From Thiobacillus denitrificans DSM 12475 (GTDB taxonomy: Bacteria > Pseudomonadota > Gammaproteobacteria > Burkholderiales > Thiobacillaceae): 64,000 nt of DNA. Under the pieces are notes generated by a model that searched no databases, had not been told where the DNA came from, and saw nothing but the letters and a program-made list of their open reading frames with translations. Location of the stretch: contig NZ_AQWL01000004.1 of assembly GCF_000376425.1 (NCBI RefSeq), forward strand, positions 266,251 through 330,250, in the 5' to 3' direction. Made by a program: the position numbers and the translations under genes. Below are positions 1 through 64,000 of this stretch, one piece after another; position 1 is the first letter of the stretch, and each line of letters begins with the position of its first letter.

Positions 1-341
1 TCGAAGGCCCCAAGGCCATGACCGCCTACCAGGATGGCAAGACGACCTTCTTCGGCCGCAGGGGGCAGCTCAACTTCGCCTGTGCCAGCTGCCACGTGCA
101 GAACGCCGGCGTCCGTCTGCGCTCCGAACTGATCTCCCCCGCGATCGGCCATACCGTGCACTGGCCGGTGTTCCGTGGCGGTGACAACCTGACCACCCTG
201 CAACAGCGCTATAGCGGTTGTTTCAGGATGGTGCGCAGCGTGCCGGCGGCACAAGGCAGTGCCACCATGAACAACCTGGAGTATTTCCATTCCTCGCTGT
301 CGAATGGTCTGCCGATGAAGGCTTCCGTATTCCGCAAATAA
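1..341 (+). CDS. soxA: SoxA, diheme/monoheme cytochrome c subunit of SoxAX (3' part only)
   Basis: C-terminal part of a gene that begins before the window; the reading frame starts at base 3. SoxA with SoxX attaches thiosulfate to the carrier SoxYZ in the periplasm. The heme c site CASCH lies at bases 81-95. The sequence QQRYSGCFRMVR follows; its Cys (bases 219-221) matches the active-site cysteine that ligates the heme in SoxA and is typically persulfidated. The tail ends in MKASVFRK. A strong terminator follows at once, and soxB comes next, so the upstream part of a sox operon should lie just left of the window. Number of hemes in the whole protein cannot be judged here. Confidence 0.93.
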   Translation, partial: EGPKAMTAYQDGKTTFFGRRGQLNFACASCHVQNAGVRLRSELISPAIGHTVHWPVFRGGDNLTTLQQRYSGCFRMVRSVPAAQGSATMNNLEYFHSSLSNGLPMKASVFRK

Positions 342-357
342 GCGGCCGCGTGGTGCG

Positions 358-388
358 AAAAAGCCCGGGCAGCCGGGCTTTTTCATTT
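358..388 (+). terminator. Intrinsic terminator after soxA
   Basis: Perfect 11-bp stem AAAAAGCCCGG / CCGGGCTTTTT with a GCAG loop, followed by a T-rich tract. It starts 16 bases after the soxA stop. It separates soxA from soxB, so soxB probably has its own promoter in the AT-rich stretch 430-480. Confidence 0.92.
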
Positions 389-493
389 TGCAGAACCGAT
401 ACTTGCGCATGGGCTGGAGCTACTATTTACCCGTTGCACCTTATCAACTGACAATATCAAAAATATCATTACATTATTTTCGAGGAGCGTTCC

Positions 494-2236
494 ATGCACA
501 TGAACCGCCGTGAGTTCCTGCAATTACTTGCCGTCGCCGCAGCCTCCGGCATGGCACTGGACAGCAAGTCCGCACTGGCCGGCAAGGCGCCCGCCAATTT
601 CTATGATGTGCCACGCCACGGCAACGTCTCGTTCATGCACTTTACCGACTGCCACGCCCAGCTGATGCCGGTGTGGTTTCGCGAGCCCAACGTCAATCTG
701 GGAATCGGCTCGGCCAACGGCAAGGCCCCTCATCTGGTCGGCCGGCATCTGCTGAAAAAATTCGGCATCAAGCCCGGTAGTGCCGAGGCCCACGCCTTCA
801 CTTACCTTGATTTCACCGAAGCGGCCAAGGTCTACGGCAAGGTCGGTGGCTTCGCCCACCTGAAAACCCTGGTAGACAAAATCCGTGCGCAGCGCCCCGG
901 TGCCCTGCTGCTCGATGGCGGAGATACCTGGCAAGGCTCGGCCACGTCTCTGTGGACCAATGCGCAGGACATGGTCGACGCCTGCATCGCGCTCGGCGTC
1001 AACATCATGACGCCGCACTGGGAATCGACTTTCGGCGCCGAGCGGGTGATGGAGATCGTCAACGGCGACTTCAAGAAAGCCGGTATCGATTTCGTCGCAC
1101 AGAACGTTGTCACCAACGACTTCGGCGACCAGGTTTTCAAGCCCTACGTCATGAAGGAGATGAACGGCGTAAAAGTCGCCATCATCGGCCAGGCCTTCCC
1201 CTACACGCCGATCGCCAACCCGCGCTGGATGGTGCCGGACTGGAGCTTCGGCATCCGCGACGATGGCATGCAGAAATGGGTGGACGACGCGCGCGCCAAT
1301 GGCGCCAAAGTCGTGATCGTGCTCTCGCACAACGGCATGGACGTCGACCTTAAAATGGCAGGCCGCGTCACCGGCATCGATGCCATCTTCGGCGGCCACA
1401 CCCACGACGGCGTGCCGCAACCGGTCAAAATCAGAAACGCAAAAGGCGTCACGCTGGTGACCAATGCGGGTTCCAACGGCAAGTTCCTCGGCGTCATGGA
1501 CTTCGACGTTCGCGGCGGCAAGATTCAAAGCTACCAATACCGCCTGCTGCCGGTGTTCTCCAACCTGCTGCCGGCCGACCCGGCGATGGACGCGCTGATC
1601 ACGAAAGTACGTGCACCCTATGAAGATAAGCTCAGCGAGAAGCTCGCCGTCACCGACGACTTCCTCTATCGCCGCGGCAACTTCAACGGCACCTGGGATC
1701 AGCTGCTGGTCGACGCGCTGATGGAAGTCAAAGGCGCGGATGCCGCGTTCTCGCCCGGCTTCCGCTGGGGCACCACGCTGCTGCCGGGCGACGCCATCAC
1801 CATGGAACGCCTGATGGACCAGACCGCGATCACCTATCCGCAAACCACACTGACCGAGATGACCGGCGAGACCATCAAGAGCATCATGGAAGATGTCGCC
1901 GACAACCTGTTCAATACCGACCCCTACTATCAGCAGGGCGGCGACATGGTGCGCGTCGGCGGCATCGAATACACCATCAACCCGACCAAGAAAATCGGCC
2001 AGCGCATCAGCAACATGACGCTGAAAGGCAAGCCAGTCGATGCCAACACGGTCTACAAGGTCGCCGGCTGGGCGCCGGTGGGCGAAGGCGCACAGGGCGA
2101 GCCGGTATGGGATGTCGTCGCGGCCTACCTGCGCGACAAGAAAGTCATCAAGGGGCTGAAGCTGAACGAGCCCAGAATCGTCGGCATCGGCAAATCCAAC
2201 CTCGGTATCGCAGACTACCGCGGCGGCCTGTCCTGA
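494..2236 (+). CDS. soxB: SoxB, dimanganese sulfate thiol esterase/hydrolase
   Basis: 580 aa. SoxB hydrolytically releases sulfate from the thiosulfate-derived group on SoxY in the periplasm. The N-terminus has a Tat signal (NRREFLQ, then a hydrophobic stretch ending in SALAG). Metallophosphoesterase motifs follow: HFTDCHAQ near residue 50, DGGDTWQGS near 140, LSHNGMD near 276 and GGHTHDG near 299. The C-terminal half is the 5'-nucleotidase domain. GAGGAG at about 482 serves the ATG at 494; the ATG at 500 is also possible and keeps the signal. Length is normal for the family (about 560-580 aa). A terminator follows. Confidence 0.97.
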   Translation: MHMNRREFLQLLAVAAASGMALDSKSALAGKAPANFYDVPRHGNVSFMHFTDCHAQLMPVWFREPNVNLGIGSANGKAPHLVGRHLLKKFGIKPGSAEAHAFTYLDFTEAAKVYGKVGGFAHLKTLVDKIRAQRPGALLLDGGDTWQGSATSLWTNAQDMVDACIALGVNIMTPHWESTFGAERVMEIVNGDFKKAGIDFVAQNVVTNDFGDQVFKPYVMKEMNGVKVAIIGQAFPYTPIANPRWMVPDWSFGIRDDGMQKWVDDARANGAKVVIVLSHNGMDVDLKMAGRVTGIDAIFGGHTHDGVPQPVKIRNAKGVTLVTNAGSNGKFLGVMDFDVRGGKIQSYQYRLLPVFSNLLPADPAMDALITKVRAPYEDKLSEKLAVTDDFLYRRGNFNGTWDQLLVDALMEVKGADAAFSPGFRWGTTLLPGDAITMERLMDQTAITYPQTTLTEMTGETIKSIMEDVADNLFNTDPYYQQGGDMVRVGGIEYTINPTKKIGQRISNMTLKGKPVDANTVYKVAGWAPVGEGAQGEPVWDVVAAYLRDKKVIKGLKLNEPRIVGIGKSNLGIADYRGGLS

Positions 2237-2259
2237 CCCCATCGTTCGCAAAAAATCCG

Positions 2260-2284
2260 AAAGGGGCGCAAGCCCCTTTTTTTT
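2260..2284 (+). terminator. Intrinsic terminator after soxB
   Basis: 8-bp stem AAAGGGGC / GCCCCTTT with a GCAA tetraloop and an eight-base T run, 24 bases after the soxB stop. It closes the sox unit and isolates it from the nor cluster. Confidence 0.94.
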
Positions 2285-2510
2285 ACGCTCCCGGAGCGCG
2301 TGCGCGCAGTAGTGCTTGACAGCGCAACCGGGTGCGTGAGCAAGCTTGCGCCGCCCACCCGTCCGGCCATTCTCCTTACCTAAAAATACACGGACCGGCG
2401 TCGCAGGCGATTCGTCCGGCACGGGCCGACGCGCCATGGCCCGGAAGGCGGCGCTTGCGTGGCCGCCGCCCACCGAACTGTCTCACTAAAGCAACAAGCA
2501 AATTTTCTGC
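2285..2510. other. Non-coding stretch between soxB and the nor promoter
   Basis: The whole gap between soxB and norC is about 400 bases. In this left part I see no plausible gene: frames open here have neither family features nor ribosome sites. It contains GC-rich sequence up to about 2475 and then turns AT-rich towards the nor promoter. Confidence 0.6.
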
Positions 2511-2540
2511 TTTACCTAACATGTATTTTAAATATATATT
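2511..2540 (+). promoter_or_regulatory. Proposed promoter of the nor operon
   Basis: A -35-like TTTACC (2511-2516) and a -10-like TATATT (2535-2540) are separated by 18 bases, about 95 bases upstream of norC. The -35 is weak, as expected of a controlled promoter. The spacer and -10 are covered by the NsrR-like palindrome. Inference from sequence only. Confidence 0.5.
2518..2540. promoter_or_regulatory. NsrR-type operator (nitric oxide sensing)
   Basis: Palindrome of half-sites AACATGTATTT and AAATATATATT around a central T; the halves agree at 9 of 11 positions. It matches the published NsrR pattern (AAGATGCATTT-N-AAATGCATCTT) at 17 of 22 specified positions. NsrR is an Fe-S repressor that is released by NO and commonly controls nor, hmp and related genes. 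Placement over the proposed -10 fits repression. No nsrR gene is present in the window. Confidence 0.7.
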
Positions 2541-2635
2541 AAGACCTCGATAGCCTAGCTTGGTGCGGGTAAGTGGAAGATGCACCTTAGCACGCGATTC
2601 GTATCCAACCCAGCAAACGAAAGGGACCCAACCAA

Positions 2636-4479
<1,844 letters not shown>

Positions 4480-4488
4480 GCCTGACAA

Positions 4489-4510
4489 TCCGCCCGGCTT
4501 GCCGGGCGGA
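4489..4510 (+). other. Intercistronic hairpin between norB and norE
   Basis: Perfect 9-bp stem TCCGCCCGG / CCGGGCGGA with a CTTG loop. No T run follows, so it is probably not a full terminator. It may protect the 3' end of norCB mRNA or reduce norE expression. The norE ribosome site begins right after it. Confidence 0.6.
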
Positions 4511-4523
4511 CAAGGATACCGAC

Positions 4524-5117
4524 TTGAACCTGGCAATCACTTCCTCTGCACCACATGACGATCGCCGCGAGCTACCGGGCGATCTTGCCATGTGGTTTTT
4601 CATTCTTGCCGAATTGCTGGTATTCGGCGTCTTTTTTCTGGCGTATGCATTTGCCCGCACGCGCAATGTCGAATTGTTCAATGCGTCGCAACTGGAGCTG
4701 GATCAGCTCAGCGGCGCCATCAATACCGTCCTGCTGATTTCCAGCAGTTATTTCGTGGTACGTGCCGTCGATCAAATCCGGCATGGCCGATCCCGTTCCT
4801 GTACCTACTGGCTGCTCGCCGCGATGACCTGCGGCGGTGCATTCCTGGTGCTCAAGCTGGCCGAATTCGGCGCCAAGATCGAGGCCGGCATCACCATGTC
4901 GACCAATACGTTTTTCATGTTTTACCTCGGCCTCGGCTTTTTCCACTTCATGCATGTCGTGCTCGGCATGGTCATCCTCGGCGCCGTGACGCTCAAGGCA
5001 TGGAAAGGGGGCTACAGCGCGGCCAGCTACAGTGGCGTTGAAACCGGTGCCGCTTACTGGCACATGGTCGACCTGGTGTGGATCATCCTGTTTCCCCTGA
5101 TTTACGTACTGCACTGA
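4524..5117 (+). CDS. norE: NorE, cytochrome c oxidase subunit III-like protein
   Basis: 197 aa, five membrane helices, subunit III (CoxC) fold. The family motif region includes PGDLAMWFFILAELLVF near residue 20 and YWHMVDLVWIILFPLIY at the end. NorE is an accessory protein found with cNOR and supports full NO reductase activity; it has no redox centre. The start is TTG at 4524, with AAGGA 8 bases upstream; there is no better ATG before the conserved region. norF begins 2 bases after its stop. Confidence 0.88.
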   Translation: MNLAITSSAPHDDRRELPGDLAMWFFILAELLVFGVFFLAYAFARTRNVELFNASQLELDQLSGAINTVLLISSSYFVVRAVDQIRHGRSRSCTYWLLAAMTCGGAFLVLKLAEFGAKIEAGITMSTNTFFMFYLGLGFFHFMHVVLGMVILGAVTLKAWKGGYSAASYSGVETGAAYWHMVDLVWIILFPLIYVLH

Positions 5118-5119
5118 CC

Positions 5120-5377
5120 ATGATGAAAGCGGCGACTTTTCAATGGCTGGTTCTGCTTGCAATGACGGCGGTGGCCGTCGGCCTGTCGCAAGCCACGCTC
5201 TCCGACAATGCCATCCTGGCCCCGGTGCTGCTGACGACGCTGATCAAGGGCCGCATCGTGATTGACCGCTTCATGGCCCTGCAAGGCGCGATCGCACCGT
5301 GGCGCTGGATCGTGCTGGGCTGGCTGGTGCTGGTGTTGGGCCTGATCGGGTATGCCTTCCACATGGCACAGACTTAA
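5120..5377 (+). CDS. norF: NorF-like small membrane protein (cytochrome oxidase subunit IV-like)
   Basis: 85 aa with three hydrophobic segments (about residues 6-22, 28-45 and 57-79). The motif TLIKGRIVIDRFMAL is typical of prokaryotic COX4/NorF proteins. The ATG (5120) lies 2 bases after the norE stop, so the two are translationally coupled. It likely acts with NorE in assembly or support of NorCB in the inner membrane. Confidence 0.82.
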   Translation: MMKAATFQWLVLLAMTAVAVGLSQATLSDNAILAPVLLTTLIKGRIVIDRFMALQGAIAPWRWIVLGWLVLVLGLIGYAFHMAQT

Positions 5378-5389
5378 CCGGAGAACCCC

Positions 5390-6205
5390 ATGAACGACCT
5401 GACCGCTCCCGGCCTGGAGGCCACCCTGAATGTTCCGTTCTACCAGCCGGTCGGCAACGAGTGCGAACTGTTCGAATACGCCTTCCGCAAGCGCCTGCCG
5501 CTGCTGATCAAGGGGCCGACCGGCTGCGGCAAGACGCGCTTCGTCGCGCACATGGCAGCACGCCTGGCGCGGCCGCTGATCACGGTGGCCTGCCACGACG
5601 ACCTGACCAGCGCCGATCTGGTCGGCCGCCATCTGATCGGCGACGGCCAGACCGTCTGGTCGGACGGCCCGCTGACGCGCGCAGTGCGGCAAGGCGGCAT
5701 CTGCTACCTGGACGAAGTGGTGGAAGCGCGCAAGGACACCACCGTGGTGCTGCATCCGCTGACCGACGACCGGCGCATCCTGCCGATCGAGCGCACCGGC
5801 GAGGAATTGCATGCGCCCGACGAGTTCATGCTGGTGGTTTCCTACAACCCTGGCTACCAGAACCTGCTGAAAAGCCTGAAGCCGTCGACGCGCCAGCGCT
5901 TTATCGCGATCAACTTCGATTTTCCGCCGGCCGCGCTGGAAGAGAAAATCGTGATCGCCGAAACCGGCGTCGCGCCGATGCTGGCAAAGCAACTCGTCAC
6001 ACTGGCCCGCCACTTCCGCCAGCTCAAGGACCACGATCTGGAGGAAGCGGCTTCGACACGCCTGCTGGTATACGCAGCCAGCCTCATCGGCGCAGGCTGC
6101 GATCCGGTCGCCGCCTGCGAAGCTGCGCTGGTCCAGTCGCTGACCGACGATGCAGATACCGCCGAGGCCTTGCTGGAAGTGATCAAGGCAAGCTTCGGCC
6201 AATAA
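5390..6205 (+). CDS. norQ: NorQ, MoxR-type AAA+ ATPase
   Basis: 271 aa. Walker A GPTGCGKT is at residues 42-49 and Walker B is GICYLDEV near 105, followed by sensor-like SYNPGYQ. NorQ/CbbQ proteins work with a VWA partner (NorD) as a chaperone that inserts the non-heme iron into NorB. GGAGA precedes the ATG. In most species norD follows directly; here two membrane-protein genes lie between them. Confidence 0.94.
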   Translation: MNDLTAPGLEATLNVPFYQPVGNECELFEYAFRKRLPLLIKGPTGCGKTRFVAHMAARLARPLITVACHDDLTSADLVGRHLIGDGQTVWSDGPLTRAVRQGGICYLDEVVEARKDTTVVLHPLTDDRRILPIERTGEELHAPDEFMLVVSYNPGYQNLLKSLKPSTRQRFIAINFDFPPAALEEKIVIAETGVAPMLAKQLVTLARHFRQLKDHDLEEAASTRLLVYAASLIGAGCDPVAACEAALVQSLTDDADTAEALLEVIKASFGQ

Positions 6206-6209
6206 TCGC

Positions 6210-6590
6210 ATGGACGCCCCCCCCGCCCCGCGCGAACAGGCCATGCAGGCAGAAGCGCTCTACCTGATCAATCTGCTGCTGGCGCCCGGCCTGGCATTCC
6301 TGCTGCTGCTGTGGCTCGCTCACCGGCATCGCGCAAGCGCCAATCCGCTCACGCGCTGCCATCTGCGCCAGACGGTCACGGCAAGTCTCTGGGCGGGCCT
6401 GTTGCTGATCGCCGTACCCGCCCTGTTCGTGCTGACCGTCGACCTCGACCGGCCGGCAGCCTGGATACTGCTGCTGCTGTATGTCCTGTGCTGCCATGCG
6501 ACGCTGGTGCTGCTGGGCGTGCTCGGCCTGTCGCGCGCGATCGCCGGGCAGACCTTCGTCTATCCCCTGCCCGGGAGCCGCACATGGTAG
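6210..6590 (+). CDS. Small membrane protein of unknown function in the nor cluster
   Basis: 126 aa; I do not recognise the family. Three hydrophobic segments are visible (about residues 18-40, 59-77 and 85-110). The 5' end holds a run of eight C (6217-6224), and an alternative ATG at 6243 would skip it. It starts 4 bases after norQ and overlaps the next gene by 7 bases, so it is part of the operon. It probably serves the adjacent polyferredoxin or the NO reductase; this is inference from position only. Confidence 0.72.
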   Translation: MDAPPAPREQAMQAEALYLINLLLAPGLAFLLLLWLAHRHRASANPLTRCHLRQTVTASLWAGLLLIAVPALFVLTVDLDRPAAWILLLLYVLCCHATLVLLGVLGLSRAIAGQTFVYPLPGSRTW

Positions 6591-7624
6591 GCCTCCAGGC
6601 GGCTTCCGCAATCCGTGCCAGCATCGCTCGCAGCACGCGCGGCTGGCTTGGATTGCCGGTACAGCGTTGGCGTCAGCTGACCCAGGCGGGATTTTTCCTG
6701 CTGTTCGTGTTCGCGCCGGTCTTCGATATCTTTCGGCTCGATCTGAATCTCAAGCACTTGATCCTGTTCGGCTTCGACTGGACGCTGGGGATGGACGACT
6801 TCCTGGCCGGCCGCGCTTCCACCGCGCAGGCCTCGCTGAACATCGTATTGCGCGGTTTTCTGCCGCTGCTGGCGGTCGGCGGCACGCTGATCTATGTCAG
6901 CCTGAAATGGGGGCGGCTGTATTGCGGCTGGCTCTGCCCGCATTTCTCGATCGTCGAAACCATCAACCAGACGCTGCGGCGCGCGATCGGCAAGCAAAGC
7001 CTGTGGGACAGGAAGCCGCTGCCGGCCCGCAACCCTGACGGCAGCGAAACCCGCCACGACGCGCTCTGGTGGTTCGCCGTGGTTCCGCTGGTCATCGCTT
7101 GCGCGGTCCTCTGGGCCGTGGTGCTGCTGACCTACCTGCTGCCGCCGGCCGAGATATACGGCAACATCTGGCACGGCACCCTGACGCGCAATCAAACGAT
7201 TTTCCTCAGCGCCGCCAGCATCGCGTTCTTCGTCGAGTTCATGTTCGCGCGCCACCTGTTTTGCCGCTATGCCTGCGCGGTCGGCCTGTTCCAGAGCCTG
7301 GCCTGGATGAGCAACGACAAGGCGATGGTGGTCGGCTTCACGCGCGAACGCGCCAAGGATTGTTCCACCTGCTATTCGGCCTGCGACCATGTCTGCCCGA
7401 TGCGCCTGAACCCGCGCAACGTCAAGCGCATGATGTTCGCTTGCGTGCAGTGCGGCCAGTGCGTGGATGCCTGCGACCAGACGCAGGCCGGCAACCCGAA
7501 CGGCCCATTGCTGAACTGGGTGCACGACCTGCATGCCGAATCCGAAGCCGCCTTCAATGTCAGGGCCGCCCGCACCATACCGATCAAGCCGGCCACCGGC
7601 TCCCTGACCCAGGACAGGCGCTAG
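6584..7624 (+). CDS. Membrane polyferredoxin of the NosR/NapH/CcoG type within the nor cluster
   Basis: 346 aa. N-terminal membrane helices carry the family motifs CGWLCPHF (about residue 114) and CRYACAVG (about 227; the usual Pro is Ala). Two ferredoxin-like clusters follow: CSTCYSACDHVCP near 262, with one residue more than the usual CX2CX2CX3CP, and CVQCGQCVDACD near 287, where the usual Pro is Asp. It lacks the C-terminal Ig-like domain of CcoG (about 470 aa). It probably moves electrons across or along the membrane, or helps metal-centre assembly. The ATG at 6584 overlaps the preceding gene. Confidence 0.85.
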   Translation: MVGLQAASAIRASIARSTRGWLGLPVQRWRQLTQAGFFLLFVFAPVFDIFRLDLNLKHLILFGFDWTLGMDDFLAGRASTAQASLNIVLRGFLPLLAVGGTLIYVSLKWGRLYCGWLCPHFSIVETINQTLRRAIGKQSLWDRKPLPARNPDGSETRHDALWWFAVVPLVIACAVLWAVVLLTYLLPPAEIYGNIWHGTLTRNQTIFLSAASIAFFVEFMFARHLFCRYACAVGLFQSLAWMSNDKAMVVGFTRERAKDCSTCYSACDHVCPMRLNPRNVKRMMFACVQCGQCVDACDQTQAGNPNGPLLNWVHDLHAESEAAFNVRAARTIPIKPATGSLTQDRR

Positions 7625-7626
7625 GC

Positions 7627-9468
7627 ATGGAAGAATTCGTCGGCGGTTTGTGGGACAAACTGATCACCCGTACCGCATATCGCGGCTTTCCCAAGGCGCG
7701 CGTGGAACTCAAGCAGATCGAGCGCATTGCGCCGATCTATTTTCGCGCGTTGGGCGGCGATGCCGGCCTGACGCTGCGCGCCGGCACTGCGACGACGCAT
7801 GGCGCGCGCCGCAGCTGGATGGAACGCGTGGCAGGCATCGGCGACAAGGTGGAGCTGACCTGGAGCGACGACACCACGCTGCACCTGCCGGCCGCGCTCG
7901 ACGTCTTTCCGGAGCGCGCGCAGAACCGCGAACTGTATCTGTGGCTGCTCGCGCTCGCCGCGCACGATGTTGCGCCGCATGCGCCGTGGATCGTACGCAA
8001 CCAGCAGGCGACGCGCGCCACTCTGGAGGCGCTGCCCGGTCTGGCACCGCGTTATCGCAAGCTGGTCGGGGCCTTGTTCGCATTGCGTCCGCATCCGGAC
8101 ACCTTGAGCGGTCAGGAACGCGTGGCCGAAGCCGCAATTCGCGCGGCGCTGGACGAGCCGGGCTCGGTCGGGCAATTCGAGCCCGGCAGGCAGGCGCCGC
8201 TGCCGGTGCCGCTGTGGCTGCACCCGCAGCCACCTCACAACCCGGGGCAACAGCGCCAGGCTGGCAGCGCGAAAACGCCGTCGCCGGTGAGCACCCAATC
8301 CACAGCCGACCAGGAAGGACGCAAGCGGCGCGCCGAGCGGGTCGAGATGCCGCAGGCGAAGAACCCGTTCATGCTGCTGTTTCGAGCCGAAAGCCTGTTT
8401 TCCTGGGCCGAATTCATCAAGGTCGACCGCCCGCTCGACGAGGACGAGAACGAGCATGCAGCCAAAGCCGCCAACGACCTCGACATCCTCAGCATCGCCG
8501 ACGACGACAACAGCACCGCCAGCCGGGTGCGCTTCGACCTCGATCTGCCGGCCGAGGCCGACGACGACCTGATGCTGGCCGACGGCATCCTGCTGCCGGA
8601 ATGGGATTGCCGCAAGCAACGCCTGCAGCCCGCGCATTGCCGCCTGCAGATGCTGCTCGCGCGCGACGCCGAACCGTGCACGCTGCCGCAGGCCTTGCGC
8701 GCACCGGCCAAGCGGCTGCGCCAGCAGTTTCAGGCCCTGACCACGCAGCGCACGCGCCTGCGCGGTCAGCTTACCGGCAGCGATCTCGACATCGACGCCT
8801 GTGTGCGCTTTGCCGCCGACAAGACCGGCGGCATGCGCGCAAGCGAGCCCGGGCTGTATCTCGACAGCCGCCGGCAGCAGCGCGACCTGTCCTGCCTGCT
8901 GCTGGCCGACCTGTCACTGTCGACCGACGCCTGGGTCAACAACACGGCGCGCGTGATCGAGGTGATCCGCGACAGCCTGCTGCTGTTCGGCGAGGCGCTG
9001 GCGGCCACCGGCGATCGCTTTGCACTGTATGGATTTTCGTCGGTGCGCCGCGACAACGTGCGTTTTCATCTGCTCAAGGGTTTTGATGAGCGCTATGACG
9101 ACCAGATTCGCGGCCGCCTGGCGGCATTGAAGCCCGGCTTCTATACGCGCATGGGCGCCGCGATCCGCCACGCGGCCGCGATCCTCTCGACGCGAAGAAC
9201 TGCGCGGCGCCTGTTGCTGATCCTGACCGACGGCAAGCCGAACGATCTCGACAGGTACGAAGGCCGTTACGGAATCGAGGACACCCGCATGGCGATCATC
9301 GAAGCGCGTCGTCTGGGGCTCACGCCGTTTTGCGTGACCATCGACGAAACGGCCGGGGATTACCTGCCGCACCTGTTCGGCGCGGCAGGCTATGTGGTGG
9401 TGCGCGATGCGGCGATGCTGCCGCGGGTGCTGCCGGACCTGTATGCAAGACTGACCGAAAACGTCTGA
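7627..9468 (+). CDS. norD: NorD, VWA-domain protein for NO reductase activation
   Basis: 613 aa. The C-terminal von Willebrand A domain begins near residue 420 with the MIDAS motif DLSLS, then TRMGAAIRHA and LILTDGKPND. NorD partners the NorQ ATPase and is needed to load iron into NorB. The ATG at 7627 lies 2 bases after the polyferredoxin stop. The N-terminal 400 residues are the usual NorD-specific region with an acidic stretch (DEDENEHA) near 280. Length is typical (about 610-640 aa). Confidence 0.94.
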   Translation: MEEFVGGLWDKLITRTAYRGFPKARVELKQIERIAPIYFRALGGDAGLTLRAGTATTHGARRSWMERVAGIGDKVELTWSDDTTLHLPAALDVFPERAQNRELYLWLLALAAHDVAPHAPWIVRNQQATRATLEALPGLAPRYRKLVGALFALRPHPDTLSGQERVAEAAIRAALDEPGSVGQFEPGRQAPLPVPLWLHPQPPHNPGQQRQAGSAKTPSPVSTQSTADQEGRKRRAERVEMPQAKNPFMLLFRAESLFSWAEFIKVDRPLDEDENEHAAKAANDLDILSIADDDNSTASRVRFDLDLPAEADDDLMLADGILLPEWDCRKQRLQPAHCRLQMLLARDAEPCTLPQALRAPAKRLRQQFQALTTQRTRLRGQLTGSDLDIDACVRFAADKTGGMRASEPGLYLDSRRQQRDLSCLLLADLSLSTDAWVNNTARVIEVIRDSLLLFGEALAATGDRFALYGFSSVRRDNVRFHLLKGFDERYDDQIRGRLAALKPGFYTRMGAAIRHAAAILSTRRTARRLLLILTDGKPNDLDRYEGRYGIEDTRMAIIEARRLGLTPFCVTIDETAGDYLPHLFGAAGYVVVRDAAMLPRVLPDLYARLTENV

Positions 9469-9490
9469 TTTTTTCACGCAAGGAGCAAAT

Positions 9491-9748
9491 ATGAAAATCG
9501 AGATTCTCAATATCGCCACCCCCATCAATGCCGCGACGGCGGAACGGGCCGGCGCCATCCTGAAGACGATGCCCGGCGTGCACGAGGTGTCGTATTTCGA
9601 CGCCCCGGCAAGCCTGCACGTCCGCATCGGTTCCGATGCGCCGGCGCGGGCGGAAATGGTGGCGGAGCTGGCCAGGGTCGGCGTGCAGGTCGAAGTGGAA
9701 CGCCCTGCCCATGCAAGCGGCAGTTGCTGCGGCGGCTGCGGCAGCTAG
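9491..9748 (+). CDS. Small HMA-like protein with a Cys-rich tail
   Basis: 85 aa. The predicted beta-alpha-beta pattern (MKIEILNIA, then AERAGAILKTMPGVHEVSYF) resembles heavy-metal-associated ferredoxin-like folds, but the usual N-terminal CXXC is absent. Instead the protein ends in SGSCCGGCGS. AAGGAG precedes the ATG. It follows norD by 22 bases and is last in the nor cluster, so a role in delivering or sensing metal (iron) for NorCB is a guess from context. No named family is claimed. Confidence 0.75.
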   Translation: MKIEILNIATPINAATAERAGAILKTMPGVHEVSYFDAPASLHVRIGSDAPARAEMVAELARVGVQVEVERPAHASGSCCGGCGS

Positions 9749-9755
9749 GGTCGCT

Positions 9756-10310
9756 TTACCCGCCGCGGGGAGGCTCCGCCCACAAGGCATCCCAGCCGGC
9801 GTGCCCCAGCGCCTTCAGCGTTTCGATGTTGCGTTCATAAATCGTTTCCGCTTCCGGGAAAGCCGCCACCGCCCGCGCGATACTCGCCTCGCGCAGCAGG
9901 TGCAGGGTGGGATACGGCGCGCGATTGGTGTAATTGCCGATGTCGTCGGGCGCCGTACCGGCGAACTGGAATGCCGGATGAAAGCTGGCGATCTGGATCA
10001 CGCCTTCCAGCCCGTGCTCGTCCACGGCCGCCTCGGCGAGCTGCATGAAATCGTTGAAATCGAGAAAATCCGCCAGCAGCGCCGGGTGGATCAGCAGCGT
10101 GGTGTCGACGGCCTCGGGATCGGCCGCCGCCAGGAAATCCAGTTCGCGATCCAGGTCTTCCAGCAGGCCATCCAGATGTCTGGCCGTACTCACCACGAAA
10201 CGCACCTGGTTCTTCACATAGACCGCCTTGGCGAAGGGGCACAGATTGAGCCCGATCACCGCCTTTTCGACCCATTCCCGCGTTGCCGCGATCACCGTCT
10301 CGCTGTCCAT
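9756..10310 (-). CDS. DUF1415 family protein
   Basis: 184 aa, matching the DUF1415 family in length and in motifs such as WVEKAVIGLNLCPFAK at the N-terminus and TLHLLREASIARAV in the C-terminal half. Function is unknown. No signal peptide or membrane segment is seen, so it is probably cytoplasmic. It is convergent with the nor cluster (7 bases between stop codons) and divergent from alaS. Confidence 0.85.
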   Translation of the reverse strand: MDSETVIAATREWVEKAVIGLNLCPFAKAVYVKNQVRFVVSTARHLDGLLEDLDRELDFLAAADPEAVDTTLLIHPALLADFLDFNDFMQLAEAAVDEHGLEGVIQIASFHPAFQFAGTAPDDIGNYTNRAPYPTLHLLREASIARAVAAFPEAETIYERNIETLKALGHAGWDALWAEPPRGG

Positions 10311-10352
10311 CTTCCCTGCTCCGGCCGCCTGTAAGGGGGGAACTTTAACGGA

Positions 10353-10358
10353 TACAAT
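10353..10358 (+). promoter_or_regulatory. Likely -10 element of alaS
   Basis: TACAAT in the sequence GGATACAATGC, 43 bases before the alaS ATG. The matching -35 is poor, so only the -10 is called. Confidence 0.4.
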
Positions 10359-10400
10359 GCTTTATTGCCCGACGTTCACGCACGACGACATCACAACACC

Positions 10401-13019
10401 ATGAAAAGCAGCGCCATCCGCCAGAATTTCCTCGATTTCTTCGCTTCCAAGGGCCACACCGTCGTCGCCTCCAGTCCGCTGGTGCCCGGCAACGACCCCA
10501 CCCTGCTGTTCACCAACGCCGGCATGGTGCAGTTCAAGGACGTGTTCACCGGCCACGACACGCGCCCCTACACCCGGGCGGTGTCGTCGCAGCGCTGCGT
10601 GCGCGCGGGCGGCAAGCACAACGACCTGGAAAACGTCGGCTACACCGCGCGCCACCATACCTTCTTCGAGATGCTGGGTAATTTCAGCTTCGGCGACTAC
10701 TTCAAGCAGGAGGCGATCAAGTACGCCTGGGAATTCCTCACCGACGTGCTGAAGCTGCCGGCCGACAAGCTGTGGGTCACGGTCTACTTTGATGACGACG
10801 AGGCCTACGGCATCTGGCATAACGACATCGGCGTGCCGAAAGAGCGCATCGTCCGCATCGGCGACAACAAAGGGGGGCGCTACGCTTCCGACAACTTCTG
10901 GGCGATGGGCGACACCGGCCCCTGCGGTCCCTGCACCGAGATCTTCTACGACCACGGCCCCGAGGTCGCGGGCGGCCCGCCCGGCTCGCCCGACGAGGAC
11001 GGCGACCGCTACATCGAGATCTGGAACAACGTGTTCATGCAGTTCAACCGCGACGAGGCCGGCACCATGCACCCTCTGCCCAAGCCCTCGGTCGACACCG
11101 GCATGGGGCTGGAGCGCATTTCGGCAGTGATGCAGCACGTGCATTCCAACTACGAGATCGACCTGTTCCAGGCGCTGATCGCCGCGGCGGCGCGCGAGAC
11201 GGATACCGCAGACTCGAGCAACAACTCGCTCAAGGTCATCGCCGACCACATCCGCGCCTGCGCCTTTCTCATCGTCGACGGCGTCATCCCCGGCAACGAG
11301 GGGCGCGGCTACGTGCTGCGCCGCATCATCCGCCGCGCCATCCGCCATGGTTATAAGCTGGGCGCGCGCGCCGCCTTCTTCCACCGCCTCGTGCCCGATC
11401 TGGCGGCGGCGATGGGCGAGGCCTATCCCGAACTGGTGGCCGCGCAAACCCGCGTGACGGACATCCTGCGGCAGGAGGAGGAACGCTTCTTCGAGACCAT
11501 CGAGCACGGCATGGGCATCCTCGAAGCCACGCTGAAGACGCTGCCCGCCGGCGGCACTTTCGACGGCGAACTGGCGTTCAAGCTGCATGACACCTATGGA
11601 TTTCCGCTCGACCTCACTGCCGACATCTGCCGCGAGGCGAATGTGAACGTCGATACCGCAGCCTTCGATACCGCGATGGCGCGGCAGAAAGCGCAGGCGC
11701 GCGCCGCCGGCAAATTCAGGCTTGGCGCCGGACTGGACTACGCCGGTGAAGCGACCGTCTTCCACGGCTACGACACGCTGACGCACGATGCCACCGTGCT
11801 CGCGCTGTACAAGGACGGCAGCCTGGTCAGCGAACTGAAGGAAGGCGAGCTCGGCGTCGTCGTGCTCGACCACACCCCGTTCTACGCCGAATCCGGCGGC
11901 CAGGCCGGCGACCGCGGCGTGCTGCAGAGCACCCAGGGCCAGTTCGAGGTCGAGGATACGCTGAAGATCCAGGCACAGGTGTTCGGCCACCACGGCATGG
12001 TCAAGACCGGCTCGCTGGTCGTCGGCGACGCCGTGCTGGCGCGTGTCGACGAGGTCGCGCGCGCCCGCACCATGCGCAACCACTCGGTCACCCACCTGAT
12101 GCACAAGGCGCTGCGCGAGGTGCTCGGCGAGCACGTGCAGCAGAAGGGCTCGCTGGTGGATTCCGAGAAAACCCGCTTCGACTTCGTTCAGCCGGCGCCG
12201 ATGACCGATGCGCAGATCCGCGAGGTGGAAGCGCGCGTCAACGCAGAGATCCTCGCCAACTCCGCGACCCAGGCGCGCGTGATGGGAATTGAGGACGCGC
12301 AGAAGACCGGCGCGATGATGCTGTTCGGCGAGAAGTATGGCGACGAGGTGCGGGTGCTCGACATCGGCAGTTCGCGCGAGCTGTGCGGCGGCACCCATGT
12401 CGCCCGTACCGGGGACATCGGCCTGTTCAAGATCGTCGGCGAATCCGGCGTCGCTGCCGGGGTGCGCCGCGTTGAGGCGGTCACTGGCGACAGCGCACTG
12501 AATTACTTTCAATATCTGGACACCCAGCGAAACGGTATCGCGACACTGCTGAAAACACATCCTGATGACATCAACCACAAGGTCATTTCGATTCAGGAGC
12601 ACGTTAAATCCCTGGAAAAGGAACTCGATCGCCTGAAATCGAAACTCGCCGCGAGCACCGGCGACGAACTGGTGCAGCAGGCCGTCGACGTCGGCGGCGT
12701 GCGCGTGCTGGCGGCGCAACTCGACGGCGTCGACGCCAAGGGCCTGCGCGAAACCGCCGACAAGCTGCGCGACAAGCTGAAATCCTGCGCGCTGGTGCTG
12801 GGCACGGTCGCCGACGGCAAGGTCAGCCTGATCGCCGCGGTGACGCCCGACGTGACCGGACGCATCAAGGCCGGCGAACTGGTCAACTTCGTCGCCACCC
12901 AGGTCGGTGGCAAAGGTGGCGGCAAGCCGGACATGGCGATGGCGGGCGGCAGCGAACCGGCCCGGCTGCCGGCAGCACTGGCGGCGGTGCAGGCCTGGAC
13001 GCAAGCCAGGCTGACCTGA
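10401..13019 (+). CDS. alaS: Alanyl-tRNA synthetase
   Basis: 872 aa, cytoplasmic; charges tRNA-Ala and edits Ser/Gly mischarging. The N-terminal class II core begins with the usual [12 protein letters not shown] and includes [10 protein letters not shown] and [16 protein letters not shown]. The editing domain has [11 protein letters not shown] (HxxxH) near residue 560 and [10 protein letters not shown] near 666. The C-terminal oligomerisation domain ends [12 protein letters not shown]. The ATG at 10401 is used because it matches the conserved N-terminus; the ORF extends 12 codons further upstream without support. Confidence 0.98.
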
Positions 13020-13100
13020 GCAGCGGGTACAGAATTTGCTCAGTTAACTGTAATTAGTGCCTGGAAACATCACTCGTCATCACGGGACAGCTCGCACACC

Positions 13101-14798
13101 ATGAACTCGCTGGCAAATAGATTCGCGTCGCAACTCGCTCGCTTTTCGCCTTCTTTCGGCAAACGGGTCGACGACCCGTTGACCAACACCAAGGTGGCCG
13201 CGCGCTGGATTGAGGGCCTGCCAATCGGAGACGCGTTCAAATGCCAGCAGGCCATTCTCGGTGAGCTCAAGCGCTTCAACGAAAACTCGACGCACTATAC
13301 GAAAGATCGTCTGGCCGTGCTGATGCTGCTGGACGATAAGTCGCGCGACCTGCAGGACACGCTGGTGCGCCAATACCTGCGCAATCCGCGCATGTCGCGT
13401 CCGGTGGAAAGCCAGCTCTGGCATGCCGTGTACGGCCTGTACTGGGAAATTGCGCGCGGCTATCACACCTTCGTGCTGCACTTCGTGCGCGAGGCGGGGA
13501 AAAGTTCGCACGAAAGCCGGATTCCGTTGATCACCCTGCGTGCCATTCGCGCCTTTGGCCAGTTGCTGAAATGGCACACCATTCGCTACCAGCCCGCAGG
13601 CGAAAAGCTCTGGCTGCGTCTGCACAATCTGTACCGTGTCGCCGCAAGCGAAGGTTTCCATCGGCAGCCGCTGCGGGCTTACGCTGAAGACATGTCCGAC
13701 TGCAGCAGCGAAACGGCGTATCTGCATATCCTGATGTTGAATCTGGCCAATTCCGGCACGCTCTACCCCAGACAGCTGGATCTGCTCGACCACTGGCTGT
13801 GTGGCTGGCACGGAATGATGCGGCTGGACAACCGCCTGGATACCCATATCCACAATTTCGTGATCGACCTGTCGTCCGATCATGGCCCCCGCCGCGTGCG
13901 CAAGCCCGATACCGACAAACCGCTGTATTTCTGGGCGACGGCCGATCTGCTGCAAAAGCTGCAGGAAATCCAGATTGCCCTGCGTGAAGGCAGCGCGCCC
14001 GCGCAACTGGGCCTGACGGAAAGCACCCGCACCAGCGAAAGTCTTGAATTACTCGAGCACCTGCAGCGCCAGTGGTCTTCGCTGGCCACCCGCGAACAGC
14101 GGCGCGCGCCGCGCGAATCGATCAAGCGCCTGGTCGATGTCGCGCATGGACTCGACGCCATCGTCAATCAGGTCAAGGCGTCCGAAGCGCCCGCCAACGT
14201 GTCGCCGTACGGCACGGGATTCAACTACAACGAGGTCGACGATGTGCAGGTATACGGGTTCATCACCGATCGCACACGCGAACGCATCTCGCACATGCAG
14301 GCCCCCGCCATCCCGAGCGTGCCCGACGTCGAGCGCTGGGTGATGCAGGACGAAAGCACATGCGGCTATGGCGCCACGGTCGAATCCCGCGACAAGGACT
14401 GGCTGCGCGTGGGTACATTGATCGGCATCAAATCGCATGACGCTGCCACATGGCAGCTGGGCGTCGTGCGCCGCCTGTCGCGTCTCAGCGACGACACCAG
14501 CTCGGTCGGCATCGAAACCCTGACCGAAACGCCCGTGCTGGTCATGTTGAATAACGCCACACCCGCCGGTTACACGGTGAACGGACTCGATAACAGCGGC
14601 GCCAGCCTGCCGCATTCCAGCCTGTGGCTGACAGACAGCGCCGGTGCCGACAGCGTGATTATCGATCCCGTCCATTTCACGCCCGGCAAGGTAGTGCAGT
14701 TCCATGGCGCGCCGGAGCGCAAACCCGTTGCGCTGGGCAGCCCGATCGAGCGCAGCGAAGGCTGGATACGCGTTGCCGTCGAGCCGGTAAAAAGCTGA
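13101..14798 (+). CDS. Large PilZ-like protein of unknown function
   Basis: 565 aa, no signal peptide or membrane segment. The first 320 residues are alpha-helical and not recognised. A C-terminal region has RRAPRES near 330 and DESTCGYGATV near 418, spaced further apart than in an ordinary PilZ domain but resembling its RxxxR and DxSxxG c-di-GMP motifs; then WQLGVVRRLSR follows. I treat PilZ-like as plausible, not shown. It follows alaS by 81 bases and may be co-transcribed. If it does bind c-di-GMP it may influence the pilus system encoded next. Confidence 0.7.
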   Translation: MNSLANRFASQLARFSPSFGKRVDDPLTNTKVAARWIEGLPIGDAFKCQQAILGELKRFNENSTHYTKDRLAVLMLLDDKSRDLQDTLVRQYLRNPRMSRPVESQLWHAVYGLYWEIARGYHTFVLHFVREAGKSSHESRIPLITLRAIRAFGQLLKWHTIRYQPAGEKLWLRLHNLYRVAASEGFHRQPLRAYAEDMSDCSSETAYLHILMLNLANSGTLYPRQLDLLDHWLCGWHGMMRLDNRLDTHIHNFVIDLSSDHGPRRVRKPDTDKPLYFWATADLLQKLQEIQIALREGSAPAQLGLTESTRTSESLELLEHLQRQWSSLATREQRRAPRESIKRLVDVAHGLDAIVNQVKASEAPANVSPYGTGFNYNEVDDVQVYGFITDRTRERISHMQAPAIPSVPDVERWVMQDESTCGYGATVESRDKDWLRVGTLIGIKSHDAATWQLGVVRRLSRLSDDTSSVGIETLTETPVLVMLNNATPAGYTVNGLDNSGASLPHSSLWLTDSAGADSVIIDPVHFTPGKVVQFHGAPERKPVALGSPIERSEGWIRVAVEPVKS

Positions 14799-14988
14799 TC
14801 CCCCAACCCGTCCCTGCCGGGATGCAAACGATCATCCCGCTTGCCGCATGTACGGCCCCGCCGGTCCTGCCGCGGTTTAACTTTCAACGGGTCTCTGGCA
14901 CAATCGCCGAAAACCCGACACGCGCACAATAATCCCCTTCTCCATCAGGAGCAGACGCGGTCGCGGCACCATTGGCCCTGGAGGATAT

Positions 14989-16418
<1,430 letters not shown>

Positions 16419-16419
<1 letters not shown>

Positions 16420-16682
16420 GGCGTGCTAATGCTCATTTCACGCCTGTGCCGAGTTCAATTTGGGTACAGTCCGCGAAGCGTGACGCGCCGCAGTGCGATC
16501 ACTGCAAGCGGCTCGCGACAAAGGAATGCGCCCAAATTGAATTCGTCCCTCCGGGTTTCCGCGAGAAAGCGCGTCTGCGGCGTTGCGCCGCTTGGCAAGG
16601 GATGGCCCTTGCCTGCGCGGCACGCCTTGCATCCATCGCTTTCTCGCGGAAACGCAGACGCGAAATGAGCATCAGCACGCCC
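16419..16682. repeat. 264-bp nested inverted-repeat element with cloverleaf topology
   Basis: Order of arms is A, B, B', C, C', A'. A (16419-16448) and A' (16653-16682) pair at 26 of 30. B (16450-16464) and B' (16531-16545) pair at 14 of 15 around CAATTTGGG. C (16556-16571) and C' (16637-16652) pair at 16 of 16. Inside B is the hairpin GCAGTG/CACTGC (16490-16505); inside C is GGCAAGGG/CCCTTGCC (16594-16613). A sequence at 16570-16579 can also pair perfectly with 16653-16662, giving an alternative fold. The element begins on the last base of the upstream stop codon and ends 4 bases before the GTG of mshM. No transposase is present. Confidence 0.88.
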
Positions 16683-16686
16683 TCCC

Positions 16687-18015
16687 GTGTATTTTGACTA
16701 TTTCGGCCTGAAAGAAGCGCCCTTCCGCATCACGCCGAATACCGAATACTGGTACGCCGGCGGCCAGCGCGGGGAAATGCTCGCCGCCTTGCTCTACGCC
16801 ATCGGTCAGGGCGAGGGCATCATCAAGGTGGTGGGCGAAGTCGGCAGCGGCAAGACCATGCTGTGCCGCAAGCTGGCAGCGCAGTTGCCCGACAGCGTCG
16901 ACAGCGTTTATCTCGGCAACCCTACGCTTGCGCCGGACGACATGCTGGCGGCGATCCTGGCCGATCTCGGAATCGAAATCCCCGAAGACGGCCGCCAGGC
17001 CCGTCTGGCGCAGTTGAATGCCGCGCTGCTGGCACGTCATGCGGCGGGGCGCCGCGTGGTGGTCTTCGTCGAAGAAGCGCAAGGCATCGCGCTCGACAAC
17101 CTGGAGTTCCTGCGGCTGCTGACCAATCTGGAAACCGCCACCGACAAGCTGCTGCAGATCGTGCTGTTCGGTCAGCCCGAACTCGATGTGCAACTGGCCG
17201 ATCCGCGCATCCGCCAGCTGAAGGACCGCATCACCCTCAGCCTGAACCTGTCTCCGCTGACCGAGCCCGAGGTCGCCGAATATCTGCGGGCACGGCTCGC
17301 AGTGGCCGGTTATCGCGGTCCCGACCTGTTTTCATCGGCCCTGATCGCGCAGTTGACGCGCCTTTCCGGCGGCCTGTCGCGCCGCATCAACGTGCTGGCC
17401 GACAAGTCGCTGCTCGCCGCCTATGCCGGTCAAACCCACACGCTCACCGCGACGCATCTGGACGCCGCGGCAGGCGACGCCGAAATCCAGCCACCTACCC
17501 AAATCGCGCGTTCTGTACGCCTGCCACGCTGGGCGTGGCTGAGCGCCGGCCTGGCCGCCGGGCTTGGCCTGCTTGCGTTCGTCGCCTGGCAGATGCGCGC
17601 GCCTGCTGTCCAGCCACCTGCCGCGTCGCCCCAGTTAGCTGTAACGTCTCGACTGCCCCCTCCCGTTACGGTCAGCCGCGTAACCGAACTGGCACGGCAA
17701 ACCCAGCGCTGGCTTGCCACCGCCGCGCCCGGCATTCATGTGATCCAGGTCGCCTCGGCTAAAGAAGCGGCGCAGGCAGCCGTATTATTGGGGGATTTGA
17801 ACGCCGTTACGCTGCAACCGGTTAGGGTGCTGCATGGCATGAGTCAGGGTGCGCCTGCCTGGATGATCCTGGCGGGCGAATTCCCTGACCGGGACGCAGC
17901 CATGGCGGTCATGCGCACCTTGTCCGCCACGTCAACTGGCGTTCATGCCCTTCAGGGTGCGCCGTTTCTGCGCACGGTTGGCAAAATGCGCAGCGTGGTC
18001 TTGCCAACGGGATAA
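16687..18015 (+). CDS. mshM: MshM/ExeA-like AAA ATPase of the pilus operon
   Basis: 442 aa. Begins MYFDYFGLKEAPF, the standard N-terminus of ExeA/MshM ATPases. Walker A GEVGSGKT is at 50-57 and Walker B VVVFVEEAQ near 125. One membrane helix spans about 282-301, and the periplasmic tail (345-442) resembles a SPOR-like peptidoglycan-binding domain. In type II secretion ExeA helps seat the secretin; the same role is likely for MshL here. The start is GTG with no visible ribosome site, since the inverted-repeat element ends 4 bases upstream. Confidence 0.85.
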   Translation: MYFDYFGLKEAPFRITPNTEYWYAGGQRGEMLAALLYAIGQGEGIIKVVGEVGSGKTMLCRKLAAQLPDSVDSVYLGNPTLAPDDMLAAILADLGIEIPEDGRQARLAQLNAALLARHAAGRRVVVFVEEAQGIALDNLEFLRLLTNLETATDKLLQIVLFGQPELDVQLADPRIRQLKDRITLSLNLSPLTEPEVAEYLRARLAVAGYRGPDLFSSALIAQLTRLSGGLSRRINVLADKSLLAAYAGQTHTLTATHLDAAAGDAEIQPPTQIARSVRLPRWAWLSAGLAAGLGLLAFVAWQMRAPAVQPPAASPQLAVTSRLPPPVTVSRVTELARQTQRWLATAAPGIHVIQVASAKEAAQAAVLLGDLNAVTLQPVRVLHGMSQGAPAWMILAGEFPDRDAAMAVMRTLSATSTGVHALQGAPFLRTVGKMRSVVLPTG

Positions 18016-18023
18016 AGGTCGTG

Positions 18024-19787
18024 ATGAATGCAGTGTTGAAACGCTCCGTATTGACGGGCCTGGCCCTGTCCAGCCTCGTGCTGGCGGGTTGCGTCCCCCC
18101 GCGGGCATTCGACACCTCGCCCGGCCATATCACCCACCCCAGCCCGACCGCCGCCCCAGCCGGACCGCCGCCCGCACCCGTCAAGGCCACCCCCGCCCTG
18201 GCCCCGCCCAGGCTGGTTGCGCCGATACCGACCTATACCGTCGTGGTCAACGACGTACCGGTGAAGGATCTGCTGTTCTCCATCGCGCGCGACACCCAGT
18301 ACAACATCGATCTGCATCCGGGCATCGCCGGGCGCGTCTCGCTCAACGCGGTGCAGGAGCCGCTGCCGGCCATTCTCGACCGCATCGCGCGACAGGCCGG
18401 CCTGCGTTACGAAATGAACGGCCGCACCGTGTCGATCATGCCCGATACGCCTTACGTCAAGACCTACAGCGTCAATTATGTGAACGTCACCCGCAACACC
18501 ACTTCCAGCGTCGGGGTGGCGGCGCACATTGCCAGCACCGGCGGCGGCATCGGCACGGCGACAGGCGGCACGACCAGCGCTGCCAGTGGCAATTCCTCCA
18601 CCACCACGGTGGCCAGCCAGTCCAACAACGACCTGTGGACGATCCTGGCCGACAACATCCGCACCATTCTCGCCGGCACGCGCGCAGTCACGCAAAGCAA
18701 CGCAGAACGCGCCGCTCGGCTGGACGCCGAAAAAGCCGAGCGTGCCGAGCGGGTATCGCAGGCCGAGGCCGCCAGCAAGGCCGGCGCCGGCGCGGCCAGC
18801 CTGTTCACCGCCGCGTTTGCCGATCAGCCGACCGGCGATGGCAAAAACGATGTCGCGGTCAACCCGGTGGCCGGCACCGTCAGCGTGCTGGGCACCGCCA
18901 AGCAGCAGGAACTGGTGCAGCAATATCTCGACCGCGTGATGCAGTCGGCGCAGCGCCAGGTATTGATCGAAGCCACCATCGTCGAGGTCACGCTCAAGGA
19001 TCAATACCGCGCGGGAATCGACTGGTCGCGCGCCTTGCAAGGATCGGTGGGGTGGAAAATCGACACCATCGGCGCGGTCGGCGGCAGCAGTTCCAATGCG
19101 CTCGCAGGTTCGCTGGCGCCTTTCATTCAAGCGACCTACAGCGGCGGCAACGGGTTCAAGGCGGCCATCGATCTGCTGGAGTCCTACGGCAACACCAAGG
19201 TGCTTTCCAGCCCCAAGCTGATGGCGCTGAACAACCAGACGGCGCTGCTGAAGGTAGTGAACAATCTGGTGTATTTCACCGTCAAGGCGGACACGGTTTC
19301 AACCGCCAACGTGGGGGCGACCACCACCTTCACCACCACCCCGCAGACCGTACCGGTCGGGGTGGTCATGTCGGTGCTGCCGCAAATCAACGAAAATGGC
19401 CTGGTATCGCTCACCGTGCGTCCGACCATCACGCGCAAGGTGGGGGATGTGGACGACCCCAACCCGGACCTGAAAAACGCCCAGATCAGCAACAAGATCC
19501 CGGTCATCCAGGTGCGCGAGATGGAATCGCTGCTGCAGGTAAGGAGCGGCCAGACCGTGATTCTCGGTGGGCTGATCCAGGACGACAGCAACAATGCGCG
19601 CGACGGCCTGCCCGTCCTGTCGCGCCCCGAAGGCATCGGCGCCGTATTCGGCCAGCATGAGCGGATGAACAGCCAGACCGAGCTGGTGATTTTTCTGCGC
19701 CCCATCGTGGTATCCAACCCCACGCTGGAAAGCGACGAACTGCGCCAGTTCCAGCGTCTGTTGCCCAGCGCACGGAGCAGCCCTTGA
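18024..19787 (+). CDS. mshL: MshL, secretin of the MSHA-type pilus
   Basis: 587 aa. Lipoprotein signal with lipobox LAGC near residue 22, a Pro-rich stretch, then an STN/N0 domain (VNDVPVKDLLFSIARDT) and a secretin domain (VLSSPKLMALNNQTALLKV, then VPVGVVMSVLPQI and GQTVILGGLIQ). It should form the outer-membrane pore for the pilus. The ATG at 18024 is preferred: AAAGG at 18014-18018 is well placed for it, while the GTG at 18021 is too close. A Ser/Thr/Gly-rich insert lies near 175-200. Confidence 0.92.
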   Translation: MNAVLKRSVLTGLALSSLVLAGCVPPRAFDTSPGHITHPSPTAAPAGPPPAPVKATPALAPPRLVAPIPTYTVVVNDVPVKDLLFSIARDTQYNIDLHPGIAGRVSLNAVQEPLPAILDRIARQAGLRYEMNGRTVSIMPDTPYVKTYSVNYVNVTRNTTSSVGVAAHIASTGGGIGTATGGTTSAASGNSSTTTVASQSNNDLWTILADNIRTILAGTRAVTQSNAERAARLDAEKAERAERVSQAEAASKAGAGAASLFTAAFADQPTGDGKNDVAVNPVAGTVSVLGTAKQQELVQQYLDRVMQSAQRQVLIEATIVEVTLKDQYRAGIDWSRALQGSVGWKIDTIGAVGGSSSNALAGSLAPFIQATYSGGNGFKAAIDLLESYGNTKVLSSPKLMALNNQTALLKVVNNLVYFTVKADTVSTANVGATTTFTTTPQTVPVGVVMSVLPQINENGLVSLTVRPTITRKVGDVDDPNPDLKNAQISNKIPVIQVREMESLLQVRSGQTVILGGLIQDDSNNARDGLPVLSRPEGIGAVFGQHERMNSQTELVIFLRPIVVSNPTLESDELRQFQRLLPSARSSP

Positions 19788-20911
19788 GCCTTCTGCTCAA
19801 AGCGCTGAAACAGGCCGAAGTTGCCAACGGGGTCAAGCCCGACTCCGGCAACCGGATCGAGGGCGACCTTGAACTGGAGCCCCTGACCCCACCCGGCACA
19901 GCCCAGGCGCGCGAATGGGTGGAACCACCCGGCCTGCTGTTCGGCGGCAGCGCCGGCGCGCCCAAGCCGCGCCATGTGCGTAATTTCCGCTGGCCGCAAC
20001 TCTCGCTGGTGCCGCTCACCGCCCTGCTGGCCGTGCTGATCGCACTCGGCTACGGCTTGTATCTCTACTTCGCCCTGCAGCCGCCCGCCGCGTCCAGCCT
20101 CGTGCCGGAAAACGTCGCGGCACCCGCCGCCGCGCCGGTCGACCCCGCCCCGCCCGAACCCGAAGCGGAACCCGCCTCCGCCGCGCTGCCCGGCGTGTCG
20201 CCGCCCCCGTCCGCTCCCAGGCCTGCCGCAATATCCGCTGCCGTCGCGACCCAGCCTGTCGCGACCCGTGCCCCCGGCACGCGCCCCGCCACCAATCCGG
20301 CACGCGCCCCGGCTCCACCGGCAGCAGCACCGCTGCTGTTCCAGCCCGACACGCAAACGACCTTGCTCAGCCAGGCCTACGCGGCCTATCAGCGTGGGGC
20401 GCTGGCCGAGGCACAACGGCTCTACACCCAGGCCGCCGCCCACGGACGCAGCGTGGACGCGTTGCTGGGGCTGGCGGCCATTGCCAGCGCACAGGACCAC
20501 GACACCGATGCGCAACGCCTGTATCGCGAGGTGCTCGATCTCGATCCGCGCAATGCCGCCGCCCAGGGTGCACTGCTCGACCTGCTCGGCAACACCGACA
20601 GCAATGCCGCCGAAAGCCGCCTGAAAATGCTGATCGAGCGCGACCCCAGCCCGCATCTCCACCAGACCCTCGGCAACCTCTACGCCGGGCAGGCACGCTG
20701 GAACGACGCGCAGGCCGCCTACTTCGAGGCGTATCGCGGCGCGCCCGGCAACGCCGATTACGCCTACAACCTCGCGGTCAGCCTCGACCAACTGCAGCAA
20801 TATCCGGCCGCGCTGACGTATTACGAGAAGGCGCTGGCTGGCGGCGGCGCGCACCGCTTCGACCGCGCCCAGGCCGAAGCGCGCGTGCAGCAACTGAAGT
20901 CGGTCCGCTGA
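19784..20911 (+). CDS. mshN: MshN-like tetratricopeptide membrane protein
   Basis: 375 aa. Starts SLLLKALKQAE, typical of MshN/GspB-like proteins. One membrane helix spans about 79-101, followed by a long Ala/Pro-rich linker (105-185) and TPR repeats to the end (for example LSQAYAAYQRGALAEAQRLY). Likely periplasmic scaffold in pilus assembly. The start is TTG at 19784 overlapping the mshL stop by 4 bases (TTGA), so translation is coupled. Confidence 0.82.
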   Translation: MSLLLKALKQAEVANGVKPDSGNRIEGDLELEPLTPPGTAQAREWVEPPGLLFGGSAGAPKPRHVRNFRWPQLSLVPLTALLAVLIALGYGLYLYFALQPPAASSLVPENVAAPAAAPVDPAPPEPEAEPASAALPGVSPPPSAPRPAAISAAVATQPVATRAPGTRPATNPARAPAPPAAAPLLFQPDTQTTLLSQAYAAYQRGALAEAQRLYTQAAAHGRSVDALLGLAAIASAQDHDTDAQRLYREVLDLDPRNAAAQGALLDLLGNTDSNAAESRLKMLIERDPSPHLHQTLGNLYAGQARWNDAQAAYFEAYRGAPGNADYAYNLAVSLDQLQQYPAALTYYEKALAGGGAHRFDRAQAEARVQQLKSVR

Positions 20912-20922
20912 ATTTTCCTGCC

Positions 20923-22620
20923 ATGGAAAGACGCAAGAAACTCCGCATGGGCGAAACCCTGGTTTCGCAAGGCCTCATCACCCTCGACCAGCTGCGCATC
21001 GGCCTCAAGGAGCAGAAGGCGACCGGCCTGCCGATCGGTCGCCAGCTGGTCGCTTTGGGTTTCATCACCGAGGCGGTGCTGCGCGACCAGCTCGCCAACG
21101 CGCTCGGCAGCCAGGGCATCGACCTGTCGCAGGTGGTGGCCGACCCCGAAGCGCTGCAACTGGTGCCCGAGGAATTCGCCCGCCGCCACCACCTGCTGCC
21201 GATCGCACACGACGCCGCCCGCAACGTGCTGACGCTGGCCACCACCGACATGTTCAACGTGGTCGCGCTCGACCAGCTGAAAGCCGCGCTCGGCGGCCAG
21301 CTCGAAATCGACACGCTGCTGGCGGGCGAAGCGCAACTGCTCGAATGCATCGACAAGTTCTACGGCTTCGATCTCTCGCTCGACGGCATCCTGCGCGAGA
21401 TCGAGACCGGCGAAGTCGATTACGCCAGCCTCAACCCCGACACCGAGGAATACACCCAGCCGGTGGTACGGCTGGTCGGCGCGCTCCTGACCGATGCGGT
21501 GAAGCGCGAATCGTCCGACATCCACTTCGAGCCCGAGCACGCCTTCCTGCGCATCCGCTATCGCATCGACGGCGTGCTGGAACAGATCCGCAGCCTCCAC
21601 AAGACCTACTGGCCCGGCATCCTGGTGCGGCTGAAGGTGCTGTCGGGGATGAACATCGCGGAGACGCGCGCGCCGCAGGACGGCCGCATGTCGCTGACGC
21701 TGAACGGCCGCCCGATCGATTTTCGCGTCTCCTCGCAACCCGGTATCCATGGCGAAAACGTGGTGCTGCGCATCCTCGACCGCGAGAAATCCATCATGCC
21801 GCTGGAGCAGATGGGCTTCACCAGCGATGCACTGCGCGAACTGCAACTGATGATGGCGCGTCCTGAAGGCATCCTGGTGGTCACCGGGCCGACCGGCTCC
21901 GGCAAGACCACCACCCTGTATTCGATGCTGTCGCACCTCAACAACGAGACCGTCAACATCATGACGCTGGAAGATCCGGTCGAATACCCGGTCACGCTGA
22001 TGCGCCAGAGCTCGGTCAACGAAACGCTCAAGCTCGATTTCGCCAACGGCATCCGCTCGATCATGCGGCAGGACCCGGACATCATCCTGGTCGGCGAAAT
22101 CCGCGACAAGGACACCGCCGAGATGGCCTTCCGCGCGGCGATGACCGGCCACCAGGTGTTCACCACCCTGCACACCAACTCCGCCCTCGGCGTGTTTCCG
22201 CGCCTGATGGACATCGGCATCCAGCCCGGCATCCTGTCCGGCAACATCATCGGCGTCATCGCGCAGCGGCTGGTGCGCAAGCTGTGCCCACACTGCAAGG
22301 AAGCCTACACGCCGGACGCCGATGAAGCGCGCATCCTCGGCACCGACCTTGCCCAACTGCCGCAGATTTATCGTGCCACCGGCTGTCCGGCATGCAGCCA
22401 CAAAGGCTACCGCGGCCGCCTCGCCCTGATCGAGCTGCTGCGGATGGACCCCGAGCTCGACGAACTGGTGGCCAACCATGCGCCACTGCACGAAATCCGC
22501 CACGCCGCGCTCGAGCATGGCTATCACCCGCTCGCCGAAGACGGCGTCAAGCGGGTACTGGATGGCATCACCTCGCTGGCGGAAGTGGCGCGGGTGGTGG
22601 ATTTGACGGGGCGGGTGTAA
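20923..22620 (+). CDS. mshE: MshE, pilus extension ATPase (PilB/GspE family)
   Basis: 565 aa, cytoplasmic motor. N-terminal MshEN domains (MGETLVSQGLITLDQLRIGLKEQ), a form that binds c-di-GMP in several relatives. Walker A GPTGSGKTT is near 321, the Asp box and Walker B follow (DPDIILVGEIRD), and the His box is TTLHTNSA. A zinc-binding CPHC / CPAC pair lies at about 454 and 489. It starts 11 bases after mshN. All catalytic motifs are intact, so active pilus extension is expected. Confidence 0.95.
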   Translation: MERRKKLRMGETLVSQGLITLDQLRIGLKEQKATGLPIGRQLVALGFITEAVLRDQLANALGSQGIDLSQVVADPEALQLVPEEFARRHHLLPIAHDAARNVLTLATTDMFNVVALDQLKAALGGQLEIDTLLAGEAQLLECIDKFYGFDLSLDGILREIETGEVDYASLNPDTEEYTQPVVRLVGALLTDAVKRESSDIHFEPEHAFLRIRYRIDGVLEQIRSLHKTYWPGILVRLKVLSGMNIAETRAPQDGRMSLTLNGRPIDFRVSSQPGIHGENVVLRILDREKSIMPLEQMGFTSDALRELQLMMARPEGILVVTGPTGSGKTTTLYSMLSHLNNETVNIMTLEDPVEYPVTLMRQSSVNETLKLDFANGIRSIMRQDPDIILVGEIRDKDTAEMAFRAAMTGHQVFTTLHTNSALGVFPRLMDIGIQPGILSGNIIGVIAQRLVRKLCPHCKEAYTPDADEARILGTDLAQLPQIYRATGCPACSHKGYRGRLALIELLRMDPELDELVANHAPLHEIRHAALEHGYHPLAEDGVKRVLDGITSLAEVARVVDLTGRV

Positions 22621-22622
22621 CC

Positions 22623-23828
22623 ATGCCCTTCTTCGACTACCGCGCCATCGACCAGACCGGCCGCTCCGTCCGCGGCACGCTGTCGGCGGTCAACGACGTC
22701 GACCTCGAACTGCGCCTGAAGCGCATGGGGCTGGACCTCGTCACGCTGGCCGAACTGTCGCGGCAATACGCGCCGCAAGGCCGCGAGCGGGTGACGCGGC
22801 GCGATCTGGTGACGTTCTGCATCCACATGCGCTACATCACCCGCGCCGGGATTCCCCTGCTCGAAGGCTTGCGCGACCTGCGCGACACCATGGACAAGCG
22901 CGGCTTTCGCGATGTGCTGACCGCATTGCTGGAAGACCTGGAAGGCGGCAAGGTGCTGTCGCAGGCGCTGGCCGCGCACCCGGCGGTGTTTGGCGCGGTG
23001 TTCGTCCACAGCGTACGCGCAGGCGAGCAGACCGGCCTGCTGGATGCGGTGTTCGAGCGCCTGGCCGAATCGCTGAAGTGGCAGGAAGAAGTCACCGCCA
23101 AGGCCAAGCGGCTGATGATCTATCCGGCGCTGGTGCTGGCAGTGGTCGGTGCCGCCATCCTGTTTTTGCTGGTCTATCTGGTGCCGCAGGTGCTCTCGCT
23201 GGTCGAGACCATGGGTGTCGAGCTGCCGCTGCCGACGCTGATCCTGATGGCGGTATCGAGTGCGCTGCGTTCGTACTGGCTGGTCGTGCTGCTGCTGGCG
23301 CTGGCGCTGGGAGCCGGGCTGCCGCTATGGGCACGCAGGAGCGAGGCAGGGCGCGACTGGTGGGACCGCACCCAGTTGCGGCTGCCCATCGTCGGGCCGA
23401 TCGTGCAGAAGATCGTGCTGTCGCGCTTCACCAACACCCTGGCGATGATGTATCGCTCGGGGGTGACGGTGCTCGACGCATTGCGCGCGGGCGAAATGGT
23501 CGCCGGCAACCGGGTGATCGCCGGCGGCATCCGCCGCGCCGCGCAGCAGATTGCTGATGGCCGCGGCCTGTCGGAGAGTTTCCAGTCGCTGGCGCTGTTT
23601 CCGCCGCTGGTAATCCGCATGCTGCGCGTGGGCGAGACCACCGGCGCGCTCGACGAAGCGCTCGACAACGTGACATTTTTCTATAACCGCGAAGTACTCG
23701 ACTCGATCGAAAACGGCCTCCGGGTTCTGGAGCCGCTATTGACCGCCATCCTCGGCCTGCTGCTCGGCGGCATCCTGGTATCGGTGCTGCTGCCGATTTA
23801 CGACCTGATCGGGAATCTGCCGCTGTGA
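22623..23828 (+). CDS. mshG: MshG, inner-membrane platform protein (PilC/GspF family)
   Basis: 401 aa. Two GspF/T2SSF repeats with three to four membrane helices (about 170-190, 215-237 and 375-395). Starts MPFFDYRAID, typical of PilC/MshG. The ATG is 2 bases after the mshE stop. It anchors the MshE motor in the inner membrane and moves pilins into the fibre. Confidence 0.94.
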   Translation: MPFFDYRAIDQTGRSVRGTLSAVNDVDLELRLKRMGLDLVTLAELSRQYAPQGRERVTRRDLVTFCIHMRYITRAGIPLLEGLRDLRDTMDKRGFRDVLTALLEDLEGGKVLSQALAAHPAVFGAVFVHSVRAGEQTGLLDAVFERLAESLKWQEEVTAKAKRLMIYPALVLAVVGAAILFLLVYLVPQVLSLVETMGVELPLPTLILMAVSSALRSYWLVVLLLALALGAGLPLWARRSEAGRDWWDRTQLRLPIVGPIVQKIVLSRFTNTLAMMYRSGVTVLDALRAGEMVAGNRVIAGGIRRAAQQIADGRGLSESFQSLALFPPLVIRMLRVGETTGALDEALDNVTFFYNREVLDSIENGLRVLEPLLTAILGLLLGGILVSVLLPIYDLIGNLPL

Positions 23829-25327
23829 TGCTCGACCACCGCCTGATTCTGCTCGCCACCCCCCGCCAGATCGGCGTGCTCGACTGGCGTCCCGGGCATC
23901 TGCACTGGCTGGGCGAATTTTCCGCTAGTGCCGAAGGGCTGGCCGCATTCCACAGGATCGTGGTCAGGCATGCGCAGCTGCCGGTGCTGCTGGTGGTCGA
24001 CACGGTGGACGAGGATTACCGCAGCGAAATCCTGCCGCACGTGCAGGGACGCGCGCGCGACGAACTGCTGGCGCGCAAGCTCAAACAGGTGTTCCGCAAT
24101 GCGCGCTTCACCGGTGCGTGGCGGCAGGCGCGCGAAACGACCGGGCGCCGCGACGACCGTTATCTACTGGCCGCCCTGCCCGACGCCGACTGGCTGACGC
24201 CGTGGCTCGGCGTGCTGCACCGCGAACGCGTGCCGCTGACCGGCATCGTCCCGCTGGCGCTGGCGTGCCAGCACCTGCTGGACAGGCTGCGGATACGAGA
24301 GCCTCATACGCTACTGGCATGCCGCCTCAACAACAGTCTGCGGCTGTCTTACTACCATCACGGCTTATTGCGTTTTTCGCGCCTGATCGGGGGCGACACC
24401 CCGACCCAGCTGCCGGGCAGCGCGGCCGACGAAATTGCCAAGACCCAGCTTTACCTGACCGGCCAGCGCATCCTGCCGCGCGAAGCGCGCCTGCATGTGC
24501 TGCTGCTCGACCCTGGCGGCCAACTGGATAGCGCGCAGGCGCCGCTCAACGCCGATCCCGCGTTCAGCACGCGACTGATCGACATGGCCAGCCTCGCGCG
24601 TGCCCTGCGCATCCCTGACGATTTTCTCGCCGCCACGCCGGAAGTCGCGCCGCTGGCAGCGATTGCGGGCGAGGCCATGCAGCTGAACCTGGCCCCTCCC
24701 GAACTGCTGCAACGCCATACCGAATTCCGCTGGCGGCGTGGCCTGCACGCGGCAGCGGGCATCATTGCGCTGCTCGGGACAGCCATCACCGCCGGCTACT
24801 GGCTGCACACGCAAGACCTGAACGACCAGACCCGCCAGATGCTGCAGCAACAGCAGCAGCTCGACGCCCGCTATCGGGCCGTCGCACGCACGTTTCCCAT
24901 CCAGTCGGCCGCGCCCGAACAACTGGCCCAGACGGTGGCGCTGGCGCGCCAGCTCGACGGCGGCCAGCCCGATACCGGCGCGCTGCTTGCTGCCATCGGT
25001 CAGGCCATCGATGCGGTGCCCGATATCACGCTCGACAAACTGGAGTGGGTCGACGACCCATTCACGGCCGGCGGCGGAACGCGGGTCGGCCTCGACGCCT
25101 CGCTGGTTCCATTCGACGGCAATTACCGCGCGGCCATGCGGCGCATCGATCGTTTCATGCATACCCTGCAGGCCGTGCCCGCCCTGCATGACATACGCTT
25201 GCACCGCAGTCCGGTGAATGCCGATTCCGCCAGCACCCTGTCAGGCCGAACGCTCGATGCCGGCGCGAACGCATCCCCCGCCGCACACTTCAGCCTCAGC
25301 CTGAGCTATCGCGAGGCCCGGCCATGA
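23828..25327 (+). CDS. MshI-like protein joining PilM-like and PilN-like parts
   Basis: 499 aa. The first 290 residues look like the PilM/GspL actin-like cytoplasmic domain. A single membrane helix (about 307-327) and a coiled-coil stretch (Gln-rich, near 335-350) then lead into a PilN-like periplasmic domain. In MSHA systems these jobs are usually shared by separate MshI proteins, so this is closer to GspL. The ATG overlaps the mshG stop by one base; a GTG at 23825 is an alternative. Assignment rests on layout and operon position rather than strong motifs. Confidence 0.75.
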   Translation: MLDHRLILLATPRQIGVLDWRPGHLHWLGEFSASAEGLAAFHRIVVRHAQLPVLLVVDTVDEDYRSEILPHVQGRARDELLARKLKQVFRNARFTGAWRQARETTGRRDDRYLLAALPDADWLTPWLGVLHRERVPLTGIVPLALACQHLLDRLRIREPHTLLACRLNNSLRLSYYHHGLLRFSRLIGGDTPTQLPGSAADEIAKTQLYLTGQRILPREARLHVLLLDPGGQLDSAQAPLNADPAFSTRLIDMASLARALRIPDDFLAATPEVAPLAAIAGEAMQLNLAPPELLQRHTEFRWRRGLHAAAGIIALLGTAITAGYWLHTQDLNDQTRQMLQQQQQLDARYRAVARTFPIQSAAPEQLAQTVALARQLDGGQPDTGALLAAIGQAIDAVPDITLDKLEWVDDPFTAGGGTRVGLDASLVPFDGNYRAAMRRIDRFMHTLQAVPALHDIRLHRSPVNADSASTLSGRTLDAGANASPAAHFSLSLSYREARP

Positions 25328-25923
25328 AACACCCGCCGTTCGCTACGCTCAAGCTGTCGCTGCTGCTGGTGCTGGCGGCACTGCTGCTGGCTGGAGGCGG
25401 CATACTGTGGAGCCGCGGCCAGGCGCAAGACGCCGGCGTCGCCCTGCAGCAGCAACGCAGCGCGCTCAACGGCGCGCGGCAGCAACTCGACCGCAGCCGC
25501 CATCAGCAGCAACTCATCGCCACCCATCTGGCCGATTATCAGGCACTCGCCGCACGTGGCTTTATTGGCACAGAAGACCGGCTGGCCTGGATCGAAGCGG
25601 CACAACTGGCCAACCGCGATGCCGGGCTTTACAGCCTGGATTATCAGCTAACGCCGCGCACCGCTTCGCTTCCCGCGCTTGCCCAGGGCTTGCCGCTGGG
25701 GCAGACAACCATGACCCTCACCCTACCGCTGCTGGTAGAGACCGATCTCGAGCGCTTCCTGAACGCGCTCAAAGCGCGCGCGCCCGGGGTCTACCGGGTG
25801 CGGGGCTGCCAGCTGTCCCACCCCGGCGATGCGCCGTTCGAGCCCGTCAACCAGCCGCGCCTGCTGGCCGAATGCGAACTGCTGTGGTTTACCGTTGCGG
25901 CAGAATCAGGGGCTTCGAAATGA
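25324..25923 (+). CDS. PilO/MshJ-like periplasmic alignment protein
   Basis: 199 aa. N-terminal membrane helix (about 9-29), a Gln-rich coiled coil (about 38-66: LQQQRSALNGARQQLDRSRH) and a small alpha/beta domain. This matches PilO/GspM/MshJ proteins, which pair with the PilN-like partner encoded just upstream. The ATG overlaps the upstream stop (ATGA). Sequence similarity in this family is weak, so the call is mainly from layout and position. Confidence 0.7.
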   Translation: MKHPPFATLKLSLLLVLAALLLAGGGILWSRGQAQDAGVALQQQRSALNGARQQLDRSRHQQQLIATHLADYQALAARGFIGTEDRLAWIEAAQLANRDAGLYSLDYQLTPRTASLPALAQGLPLGQTTMTLTLPLLVETDLERFLNALKARAPGVYRVRGCQLSHPGDAPFEPVNQPRLLAECELLWFTVAAESGASK

Positions 25924-26381
25924 AAACCGATACACCACAACGGCACCGCGGCACGGAGAACGGCCGGCCCGTCCGGCGCGGAACGGGGCGTTACGGTTCA
26001 TCAGTCTGGATTTTTTCCCTGTCTCTGTGCCTCTGCGGTTCAGGACTTGCAGCGACATCCTTGCCCGACGCGCCCGGGCGCCTGTTCTACACGCCCAAGC
26101 AGCGCGCCCAGCTCGAAGCCGCGCGTATCCGCAACGCCACCCACGCCGGGCAGACGGCGGCGCCAGACGCAGGCGTCCCGCCCCCTACACGCTATGACGG
26201 CATGCTGATCCGCTCCGACGGAAAAACCACGCGCTGGGTCAACGGCAGGCCGCAGGCTGGCACCTCCGGCGTAGCGGGCCTGAGACCGGGCCAGATTCGC
26301 GCCGACGGCCACGTGTATGAACCCTATCAGGTGCTGCGCCCCGGTCCCGCCACGCCTGTCGCCGAGGAACCCGTTCCATGA
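25920..26381 (+). CDS. Small exported pilus-operon protein with repeat-derived N-terminus
   Basis: 153 aa. The mature part (LFYTPKQRAQLEAARIRN onward) resembles small exported proteins of MSHA operons in the MshK position, but I do not recognise a family. The hydrophobic VWIFSLSLCLCGSGLAA at about 28-45 is a likely signal peptide with an unusually long charged n-region. Bases encoding residues 6-41 are an inverted repeat. The ATG overlaps the preceding stop (ATGA), and the prepilin gene overlaps its end. Confidence 0.7.
   Translation: MKTDTPQRHRGTENGRPVRRGTGRYGSSVWIFSLSLCLCGSGLAATSLPDAPGRLFYTPKQRAQLEAARIRNATHAGQTAAPDAGVPPPTRYDGMLIRSDGKTTRWVNGRPQAGTSGVAGLRPGQIRADGHVYEPYQVLRPGPATPVAEEPVP
25935..26043. 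repeat. Dispersed-type inverted repeat inside a coding region
   Basis: Arms at 25935-25961 (ACGGCACCGCGGCACGGAGA core) and 26017-26043 (CTCTGTGCCTCTGCGG core) are imperfect inverted copies. They resemble the widespread bacterial hairpin repeats built on CTCTGTGCCTCTGTGGT. A small GCCGG/CCGGC hairpin sits between them (25963-25977). The repeat is read through in frame and supplies the signal peptide of the gene at 25920. Confidence 0.7.
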
Positions 26382-27094
26382 AGCGGACACGCGGCTTCAC
26401 CCTGATCGAACTGGCCATCGTGCTGGTCATCATCACCATCCTGATCGGCGGACTGGCGATGCCGCTGTCGGCGCAGATCCAGGCGAGGCGGATTGCCGAG
26501 ACCAAGAAAATACTCGAGGAGGCGCGCGAGGCGATCCTCGGATTCGCGATGACCAACAACGGCTCTTCCGCGACAAACCGTCGCTTGCCCTGCCCAGACA
26601 TCGAGGGCGACGGAACCGAAAGCCTGGGCAATTTAGGCACCAGATGCGCGAGTTCACGCGGTTTCCTGCCTTGGGTAGACCTTGGCGTAGCAAACCAGGA
26701 CGCCTGGGGAAACCGCTTGCGCTACGAAGTTGACCGCGACCTCGCCGACCCCAACAAGGGGTTCGCCACAGCAGTCAGCACCGCATTTCCCGCACTCACC
26801 ATCTGCCAGACGCATAGCTGCGGCGTCACCGTCGCGACCGACCTGGCATTCGTACTGATTTCCCATGGCCCCAACGGCTGGGGCGCACTCAACATAAACG
26901 GTAAAACCCTGGCCCCACCAAGTGGAGATGACGAAAAAGACAACGTCGTCGACGATAACGATCTGATTTACGTCAGCCGCTCCGCCACCAAGGCGGACGC
27001 CACTGACGGTGAATTCGACGATCTCCTAGTCTGGCTTTCATATTACCAACTGGTCGCCAAGGTGTGCCCTACGGGCTCGGACTGCGCTCCGTAG
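26378..27094 (+). CDS. Type IV prepilin-like protein (pseudopilin) of the msh operon
   Basis: 238 aa. Very short leader MKRTRG followed by FTLIELAIVLVIITILIGG: prepilin peptidase cuts after Gly6 and the Glu at +5 is present. The globular part has two Cys pairs (CPDIEG, C at about 88; CQTHSC; CPTGSDC at the end) and a DDDNDLIYVS stretch. It is probably a minor pilin. The ATG overlaps the upstream gene by 4 bases. Its 3' end overlaps the convergent histidine kinase gene by 26 bases. Confidence 0.88.
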   Translation: MKRTRGFTLIELAIVLVIITILIGGLAMPLSAQIQARRIAETKKILEEAREAILGFAMTNNGSSATNRRLPCPDIEGDGTESLGNLGTRCASSRGFLPWVDLGVANQDAWGNRLRYEVDRDLADPNKGFATAVSTAFPALTICQTHSCGVTVATDLAFVLISHGPNGWGALNINGKTLAPPSGDDEKDNVVDDNDLIYVSRSATKADATDGEFDDLLVWLSYYQLVAKVCPTGSDCAP

Positions 27095-28805
27095 CCTGCA
27101 AGCGGAAGCCCACCCGTCCCGCCTGATTGTCCGGCAGTTCCAGCCGATAGCCGGTGCGTGCCGCCTGTCGCGCCGCCTGGTACAAGCCCACCCCCAATCC
27201 GAAATCCGAGGCCACCGGGCTCAGGAACAGGTTGCGCGCCACGTGCTCGGGGGCTGGCGCGCCGCTGTCGGTCACCGTCAGGCTGACCAGCGGATGCAGT
27301 GCCAGCCGCACCTCCACCGCCACCCCGGGCTCGGCCTGGCGCTTGCGCAGCGCATTGGTCAGCAGGTTATCGGCCACGCTGTCGAACAGGTCCTGCGGCA
27401 ACAACGCGTCGTCGAGCGCTCCGGCGAAGAACTGCACATCGTCGTGCTCGTAGCGCGCCTGCAGCGCCGTCCACCACGCCTGCGCCGGCATGTGCGCGAC
27501 GTCCATCTCGGCCGGCTGCTTCAGCTTGTCGACTGTCTGCGACAGCCGCGTCGCCAGCTGCGGCAGCTGCCGCTTCATCAGTTCCAGCAGACGCTCGCTG
27601 TCCTCGGGCGTGGACATGTCGGCGGCGGCGAGCAGGGTTTTCAGCGACTGCAGGATATTCTTCACGTCGTGCGTCAGCCGCGCGCCGGTGTCATGGATGG
27701 CCTGGCTGTAGGCCTGCTCGCGCAGGGTCTGCTCGCGCACCTTGGCGGCGTAGAAATAGCCCAGCAGTTGCGACAGCAGCCGCACATGCAGCGCCAGCGC
27801 CGGGGTGAGTGGGCGCGCGGATTGCCAGGTGAGGCTCAAGCCATGAAACGCATGGGTGATGGCGTGTTCGGCGGGTTCGCCGAAACGGCCTTCGCCGCGT
27901 GCCGCCTGCCAGCTTCCGCCATGGATCCAGGTCAGTTCGTGCAGGTCGGCCAGCGCGTCGCGCACGAAGGATTCCGGATCGCGCTCGCGCTCGGCCAGCG
28001 TCGCCAGGCGCTGCGCCCAGCCTTCGAACGGCAAGCCCACCGACAGCAGATAGCGCGAAGTCAGCTGCCCCAGTCCGGCAAACCCGGCACGCGGATTCCA
28101 CAGCCACGACAAGGTCAGCAGCAGCGCCGCCATCCCCAACAGGGTCTGCACCAGCGCCCAGGCATAGCTCACCCCGGCCACCGCCACCACGGCAAACGCG
28201 CCCAGTGCCATCACCATGATGAGCAGCGACAGCATCAGGCCGTAGATGAAATCGAGCGTCGACGAGGCGCCGCGCTGGCGGCTGACAGGCAGGAACAGGA
28301 TCGTGAGTGGAAGCAGCGGCAGGCCGTAGCGCACCGCAGCTTGCAGCGCATCGGGCAGCCCGGCACCGCCCAGGCTTTGCGGCAGCACCCAGGCCAGCAG
28401 CAGCGCCAGCAGATAGGCCAGCGCGAGCAGGTAGGCCAGCCGCTGGCTGCGCGCGTTCTGCGAAGCCGCCACCGCGCCCACCAGCCCCGCCAGAATCGCC
28501 AGCCACAGCGCCATCACCCAGGTGCTGTCGACCAGCACCAGCAGCGCCGCCATGGCGAACACCGGCAGCGCGAGGCGCGGCTCGATGCGCGCCTCGCTGC
28601 GCACCAGCGGCTGCCACAGCAGGAACAGCCCATAATGCGCCAGCAGGAAGGCGCGCGTCACCGCCACATCGGCGTCGAACACCACGGCGGCATGCAGCGC
28701 TAGCAGCATCAGCGCCAGCCAGCGCCCGGGCGCCACCCGCGTGAAAAAGCTGACCAGCGCGGCCAGCCCGGCCTGCCGCGGCATGTTCTCAGCGGACTCT
28801 GTCAT
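27069..28805 (-). CDS. Membrane histidine kinase (PrsK-like), likely partner of the 14989 regulator
   Basis: 578 aa. About eight N-terminal membrane helices (to residue 235), a GAF-like middle region, a DHp domain with HDVKNILQSL near 375 (His is the phosphorylation site) and a C-terminal ATPase domain with DSVADNLLTNAL and FGLGVGLYQAARQA. The layout resembles PrsK kinases that pair with PrsR-type sigma-54 regulators. It lies at the far end of the msh operon, convergent with it and divergent from the second prepilin. Pairing with the 14989 regulator is inferred from position and family. Confidence 0.88.
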   Translation of the reverse strand: MTESAENMPRQAGLAALVSFFTRVAPGRWLALMLLALHAAVVFDADVAVTRAFLLAHYGLFLLWQPLVRSEARIEPRLALPVFAMAALLVLVDSTWVMALWLAILAGLVGAVAASQNARSQRLAYLLALAYLLALLLAWVLPQSLGGAGLPDALQAAVRYGLPLLPLTILFLPVSRQRGASSTLDFIYGLMLSLLIMVMALGAFAVVAVAGVSYAWALVQTLLGMAALLLTLSWLWNPRAGFAGLGQLTSRYLLSVGLPFEGWAQRLATLAERERDPESFVRDALADLHELTWIHGGSWQAARGEGRFGEPAEHAITHAFHGLSLTWQSARPLTPALALHVRLLSQLLGYFYAAKVREQTLREQAYSQAIHDTGARLTHDVKNILQSLKTLLAAADMSTPEDSERLLELMKRQLPQLATRLSQTVDKLKQPAEMDVAHMPAQAWWTALQARYEHDDVQFFAGALDDALLPQDLFDSVADNLLTNALRKRQAEPGVAVEVRLALHPLVSLTVTDSGAPAPEHVARNLFLSPVASDFGLGVGLYQAARQAARTGYRLELPDNQAGRVGFRLQATERSPSP

Positions 28806-29010
28806 ATCCGGACACGGCGCGCGGGAAATTCAGCATGACACTGCTATCGGCACTCCCGCGGGGAAATGCAGCCCGACTGCGACCGTGCGCAGCGAAAAAC
28901 TTGACGGAATTCCGACGGGCGCGTCGTGTTTTCATCAATCCAGGCCCGGGCGATACACGTTTATTCTCATTTTTTCATTGTAAATCAATCGGCTATAAAC
29001 ACAGCTCTTG

Positions 29011-29025
29011 TGGCACGCATTTTGC
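29011..29025 (+). promoter_or_regulatory. Sigma-54 (-24/-12) promoter of the prepilin gene
   Basis: TGGCACGCATTTTGC matches the sigma-54 consensus TGGCAC-N5-TTGC at every defined position, with the GG and GC doublets correctly spaced. The predicted start of transcription is near 29037, about 15 bases before the ATG at 29052. The 200 bases upstream are free for activator binding. Both a sigma-54 activator (14989) and rpoN (35370) are in the window. Confidence 0.9.
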
Positions 29026-29051
29026 AAAAAAGCACGTCAGGCAATAACACA

Positions 29052-29732
29052 ATGGAACCTTCTACCATGCCCCACCCTCACTTCCCGCAGCGTCAGTCGG
29101 GTTTCACCCTGATCGAGATCGCCATCGTGCTGGTCATCATCGGCCTGCTGCTCGGCGGCATTCTAAAGGGGCAGGAACTGATCACCCAGGCCCGCATTCG
29201 CAACGTCGCCAACGACTTCCAATCGATGACGGCCGCCATCAACCTGTATCAGGATCGCTATCGTGCGCTGCCCGGGGACGATCTGGGCGCCGCCACCCGC
29301 TGGACCGCAACCGGCAGCACAACAACCAGTGGCAACGGCGACGGCATGATCGGTACCGGCACGGAAGCCTCACCCGCCTATAATTCCACAACGGATTCCG
29401 ACGAATCCCGCCTGTTCTGGCAGCACCTGCGCCTCGCCGGGCTAGTCGGTGGCGCAACCACCACCGGCGCAGTTGGCACCGCGAATCCACCCAACGCTGC
29501 GTCAGGCGTGACCGGAGTACAAAACGGCGCGTTTGGCATCAAAGGTATTGTCATTTGCTCAAACAATCTGCCTGCCAAGATCGCTCAGGCGATTGATACG
29601 CAGTTTGACGACGGGAACGCCACAACCGGTACTGTGCGCGGCACCGATGGCACGGCAGCCGGCACCGCAGTTCCCACCGTCAACTACGTCGACGATGGCG
29701 CCAAATTTTACGTCGTCTGCAAAGCCCCCTGA
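29052..29732 (+). CDS. Type IV prepilin, candidate major pilin (MshA-like)
   Basis: 226 aa. Leader ending QRQSG, then FTLIEIAIVLVIIGLLLGG; peptidase cleavage after Gly17 and Glu at +5 are clear. The middle is Thr/Gly/Ser-rich (low complexity near 80-110), and there are only two Cys (VICSN and VVCKAP near the end), which could form the C-terminal loop disulfide. A start at 29067 would give a 12-residue leader; neither has a strong ribosome site. It is alone behind a sigma-54 promoter, as major pilins often are. Confidence 0.88.
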   Translation: MEPSTMPHPHFPQRQSGFTLIEIAIVLVIIGLLLGGILKGQELITQARIRNVANDFQSMTAAINLYQDRYRALPGDDLGAATRWTATGSTTTSGNGDGMIGTGTEASPAYNSTTDSDESRLFWQHLRLAGLVGGATTTGAVGTANPPNAASGVTGVQNGAFGIKGIVICSNNLPAKIAQAIDTQFDDGNATTGTVRGTDGTAAGTAVPTVNYVDDGAKFYVVCKAP

Positions 29733-29750
29733 TATAAAACCGTTGCAGGC

Positions 29751-31721
29751 TTACCCCCGCAACACCCTGAACTCCGCCGCCGCCAGTCCATCGGCGGCGC
29801 CGCGCAGCACCAGCACGTCGCCCGACTCGATGCGGGTGTCGGACCGGGGTTCCACCCCCTTGCCCCCCTCGCGCCGGATCACCACCACGTCCACCAGCAA
29901 TTCGTCCAGCGCCAGTTCTTCCAGGCTGCGCCCCACCGCGGCTGCGCCAGGCGTAACCAGCATGGTATGCAGACGCGGCTGGGCTTGCTGGTCGAGTTCG
30001 GCGTCGGCGTCGCTTGCGCCGTGGAAAAAACCGCGCATCATGGCGTAACGCGTCTCGCGCACATCGCGAACGCGTTTCAGCACCCGGGACAACGGCACCC
30101 CCACCAGCATCAGCGCATGCGAGGCAAGCATCAGCGAACCCTCCATCACCTCGGACACCACCTCGGCCGCGCCCGCCGCTTTCAGCGCATCGATATGGGT
30201 GTCGTCGATGGTACGCACCACCACTGGCAATTCCGGCCGCAGTTCGCGTACATGGCGCAGGATGGCCATGCTCGAATGGACATCGGAATAGGTCACCACC
30301 ACGGCCTGCGCGCGGCTGAGGCCGGCCGCCACCAGCACCTCGCGGCGGCTGGCGTCGCCGTAGACCACGCTGACGCCGGATGCCGCCACCGCGCGGATGC
30401 GCTCGAGGTCGGCATCGAGCGCGACGAAACCGATGCCTTCGGCCTCCAGCAGGCGAGCCAGTTTCTGCCCGCTGCGACCGTAACCGCAGACGATCACATG
30501 CTGGCTCTTGCCGAAGGTCTTGACCGCGATGTCATGCACCTCCTTCGCCCGCCCGGCCCATTCGCTGCCGGCAAGCAGGCGGGTGAGGGTGTCCATGCGA
30601 TTGATCAGCAACGGTGCGATCAGCATCGATACCACCATCGCCGCCAGCACCGGCTGGGTGATGTCGGCGCCCAGCAGCTTGAGGTCTGCCGCCTGCGCCA
30701 GCAGCACGAAGCCGAATTCACCCGCCTGCGCCAACCCCAGCGCGGTTCGCACGGCGTTGGAGCGGGTGCTGCCGAAGGCCGTGGCCAGCCCGGCGACCAG
30801 CAAGCCTTTGCCGATGATGATTGCCGTCACCAGCAGCAGCACCTTGTCCCAGTTCAGCATCACCTGGGCCGGGTCGAGCCGCATCCCGATGGTGACGAAG
30901 AAGAGGCCGAGCAGGACGTCGCGGAAAGGCTTGATGTCGTCTTCCACCTGGTAGCGGTATTCGGTTTCGGAGATCAGCATGCCCGCCAGAAAGGCGCCCA
31001 GCGCCAGCGACAGGCCCGCTCTCTCGGTCAGGAAGGCCAGCCCCAGGGTGAACAGCAGCAGGTTGAGCGTGAACAGTTCGGGCGACTTGCGCCCCGCCAC
31101 CCACTGGAACCACGGACGCATCACGCGCTGGCCGACGAACAGCAGAAAACCCAGCACCGCCACCGCCTTCAACACCGCCAGCCCCAGCACCATGCCCATG
31201 TCGTCGGCATCCTTGGCAAACGCCGGGATCAGGATCAGCAGCGGCACCACCGCCAGATCCTGGAACAGCAGCGCACCGAAAATCTGCCGCCCGTGCGGTG
31301 TCTGGATTTCCAGCCGTTCGGCCAGCAGCTTCGACACGATGGCGGTGGACGACATTGACATGATGCCGCCCAGCGCAGCCGCGGCCAGCGGCGGCAAATC
31401 GAGCAGCCAGGCGATGAGTGCGGCACATGCAATGGTCAGCACCACCTGCGCGCCGCCGAAGCCGAATACCGTCATGCGCATGGTCATCAGGCGCGACAGG
31501 CTGAATTCCAGGCCGATGGAAAACATCAGGAACACCACGCCGAATTCGGCCAGGTATCGCTCTTCCTCGCTGTCCGGAATCCATCCCAGCGCGAACGGGC
31601 CGATGGCGATTCCGGTCACCAGATAGCCGAGCATGGTCGGCAGCCGCAGGGCACGTGCCGCCGCCACTACCAGCACGGCGGCCGCGAGCAGGATCAGGAC
31701 AAGCTGGAGGCTGCCATGCAT
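29751..31721 (-). CDS. CPA2 monovalent cation/proton antiporter (KefB/YbaL type)
   Basis: 656 aa. N-terminal Na+/H+ exchanger domain of about 12 helices (for example MSMSSTAIVSKLL and FGALLFQDLAVVPLL), then an RCK/TrkA-N domain with the NAD-binding GYGRSGQKLARLLE near 417, and a TrkA-C domain at the end. Likely exports K+ or Na+ in exchange for H+. Which ion cannot be told from sequence. The stop is 19 bases from the convergent prepilin gene. Confidence 0.92.
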   Translation of the reverse strand: MHGSLQLVLILLAAAVLVVAAARALRLPTMLGYLVTGIAIGPFALGWIPDSEEERYLAEFGVVFLMFSIGLEFSLSRLMTMRMTVFGFGGAQVVLTIACAALIAWLLDLPPLAAAALGGIMSMSSTAIVSKLLAERLEIQTPHGRQIFGALLFQDLAVVPLLILIPAFAKDADDMGMVLGLAVLKAVAVLGFLLFVGQRVMRPWFQWVAGRKSPELFTLNLLLFTLGLAFLTERAGLSLALGAFLAGMLISETEYRYQVEDDIKPFRDVLLGLFFVTIGMRLDPAQVMLNWDKVLLLVTAIIIGKGLLVAGLATAFGSTRSNAVRTALGLAQAGEFGFVLLAQAADLKLLGADITQPVLAAMVVSMLIAPLLINRMDTLTRLLAGSEWAGRAKEVHDIAVKTFGKSQHVIVCGYGRSGQKLARLLEAEGIGFVALDADLERIRAVAASGVSVVYGDASRREVLVAAGLSRAQAVVVTYSDVHSSMAILRHVRELRPELPVVVRTIDDTHIDALKAAGAAEVVSEVMEGSLMLASHALMLVGVPLSRVLKRVRDVRETRYAMMRGFFHGASDADAELDQQAQPRLHTMLVTPGAAAVGRSLEELALDELLVDVVVIRREGGKGVEPRSDTRIESGDVLVLRGAADGLAAAEFRVLRG

Positions 31722-31867
31722 ACGATCGATCTTTCATGGGCGCGCGATTCCGCACGCGCTTCGGGGCGCAACGGATCGAAGTCCTTCCGGGCTTTGAACC
31801 ATTGGTAAAATCGGAATCCCTCTTGGTGGGGCATCAAGGAAAGCGCGGCTGGAAAGACAGGCTTTAG

Positions 31868-31873
31868 TATACT
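31868..31873 (+). promoter_or_regulatory. -10 element of the kds-lpt operon, close to the start codon
   Basis: TATACT in TTTAGTATACTTG ends 8 bases before the kdsD ATG. If it is a -10, transcription starts at about 31880 and the mRNA is leaderless or nearly so. No clear -35 is seen. Confidence 0.45.
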
Positions 31874-31881
31874 TGCCGACC

Positions 31882-32868
31882 ATGCAGCCCCAATCCACTT
31901 CCCCCGAACATTTGCTCGTGCTGGCGCGCCAGGTGCTCGACATCGAAGCCGATGCCCTACGTGCCCTGTCCGCCCGCCTCGACGCCGGTTTTGCCGACGC
32001 CGTGCAGCTGATCCTGGCGTGCAGCGGCCGCGTGGTGGTGTCGGGGATGGGTAAGTCGGGGCACATCGGCAGCAAGATCGCCGCCACCCTGGCGTCCACC
32101 GGCACCCCTGCCTTTTTCATGCACCCGGGCGAAGCCAGCCACGGCGACCTCGGCATGATCGCGCCCAATGACGTAGTGCTGGCGCTGTCGAACTCGGGCG
32201 AGAGCAGCGAAATCGTCAGCATCGTGCCGCTCATCAAGCGACGTGGCGCCAAACTCATTGCGATGACCGGCAATCCCGGCTCGACCATGGCGCGCGAAGC
32301 CGACGTGCACCTCAATGCCGGCGTCGACAAGGAAGCCTGTCCGCTCAATCTGGCGCCCACCGCCAGCACCACCGCGGCGCTGGCACTGGGCGACGCACTG
32401 GCGGTGGCATTGCTCGACGCGCGCGGCTTCTCGGCCGACGATTTTGCGCGCACCCATCCCGGCGGCAGCCTGGGGCGGCGGCTGCTCATCCATGTGCACG
32501 ACGTCATGCACACGGGGGACGCGCTGCCGAAAATCGACAGCACCGCCTCGCTCAAGCTCGCCCTGCTCGAAATGACGCAAAAAGGGCTCGGCATGACCGC
32601 CGTGGTCGACACCGCCGGCAAAGTGGCGGGGGTGTTCACCGATGGCGACCTGCGGCGGGCCCTGGAGCACGCGCTCGACCTGCAACAGGCGCAGGTGATC
32701 GACCTGATGACCCAGAACCCCAAAACAATCCGCGCGGACGAACTCGCCGTGGCGGCGGTAGAAAAAATGGAAACGCTGAAAATCAACGGCCTGCTGGTGG
32801 TCGATGCCGACAACACGCTGGTGGGCGCGCTCAACATGCACGACCTGCTGAAAGCAGGGGTGGTTTGA
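31882..32868 (+). CDS. kdsD: D-arabinose 5-phosphate isomerase
   Basis: 328 aa, the same length as the E. coli enzyme. Converts ribulose 5-phosphate to arabinose 5-phosphate, the first step to Kdo for LPS. SIS domain (VVVSGMGKSGHIGSKIAATLAS near 42) and two CBS domains in the C-terminal third (VTDGDLRR-like FTDGDLRRALE near 255). The ATG at 31882 is chosen over the in-frame TTG at 31873, which lies inside the proposed -10. It overlaps kdsC by one base. Confidence 0.96.
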   Translation: MQPQSTSPEHLLVLARQVLDIEADALRALSARLDAGFADAVQLILACSGRVVVSGMGKSGHIGSKIAATLASTGTPAFFMHPGEASHGDLGMIAPNDVVLALSNSGESSEIVSIVPLIKRRGAKLIAMTGNPGSTMAREADVHLNAGVDKEACPLNLAPTASTTAALALGDALAVALLDARGFSADDFARTHPGGSLGRRLLIHVHDVMHTGDALPKIDSTASLKLALLEMTQKGLGMTAVVDTAGKVAGVFTDGDLRRALEHALDLQQAQVIDLMTQNPKTIRADELAVAAVEKMETLKINGLLVVDADNTLVGALNMHDLLKAGVV

Positions 32869-33410
32869 TGGCTGCCGACGGAATGAATGCGGCACTGATT
32901 TCCCGCGCACGGAAAATCAGGCTGGTCGCATTCGACGTCGATGGCGTGATGACCGACGGCACCCTGTACCTGGCCGACGACGGACAGGAATACAAAGGCT
33001 TCAATTCGCTCGACGGCCACGGTCTGAAAATGCTCAAGAGCAGCGGCGTCGAGCTTGCCATCATCACCGGACGCAGTTCGCGGGTGGTGGAACACCGCGC
33101 CAGGAATCTCGGCATCGAGATCGTCCACCAGGGCGCGCACGACAAGCTGGCAGTCTATGAAACACTGTGCCGCGAACTCGGCATTGCCTGCGAAACCACC
33201 GCTTACATGGGCGACGACGTCGTCGATCTGCCGGTGATGCGGCGCGCCGGCTTGGCGATCACCGTGCCCGCGGCACCCGATCTGGTCAAGGCGCACAGCC
33301 ACCTGATCACCACCCGCGAAGCCGGGCGCGGCGCGGTGCGCGAAGCCTGCGAATTCCTGATGCGCGCGCAGGGCACGCTGGACACGGTGCTGGCGCCTTA
33401 TCTGAAATGA
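32868..33410 (+). CDS. kdsC: 3-deoxy-D-manno-octulosonate 8-phosphate phosphatase
   Basis: 180 aa HAD-family phosphatase that makes Kdo from Kdo 8-phosphate. HAD motif I is AFDVDGVMTDG near residue 22; motif II is IITGRSS; motif IV is YMGDDVVDLPVM. It has no cap domain, as is usual for KdsC tetramers. The ATG overlaps the kdsD stop codon (TGATG). Confidence 0.95.
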   Translation: MAADGMNAALISRARKIRLVAFDVDGVMTDGTLYLADDGQEYKGFNSLDGHGLKMLKSSGVELAIITGRSSRVVEHRARNLGIEIVHQGAHDKLAVYETLCRELGIACETTAYMGDDVVDLPVMRRAGLAITVPAAPDLVKAHSHLITTREAGRGAVREACEFLMRAQGTLDTVLAPYLK

Positions 33411-33456
33411 CGCAGCATGCACTGGCCGCAGCGTGCGCTGCGGGTTCGAGGGCGGC

Positions 33457-34041
33457 ATGATCGCGCGCGGCTCGTTATGGCTTCCGCTGGCCATGTTGCT
33501 GCTGCTGGCTGCGCTCAGTTTCTGGATCGAGCGGTCGGTGGAGCTGCCGGCCAACGACAGCCCGTCCGCCCGGACCGATCCGGAAGGCATCATGGAAAAC
33601 TTCGATGCGCTGCGCACCGATCCGGCAGGCAACCCTCACTATCGCTTGTCCGCCAAGAAGCTCAAGCATTATTCCGGCAGCAAACGCACCGAACTGGAGT
33701 CGCCCCGCTTCCTCCAGCTGGGCGTGGAGGCCGGCGAAGTGAGCGCGGAGGCGCGCGAGGCCACGGTCTCGCCCGACGGCCACGAGGTGGATCTGCGCGG
33801 CAACGTCATCGTTGAGCGCGCCGCCCGCCCGGGACAATCCGCCATGTTGCTGCGCACCGAACGGCTGCTGGTTTTTCCCGAACGCGACCAGCTGCGTGCG
33901 CCGGGCGCGGTGAACATTCGCGACGCCACCTCGAATTTGCGTGCAAGCGCCATGGAATACGACGCCAGGCAACGCGTCATCAAACTGACAGGACGGGTGC
34001 AGGCCCGTTATATTTCCGGAAAAGTCCAGGGGCCCAGTTAA
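33457..34041 (+). CDS. lptC: LptC, LPS export protein, inner-membrane anchored
   Basis: 194 aa. One N-terminal membrane helix (about 7-25) and a periplasmic beta-jellyroll (LptC/OstA fold) that passes LPS from LptB2FG to LptA. The ATG at 33457 has GAGGGCGG upstream; the in-frame GTG at 33433 would add 8 residues without support. Length fits (E. coli 191 aa). Next to lptA as expected. Confidence 0.92.
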   Translation: MIARGSLWLPLAMLLLLAALSFWIERSVELPANDSPSARTDPEGIMENFDALRTDPAGNPHYRLSAKKLKHYSGSKRTELESPRFLQLGVEAGEVSAEAREATVSPDGHEVDLRGNVIVERAARPGQSAMLLRTERLLVFPERDQLRAPGAVNIRDATSNLRASAMEYDARQRVIKLTGRVQARYISGKVQGPS

Positions 34042-34045
34042 CACC

Positions 34046-34575
34046 ATGCAAACATTGAAAACAGGAATTTATGCGGTTCTGTGCGCCGCCCTGCTGCTCT
34101 CGCCCGCCCACGCCGAGAAGGCCGACCGCGACAAGCCGGTCAACCTCGAGGCGGACACGGTCACCCTCGACGACATCAAGAAAATCAGCGTCTACCAGGG
34201 CAATGTGATCCTGAGCCAGGGCACGCTGATGCTGCGAGCCGACCGTGTGCAAGTGACGCAGAATGCCGGCGGCCTCGACAGGATCAGCGCCGTCGGCCGT
34301 CCCGTGGCATTCCGCCAGAAGCTCGATGGCCGCGATGAATTCATCGAGGGGTTTTCCGACCGCATCGAGTTCGACAGCGCCAACAGCCAGCTCGAACTGA
34401 TCGGCCAGGCCCGCCTGCGGCGCGACGGCGACGAACTGCGCGGCGCACAGATCTCCTATAACGCCGACACCGAGTTCTACAAGGTCGTCGGCCAGCCCAA
34501 CGCGCAGACCCCGGGCGGCCGCGTACGCGCCGTGATCCGCCCGAAACCGCGCGCCGGGCAGCCCGCCGTCAAGCC

Positions 34576-34579
<4 letters not shown>
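34046..34579 (+). CDS. lptA: LptA, periplasmic LPS bridge protein
   Basis: 177 aa. Cleavable signal peptide (LSPAHA, cut near residue 23) followed by the OstA beta-jellyroll (LEADTVTLDDIKKISVYQGNV; DRIEFDSANSQLELIGQARL). It forms the periplasmic bridge between LptC and LptD. It starts 4 bases after lptC, and its end overlaps lptB (ATGA). Confidence 0.95.
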
Positions 34580-35298
<719 letters not shown>

Positions 35299-35369
35299 GT
35301 ACGACCTGCGCGGCGGAATCGCGGTACACTCGGCTCAAGTCGGCACGATTTTTGCCGTAGTCGAGACTC

Positions 35370-36803
35370 ATGAAACACAGCCTTCAACTCAAGCTCGGTC
35401 AACACCTTGCCCTGACACCCCAATTACAGCAGTCGATCCGGCTGCTGCAGCTGTCGACGCTGGAATTGAACCAGGAGCTGGAGCAGATTCTGCAGGACAA
35501 CCCGCTGCTGGAACGCGAGGACGAAGACGAAACCAGCTACGCCGTTGCCGACGCACCGGCGCATACCGCCGAAGCCGAAGCGCAAAGCACGGAAACGCCT
35601 GCGCCGGAAAATGTCGAATCCGAACCGTCCACCGCACTGGACGATGCCGACTGGAACGACTACAGCGCAGCGAGCGGCGATGACGAAGACAATGACTATG
35701 CGCAGGGCTCGGTTTCGGGCGCGACCTTGCGCGAACATCTGCTGAACCAGCTGATCGTCAGTCCGCTCACCCTGCGCGACCGCACCCTGGTCGCCGCACT
35801 GATCGACGATCTCGACGAAGCCGGCTTTCTCACCCAGCCGCTGGCGGACATCGTTGCCAGCCTGCAAGCCGAACTCGAAGAGCTTGAGCCCGAAGAAGTC
35901 GAGACCGCGCTCAAGCATCTGCAAAACATGGACCCGACCGGGGTCGGCGCGCGCAATCTGGCCGAATGCCTGACCCTGCAACTGCGCACCCTGCCGCCCG
36001 ACATCCCGGCGCGCGATGCGGCCATGCGGCTGACCACGCATTATCTCGACCTGCTGGCCGCACGCGATGTCGGCAAGCTGAAGAAAATGCTCGGTATCGA
36101 CGACCTCACGCTGCGCACCGCACGTTCCCTGATTCTTTCCCTCAACCCGCGTCCGGGCTCGGCCTTCGGCGCCGACGAAACGCACTACGTCATCCCGGAC
36201 GTGTATGTGCGCAAGGTCAAGGGCATGTGGATCGCCAGCCTCAACGCCGACGCCATGCCCAAGCTGCGCGTCAACCGCGTCTATGCCGACATCCTGGCGC
36301 GCCACCGCGAGTCCGGTGGCAGCCAGCTGGCCAGCCAGCTGCAGGAGGCGCGCTGGCTGATCAAGAACGTGCAGCAGCGCTTCGACACCATCCTGCGCGT
36401 TTCGCAGGCCATCGTCGACCGTCAGAAGCACTTCTTCGAGCACGGCGAGGTGGCAATGCGGCCACTGGTGCTGCGTGAAATCGCCGACGTGGTGGAGCTG
36501 CACGAATCGACCATTTCGCGCGTCACCACGCAAAAATTCATGATGACGCCACGCGGGCTGTACGAACTGAAGTATTTCTTCGGCAGCCACGTCGCCACCG
36601 ATAGTGGCGGTGCCTGCTCGTCGACCGCCATTCGCGCGCTCATCAAGCAGCTGATCGCCGCCGAAAACGGCAAGAAACCGCTGTCCGACGGTCAGCTGGC
36701 CGAGGTGCTCGGCCAGCAGGGCATCGTGGTGGCCCGCCGCACGGTTGCCAAGTATCGCGAATCGCTGCAGATCCCGCCTGCCAACATGCGCCGCGCACTT
36801 TAA
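35370..36803 (+). CDS. rpoN: RNA polymerase sigma-54 factor
   Basis: 477 aa. Gln/Leu-rich region I (LKLGQHLALTPQLQQSIRLLQLS) for activator response, an acidic region II (residues 48-115), and region III with the core-binding domain, an HTH (ISRVTTQKFMMTPRGLYELK) and the RpoN box ARRTVAKYRE near 455 that reads the -24 element. A weak -10 (TACACT) lies near 35324. It would serve the promoter at 29011. Confidence 0.97.
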   Translation: MKHSLQLKLGQHLALTPQLQQSIRLLQLSTLELNQELEQILQDNPLLEREDEDETSYAVADAPAHTAEAEAQSTETPAPENVESEPSTALDDADWNDYSAASGDDEDNDYAQGSVSGATLREHLLNQLIVSPLTLRDRTLVAALIDDLDEAGFLTQPLADIVASLQAELEELEPEEVETALKHLQNMDPTGVGARNLAECLTLQLRTLPPDIPARDAAMRLTTHYLDLLAARDVGKLKKMLGIDDLTLRTARSLILSLNPRPGSAFGADETHYVIPDVYVRKVKGMWIASLNADAMPKLRVNRVYADILARHRESGGSQLASQLQEARWLIKNVQQRFDTILRVSQAIVDRQKHFFEHGEVAMRPLVLREIADVVELHESTISRVTTQKFMMTPRGLYELKYFFGSHVATDSGGACSSTAIRALIKQLIAAENGKKPLSDGQLAEVLGQQGIVVARRTVAKYRESLQIPPANMRRAL

Positions 36804-36950
36804 TCGCAAGGCCTTTCGGGCAATCCTCGCCGAATAAGGCGCCCCGCGCTTGAATGTGTCCGGCTTTCGCTCCACAATGAAATCGAGCGTGACGAATCGC
36901 TCCTGAAACCGGAACAGAACACCGGCTCTCAGCATTTTTCAGCAGACTCT

Positions 36951-36956
36951 AGGAGG
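36951..36956 (+). promoter_or_regulatory. Strong ribosome binding site of hpf
   Basis: Full consensus AGGAGG, 4 bases before the hpf ATG. It is stronger than any site in the neighbouring genes, in line with the high copy number needed of a ribosome-bound protein. Confidence 0.75.
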
Positions 36957-36960
36957 CCCT

Positions 36961-37296
36961 ATGAATTTGAAGATTTCCGGTCATCACCTGGAAGTGACCC
37001 CAGCCATCCGCGACTATGTTTCCGAGAAGCTCGACCGCGTCAAGCGCCATTTCGACCACGTCATCAACCTGAACGTCATCATGCAGGTGGAAAAGCTGGT
37101 ACACAAGGCGGAGGCCACCTTGCACGTCAAGGGCCATGATTTCCATGCCAGCAGCGAAGACGACAACATGTACGCTGCGATCGACCTGCTGGCCGACAAA
37201 CTGGACCGCCAGATCGTCAAGCACAAGGAAAAAATCTCGGACGTCCATCAGGACGGCGGCAGCTTGAAGCATCAACCGACGGAAAGCGCCGCCTGA
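36961..37296 (+). CDS. hpf: Ribosome hibernation promoting factor (short form)
   Basis: 111 aa, YfiA/HPF fold: MNLKISGHHLEVTPAIRDYV start, conserved LDRVKRHFDHV and DMYAAIDLLADKLDRQI-like segment near 68. It lacks the long-HPF C-terminal dimer domain. It sits between rpoN and ptsN in the order seen in most proteobacteria. It inactivates ribosomes in stationary phase. Confidence 0.93.
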   Translation: MNLKISGHHLEVTPAIRDYVSEKLDRVKRHFDHVINLNVIMQVEKLVHKAEATLHVKGHDFHASSEDDNMYAAIDLLADKLDRQIVKHKEKISDVHQDGGSLKHQPTESAA

Positions 37297-37354
37297 GGTC
37301 AAACCGCCTGAATTGAGGCCACGCATACCGGGGGCAGTTTGCCGCCTCCGGGCG

Positions 37355-37360
37355 TATAAT
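37355..37360 (+). promoter_or_regulatory. Likely -10 element of ptsN-hprK-rapZ
   Basis: Perfect TATAAT, 39 bases before the ptsN ATG. A matching -35 at normal distance is not obvious. Confidence 0.5.
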
Positions 37361-37399
37361 CCGCAAGTGCCGGATATTTCAACCGGCTTCGCAACCGGC

Positions 37400-37855
37400 A
37401 TGAACCTAATCGCCCCCCTCATCACCCCCGACACCACCTTGCTGGATATGAGCTTTACCAGCAAGAAAAAGCTGTTCGAACACGCAGCCGAACTGTTCGC
37501 CAGAACCCACGCGCTCAAGGCCCCGGATATTTTCACCAGCCTGTTCGAGCGTGAACGCCTCGGGTCGACCGCGCTCGGCCACGGAATCGCCATTCCGCAC
37601 GGCCGCATCAAGGGCCTGAAGGACGCCAGCGGCGCATTTTACCGGCTGAAGACCCCGCTGGAATTCGACGCCCCCGACAACCTGCCGGTTTCCCTGTGCT
37701 TCATCTTGCTGGTTCCCCAAGACGCCAACGAACGCCACCTGCAAATCCTCGGGGAGCTGGCGCAGCTGTTCGGCGACGACGCCATGCGCGCGAAAATGCT
37801 GGCCGCCGCCGCCCCGCACGACCTCATTGCGCTACTCGGCGCATGGACGAGCTAA
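37400..37855 (+). CDS. ptsN: PTS IIA-Ntr regulatory protein
   Basis: 151 aa. EIIA-Ntr/fructose type fold with the phospho-acceptor His in GHGIAIPHGRI near 65. It takes phosphate from NPr rather than moving sugar and regulates K+ and nitrogen metabolism. The ATG at 37400 matches the family N-terminus; the ORF extends 29 codons upstream without support. It overlaps hprK by 13 bases. Confidence 0.94.
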   Translation: MNLIAPLITPDTTLLDMSFTSKKKLFEHAAELFARTHALKAPDIFTSLFERERLGSTALGHGIAIPHGRIKGLKDASGAFYRLKTPLEFDAPDNLPVSLCFILLVPQDANERHLQILGELAQLFGDDAMRAKMLAAAAPHDLIALLGAWTS

Positions 37856-38793
37856 GCTGTGTTTCGGTTGCCACCCTGTTCCGCGATATGGCGGAACAGC
37901 TTGGCCTGCAGTGGGTGGCCGGACGCAACGGCGGGCAGCGCACCCTATCTTCCGAAACCATCCAGAAACCGACTCTGGCCCTCATCGGCCATCTGAATTT
38001 CGTACATCCGAACCGGGTGCAGGTACTGGGGCCGGCCGAAATGGATTACCTGCGCGGCCTGTCCGTGTCCGGCTTGCAGGAGGCCATCGACCACCTGTTT
38101 TCGACCGAACTCGCAGCCATCGTCGTCTCCAACGGCGAAACCGTGCCGCCCCTCTTGAGCGATAGCGCAGAACGCACCGAAACGCCGTTATTCACCTCGA
38201 ACCTCGCCAGCCCGATCCTGATGTCCTATCTGGGACATTACCTGACGCAACACCTGGCCGACGCCACATCAATCCACGGCGTATTTCTCGAAGTCCTCGG
38301 CACCGGCGTGCTTATCAAGGGCGACGCCGGGGTCGGCAAAAGCGAACTGGCACTGGAACTCATCACGCGCGGACACCGGCTGGTCGCCGATGACGTGGTC
38401 GAATTGAGGCATGTCGCGCCGGAAACGCTGGAAGGCAATTGTCCGCCGCTGATCCGCGACTTTCTGGAAGTGCGCGGACTTGGCATCCTCAACATCCGCT
38501 ACCTGTTTGGGGAAACGGCGGTCAAGCTGCAGAAGAACCTCAAGCTCGTCGTCGAGCTGGTGCATCCGCAGGAAATCGGCGAAGTCGGCCTCAACCGCCT
38601 CGACATGGTGGCATCCACCGAAACCATCCTCGACGTCGCCATTCCCAAGGTACGCATCCCGGTCGCGGCTGGCCGCAACCTGGCGGTGCTGGTCGAAGTG
38701 GCGGTGCGCAATCACATTCTAAAAAGCCGCGGCATCAATCCGGTCGAGCAGTTCATTCAGCGCCAGCAGGCAGCCATCGACGGGGGGGGCTGA
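37843..38793 (+). CDS. hprK: HPr kinase/phosphorylase
   Basis: 316 aa. N-terminal ligand domain, then Walker [16 protein letters not shown] near 157 and the K/P-loop region [19 protein letters not shown] near 205. It phosphorylates HPr/NPr on Ser. The 3' end includes a run of eight G (38782-38789) that also serves as the ribosome site of rapZ. It overlaps ptsN by 13 bases, so the two are coupled. Confidence 0.95.
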
Positions 38794-38794
38794 A

Positions 38795-39631
38795 ATGCAG
38801 ATCGTGCTGGTTTCAGGCTTGTCGGGCTCGGGCAAAAGCATCGCTATCGCGGTACTGGAAGATGTCGGCTACTACTGTGTCGACAACTTGCCGCTCGCCA
38901 TGCTACAGCCTCTGGTCGACTACCTGAAGCGCGAAGGCCACGACCGCATCGCCATCGCCATCGATGCGCGCAGTGGCGCAAGCTTCACGCAGCTGCCGCT
39001 GATCGCCGAAGCGCTGCGCAACCAGGGCGCCGACCTGCGGGTGATCTTTCTCGAAGCGAAAACCCTGTCGCTGGTCAAACGCTTTTCCGAAACGCGGCGG
39101 CGGCACCCGCTGTCCGGTGACAGCGTTTCGCTGCAGGAAGCCATCCAGCTCGAACGCGAAATGCTCGCCGACATCGCGCCGCTGGCGCACCGCATCGACA
39201 CCAGCGATCTCTCCGCCTCGGCGCTGCGATTATGGATCAAGGACCTGATCGGCCAGGACCGTTCGCGCATCACCCTGCTGTTCGAATCCTTCGGCTTCAA
39301 GCACGGCATTCCGCTCGACGCCGATCTGGTGTTCGACATACGCTGTCTGCCCAATCCGCACTACGTCGCCGAATTGCGGCCGCTCACCGGTCGCGACCGG
39401 CCGGTGCAGGATTTTCTCGAAGCCAGTCCCAACGCCATGGCGCTGCTGGCCGACATCCGCGGCTTTGTCGAAAACTGGCTGCCGTGCTTCATCCGCGACC
39501 ACCGTGCCTACCTGACCGTGGCCATCGGCTGCACCGGCGGCCAGCACCGCAGCGTCTACTTCGCCGAAACGCTGGCCGCCGCCTTCCGCGAACGCGAGCA
39601 GGTGCTGGTGCGGCACCGCGAACTGAGCTGA
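38795..39631 (+). CDS. rapZ: RapZ, RNase adapter / nucleotide-binding protein
   Basis: 278 aa. Walker A GLSGSGKS at residues 8-15 and the conserved C-terminal [14 protein letters not shown]. In E. coli RapZ guides RNase E to the GlmZ RNA and so sets glucosamine 6-phosphate supply for the envelope. It starts one base after the hprK stop, just downstream of the G run. Confidence 0.96.
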
Positions 39632-39993
39632 TGCTGCTGCGTGCCGGCGATATCGGCGTACTGCTGGCGGGCGGCGGTATCGTCGTCGCGCTGGCGGTGT
39701 TTGCCTGGAGCGGGGGACGTGGCGACACCGTCGTCATCCGCGCCGCCGGGCAGGTAGTGGAGACCACAGCGCTCACCCACGCGCAAAGCATTGCCGTTGA
39801 CGGTCCGCTCGGCACCACGCGGATAGAAATCGAACCCGGTCGCGCCCGCGTGGCGGCCGATCCCTCGCCGCGTCAGCTGTGCGTGAAGCAGGGCTGGCTC
39901 ACGCAATCGGGGCAGGCGGCCCTGTGCCTGCCGAATCAGGTCAGCCTCGAAATCCGCGGGCATGCCTCGGCCTATGACACACTCGGCTATTGA
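39631..39993 (+). CDS. NusG domain II (NusG-II-like) membrane-anchored protein
   Basis: 120 aa. One N-terminal membrane helix (about 9-26), then a small beta domain of the NusG-II type (VIRAAGQVVETTAL; LCVKQGWLTQSGQAALCLPNQVSLEI with two Cys). Such proteins are often encoded beside Gx transporters, as here, and function is unknown. The ATG overlaps the rapZ stop by one base, and its end overlaps the next gene by 20 bases. Confidence 0.82.
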   Translation: MLLRAGDIGVLLAGGGIVVALAVFAWSGGRGDTVVIRAAGQVVETTALTHAQSIAVDGPLGTTRIEIEPGRARVAADPSPRQLCVKQGWLTQSGQAALCLPNQVSLEIRGHASAYDTLGY

Positions 39994-40537
39994 TCTGCCC
40001 GTTACCGCGGACGACCGCCGCATCGCGCGGCTGGCGGCATTGGCGATCGGCCTGACGCTGGCCGAAGCGGCGATCCCCAGTCCCATCCCCGGGGTGAAAC
40101 CCGGGCTCGCCAACATCGTCGTCCTGCTGGTGCTGTTGCAACACGGCTGGCGCGCGGCGGCCTGGGTATCGGGTTTGCGCGTGCTGGCCGGCGGTCTGCT
40201 GCTGGGCAGCCTGTTTGCGCCGGGTTTCTGGCTGTCGGCGGCCGGCGCGCTCGCCAGTCTGGCGGTGCTGGCACTGGCGCGTCACCTGCCCGCGCGCGCA
40301 TTCGGCCCGGTCAGCCTGTCGGTGCTGGCGGCGTGGGGGCACATCGGCGGACAGCTTGCACTGGCGGGGGCATGGCTGCTGCCGGGCGCAGCGCTCATCA
40401 AACTACTGCCCGTGTTTGCCGCCGCCGCCCTGGTTTTCGGCGCAGTCAACGGCGTCATCGTGGCGCGCCTGCTTGCCGCTCCGGAAACGGACCGACAAAC
40501 GCCGCCCGGCATCGCAACGGGCGCCCGCAAGCGCTAG
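39974..40537 (+). CDS. Gx transporter family protein (HepS component I-like)
   Basis: 187 aa, five to six membrane helices. The motif AIPSPIPGVKPGLANIVVLLVLL near 22 is the family signature (Hpre_diP_synt_I, now grouped with ECF-type Gx transporters). The substrate is unknown. The older name, heptaprenyl diphosphate synthase component I, is probably misleading. The ATG at 39974 gives the shorter overlap with the NusG-II gene; 39962 is also possible. Confidence 0.85.
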   Translation: MTHSAIDLPVTADDRRIARLAALAIGLTLAEAAIPSPIPGVKPGLANIVVLLVLLQHGWRAAAWVSGLRVLAGGLLLGSLFAPGFWLSAAGALASLAVLALARHLPARAFGPVSLSVLAAWGHIGGQLALAGAWLLPGAALIKLLPVFAAAALVFGAVNGVIVARLLAAPETDRQTPPGIATGARKR

Positions 40538-40607
40538 ATGTGACCTGAATAGCCCGATCGAGGCGGCAGAGTAGATTATTGGCGGCATCCAAGCGACAAT
40601 TCGCGCC

Positions 40608-41225
40608 ATGCATCCACCCCTTAATACCGTCACCCTCGCGCTTTCCGGCGCTTCCGGCATGGCCTATGGCCTGCGTCTGCTCGAATGCCTGCTGGCTGCC
40701 GATCTGAATGTTTATCTGCTGGTATCGCAGGCCGCTCACCTCGTCGCCAAGCAGGAGCTTGGCGTGACGCTGCCCGCACGCGCCTGTGATCTCGAGCAGC
40801 AGTTGTCCGCAGGCCTCCATGCAGGCGACGGCCAGTTGCGCGTGTTTGGCCGCGAAGACTGGAATGCGCCGCTCGCGTCCGGCTCCAACCCCGCCGATGC
40901 GATGGTGGTGTGCCCGTGCTCGATGGGCACGCTGGCCGCGATCGCGCACGGTCTCTCGGACAACCTGATCGAGCGCGCAGCCGACGTCATGCTGAAGGAA
41001 CAGAAGAAGCTGATCCTCGTTCCACGCGAAGCGCCGTTTTCCACCCTGCACCTGGAAAACATGCTGACGCTGTCGAGGATGAACGCCGTCATCCTGCCCG
41101 CCAACCCCGGCTTCTATCACCGGCCGCAAAGCGTCGAGGATATCGTCGACTTCATCGTCGCGCGCATCCTCGATCAACTGGGCATCCAGCACGCGCTGAT
41201 GGCGCGGTGGGGCGACAAGCATTGA
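40608..41225 (+). CDS. ubiX: UbiX, flavin prenyltransferase
   Basis: 205 aa. Makes prenylated FMN, the cofactor of UbiD decarboxylase in ubiquinone synthesis. Family motifs [16 protein letters not shown] at the N-terminus, [26 protein letters not shown] near 103 and [15 protein letters not shown] near 143. ubiD is not in the window. The next gene overlaps its stop (TTGA). Confidence 0.95.
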
Positions 41226-41818
41226 ACACCACGCCCAAGCAGGCCAGGTTGCCGCTATTCCCGCTCAATACCGTGATCTTTCCCGGTGGGCAGTTACCGC
41301 TGCGGATTTTCGAGCAGCGCTATCTCGGCATGGTCAAGCAGGCCATCGCCGACAGTACGCCGTTCGGCATCTGCGCCATTCGCGAGGGCACCGAGAGCGG
41401 CCCCCCTGCCGTTCCCTACCCCGTCGGCACGCTGGTACGCGTCACCGACTGGGACATGCCGCAACCCGGCATCCTGCATATCGGCACCCAGGCGCAGGAA
41501 CGCTTCGTCATCCGCAGCACTCATACCGAGCCCGGCGGCCTGCTGGTCGGCAGCGTGGAAGCCGTCAGCAGCGAGGCCGCCATCGCGGTCCCGGAAGAAC
41601 TTGAGCTTGCCGTCGAGATACTGCGCCACATCGTCGACGAATACGGCGACACGCATTTCCCCGTGCCGCACCAATTCGACAACGCCGTATGGGTGGGCTA
41701 CCGGCTGTCCGAAATGCTGCCGCTCACGCTGTCCATCAAACAGAATCTGCTGGAAATGAATGACAGCGTGACCCGCCTGCGCATCCTCACCGAATTCCTC
41801 AGAAAGCAGATCAACTAA
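41222..41818 (+). CDS. LON substrate-binding domain protein (stand-alone)
   Basis: 198 aa consisting of only a Lon N-terminal domain ([25 protein letters not shown] near 10), with no ATPase or protease part. Function of such proteins is unknown. The start is TTG at 41222, overlapping the ubiX stop by 4 bases; there is no ATG before the conserved segment. The stop overlaps the next ATG by one base. Confidence 0.85.
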
Positions 41819-42366
41819 TGGCACGCTTCTATCCCGTACTCGAAGCCAGACACCGTGCTTTCATCGCCGCACAGAAACTGTTCTTCACCGCCACCGGCAC
41901 CGCCGTCAGCCGCATCAACCTGTCGCCCAAGGGAATGGACAGCCTGCGCGTGCTTTCCGATACCCGTGTCGCCTATCTCGACCTCACCGGCAGCGGCAAC
42001 GAAACCGCCGCCCATCTGCTGCACGATGGCCGCATGACGCTGATGTTCTGCAGCTTCGACGCCGACCCGCTGATACTGCGGCTGTATGGGCGCGGCCGCG
42101 TGGTGCGCCGGCAGGATTCCGGATGGGCCGAATTGCGCCGTCATTTCCCTGTCCTTCCCGGCGAGCGCCAGCTCATCGTCCTCGACGTCGAATCGGTACA
42201 GACCTCGTGCGGTTACGCCGTGCCGAGGTATACCTACGCAGGTGAACGCGACACGCTGGCGCGCTGGGTCGACAAGAAAGGCCCGCTCGGTCTCCTGGAT
42301 TACTGGCGCGAAAAGAATCAACTCAGCATCGACGGCCTGCCCACCGGCTTACTGGAGGACGCATGA
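41818..42366 (+). CDS. Pyridoxamine 5'-phosphate oxidase-like (split-barrel flavin) protein
   Basis: 182 aa. Resembles the PNPOx-like FMN-binding family with FFTATGTAVSRINLSPKGMDSLRVL near 22 and GRMTLMFCSFDADPLILRLYG near 71. The exact substrate is unknown, since many members are not true PNP oxidases. Part of the ubiX-LON-domain operon. Confidence 0.85.
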   Translation: MARFYPVLEARHRAFIAAQKLFFTATGTAVSRINLSPKGMDSLRVLSDTRVAYLDLTGSGNETAAHLLHDGRMTLMFCSFDADPLILRLYGRGRVVRRQDSGWAELRRHFPVLPGERQLIVLDVESVQTSCGYAVPRYTYAGERDTLARWVDKKGPLGLLDYWREKNQLSIDGLPTGLLEDA

Positions 42367-42569
42367 TGAAAGCGATCCTGATTCCGCTCATATTGATCCT
42401 GGCGGGCTGCGATCCCACCCCGCCGCCACACCCGGAAACCGGACGCACGCTCAGCCCGGCTTTCGAAACACAGGTTCAGGCGCTGGAAAAAGCGCGCGCG
42501 GTGGAAGCCCGACTGATGGATGCGGCGGCGGCACAGCGCGCGCAGACGGAAGGCGCGGCGCCGCCGTAA
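42363..42569 (+). CDS. Small lipoprotein of unknown function
   Basis: 68 aa. Lipoprotein signal with lipobox ILAGC (Cys near 16), then a Pro-rich start and a short helix (FETQVQALEKARAVEARLMDAAAAQ). Two ATGs (42363, 42366) overlap the previous gene. It ends 7 bases from the convergent tcdA gene. The family is not recognised. Confidence 0.75.
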   Translation: MMKAILIPLILILAGCDPTPPPHPETGRTLSPAFETQVQALEKARAVEARLMDAAAAQRAQTEGAAPP

Positions 42570-42576
42570 GCAGGCG

Positions 42577-43308
42577 TCACGCGGCCAGCAGCCGTTGCAC
42601 CACCGCTCCCGCCAGCATCAGGCCGAACAGCGGCGGCATGTAGCTGATGGTGCCGTTGACCGCGCGGGCGCGACCGCGCCCCTCGACCGGCTGCGGCGGC
42701 AACGGGGCACGTCCAGCTTCGTCGGAAAACACGGTAAGCACGCCCCTGGGAATGCCGCGCTTGCGCAGGCGCTTGCGCATCACCGAGGCGAGCGGGCACA
42801 TGCTGGTTTTTGAAATATCGGCGATCTGGATGCGGGTGGGGTCGAGCTTGTTGCCGGCCCCCATGCTGGACGCCACGCGCAACCCGCGCTCGACGCTGCT
42901 GGCGACCAGCGCGACCTTGCAGTTGAGCGAATCGATGCAATCGATGACGAAATCGACATCGCCCGGCACGACGTCGGCCACGGTTTCGGGAATCAGGAAT
43001 TCACGGATCACGCTGAGTTCGCAGGCCGGGTTGATGTCACGGATGCGCGCCGCCATCAGCCCGGCTTTCGACTGCCCAACCGTGGACAACAGCGCGGGCA
43101 GCTGGCGATTGATGTTCGATGTCGCAACGACGTCGTGATCGATCAGAGTCAACCGCCCCACCCCCGCACGCGCCAGCGCCTCGGCACAATACGAGCCGAC
43201 GCCGCCCAAACCGGCCACCAGCACGTGCGCATTGGCAAGCCGCGCCTGCTCGCCGGCATCAAGCAGAATCCGGGTACGTTCAAATTGCGGCGGCAAGACT
43301 GCATCCAT
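42577..43308 (-). CDS. tcdA: TcdA, tRNA threonylcarbamoyladenosine dehydratase
   Basis: 243 aa. E1/ThiF-like fold with the nucleotide loop VAGLGGVGSYCAEAL near 31 and DHDVVATSNINRQ near 58. It cyclises t6A to ct6A at position 37 of tRNAs using ATP, in the cytoplasm. It carries a conserved SVMRKRLRKRGIPRG in the C-terminal half. Divergent from the DUF2905 gene, with 16 bases between start codons. Confidence 0.93.
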   Translation of the reverse strand: MDAVLPPQFERTRILLDAGEQARLANAHVLVAGLGGVGSYCAEALARAGVGRLTLIDHDVVATSNINRQLPALLSTVGQSKAGLMAARIRDINPACELSVIREFLIPETVADVVPGDVDFVIDCIDSLNCKVALVASSVERGLRVASSMGAGNKLDPTRIQIADISKTSMCPLASVMRKRLRKRGIPRGVLTVFSDEAGRAPLPPQPVEGRGRARAVNGTISYMPPLFGLMLAGAVVQRLLAA

Positions 43309-43324
43309 CGGTTAAAATTCCTTC

Positions 43325-43525
43325 ATGGTCAAATGGCTGGTCACACTCGTTCTGGCATTACTGGTTTTGGGGCTGCTCACCCCCTGGCTCAACCGCCTAG
43401 GGCTGGGCCGGCTGCCCGGCGACGTCCAGGTCAAGCACAAGCGGGGCGTATTCTACTTCCCATTTACCAGTGTCATTCTCATGTCGCTGGCGCTCTCCCT
43501 GCTGGTCTACCTGCTGGGCCGGTGA
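43325..43525 (+). CDS. DUF2905 small membrane protein
   Basis: 66 aa, two membrane helices (about 4-21 and 44-64) around the signature RLPGDVQVKHKRGVFYFPFTS. Function unknown. Followed 34 bases later by greB. Confidence 0.9.
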   Translation: MVKWLVTLVLALLVLGLLTPWLNRLGLGRLPGDVQVKHKRGVFYFPFTSVILMSLALSLLVYLLGR

Positions 43526-43559
43526 ATCAAACGCCCGCCCCCATGTTGCCTCCACCGAA

Positions 43560-44120
43560 ATGAACAAGGCATTCGTAAAAGAAACCGATGCCCCGGATGC
43601 CGATGAGGACGATCTCATCGCGCCGGCGCTGCCTGCCGGGTCGAAAAACTACATGACGCCCGCAGGTTACGCACAGCTGGACGCCGAGTTCAACCAGCTA
43701 TGGAAGGTCGAGCGGCCCAGACTGGTGGAAACCATCTCCTGGGCGGCAAGCAACGGCGACCGCTCGGAAAACGGCGACTATATCTACGGCAAGAAGCGGC
43801 TGCGCGAAGTCGACCGCCGCATCCGTTTCCTGTCCAAGCGGCTGGAGCACGCCGAGGTTGTCGACCCAGCCTCCCGCGAGGACACCGATCAGGTATTTTT
43901 CGGCGCCACCGTCACCGTCGCCGATCACGACGGCAGCGAATCCACCTATGCCATCGTCGGCATCGACGAGGCCGACGCCGGACGCGGCCGCATTGCGTGG
44001 ATTTCACCGATGGCACGCGCGCTGCTGAAAGCGCGCGAGGGCGACAGCGTCAGCGTGCAGACCCCGGATGGGCGGCGCGAGGTTGACATCGTCGCGGTGC
44101 GCTACGTCGCGCTGGACTAG
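43560..44120 (+). CDS. greB: GreB, transcript cleavage factor
   Basis: 186 aa. N-terminal coiled coil with the GreB signature NGDRSENGDYIYGKKRLREVDRRIRFLSKRLE and a C-terminal FKBP-like domain. It rescues backtracked RNA polymerase. The ATG at 43560 gives about 30 residues before the conserved MTPAGY, slightly longer than the E. coli protein. A palindrome follows 5 bases after the stop. Confidence 0.94.
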   Translation: MNKAFVKETDAPDADEDDLIAPALPAGSKNYMTPAGYAQLDAEFNQLWKVERPRLVETISWAASNGDRSENGDYIYGKKRLREVDRRIRFLSKRLEHAEVVDPASREDTDQVFFGATVTVADHDGSESTYAIVGIDEADAGRGRIAWISPMARALLKAREGDSVSVQTPDGRREVDIVAVRYVALD

Positions 44121-44124
44121 GGTC

Positions 44125-44150
44125 AGGGGTCACAGTGAACTGTGACCCCT
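44125..44150. repeat. Palindromic hairpin between greB and cnoX
   Basis: Perfect 11-bp stem AGGGGTCACAG / CTGTGACCCCT with a TGAA loop, between convergent genes. It looks like the widespread GGGGTCA...TGACCCC repeat family. There is no T run on either side, so it is at best a weak bidirectional terminator. Confidence 0.75.
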
Positions 44151-44154
44151 GCGA

Positions 44155-44997
44155 TCAGTTCAACGCGCTTGCCAGCAGGCGCCGGTAACGGCTCACCAGT
44201 TCGCCGCCACCCAGCAGGGTGAACACCGACAGCAGGGTTTTGCGGCCTATGTCGTCCTCGAAACCGCGGTCACGGCGGACGATTTCCAGCAGCTGCGCCA
44301 TGCCGGGTTCGAATTGGCCGGCCGCCACATACAGGTTGGCGAGTTGCAGCCGCGCCTCCAGATCGTTTCCATCCGCCGCGACCCGCGCGGTCAGCGCAGC
44401 CTCGTCCGCATCGGCCGTGCCGACGAACTGTAGCCGGGCCTTGAGTTGCGGCGCACGCGGGTCGGCGTCGTCCGGCACGCTCGCGAGCAGGCGGCGGGCT
44501 TCGTCGGCCTCACCCAGATCGAGCATGATTTCGGCGGCATCGAGCCGTATGCCGACATGAGCAGGGGCGATTCTTGACGCATCGGCCAGCCGCTGCAGCG
44601 CGGCCGAGGCATCGCCCGCAAGATGCAGTTCGGCGGCCTGTGCACGCAGTTCGTCCGCCGGACCCGGGATGAGGCGGTCGAGAAAGGCGCGCACCTCGCC
44701 CTCCGGCAGTGCGCCGGAAAACTCGTCGACCGGTTCGCCGTCGATGAAGGCCTTGACGCTGGGAATGCCGCGCACCGCGTAACGCGCAGCGAGTTCCTGG
44801 TTGTCGTCGGAGTTGATCTTGGCGAGCAGGAACTTGCCGCCGTATTCCGCAGCGAGTTTTTCCAGGATGGGTTTCAACGACTTGCACGGGCCGCACCAGG
44901 GCGCCCAGAAATCGACCACCACCGGGCGGTGCCTCGATTCTTCGAGGACGTGTTGCTGAAAGTCGGCAAGGTCGACGTCGAGTGCGTGTTCGGACAT
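44155..44997 (-). CDS. cnoX: CnoX/YbbN-like thioredoxin-TPR co-chaperone
   Basis: 280 aa. N-terminal thioredoxin domain with active-site WCGPC near 34, then TPR-like repeats to the end. In E. coli CnoX guards proteins against hypochlorous damage and passes them to GroEL; there the active site is SXXC, while here the full CGPC suggests a redox-active member. Convergent with greB. Confidence 0.88.
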   Translation of the reverse strand: MSEHALDVDLADFQQHVLEESRHRPVVVDFWAPWCGPCKSLKPILEKLAAEYGGKFLLAKINSDDNQELAARYAVRGIPSVKAFIDGEPVDEFSGALPEGEVRAFLDRLIPGPADELRAQAAELHLAGDASAALQRLADASRIAPAHVGIRLDAAEIMLDLGEADEARRLLASVPDDADPRAPQLKARLQFVGTADADEAALTARVAADGNDLEARLQLANLYVAAGQFEPGMAQLLEIVRRDRGFEDDIGRKTLLSVFTLLGGGELVSRYRRLLASALN

Positions 44998-45050
44998 GGG
45001 GACTCCGCTTCAATCGCCGGATTGCTCAATCCGGCTCAAATCAGACTGCC

Positions 45051-46442
<1,392 letters not shown>

Positions 46443-46475
46443 TTATTCAGTGATTGGTCCATGCGGCGCGCCATG

Positions 46476-47069
46476 CTAAACGGTCCGCCTGTCGCGGACG
46501 GCCTGGGCCAGCGTGCCGCTGTCCACATATTCCAGTTCGCCGCCGGCCGGCACCCCGCGCGCCAGGCGGCTGACCTTGAGACCGCGCGCTTTCAGCAGTT
46601 CACCTATCGTGTGCGCGGTGGCTTCGCCTTCCGGCGTGAAATTGGTCGCCAGGATCACTTCCTCGACCACGCCGTCGAGCGCACGATTGATCAGCCGCTC
46701 GAGGTGGATTTCGCGCGGGCCGATGCCGTCGAGCGGGCTCAAGCGTCCCATCAGCACGAAATACAGGCCGCCATAGCTTTGTGTGGCTTCCATCATGTTG
46801 AAGTCGGCCGGCATTTCCACAACCGCCAGCTGCCGCTTGTCGCGCCGTGGGCTGGCGCAGACTTCGCACACCTCCGCTTCGGAAAAATTGTTGCACAGGC
46901 GGCAATGATGCAGGTGGGTCAGCGCATGCTGCAACGCCTCCGCCAGCATTTCGGCGCCGCGCCGGTCGCGCTGCAGCAGGTGATAGGCCATGCGTGCCGC
47001 CGACTTGGGCCCGACCCCGGGCAGTACGCGCAGGGCGGTGATCAGGTGTTCCAGTGCGGCGGGCTGCAC
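46476..47069 (-). CDS. recR: RecR, recombination mediator
   Basis: 197 aa. N-terminal HhH ([17 protein letters not shown]), zinc finger [16 protein letters not shown] near 58 and Toprim domain ([16 protein letters not shown]). Works with RecFO to load RecA at gaps. Same strand and closely spaced after dnaX and ybaB, the usual order. Confidence 0.97.
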
Positions 47070-47079
47070 AGACAGCGCC

Positions 47080-47406
47080 TCAGAAAGGCAGTTTCATTCC
47101 CGGCGGAATCGGCAGACCGGCGGTCACGCCGGCCATTTTTTCCTGCACCGTCGATTCGACCTTGCGTACGGCATCGTTCACCGCCGCTGCCACCAGATCT
47201 TCCAGCATTTCGCGGTCGTCCGTCATCAGGCTGGGATCGATGGCGACGCGGCGCACGTCGTATTTGCAGGTCATCGTCACCTTGACCATGCCGGCGCCGC
47301 TCTGTCCCTCTATCTCGATTTCGGCCAGCTTGGCCTGCATCTTGGCCATGTTGTCCTGCATCTGCTGAACCTGCTTCATCATGTTGCCGATGCCACCCTT
47401 CATCAT
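47080..47406 (-). CDS. YbaB/EbfC nucleoid-associated protein
   Basis: 108 aa. N-terminal helix rich in Met, Gln and Lys ([21 protein letters not shown]) and the family segment [22 protein letters not shown]. Binds DNA as a dimer. Its ATG overlaps the dnaX stop codon by 4 bases, so the two are coupled. recR follows 10 bases later. Confidence 0.95.
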
Positions 47407-49139
47407 GTCGATTCTCCTAATGGCTGTATGGTTGAGGCGTCGATCTGGCCACCGAACTGGTCGACCAACTCACGCACAAATGGATCCGATTCGATTGCGG
47501 CCACGGCTTCGGCCTGGCGCGCTTCCTTGATGCGGGTACGCACCTGCTGCGGTGTCCGCTCGGCGGCGGCGCCGATCTCGAACCTCACGTCAAGCGCCGC
47601 ACCGTACTTTTCGCGCAGCGATCCCACCAGCCTGTCCTGATAGGTGCGATCGAGCAAATGCTTGTGCGCTTCACCCACGCGCAAGCTCACCGCATTGCCC
47701 GTCTGCGATACCAGTTCGCAGTGGTCGGCGAGCATCTTGGCCATGCCGCCGAGGCGCAATTCCGCGACGACAGCCAGCCAGTCCCAGGTTCCGTGCGGCG
47801 TGGGTTCGCGGGCGACCAGCGCAGGCGCGGGAGGCGCAATCGGCGCGGGTGTCTCGATCAATTCAGGCGGCGCGGCCGGTTCAGCCGGTACGCTCCCGAC
47901 ACGTGGGACGGTTGCCTGCACGGGTACGGTCGACCTGGCGGGCGCTGCCACCGGCGCGACGGCACGCGGCGCCGGCTCGGCCCCGGCAACGGACACCGCA
48001 CGCATGGGAGCGGGGTGATCCGCAGGCGCCGCGCCCGGAGCGAAGGCCAGCATGCGCAACAGCGTCATGCAGAAGCCGGAAAACTCGTCCGGCGCATACG
48101 CCAGGTCGCGCCGGCCGTTCAGCGCGATCTGGTAATACAGCTGCGCGGTTTCTGCATCCAGCTGCGCGGCGGCGGCCTGCATCCGCTCGGCATCCATGCC
48201 GGCTTCCACCGTGCCCGGCGCGTGCAGCAGCAAAGCCAACTGGGTCAGCAGGCTGCCCAGATCCTGCAAGGCCGCGTCGAAGGCGATGCCGCGCTCGGCC
48301 AGCTGGTGTGCCTGCTGCAGCAGCGCATCGCCGTTTTGCGCCGCCAGCGCATCGAGCAGATCGAACAGGTAATCGCGCCGCACCGTGCCGAGCATGGCCT
48401 CGACTGCGGCCGTTTCCACCGTGCCGCCGCCGTAGGCGATGGCCTGGTCGGTCAGCGACAGCGCGTCGCGCATGCTGCCGGCGGCGGCGCGCGCCAGCAG
48501 GTTCAACGCAGCCGGTTCGCTGGCGACATGTTCCTGCGCCAGCACCTCGCCCAGATGCTGCGCCACCAGCGCAGGCGGCATCGGCTTCAGGTTGAACTGC
48601 AGGCAGCGGGAGAGCACCGTCACCGGAATCTTCTGCGGGTCGGTGGTGGCGAGGATGAACTTGACGTGCGCCGGCGGCTCCTCCAGCGTCTTCAGCATGG
48701 AGTTGAACGCCGGCTTCGACAGCATGTGCACTTCGTCGATGATGTAGACCTTGTAGCGTCCCACCGTCGGCGCGTACTGCGCGTTGTCGAGCACCTCGCG
48801 CATGTTGTCGACGCCGGTGTTAGAGGCCGCGTCCAGTTCCAGCAGGTCGACGAAACGGCCGGCGTCGATCTGGGTGCACGCCGAACAGGTGCCGCACGGC
48901 GTCGCGGTGACGCCGGTTTCGCAATTGAGGCACTTGGCGAGGATGCGCGCCAGCGTGGTCTTGCCGACGCCGCGCGTGCCGGTCAGCAGATAGGCATGAT
49001 GCAGGCGGCCCTGGGTCAGCGCGTTGGAGAGCGCCTGCACCACATGCTCCTGCCCCTTGAGGTCGGCGAACGCGCGCGGCCGCCATTTGCGCGCCAGCGC
49101 CAGTGCGGGGGAAGCAGAATCGCCGAACAGGTCAGTCAT
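47403..49139 (-). CDS. dnaX: DNA polymerase III subunit tau/gamma
   Basis: 578 aa. Clamp-loader ATPase: RKWRPRAF start, Walker [10 protein letters not shown] near 46, four-Cys zinc module (CLNC, CGTCSAC), [10 protein letters not shown] Walker B. A Pro/Ala-rich linker near 395-455 leads to the tau-specific end. The MTDLFG start (49139) is used; the ORF extends 10 codons further. I saw no A-rich slippery site for a gamma frameshift. Confidence 0.95.
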
Positions 49140-49198
49140 CCGGTCGATTTTATCAGAGCGGGGCCCCACCCTGCCCGACCGAACACAGCATTCAGCGC

Positions 49199-49732
49199 TT
49201 AAAACCGATAGGCAAAACGGATTTGCTGGAAATCGATACCATCGTTGGGCGACTTGAGGTCGGCATTGGACAGGTGCTGGAACCGGTACCCCAGATCAAA
49301 CTGGCTCTTGTCGCCGAAGAGCAGTCCCATGCCCAGATGATCGCCGAACTGGAAGGCGCTGCCCAAGTCCCGGCCTGCATTCACGTGCGTATTGCTGATG
49401 AAGTGGGCGCCGATGGCGCCTTCCACATAGGGACGCCAACCGCTTTGCGCTTTGGTTCTCAGCCGGAACACCGGGGCCAGACCGATATCCCAGATGCCCT
49501 TGCCACCGGCCGAGGCGCCATGCCAGTACCCCAGGGAAGCTTCCCAGTAGCCGGTCAGGTACCAGTTTCCGTCGGTAAACCATTTGCGGTCCCACTCACG
49601 GGTCAGGCTGATCTGGCCCATGTCGGTCGAGGCATCGCCCCAGCCGCCTTCGATCGCGATTCCATCGGCTGCCTGACAGGACGGAGCCAGTCCCATGCCA
49701 ACAATCAACAACAGAATGTGGCGCCTTTTCAT
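49199..49732 (-). CDS. PagL-like lipid A 3-O-deacylase (acyloxyacyl hydrolase)
   Basis: 177 aa. Signal peptide (cut near SCQA) and an eight-stranded beta-barrel pattern ending in Phe (FAYRF). The catalytic pair His-Ser is in YRFQHLSNADLKSPNDG near 150, the PagL hallmark. It should trim a 3-linked acyl chain of lipid A in the outer membrane. The ATG at 49732 is preferred to the GTG at 49744. It lies between dnaX and ffs on the same strand. Confidence 0.88.
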   Translation of the reverse strand: MKRRHILLLIVGMGLAPSCQAADGIAIEGGWGDASTDMGQISLTREWDRKWFTDGNWYLTGYWEASLGYWHGASAGGKGIWDIGLAPVFRLRTKAQSGWRPYVEGAIGAHFISNTHVNAGRDLGSAFQFGDHLGMGLLFGDKSQFDLGYRFQHLSNADLKSPNDGIDFQQIRFAYRF

Positions 49733-49781
49733 CTCGATGCCCACCGAGCAACAGACAACTGAATTGTAGATAAATGAATAG

Positions 49782-49882
49782 AGTGGCGAGCCTTACCCCG
49801 GCACTGGCATCGACCGCTGGGGCTGCTTCCTTCCGGACCTGACCCGATTCACGACCTAGCCATGCGGGGAGACCCGCCACCC
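49782..49882 (-). ncRNA. ffs: SRP RNA (4.5S, small bacterial type)
   Basis: On the minus strand the conserved apical loop GGTCAGGTCCGGAAGGAAGC is present. The ends GGTGGCG and CGCCACTC pair to close the hairpin, giving about 100 nt. It binds Ffh to target membrane proteins. Location beside dnaX is common in Betaproteobacteria. End positions are accurate to a few bases. Confidence 0.95.
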
Positions 49883-49904
49883 GCATTTTAACCCGGAAGC
49901 GTGT

Positions 49905-50981
49905 CTATTCTTCATCCGCCGGCGCGGTCAGCCGGCGTTTTTTCACCGCGTCGGCCAGCATCCGCAGCAGCGGGACGGTGTCGTCCCAGCCGATGCAGGC
50001 ATCGGTGATCGACTTGGCGTATTCCAGCGACTGGCCCGCGACCAGATCCTGGCGGCCGGGATTCAGATGGCTCTCGACCATGGCGCCGATGATGCGGTTG
50101 TCGCCCCCTGCCACCTGCGCTGCGACTTCGGCGGCGACGTCGATCTGGCGCTGGTACTGCTTGCTCGAATTGGCATGCGAGAAATCGATCATCAGCTGCT
50201 GGCGCAAGCCGGCCGATGCCAGCTCGCCACACGCCAAGCTGACGCTCGCCGCATCGTAGTTGGGTGCCTTGCCGCCGCGCAAGATCACATGCGTGTCCTC
50301 GTTGCCGGAAGTGCTGAACACGCCGACATGGCCCGACTTGGTGACGGAGATGAAATGGTGGCGCGCAGCGGCCGCCTTGATCGCATCGACCGCGATGCGC
50401 AGGCTGCCGTCGGTGCCGTTCTTGAATCCGACCGGACACGACAGGCCGGACGCCAGCTGGCGATGCGACTGCGATTCGGTGGTGCGGGCGCCGATGGCGC
50501 CCCAGCCCACCAGGTCGGCAATGTATTGCGGCGAGATCAGATCGAGGAACTCGGTCGCGCAGGGCAGGCCAATTTCGTTGATTTCCAGCAGCAGCTTGCG
50601 CGCCAGCCGTAGCCCCTCGTTGATGTCGAAGCTTTCGTCCAGGTGCGGGTCGTTGATCAGGCCCTTCCAGCCCACGGTGGTGCGCGGTTTTTCGAAATAC
50701 ACGCGCATGACGACGATCAGGTCGTGCGCCAGCTCGTCGGCCAGCGGCTTCAGTTTGCGCGCATAGTCGAGCGCGGCAGCCGGATCGTGGATGGAACACG
50801 GGCCGACGACGACGAACATTCGGTCGTCCGCCCCGCGCAGCACGTCATGGATGGCACTGCGGGCTTGCGCCACGTGCGCCAGCACGGTTTCGCTGGCGCG
50901 CAATTCGCGCATGACCTGCATCGGAGCGAGCAGTTCGCCGCTTTGCTCGATGCGGGTATCGTCGGTTCGGGTGGCAGACAT
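49905..50981 (-). CDS. aroG: 3-deoxy-7-phosphoheptulonate synthase (DAHP synthase, class I)
   Basis: 358 aa. First step of aromatic amino acid synthesis (PEP + erythrose 4-phosphate). AroFGH-type motifs: VVVGPCSIHDPAAALDYA near 58, YFEKPRTTVGWKGLINDP near 95 and FSHANSSKQ near 268. It begins MSATRTDD at 50981; the ORF upstream of this is the leader. A Phe/Tyr leader peptide and attenuator terminator precede it. Confidence 0.96.
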   Translation of the reverse strand: MSATRTDDTRIEQSGELLAPMQVMRELRASETVLAHVAQARSAIHDVLRGADDRMFVVVGPCSIHDPAAALDYARKLKPLADELAHDLIVVMRVYFEKPRTTVGWKGLINDPHLDESFDINEGLRLARKLLLEINEIGLPCATEFLDLISPQYIADLVGWGAIGARTTESQSHRQLASGLSCPVGFKNGTDGSLRIAVDAIKAAAARHHFISVTKSGHVGVFSTSGNEDTHVILRGGKAPNYDAASVSLACGELASAGLRQQLMIDFSHANSSKQYQRQIDVAAEVAAQVAGGDNRIIGAMVESHLNPGRQDLVAGQSLEYAKSITDACIGWDDTVPLLRMLADAVKKRRLTAPADEE

Positions 50982-51023
50982 GTTCAGACTCCGTTGATTT
51001 AGGTTGATCCGTGCGGCGGCGTA

Positions 51024-51054
51024 AACAAAAAAACCGCCAGCGGACTGGCGGTTT
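51024..51054 (-). terminator. Attenuator terminator in the aroG leader
   Basis: Minus-strand stem AAACCGCCAG / CTGGCGGTTT with a TCCG loop, then a run of T. It lies between the leader peptide and aroG. The upstream leader segment CAGGCGGTC can instead pair with AACCGCC, giving a plausible antiterminator. Confidence 0.82.
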
Positions 51055-51075
51055 CGTTGAGGCGTGCCGTTCGTT

Positions 51076-51144
51076 TCAGCGCCTCCCGACCGCCTGCGGC
51101 GTGGGATAGAAGCGGCTAAAAAAGAACACTGCGGCACGAATCAT
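51076..51144 (-). CDS. aroG leader peptide (Phe/Tyr-rich)
   Basis: 22-aa ORF (MIRAAVFFFSRFYPTPQ start) with three Phe codons in a row and a further Phe-Tyr pair, 22 bases upstream of the attenuator stem. Scarce charged tRNA-Phe or tRNA-Tyr would stall the ribosome and favour antitermination. The start codon lies about at the predicted transcription start. Confidence 0.72.
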   Translation of the reverse strand: MIRAAVFFFSRFYPTPQAVGRR

Positions 51145-51151
51145 GCATTGC

Positions 51152-51181
51152 AGTCTATCAAAACTGGAGGGGGCCCGCCAA
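51152..51181 (-). promoter_or_regulatory. Promoter of the aroG leader
   Basis: Minus-strand -35 TTGGCG (51176-51181) and -10 TAGACT (51152-51157), 18-base spacer. Predicted start near 51145, next to the leader-peptide ATG. Confidence 0.55.
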
Positions 51182-51269
51182 GCACCCACGAGTCGGGCGG
51201 ATTTCGACGGCACAGGGAGGCCATGACCGGTCGGCTTATCGAGTAACGGGATAAACAAAAGGAAATAGT

Positions 51270-54200
51270 GTGGAAATGTTGGCTAACGCGACAGAGAATC
51301 AGCATCCCGCGCAGGAATTGCGGCGCGACAGGCGTTTTCAGGTCTCGCAGGCCGCCATCGTCACGCAACCGGGGCATACCGAAATCGCCTGCGAGATCCG
51401 CGATTTCTGCCTGGGCGGGCTGTTTCTCAAGTTCACCAACCCCGAAGCGGCGATCACATCGCTGGCCAGGCGCGCGGACGCCGAAGTGGAAATCGTCTTT
51501 ACTCAGGCCTCGCTCAGTACTACCCAGACCTTCCGCGTGCCGGCGCAACTCAAACGCCTGAGCCCGCTCGGTGTCGGCGTCGCATTCGTCCGGCAGCCGG
51601 TCGATGCGCTGCGTGCGCTGCAAAAGCTGCGCATGGCCGGGCACCGGCAAAAGCTCGCTGCCCAGCCCCCGTCCCACGCACATCCCCAGCTACGCGAAGC
51701 CAGCACCGCGCTGCTGAGCGAAACCCTGCTGCAGGTACACGACCAGATGATGCGCATGCTGGGCGACAAGCTGAGCACGGCGGCAATGCACGCCTCCGGC
51801 ATTGCCGAACACAGCGGGCTGCTGGGTGCGGTCCACGAATTCGGCAAACACGCGGCCGCCGTGCAAACCCGCTTTGTGCAGCAGGTGCTGGATGCGCTGC
51901 GGCAGGTCGGCCCGGTACAAACCCATGCCACACGCGACATCCTGGATGGCGGACTGGCCCTGGTCGACGAACTGGATTTCGAAGACTGGCTTGCCACCTC
52001 GTCCGAGGTCAACAAGCTGGAAGAGCTGTTCCGCGAACAGCTCGCCGACATCGAACCGCGCATCGGCCAATTGTTCGGCTTTGCGTGCGACCATAGCAAC
52101 AACCCGTTCGGGCCCGCCGTCATCGGTCATGCCTACCGCAGCGTGCTGCAGGACGTACCAGTACCGGCACGCGCACGACAGGTCGCGTATGCCGCGTTGC
52201 GCGACGTGCTGACCGAGCAGCTGGCGCCACTGTATGCCGAGTTGCTGGCGCTATTGCCGGTCTCACAGGCCGAGGCCACGCAGCAATCCCTCGCGCCGCC
52301 GCAATCCCGGCACGCCGTTCCACCGGCAGCAGCGCCTGCCGCAACTGCCCCCGCGCAAGCCGAACCCCCGGCCCCTGCGGCGGCGGCGCCACAGGGCGCC
52401 CTCGGCCGCCTGACCGGCTCGCTGCTGGATTTTTTCCGGGGCCAGCCGGCAGCGGCGCCGGCAGGTACGGCGCCCAGCGCCGCCGCGGCAGGCAATGCCA
52501 TGCCGGGTGATGCCGCTCAGGGCGCGGTGGCCGGCGGCCAACCCGCGATGACGGGCGCGCCTGGCGCGGCCCGCTCGCCGGTGCTGCAGCGTCTGGCCGC
52601 CGCTGGCGCGCTGCCGGCCGCCGTTACCCACGAAATGCAGCGCTCGGTCGACATGTTCGGCGCGCTGTTCGACACCATGCACGCCGAGAAATCGGTCAGC
52701 GAGGGCATGCGTCCATTCTTCCAGCAGTTGGAAACCAGCCTCATCAAGCTGGCGATGTCCGATCCGCAATTCCTGGTTTCGCCTGCCCATCCGGCGCACA
52801 AGGTATTGAACACGCTCGACCGCATCAGCATGGTGGCCGGCGACGACGGCAAGATCACCGACCAGCGCCTGCTGCGGCTGATGAGCCGCTGGACCGACCG
52901 CATCAACGCCGAGGCCGACAAGAATCCCGGCGTGTTCGAAGAAGCGCGCACCCAGCTGGAACGCGTGGTCAAGCCGCTCCTCAACGAGCGTTCCGCACGG
53001 GTGTTCCGCCTGCAGGAAATGTGCGAAGGCCGCCAGCGCGCCGAAGTCGTCAAGCAGCGCATCCTGCGCGAACTGTTGGCGCAGCTGGACGAACGCGCGG
53101 TACCCAATGCCGTAATCGAGCTCCTGAACGGCGGCTGGCGCAACGTACTGTTGCTGGCCGAGATGCGCCATGGCGCCGACAGTGACGAGGCGCGCGCGGT
53201 CTGGCAGGTGCTGCAGCAACTGTGCGCCTGGCTGGACCCGGAACTGGCCGCGCCGCCCGACGCCGCCGAGATCCAGACCCTGCTGCAGCGCATCGACCAG
53301 GCACTCACCCAGGTGTGCGCCGACAAATTCGCGCAGGACCGCATCGTCGATCAGCTCGCCGCCGCGCTGTTCGACGAAGACAAGTCGCAGCACCAGCATA
53401 CTTCGGTCGCTGCCCGCCTCAACGAGACCGCCAGCGAACCCTTGAGCGAAGCGCAGGACACCCTCGCCGAACGGCTGCGGGTGGGCGACTGGCTGCAGTT
53501 CAAGTCGCTCGACACCCCGCTCAACCTGATCTGGATCGGCGACCAGCCACCGGTGTACGTGTTTGCCAACTACCGCGGGATCAAGAAGCTCGACCTCAAG
53601 CGCCAGAACCTGCTGCAATCGCTGGAAGACGGCACGGCGCAATGGACCGAAGATCTGGAACTGCCACTGATGGACCGCTCCTACAGCGCGATGATCCAGA
53701 AAATGCAGCGCGACCTCTTGTGGCAATCCTCGCACGACGCCGCCACCGGACTCGCCAACCGCAAGACCTTCTTCCGCGCCATCCGCCGCAACTGGCTGCG
53801 CAGCGAGACCGCGGATGGCGGCTACGTCGTCGGCGTGATCCAGCTCGACATCAGCAACCCTGCGGGTGAAACCGCAGGGGTCGAAATCCGCACCCCCGTC
53901 CTGCGCGAATTCGCCCGGCTGCTGCCCGCAGCCCTGCCGGCCGACGCACTGTTTGCGCGTGCCGGCGAATCCGGCATTGCGTTCTGGGCGGAGGCCGCCG
54001 ACAGCGCAGCCGCCGTGGCGCAGGCGGGTGCCCTGCTGCAAGCCATTTCCGACCATTCGCAGGAAATCGACGGCACCCGCTGCCGCGTGCAGGCCGCGGC
54101 CGGCCTGATGTGGGCACGCGACTGCCTCAGCCCCGAAGCGTATTACGACAACGCCAACGCTGCCTGCGCCCGCGCCCGCGAATCCGGCGCGCCCATCGTG

Positions 54201-54992
54201 CAGTACGGCAGCGAAGCCGGCGACAGCGGCGTGCTGGCGCTGGCCGAGTGGGCGCACGCACTGACGGCCATCTTCTCCGGCAACCAGCTCAGCCTCGACT
54301 GCCAGCCCGTCGTCGCCACTGCCGATGCCAGCCGTACCCCGCTGTATTACGAGATTCTGCTGCACCCCGTCACCCACGGCGAACGCAGCATCGCCACCCG
54401 CGACCTGATCGCCGTTGCCGAACGTCTGCAGCGCATCACCGAAGTCGACCGCTGGGTGGTCAAAACGGTTCTGCAGTGGATGCGCGAGCATCCCGGCCAG
54501 ACCGCCCGGCTGGGAGGCTTCTCGATCAACCTCTCGGGCCAGTCGATTACCAATCCGCTGTTCCTGAAGCTGCTGCTGGCCGAACTGGCGCGCGGTGACG
54601 TGCCCGGCGACAAACTCATCTTCGAAATCAGCGAAGCCGACGCCATCGAAGGCCACGCCCAGGCGCAGCTCTTCATGCGCCAGCTGCAGCGCCACGGCTG
54701 CCGCTTCACCCTCGACGAATTCGGCGCCGGCACCAGTTCTTACACCCGCCTGAAGAGCATGAAGCTGGATTACCTGAAGATCGACCGCGCCCTGGTGCGC
54801 GAGATCGGCACCAGCATGATCGACGAGGCGCTGGTGCGCTCGATTCTGGAAACGGGGAGCTTCCTTGGCATCAAGACGGTGGCAGGCTTTGTCGAGGATG
54901 CCGAGGTACTAGCGAAGCTGGGGGAGATGGGGGTGGATTGCGTACAGGGGTATTTGATCGGGGAGCCGAGGCCGCTGGAAACGCTGGGCTGA
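51270..54992 (+). CDS. PilZ-DUF1631 protein with degenerate GGDEF and EAL domains
   Basis: 1240 aa, no membrane segment. The N-terminus is PilZ-like (RRDRRFQVSQAA and the CEIRDFCLGG motif), then a long DUF1631 helical region broken by an Ala/Pro-rich linker (about 335-420), then GGDEF and EAL folds. GGDEF is lost (RAGESG). EAL reads EIL, and the DDFG and AEGVE motifs read DEFG and VAGFVE, so synthesis or hydrolysis of c-di-GMP is unlikely. This is the pattern of a FimX-like c-di-GMP effector. Start GTG at 51270 with AAAGG upstream. Confidence 0.88.
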   Translation: MEMLANATENQHPAQELRRDRRFQVSQAAIVTQPGHTEIACEIRDFCLGGLFLKFTNPEAAITSLARRADAEVEIVFTQASLSTTQTFRVPAQLKRLSPLGVGVAFVRQPVDALRALQKLRMAGHRQKLAAQPPSHAHPQLREASTALLSETLLQVHDQMMRMLGDKLSTAAMHASGIAEHSGLLGAVHEFGKHAAAVQTRFVQQVLDALRQVGPVQTHATRDILDGGLALVDELDFEDWLATSSEVNKLEELFREQLADIEPRIGQLFGFACDHSNNPFGPAVIGHAYRSVLQDVPVPARARQVAYAALRDVLTEQLAPLYAELLALLPVSQAEATQQSLAPPQSRHAVPPAAAPAATAPAQAEPPAPAAAAPQGALGRLTGSLLDFFRGQPAAAPAGTAPSAAAAGNAMPGDAAQGAVAGGQPAMTGAPGAARSPVLQRLAAAGALPAAVTHEMQRSVDMFGALFDTMHAEKSVSEGMRPFFQQLETSLIKLAMSDPQFLVSPAHPAHKVLNTLDRISMVAGDDGKITDQRLLRLMSRWTDRINAEADKNPGVFEEARTQLERVVKPLLNERSARVFRLQEMCEGRQRAEVVKQRILRELLAQLDERAVPNAVIELLNGGWRNVLLLAEMRHGADSDEARAVWQVLQQLCAWLDPELAAPPDAAEIQTLLQRIDQALTQVCADKFAQDRIVDQLAAALFDEDKSQHQHTSVAARLNETASEPLSEAQDTLAERLRVGDWLQFKSLDTPLNLIWIGDQPPVYVFANYRGIKKLDLKRQNLLQSLEDGTAQWTEDLELPLMDRSYSAMIQKMQRDLLWQSSHDAATGLANRKTFFRAIRRNWLRSETADGGYVVGVIQLDISNPAGETAGVEIRTPVLREFARLLPAALPADALFARAGESGIAFWAEAADSAAAVAQAGALLQAISDHSQEIDGTRCRVQAAAGLMWARDCLSPEAYYDNANAACARARESGAPIVQYGSEAGDSGVLALAEWAHALTAIFSGNQLSLDCQPVVATADASRTPLYYEILLHPVTHGERSIATRDLIAVAERLQRITEVDRWVVKTVLQWMREHPGQTARLGGFSINLSGQSITNPLFLKLLLAELARGDVPGDKLIFEISEADAIEGHAQAQLFMRQLQRHGCRFTLDEFGAGTSSYTRLKSMKLDYLKIDRALVREIGTSMIDEALVRSILETGSFLGIKTVAGFVEDAEVLAKLGEMGVDCVQGYLIGEPRPLETLG

Positions 54993-55010
54993 GTCTCACC
55001 CCATGCGGCC

Positions 55011-55213
55011 GTCATTGCGAAGGGAGCGAAGCAATCCAGTGCGGGTTAGGTGCGAAGCACGACTGAGTAGTTGGACTTACGCTGATCGGAGGTTCGTTGG
55101 CCGGGGGTAGCCCGGCCAACGGGCAGCAGCGCTGCGAAGAACCCAACTACTCGGTCGTGCACCTCGACAAGCCAAAAACTGAATTGCATCGGCGCTGCGC
55201 GCTTCGCAATGAC
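55011..55213. repeat. Nested hairpin repeat element
   Basis: Outer arms 55011-55040 and 55178-55213 are inverted copies (GTCATTGCGAAG core) of the widespread GCGAAGCAATCCAG family. Inside, 55057-55074 and 55143-55160 pair at 17 of 18 (core GAGTAGTTGG), and 55096-55105 with 55111-55120 form a perfect GTTGGCCGGG hairpin. It fills the gap between convergent genes and may act as terminator. Confidence 0.8.
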
Positions 55214-55255
55214 AGGGACGTACAAGCAGCGGCCGCCCTCGCCAGAACATTTGAA

Positions 55256-56728
55256 TTACGCCGTCCCGCCCACCGTCAAGCCATCGATCCGCAGCGTCGG
55301 CTGCCCCACCCCCACCGGCACGCTCTGCCCTTCCTTGCCGCAGGTGCCCACGCCCGAGTCCATCTCCATGTCGTTGCCGATCATGGAGACGCGGGTCAGC
55401 ACTTCGGGGCCGTTGCCGATGAGCGTCGCGCCTTTCACGGGATAGGTGATCTTGCCGTCCTCGATCATGTAGGCCTCGGCGGCGGAGAAGACGAACTTGC
55501 CGCTGGTGATGTCGACCTGGCCGCCGCCGAAGTTGACGGCGTAGAGGCCGTTCTTCACCGAGGCGATGATTTCGTGCGGGGGCTTGTCGCCGCCGAGCAT
55601 GAGGGTGTTGGTCATGCGCGGCATGGTCAGATGCGCAAACGATTCGCGCCGTGCATTGCCGGTGGGCTGCATGCCCATCAGGCGGGCGTTCATCATGTCC
55701 TGCATGTAGCCGGTGAGGATGCCGTCTTCGATCAGGGTGGTGCGCTGGGTGGGGTTGCCTTCGTCGTCGACGTTCAATGAGCCACGGCGCAGCGGGATGG
55801 TGCCGTCGTCGACCACCGTCACGCCGGGCGCGGCAACACGCTCACCAATGCGGCCGGAGAAGGCCGAGCTGCCCTTGCGGTTGAAGTCGCCTTCGAGGCC
55901 GTGGCCGATCGCTTCGTGCAGCAGGATGCCGGGCCAGCCGGAGCCGAGGACGACGGTCATGCTGCCAGCCGGCGCGGGGCGCGCGTCGAGGTTGACCATG
56001 GCCTGGTGCACGGCCTGGCGCGCGTATTTCTCCAGGATGTCGTCGCTGAAGTAGCTGTAGTCGAAGCGGCCGCCGCCGCCGCCGCTGCCCTGTTCGCGGC
56101 GGCCGTCCTGTTCGGCGATGACCTGCAGCGACAGGCGCACCAGCGGGCGCACGTCGGCGGCGAGATGGCCGTCGGAACGGGCGATAAAAATGACTTCGTA
56201 TTCGGAGGCAAGGCTCGCCATCACCTGGATCACGCGCGGGTCCATCGCGCGCGCCTTCTTCTCCAGCCGCTCCAGCAGCGCGACCTTGTCGGCATCCGCG
56301 AGGCTGACGAGGGGATCGACCGCGTTGTACAGCAGGCGGCTTTCGCCGCGCTGCACCATGCCGAAACTGCGATTCTGTCCGGCGCGCGCGATGGCGCGGG
56401 TGGCGTCGGCCGCAGCGCCGAGTGCATCGAGGCTGATGTCGTCGGAATAGGCGAACGCGGTTTTCTCGCCCGAGATCGCGCGCACGCCGACGCCCTGGTC
56501 GATGTTGAAGCTGCCGGACTTGACCTGGCCTTCTTCCAGGCTCCAGCCTTCGGAGCGCGAGTACTGGAAATACAGGTCGGCGTAGTCGACGTCGTGCGTC
56601 AACAGCCGCCCGAATACCGGTGCCAGCTGGTCGGCGCCGAGTCCATTCGGGGTCAGCAGCGTGGCTTCGGCGGAACGGAACAGCTGTTCGGCGGTTTGGA
56701 TGGGAACGAAGGCATCGGTTGGGTTCAT
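55256..56728 (-). CDS. tldD: TldD, metalloprotease component
   Basis: 490 aa. Zinc motif [13 protein letters not shown] (HExxxH) near 270 and the conserved C-terminal [28 protein letters not shown]. TldD works with TldE/PmbA to degrade unfolded peptides. Start is the ATG at 56728 (MNPTDAF); the ORF runs 35 codons further upstream into the nitrilase gene. It follows yhdP and the nitrilase gene in the same operon. Confidence 0.95.
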
Positions 56729-56745
56729 GGCGATAATGTCCTGGA

Positions 56746-57711
56746 TTACTTGGTGGAAGGCTCGCCCCCGTTCGGGGACAAGCGCTTGGCCGGCACCCGG
56801 CGCTCGACCACGTCGACTTCGATCTGCTGGCACTGGATGTGGCGGTGCTTGAGCGCCGGCAGGCTCTTGCGCAGGCTGGCCTGATAGGCCGGGTTGATGT
56901 TGGCGATGACCACGCCGGAGCCGCGCGGCAGACGGTCGAGCACCACGCCCCAGGGATCGACGATCATGCTGTCGCCGTGGGTCTCGCGGCCCGACAGATG
57001 GTAGCCGCCCTGCGCCGGGGCGATCACGTAGGCAAGGTTTTCGATCGCGCGCGCGCGAATCAGGGTCTCGAAATGCGCGCGCCCGGTGGTGGCGGTGAAC
57101 GCCGCCGGCACCACGATGATGTCGACGTCGGGCATGCTGCGGTACAGTTCGGGGAAACGCAGGTCGTAACAGACCGACAGGCCGATGCGACCGAACGGGC
57201 TATTGAGGACGACCACCTTGTCGCCCGACTCGATCAGCTTGGCTTCCTGGTAGTGCTCGTTGCCAAGATCGAGTCCGAACAGGTGGATCTTGTCGTAGCG
57301 CGCCACCAGCTTGCCGCGTTCGTCGTACACCAGGCAGCTGTTGCGCACCTTGTTCGCCGCGCCGGCCTCCAGCGGCACCGAACCGCCGACCAGCCAGACG
57401 TGGTGCTTCTTCGCCATGCGCGACAGAAAGGCCTGGATCGGGCCGTGGCCTTCCGCCTCGCGCGCTTTCACCACGTCGGCATCCTTCATCGCCATGATGC
57501 AGAAAAACTCCGGCAGCACGACCAGGCGCGCGCCTCCCTCGACCGCCAGCTCGATGAGCCGCTCGGCTTCAGCCAGGTTGGCCGGCACGTTGGGGCCGGA
57601 TGCCATCTGGATGGCAGCCACGCGCACCGCGCCTGGCTGCGGCGCGGGTTTTTTGACTTGTGCACGCCTGGAGGGTGCCACGGTGGTTTTTGCGGGTTTT
57701 TTTGTCGGCAT
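56746..57711 (-). CDS. Nitrilase-superfamily carbon-nitrogen hydrolase
   Basis: 321 aa with the catalytic Glu (VVLPEFFC near 67), Lys ([11 protein letters not shown] near 141) and Cys ([15 protein letters not shown] near 177). Closest in type to Nit1/omega-amidase proteins that act on deaminated glutathione. The Lys/Pro-rich N-terminal 25 residues are extra. It starts 15 bases after the yhdP stop, in the operon with tldD. Confidence 0.9.
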
Positions 57712-57726
57712 GGTCGGGTTCCACGA

Positions 57727-60700
57727 TCAGGGTTCGGACACTTGGGGTTCGGCTTTGGCCTTGGGCAGCCGCTTGACATCGGGGGCCTGCCACGCCCCGG
57801 TCACCATATATTCCTGGCTGATGACCTCTTCGAACGGGTCGCGCAGCAGTTTCTGCGCGGCCAGTGCGCCCACGCCTGCCAGCGGCCCGCCGAGCAGGGC
57901 GCCTGCCACGGCCACGCCTTCGGACAGTTTCGGAATCACCTTGACCCTGAGCTGCACGGTTTCCTGGTTGAGATCGGCCAGCCCCGACATGTTGACCTTG
58001 GCGGCCGGCCCGCGCATCCTGAAGTCATCGCTGTAGACCACGCCGCGCGCAATGCGCAGGGTGGCGCCGATGTCGTCGAAGGCATAGCCTTCATTGAAGA
58101 TATCACGGAAATCGAAGTTCAGCCGGCGCGGCAGCGATTGCAGGCTCAACACGCCGAGCAGTTTGCCGGCACCTGGATCAACCTTGAGGAACTGCCCGCT
58201 TCTGGCCTTGAAATCGAGCTGTCCCGCCAGTGTGCCGAACGCGAAATCGGCGGGCGAGCCTTCCCACGTGGCATTGCCCTGGACCGTGACAGTGCCGCGT
58301 TTGAGCGTATCGGGGTAGCCGAAGCGGGCCAGAAACTTGCCCGCATCGTGCACATCGAGGCTCAGCTCCGCCCGGGTTTCGCCCCGGCCGCTGTCGCGCC
58401 ACAGGCCGCTCATGCGAAACACGCTGTCGGGATGCGTGAGCTGCAGGGTGTCGATCATCAGGCCTTGCGGTGTGCCACGCGCCACGGCTTCCAGCCGCCC
58501 CAGCGCATGGTCCTGCAGACGGAAATCCTCCACCGTCAGATCCAGCATCGGAAAATCCACTGCATCCATGTTCATTTCATCGGTCGCCCCGCTCGCCGGC
58601 ATTCTGGCGGGGATGGTCAGCTGCCTGAACTGCGCCGACACGCGGGCGGGCTGCTGGGAGGGCTCCGCTCCGCCCCGGTCTGAAGTGCCGGTGGAAGCGG
58701 ATGCGCCGGCCGGACGATAGGTCAGCACACCATTCATGTCGCGTCCGCTCACCTGGGTACGCAGCAGGCCGTTGCGGGTACGCCCCAGCAGGCGCACATC
58801 CTGATAGCGCCGCCCCATCAGGTCGAATGCGTCGAACCTGAGATCGATGGACGACAGCGGCAAGCTTGCGCCGCTTCCGCCTGCGGGCAACAACGCCATC
58901 CAGCCGGAGACATCCAGGCCGCGCCCACTGCCGGCCAGACGCAGACCGGGTTCGTTCGGCATGACCGCCTGCCCGTCAAAATGGATTTCGCCGCGGGCGA
59001 AGCCGCCTGCTGCGGTGCTGCGCCACAGCGCGCTGAGGGTTCGGCCCAGCCGGACCTCGTTCAGCAGGGCATCGCCCTGCGGCTGGCGGATCACCAGCAG
59101 CGGCAGCGTCTGGGCGGCCGCTTTGGCCAGCGGCACCGGCAGGCTGGAGCCCAGCCCGGCCAGATCGGACTCGATGCGGATCCGTTCCCCTTCCGGTTCA
59201 AGGTCGATCTGGCCGTGCCACCCGGCCTGTCCCGACAGATGCTTGCTCCACGCCGCATTGAGCCACGGCGCCATGCCGGCCGCGGTAGCCCGTCCCTGCG
59301 CCAGAATCTGCACCTGGCCGTTGCGGGTGGCGGCATCGATGCGTACCGGCCCGCCCAGAAACTGAGCGGCGATGCTTTTCGCGCTCAGGCTGTCGCCGGT
59401 GAAATCGATGTCGCCGCGCACTTGATTGAGCTGCGGCAAGCCGGCTGTCAGCAGGGTATTGCCCAGAAACGACAGGGTGCCGGCCAGCGTGGTATTGCGG
59501 CTGTCGCGCAGCGGCACCTGCAGCTTCAGGGCGAGCCGCATCGGCCCGTTGCCGTCCAACTCGTCGGTGAAACCGCGCAGGCGCTCGCCCACCGGACTGA
59601 AATTGGCAAAGCGGATGAAGTCCCGGATCGGACCATCGGCCTGGCCTTCGATATTCAACTGCTCACTCCGATGCAGCAGATCCGGGATGACGGCTTTCAC
59701 TGGCGACAGCGCCACACCGTAGATTCGCGCCTGGCTGGAAGTCACTTCCATGGTCTTGTCGTGGAACAACAGGCGCGCCTGGATACCCTCGATGCGCGGC
59801 CAGTCCGGCACATAGTCGATCACCGCGTTCTTGACCTGCGCATCGACGCGGAACACGCCATTGCCTTGGTCGAACGGAAACCGGGCCAGATCGCCTTTCA
59901 GGGTCATCCGCACATCATCGGACTCGCCAGCCACGACACCCTGCTTCACCCAGTCGACGGTGTGATCGCCGATTGTTTTCGGCAGGTAGCGGTATACCGC
60001 GGTGCCGTCGGCACGGCTCAGATGCGCGCTCAGATCGATCACGCCGCGCTGCCCCGGGATCAACTCATAGTGCCCCTTGGCGGTGCCTGCCATGTCCTTG
60101 TTGGCGAAGGCCATGTCGTCCAGCGTCAAGCGCCGGCCGCGTGGCGTTTTTTGCCAGTTGCCGCGCGCGCGCAGGCTGGCGAACTCAAAAAGCGGCTCAC
60201 GGAACAGGCCAGGCAAACCGAGTTCCAGCCGGTCCGAGTCGATCTCGAATGCGCCTGCGCGCGCATCGCCTTCGATGCGTCCGGACAGGTTGGCCAGTCC
60301 GGGCTGATTGCCGGCTGCCGTCACCCCCAGGCCGGTAAAACGGGCGGCAATACTGAAGTTGTCCAGCCCCGGCTGCGCTCCGCTCCAGCGGAATCGCACC
60401 GTGTCGAAGCGCCCTTGCGGCTGCAGGGCTTGCAGGCGCGCGCGCAGTTCGGGCGCCATCGGCAGGCTCGGCAACAGTGCCTGCCAGCCGCCCAGGCTAA
60501 AGGCTTGCGCGGTGATCTCGCGCGACGTGGCATCCCAGGCCAGTCCGGCGTTGAACGGCGCACCCAGGGCCGCACCCGGCCGCGCCACGCGCAGATTTTC
60601 AAACGTCACCTGCTGGCCGCCTTGGCTGCGCTGCCACCTGGCCTGCCCGCGCAGCTGCGCCAGCCGCAACGCGGGCAGGCCTTCGCCGAGCACGGCGCCG

Positions 60701-61557
60701 ATCGCGCGCAAATCCAGGCCTGCTGCCACCCCGGCGAGCGCGCCGTGCGCCACGTCGAGCTGCAGGCTCAGCGCGCCCCAGCCCTGTTGCGGCTGATACG
60801 GCAAGGCCAGCCAGGCAGCGAGGCGCGGGAACGACACCCCGGCGACCGTGGCGCCGATGATGCCGTTCCAGGTTTTGAGATCGTTCGCATTGCGTGCACT
60901 CAGCTTCGCCTCGATCGTCAACGGCCGCGCCAGGCTGGCCGGCGGAGTGGCGCGCAATTGCAGGTGATGGGTGCGGCGCACATTGGTCAGCGTAAAGTCG
61001 ACCGCCGTCAGGATCAGCGGCGGCGCATTGCGTACTTCGTCCAGCCAGGTGAGCGTGGCCCTGCCTACATGCACCCGCCCCTGCCGCAGCAGCCAGTCGG
61101 AAAAACCGCTGTCGGGTGCGGCCGGGTTGACGGGGATGCCGCCGACATAAAAGTGCCCGTCGCGCGCGCGCCTCACCCCCAGCGCCAGCCCCTGCAGCTC
61201 AATCCGGTTGAAGCGCGGCTCCAGAAACAGCAGCGAGCGCCAGGCAAAAGCGGCCTCGAGCTCGGGCAGGTAAAGTACCGGGTGGCCCTGCTGGTTGTGC
61301 AGGCGCACGCCCTGCAGCCGGAACTCGGGGCGTGCCTGCTGCCACACTCCGGATACGGCTTCGAGCGTCACGCGCTGTCCCAGCGCGCGCGACATCAGAT
61401 TCGCCACCGTGTCGCGGTGTTCGGCGATGTTGGGCAACACCCAGAAAAACATCAGCGCCGCGGCGGTCGCGAAGCCGAGCGCGGCAAGCGCAGCCAGGGC
61501 CGCCAGCCAGCGCGCGGCACGGCGCAGGAACAACGACAGGGCGGGGGAAACGGTCAT
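57727..61557 (-). CDS. yhdP: YhdP, AsmA-like envelope lipid transport protein
   Basis: 1276 aa. One N-terminal membrane helix (about 15-40), then a very long periplasmic repetitive beta-region ending with the AsmA-like C-terminal domain (YVTGAWQAPDVK-like end at VTGAWQAPDVKRLP). In E. coli YhdP is one of the paralogs that carry phospholipid to the outer membrane. The size agrees with that family (E. coli 1266 aa). It leads the yhdP-nitrilase-tldD operon. Confidence 0.92.
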   Translation of the reverse strand: MTVSPALSLFLRRAARWLAALAALAALGFATAAALMFFWVLPNIAEHRDTVANLMSRALGQRVTLEAVSGVWQQARPEFRLQGVRLHNQQGHPVLYLPELEAAFAWRSLLFLEPRFNRIELQGLALGVRRARDGHFYVGGIPVNPAAPDSGFSDWLLRQGRVHVGRATLTWLDEVRNAPPLILTAVDFTLTNVRRTHHLQLRATPPASLARPLTIEAKLSARNANDLKTWNGIIGATVAGVSFPRLAAWLALPYQPQQGWGALSLQLDVAHGALAGVAAGLDLRAIGAVLGEGLPALRLAQLRGQARWQRSQGGQQVTFENLRVARPGAALGAPFNAGLAWDATSREITAQAFSLGGWQALLPSLPMAPELRARLQALQPQGRFDTVRFRWSGAQPGLDNFSIAARFTGLGVTAAGNQPGLANLSGRIEGDARAGAFEIDSDRLELGLPGLFREPLFEFASLRARGNWQKTPRGRRLTLDDMAFANKDMAGTAKGHYELIPGQRGVIDLSAHLSRADGTAVYRYLPKTIGDHTVDWVKQGVVAGESDDVRMTLKGDLARFPFDQGNGVFRVDAQVKNAVIDYVPDWPRIEGIQARLLFHDKTMEVTSSQARIYGVALSPVKAVIPDLLHRSEQLNIEGQADGPIRDFIRFANFSPVGERLRGFTDELDGNGPMRLALKLQVPLRDSRNTTLAGTLSFLGNTLLTAGLPQLNQVRGDIDFTGDSLSAKSIAAQFLGGPVRIDAATRNGQVQILAQGRATAAGMAPWLNAAWSKHLSGQAGWHGQIDLEPEGERIRIESDLAGLGSSLPVPLAKAAAQTLPLLVIRQPQGDALLNEVRLGRTLSALWRSTAAGGFARGEIHFDGQAVMPNEPGLRLAGSGRGLDVSGWMALLPAGGSGASLPLSSIDLRFDAFDLMGRRYQDVRLLGRTRNGLLRTQVSGRDMNGVLTYRPAGASASTGTSDRGGAEPSQQPARVSAQFRQLTIPARMPASGATDEMNMDAVDFPMLDLTVEDFRLQDHALGRLEAVARGTPQGLMIDTLQLTHPDSVFRMSGLWRDSGRGETRAELSLDVHDAGKFLARFGYPDTLKRGTVTVQGNATWEGSPADFAFGTLAGQLDFKARSGQFLKVDPGAGKLLGVLSLQSLPRRLNFDFRDIFNEGYAFDDIGATLRIARGVVYSDDFRMRGPAAKVNMSGLADLNQETVQLRVKVIPKLSEGVAVAGALLGGPLAGVGALAAQKLLRDPFEEVISQEYMVTGAWQAPDVKRLPKAKAEPQVSEP

Positions 61558-61637
61558 AAAGTGCGGTTCTCGGAACCATCGATTCTATGCGTTTGCCCGC
61601 GTATTGCGCGAAAGGAGCGGTGGTAAATTCTTGCATT

Positions 61638-62036
61638 TCATTCGCCGGTGAAGCGATGGATCTGCCGCCGGTCGCGCTTGGTAGGGCGCCCCTTGATCGC
61701 CGCTGCCGGGCTGGCTGCCAGCTTGCGGTCGCGCGCCTGCTGCTGGCGGCGTGCATGGCTGTCCGGGTCTTCCTCGTACAAGGCCTGCGCCAGCGGCGCC
61801 GGGCCGCGCTGCATCGCCAGCGCACGCACCGTCAGCGTCCAGACAGATTCGCCGGTGTGGATGTCCAGCCGGTCGCCCGGCCTGACTTCGCGCGCAGGCT
61901 TGACGCGCTCGCCGGTGAGTTTCACGCGACCATGCTCAATCGCCTGGGTCGCAAGGCTGCGCGTCTTGAAAAAGCGCGCCGCCCACAGCCACTTGTCCAG
62001 CCGCATCTTGTCGGGTGGTGCTTTCTCAGCCGGCAT
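61638..62036 (-). CDS. hslR: HslR, S4-domain ribosome-associated heat shock protein (Hsp15)
   Basis: 132 aa. S4 RNA-binding domain at the start (MRLDKWLWAARFFKTRSLATQAIEHGRVKLTG) and a basic C-terminal tail. Hsp15 rescues 50S subunits with stuck peptidyl-tRNA after heat shock. The ATG at 62036 is chosen because AGGAGAG (62041-62047) precedes it; the ORF runs 53 codons further without support. Confidence 0.93.
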   Translation of the reverse strand: MPAEKAPPDKMRLDKWLWAARFFKTRSLATQAIEHGRVKLTGERVKPAREVRPGDRLDIHTGESVWTLTVRALAMQRGPAPLAQALYEEDPDSHARRQQQARDRKLAASPAAAIKGRPTKRDRRQIHRFTGE

Positions 62037-62040
62037 CGGA

Positions 62041-62047
62041 CTCTCCT
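62041..62047 (-). promoter_or_regulatory. Ribosome binding site deciding the hslR start
   Basis: AGGAGAG on the minus strand, 4 bases before the ATG at 62036. It rules out the longer upstream reading. Confidence 0.6.
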
Positions 62048-62275
62048 GCAAGCCTGTCGGGGGTCCGTCCGACCTCACCGCCGCGCCAGGCCGGACGCCG
62101 GATTTCGCGCGGGTTGCCGTCGATGGCGCCGGGAATGGCCATGGCGTCCGGGGGCACAGACATGGTCTCGGATCACGTTGAATGAGTCGGTCCAATTGTG
62201 CCGGTTTTGCCAGCAGGAAACCACGCCTATAGTCAGTCCATCGCCTGGATGCCAGGCCAACCCGCAGGAGACATC

Positions 62276-62974
62276 ATGCTGACTGTGCGCAAATCGTCCG
62301 AACGCGGCCACGCCAACCACGGCTGGCTCGACAGCTTTCATACCTTTTCCTTTGCCGGCTACCGCGATCCCGAATGGATGGGGTTCGGCGCGCTGCGCGT
62401 CATCAACGAAGACCGTATCGCACCGGGTGCCGGCTTCCCCACCCACCGCCATCAGGATATGGAAATCGTCACCTGGGTGCTCGCCGGCGCGCTCGAACAC
62501 AAGGATTCGCTCGGCAACGGCGGCGTGATCCGTCCCGGCGAGGTACAGCGCATGCGCGCCGGGCACGGCATCGCCCATAGCGAGTACAACGCATCGGCGA
62601 CCGAACCGGTGCATTTGCTGCAGATCTGGATCGAGCCGGACACCGACGGGCTGGAACCGGGCTACGAGCAGATCGCTTTCGCACCCGCAAGCCTGCAGGG
62701 CCGGCTGCGGCTGATCGCCTCCAGCGATGGCCGCGAAGGTTCGGTGACGATTCATCAGGATGCGACGATTCATGCGGGCCGACTGGCGGCAGGCGATCGC
62801 GTCAGTCTGGCGCTGGCACCGGGGCGGCGTGCCTGGTTGCAGGTCGCAACCGGACGGATCAAGGTCCAGGGCTATCCGCTGGAAGCCGGCGATGCAGTAG
62901 CGATCCGTTTCGAATCCGGCACCAAAATCGAAGCATTGGAAGCCAGCGAGCTGGTCGTGTTCGATCTTGCCTGA
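62276..62974 (+). CDS. Pirin family protein (bicupin)
   Basis: 232 aa. Pirin motif HANHGWLDSFHTFSFAGYRDPEWMGFGALRVINEDRIAPGAGFPTHRHQDMEIVTWV, with metal ligands His-x-His (THRHQ near 53) and Glu. Likely a metal-binding cupin; some members have quercetinase activity. AGGAG at 62266 precedes the ATG. A plausible -10 (TATAGT) lies about 50 bases upstream. Confidence 0.92.
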   Translation: MLTVRKSSERGHANHGWLDSFHTFSFAGYRDPEWMGFGALRVINEDRIAPGAGFPTHRHQDMEIVTWVLAGALEHKDSLGNGGVIRPGEVQRMRAGHGIAHSEYNASATEPVHLLQIWIEPDTDGLEPGYEQIAFAPASLQGRLRLIASSDGREGSVTIHQDATIHAGRLAAGDRVSLALAPGRRAWLQVATGRIKVQGYPLEAGDAVAIRFESGTKIEALEASELVVFDLA

Positions 62975-63015
62975 AGGCCCGATACAATCACCCGTTTTTG
63001 AACGCAAAGACATCC

Positions 63016-63585
63016 ATGCCCAAGATTCTCGCTTTTTCCGGCAGCATTCGTCGCGACGCCTGGAACCGCAAGCTCATCCAGGCCGCGGTGGGCGCCGCCC
63101 GCGCCGCAGGCGGCGACGTCACCCTGATCGACCTGGCGGATTACCCACTGCCGCTCATGAACGAGGACCTCGAAGCGCGCGAGGGCCTGCCCGACAACGC
63201 GCAGCGTTTGAAAGCGCTATTCAAGGCACACGACGCCCTGCTGATCGCCAGCCCGGAATACAACAGCTCGATCCCGCCGCTGCTGAAAAACACGATCGAC
63301 TGGGTATCACGCGAATGGCAGGGTGAATCGGGACTGGCGCCCTATCAGAACAAGGTCGCCGCCATCATGGCCGCGTCGCCGGGCACGTTTGGCGGCATGC
63401 GCATGCTGCCGCACCTGCGGCAGATCCTGAATACCCTGGGCGTGCTGGTGCTGCCCGGCCAGTTCTCGCTGCCCCACGCCGACCGGGCGTTCGACGAGGA
63501 GAACGGCGCGCTGAAATCGCCGGCGCGCCTGCACACGCTGGTGCTGGAACTCGTCAGTACCACAGCGGCGCTGAAGCGGGCATGA
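63016..63585 (+). CDS. NADPH-dependent FMN reductase (ChrR/YieF-like)
   Basis: 189 aa flavodoxin-like fold. N-terminal ILAFSGSIRRDAWNRKLIQA phosphate loop and SPEYNSSIPPLLKNTIDWVSR near 78 are family motifs. Likely a soluble reductase for quinones, chromate or flavin, without a precise substrate. The ATG (MPKILAF) at 63016 is preferred to the TTG at 62998. A -10 (TACAAT) lies near 62983. A terminator follows at once. Confidence 0.9.
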   Translation: MPKILAFSGSIRRDAWNRKLIQAAVGAARAAGGDVTLIDLADYPLPLMNEDLEAREGLPDNAQRLKALFKAHDALLIASPEYNSSIPPLLKNTIDWVSREWQGESGLAPYQNKVAAIMAASPGTFGGMRMLPHLRQILNTLGVLVLPGQFSLPHADRAFDEENGALKSPARLHTLVLELVSTTAALKRA

Positions 63586-63613
63586 AAAAGGCGCCGGCTG
63601 ACCGGCGCCTTTT
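63586..63613. terminator. Bidirectional terminator between FMN reductase and PEP-CTERM gene
   Basis: Perfect 12-bp stem AAAAGGCGCCGG / CCGGCGCCTTTT with a CTGA loop. Flanking A and T runs let it work for both convergent genes. Confidence 0.92.
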
Positions 63614-63628
63614 CGCAAACTCGCAGAA

Positions 63629-64000
63629 TCAGGCCAATTTGCGGCGGCGCGCCAGCGCGAAGCCGACCAGCCCCGCGCCCATCAGCAGAAGGCTGGCAGG
63701 TTCGGGGATGCTGCCGCCACCACCACCACCGCCGCCGCCGTCACCCTCATAGTTGCCAAATAGAAAACCGCTGTCGGAACAATTCGTCGAATTGCCACAA
63801 TTTCCCGCAGTCGTCAGGGACTGCAAATGTGCGCCCAACTGGCCGGAGCCTGCATCATTTGACAGTGCGATCGGCGCATCCAAAAACACTGCCTCAGTAA
63901 GCAAACTGGACGCCGTCATCGTGAAGGTAAGGTTTACGGTGTTTGTCACATCAGCCGCATTGGGCGGGCCGGCGGGATCCAGCGCTTCAAACATAAAGGC
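63629..64000 (-). CDS. PEP-CTERM sorted exported protein (3' part only)
   Basis: The frame is still open at the window end, so the start lies beyond it; about 123 residues are visible. The end is a PEP-CTERM signal: SIPEPASLLLMGAGLVGFALARRRKLA, with Pro-Glu-Pro, a membrane helix and a basic cluster, cut by an exosortase. Before it is a run of nine Gly made from a GGC/GGT-type trinucleotide repeat (about 63710-63741). The visible N-terminal part looks beta-rich and Cys-paired. No exosortase gene is in the window. Confidence 0.85.
   Translation of the reverse strand, partial: AFMFEALDPAGPPNAADVTNTVNLTFTMTASSLLTEAVFLDAPIALSNDAGSGQLGAHLQSLTTAGNCGNSTNCSDSGFLFGNYEGDGGGGGGGGGSIPEPASLLLMGAGLVGFALARRRKLA

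Follow-up and report, generated by a model that had tools for sequence, protein, structure and literature searches.

The described repeats that come closest to the element reported here are NEMIS/Correia, RUP and ERIC/IRU, which resemble it in being small, in having terminal inverted repeats, in lying between genes and in giving folded transcripts. TA is the target of NEMIS/Correia and ERIC/IRU. For an ordinary MITE, the terminal sequence is expected to be kept rather than the interior. Related shapes are found in the parvovirus T-shaped terminal repeat, which has the topology A-B-B'-C-C'-A', and in the integron attC site, where the fold is conserved and the stem sequence is free. Delihas 2007 (PMC2229807) describes RUP as inserting at TA, and the Caulobacter CIR, of about 110 bp, as a pair of hairpin arms with a linker between them. 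The REP/REPIN-RAYT and TIRYT/TIRtron systems are presented in Di Nocera 2013 (PMC3733652) as palindromic repeats, often in inverted pairs, found downstream of genes and recognized by Y1 enzymes in a structure-dependent manner.

The element was found in a stretch of 64,000 nucleotides of Thiobacillus denitrificans DSM 12475 DNA, hereafter the window. Judged by their descriptions, NEMIS/Correia, RUP and ERIC/IRU are set apart from it by size, since they measure about 105 to 155 bp and the element about 265 to 280 bp. Unlike them, the element forms a three-way junction with two arms, and across families its fold is kept and its terminal sequence is not. With CIR, as portrayed in that source, it shares the two arms and differs by the stem that its two ends form. 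With the REP/RAYT and TIRYT repeats it would have in common that it is read through its structure. The likeness to the parvovirus repeat and to attC is one of analogy only, given that the element is interspersed in the chromosome without a replication gene or a cassette context. The features of the locus are as follows.

14989..16419, + strand: response regulator with a sigma-54 activation domain and a Fis-type HTH, upstream gene
16417..16419, + strand: TAG stop of this sigma-54-type response regulator; its G is base 1 of the repeat as counted here
16419..16682 (264 bp): whole element, arms A-B-B'-C-C'-A', T-shaped fold
16419..16447, no strand: arm A, left terminal inverted repeat, about 29 nt
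16448..16547, no strand: arm B, hairpin of about 100 nt
16548..16554, no strand: linker mini-hairpin separating arms B and C, consensus CC..GG
16555..16653, no strand: arm C, hairpin module of about 100 nt, positions from model R1 (118.8 bits)
16654..16682, no strand: arm A', right terminal inverted repeat
16687..18015, + strand: AAA_22 and SPOR protein (mshM-like), downstream gene, with its GTG start 4 nt past the element

An inverted-repeat search paired 16418-16446 with 16655-16683 (A with A', 29 nt, 90%) and likewise recovered the inverted repeats of B and C. The fold predicted for 16410-16690 as RNA has a single closing stem A, arms B and C, and inner hairpins, with an energy of −162.8 kcal/mol compared with −107.9 ± 5.5 for shuffled sequences. 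Since this corresponds to a z of −9.9 and none of 200 shuffles was equally stable, the structure of the window element is far beyond chance. Together, the two analyses confirm the coordinates, arms and three-way topology that an earlier note had read from the sequence, and the T-shaped terminal repeat to which it was likened is right as a description. The element does start on the last base of the stop codon and end 4 bases ahead of the GTG at 16687, and the A of the TAG, which precedes the first G of the repeat, is probably element sequence too. It is short and non-coding, with terminal inverted repeats, as MITEs are. The earlier note had also proposed a switch through an alternative 10-bp pairing of 16570-16579 with 16653-16662. 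This pairing is perfect in the window copy, but as a conserved feature the switch was rejected, given that all 10/10 Watson-Crick pairs persist in just 5 of the 64 copies aligned, with no clear covariation.

The mshM-like ATPase (16687-18015) scored 199.8 bits against TIGR03015, the XrtA/PEP-CTERM ATPase model, which is under the cut-off of 324.5, and the gene that follows it just clears the MshL cut-off. No promoter-like site was found, and the one terminator-like site equals chance expectation. Elsewhere in the window, 49782-49878 on the minus strand encodes an ordinary bacterial small SRP RNA (76.3 bits).

The junction between the regulator and mshM was surveyed in the Thiobacillus group, where 49 loci were obtained and 43 had both ends readable. 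Thirty-two of the readable junctions were empty (3-12 nt), four had 26-34 nt, three had other inserts (142-169 nt) and four had the element. In most empty relatives the regulator ends in TAA or TGA, and the junction is also empty in the closest relative by regulator (L065, 96.3%). At L099, 28 nt of the left element end remain, a match that none of 300 shuffles equalled, and of the candidate scars this is the only convincing one. Candidate scars at L092, L097 and L086 and in three hemH pieces were unconvincing, with 178, 174, 288, 74, 24 and 103 of 300 shuffles as good. A different inverted repeat of 165-169 nt, starting TTCCTCACC.CAGAGACAC, fills the junction in L064 and L091, and an unrelated 142-nt insert occupies it in L089; the gap therefore takes several kinds of insert.

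The genome of the window (G000) holds one full copy, a partial copy with A, B and A' present and arm C absent (L002, region of G000:C3:426367), and a second match to the arm-C model. Across the genus, 34 of 57 genomes matched at E ≤ 1e-20, and many of them did so in several places; 7 candidates per genome were scored, so the copy numbers are a minimum. With 60 further regions fetched, 82 loci were tested, and 75 of them gave copies without N whose match begins no more than 18 bases from one end and stops no more than 18 from the other. The element is present at 2 of 30 hemH loci and at 1 of 30 topA loci, the remainder being without it in the stretch read. Plasmid matches were partial, with two records for the window element (34% and 21% of the query) and one for a gamma copy (18%).

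A tree of 64 copies groups the mshM copies of the window, G048, G016 and G037 into one clade (0.98). The mshM-junction copy of G054 (L051) lies outside this clade, its nearest match (90.9%) being a copy at another site. Because it falls in another copy lineage, it points to a second, separate insertion at the same TA and stop codon, with conversion between copies as a possible alternative source of its placement. Six same-site groups are sister copies, and the same-site pairs L139/L146 and L116/L121 are also non-sister, with weak support. The dispersed copies and empty sites are those of a MITE, and together with the two element lineages at one TA they support the non-autonomous mobile element that the earlier note had put forward. 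That note had named the absence of copies and of covariation as the outcome that would speak against it; copies, empty sites and covariation were all sought, and this outcome is contradicted by the copies described above and the covariation described below. The family is dispersed and, on an evolutionary scale, mobile.

Several copies are of interest for their condition. L034 and L036 (in G038 and G036) share one insertion site and are oppositely oriented, through either inversion in place or two insertions. L156 (G048:C15) looks rearranged by eye, with arm C directly after the left end, followed by a reverse-complement arm B. At G020:C71:3396-3441, two element ends lie 4 nt apart within 46 bp, like the scar that a lost interior would leave, and a similar pair of 49 bp is present at G401:C22:19982-20030. 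Contigs C6, C10 and C15 of G032 each start about 150 nt within an element end, which suggests that assemblies break at the element and that drafts under-count it.

The 75 copies gave 57 site clusters (two of them, L034 and L036, being one site), whose neighbours were identified with a simple codon-usage gene caller. The flanking genes are oriented ++ in 26 clusters, −− in 20, convergent in 6, divergent in 4 and unknown in 1, so that 46 of 57 are co-directional. The excess is modest, 81% against 64% in a small null limited to this window, where of 136 intergenic TA 87 are co-directional, 28 divergent and 23 in stop codons. The element provides the last base of the TAG stop of a neighbour in 27 of the 57 clusters. 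Both flanks read TA (TA/TA) in 40 of the 75 copies, and identical dinucleotides were seen in none of the other 35. The inner A...T is kept better than the outer T...A (134/150 versus 109/150, p 3.5e-4), and for this reason A...T is possibly part of the element, with no duplication. Either the TA is duplicated on insertion, or an element ending in A...T enters T^A without duplication. The site preference is for T^A flanks, mostly between co-directional genes.

This placement in co-directional gaps, together with the strong conserved fold, is also what would be seen with a domesticated structured operon RNA, an mRNA processing or stability element or a leader that selection on the transcript maintains. 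However, presence and absence vary among close relatives, and the element occurs in both orientations; the bias expected of a leader is unclear at 26 versus 20. The mshM-junction copies of G000 and G048 (L060) share 98.1% identity, more than the 92.5% of the regulator and the 82.7% of mshM, but the coding sequence of L060 that adjoins the junction is 91-96% identical to that of the window, so that the conservation of the element is close to that of the coding sequence right beside it. Mismatches give a divided answer. Among the 64 copies, G.T is in excess in the middle and tip of arm B (25:6) and in the stem of arm C (23:8), with column types at 5:5 and 9:5, a possible sign of selection on a single RNA strand. 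On pairs common to both strands, in contrast, G.T and A.C stand at 90 versus 70 (40 versus 36 column types), and gamma arm-C copies lean the opposite way, with G.T:A.C of 13:17 in the outer stem and 0:14 in the tip. A first count of G.T 298 versus A.C 86, which looked like a one-strand RNA signal, was dropped because the pairs predicted on the + strand included columns where G.T is usual. Moreover, an Rfam 15 covariance-model search gave nothing at the element and two weak matches elsewhere in the flanks. We consider a domesticated RNA improbable. The structured leader RNA and the translation control of mshM suggested in the earlier note are likewise unsupported as the reason for the element: most relatives lack it at mshM, its copies occur in either orientation among many gene pairs that are unrelated, and there is no clear overall one-strand mismatch bias.

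The range of the family was explored with R1, a covariance model of arm C built from 41 sequences. R1 matched 115 of 399 genomes in the order (29%, E ≤ 1e-3), 79 of 369 in the class (21%, E ≤ 1e-4) and 26 of 299 in the phylum (E ≤ 1e-6), in overlapping samples with at most 10-13 candidates scored per genome and with rough E-values. Class and phylum are taken to be Gammaproteobacteria and Pseudomonadota (GTDB), and the beta and gamma labels of copies are assigned likewise. R1 also matched arm B at 18 of 29 loci (E ≤ 0.004), on the opposite strand from C, for example at L270 (50.9 bits), L291 (50.3), L165 (50.1) and L293 (45.4). On this basis, arm B appears to be the C module copied in inverted orientation. 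The other 11 of the 29 loci gave no match in arm B, the window copy among them, where B would have diverged past the reach of the model. An element that is quasi-palindromic over its full length would fit the absence of a clear orientation preference.

Conservation of the fold was assessed on two alignments. The first, A1, comprises 64 copies; the other 11 of the 75 were omitted for site repeats or differences in length or ends (L036, L038, L056, L118, L119, L137, L141, L147, L149, L150 and L152). RNAalifold gave 90 pairs for A1, 62 of them with compensatory changes. Its cells are paired in 96.8% of cases, compared with 89.5% in shuffled and 33.6-44.3% in slid controls, and 387 cells are compensatory, compared with 88.9 and 33-48. 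The second, A3, holds 77 matches from 71 loci, five of which are opposite-strand B arms and one a second C arm. All 17 of 17 outer-stem pairs in A3 changed on both sides, and the covariation score was 0.681 versus 0.159 shuffled and 0.088-0.133 slid, in an alignment whose fitting to the model is a bias in the model's favour.

The same architecture extends to more distant copies. Of 28 relatives that were folded, 22 show by eye a closing stem with both arms, often with unrelated stem sequence (9 of 12, the exceptions being L156, L166 and L002, and 13 of 16, the exceptions being L269, L275 and L281), and A stems of unrelated sequence surround the same architecture. Among 29 order loci, an A stem encloses 266-276 bp in 19 and 285-383 bp in 4, and is absent in 6 (L180, L186, L187, L189, L195 and L197). 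Among 26 class loci, the length is 265-280 bp in 16 and otherwise 165-342 bp in 8, with no A stem in 2 (L276 and L281). Around GTTGC and GCGCCTTG, beta and gamma copies alike largely retain the inner-loop words. The fold is conserved by compensatory change while much of the stem sequence stays free.

Covariation of this kind could also be a by-product of palindrome self-correction, in which template switching between arms restores pairing with no selection for the fold. Indeed, both arms of one copy match even where copies differ. Blanket correction should, however, erase mismatches, and mismatches in the A stem persist: position pair 24/250 is A.C in 36 of 64 copies and 27/247 is C.A in 25 of 64, with others partly paired. 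The retention of inner-loop words from beta to gamma also goes against self-correction, which we regard as very improbable.

A mobilizing enzyme was sought through shared ends and through candidate genes. Among 19 genomes, searched with one end type per genome and 2-3 mismatches, no coding partner of IS length with matching ends was found. The longest convergent pair of ends was 388 bp for one end type (11 genomes) and 270 bp for another (8 genomes, one without any match); several lone ends are present, one of them 2.1 kb from a copy. DDE_Tnp_1, present once in the genome of the window, was rejected as a partner, being absent from 15 of 20 genus genomes, the copy-rich G032 among these. A link to Y1 transposases was also rejected. 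In this the element differs from REP/RAYT, in which the Y1 gene is flanked by the repeat: Y1 proteins occur in 15 of 20 carriers versus 12 of 18 genomes without a match, and none of the 11 Y1 loci scanned, a subset of the Y1 genes, has the element within about 1.5 kb of flank (11 of 12 loci; 7 carrier, 4 non-carrier). No element lies near the DDE genes at the 7 loci scanned of 12 fetched, and the Y1 and DDE scans together returned a single chance match of 13.9 bits.

These searches bear on the possibility of an ordinary MITE, whose terminal repeats would be read by a TA-target DDE transposase, with the terminal types reflecting different IS partners and the interior hitch-hiking. Its size, its terminal inverted repeats and its TA/TA flanks in 40 of 75 copies agree with this, as do several genomes with many copies of one terminal type (one type per search). 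Yet what is kept is the interior fold and the loop words and not the terminal sequence, the opposite of the expectation for MITEs; convergent ends reach no further than the 388 and 270 bp given above, and DDE_Tnp_1, one DDE family, is missing from 15 of the 20 genus genomes covered. An ordinary MITE is thus unlikely, though far from negligible. We file the element as MITE-like in kind, with no IS-length partner in 19 genomes and flanks that allow duplication or none.

We consider it probable, with substantial room for doubt, that the element represents a widespread family of mobile, non-autonomous DNA, recognized by its hairpins and inserted mainly at T^A, where it often makes the TAG stop of its neighbour. 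Members are commonly 265-280 bp and consist of stem A, arm B, a tiny linker hairpin, arm C and stem A', with B often an inverted C. A trans-acting enzyme, encoded by the host or by an IS, would move the element, reading extruded hairpins, whose inner loops are conserved, in preference to a fixed terminal sequence; covariation is the basis on which this recognition of folded DNA is proposed. Insertion at a stop codon would preserve the upstream reading frame and often the ribosome site of the next gene as well, and such insertions would therefore survive. At mshM, the element would add a cloverleaf to the mRNA, and because the stem closes, the regulator stop and the mshM start would be adjacent at its base; here it is probably a tolerated passenger. 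More tentatively, the family may possibly stand for a phylum-wide class of mobile DNA defined by its fold: a T-shaped single-strand or cruciform substrate of two inverted hairpin modules, a structure-reading enzyme, a preference for T^A and stop codons, and invasion of operons without breakage of genes.

No description fitting the element was found in the open-licence literature, most subscription papers being outside its coverage. RepRanger 2025 (PMC12306157) yielded no mention of a comparable element, and passages of a 2024 MITE review (PMC10969869) nothing like it. The family thus appears to be so far undescribed: with matches in 29% of the order genomes and 21% of the class genomes that were sampled, it has no Rfam model, and neither a name nor a mobilizer was found for it. 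What this family conserves is its fold rather than its ends. Should the element be moved by a structure-reading enzyme, this would be another case of hairpin-driven repeat mobilization alongside REP/RAYT, and insertion at stop codons would account for the harmless entry of such repeats into operons.
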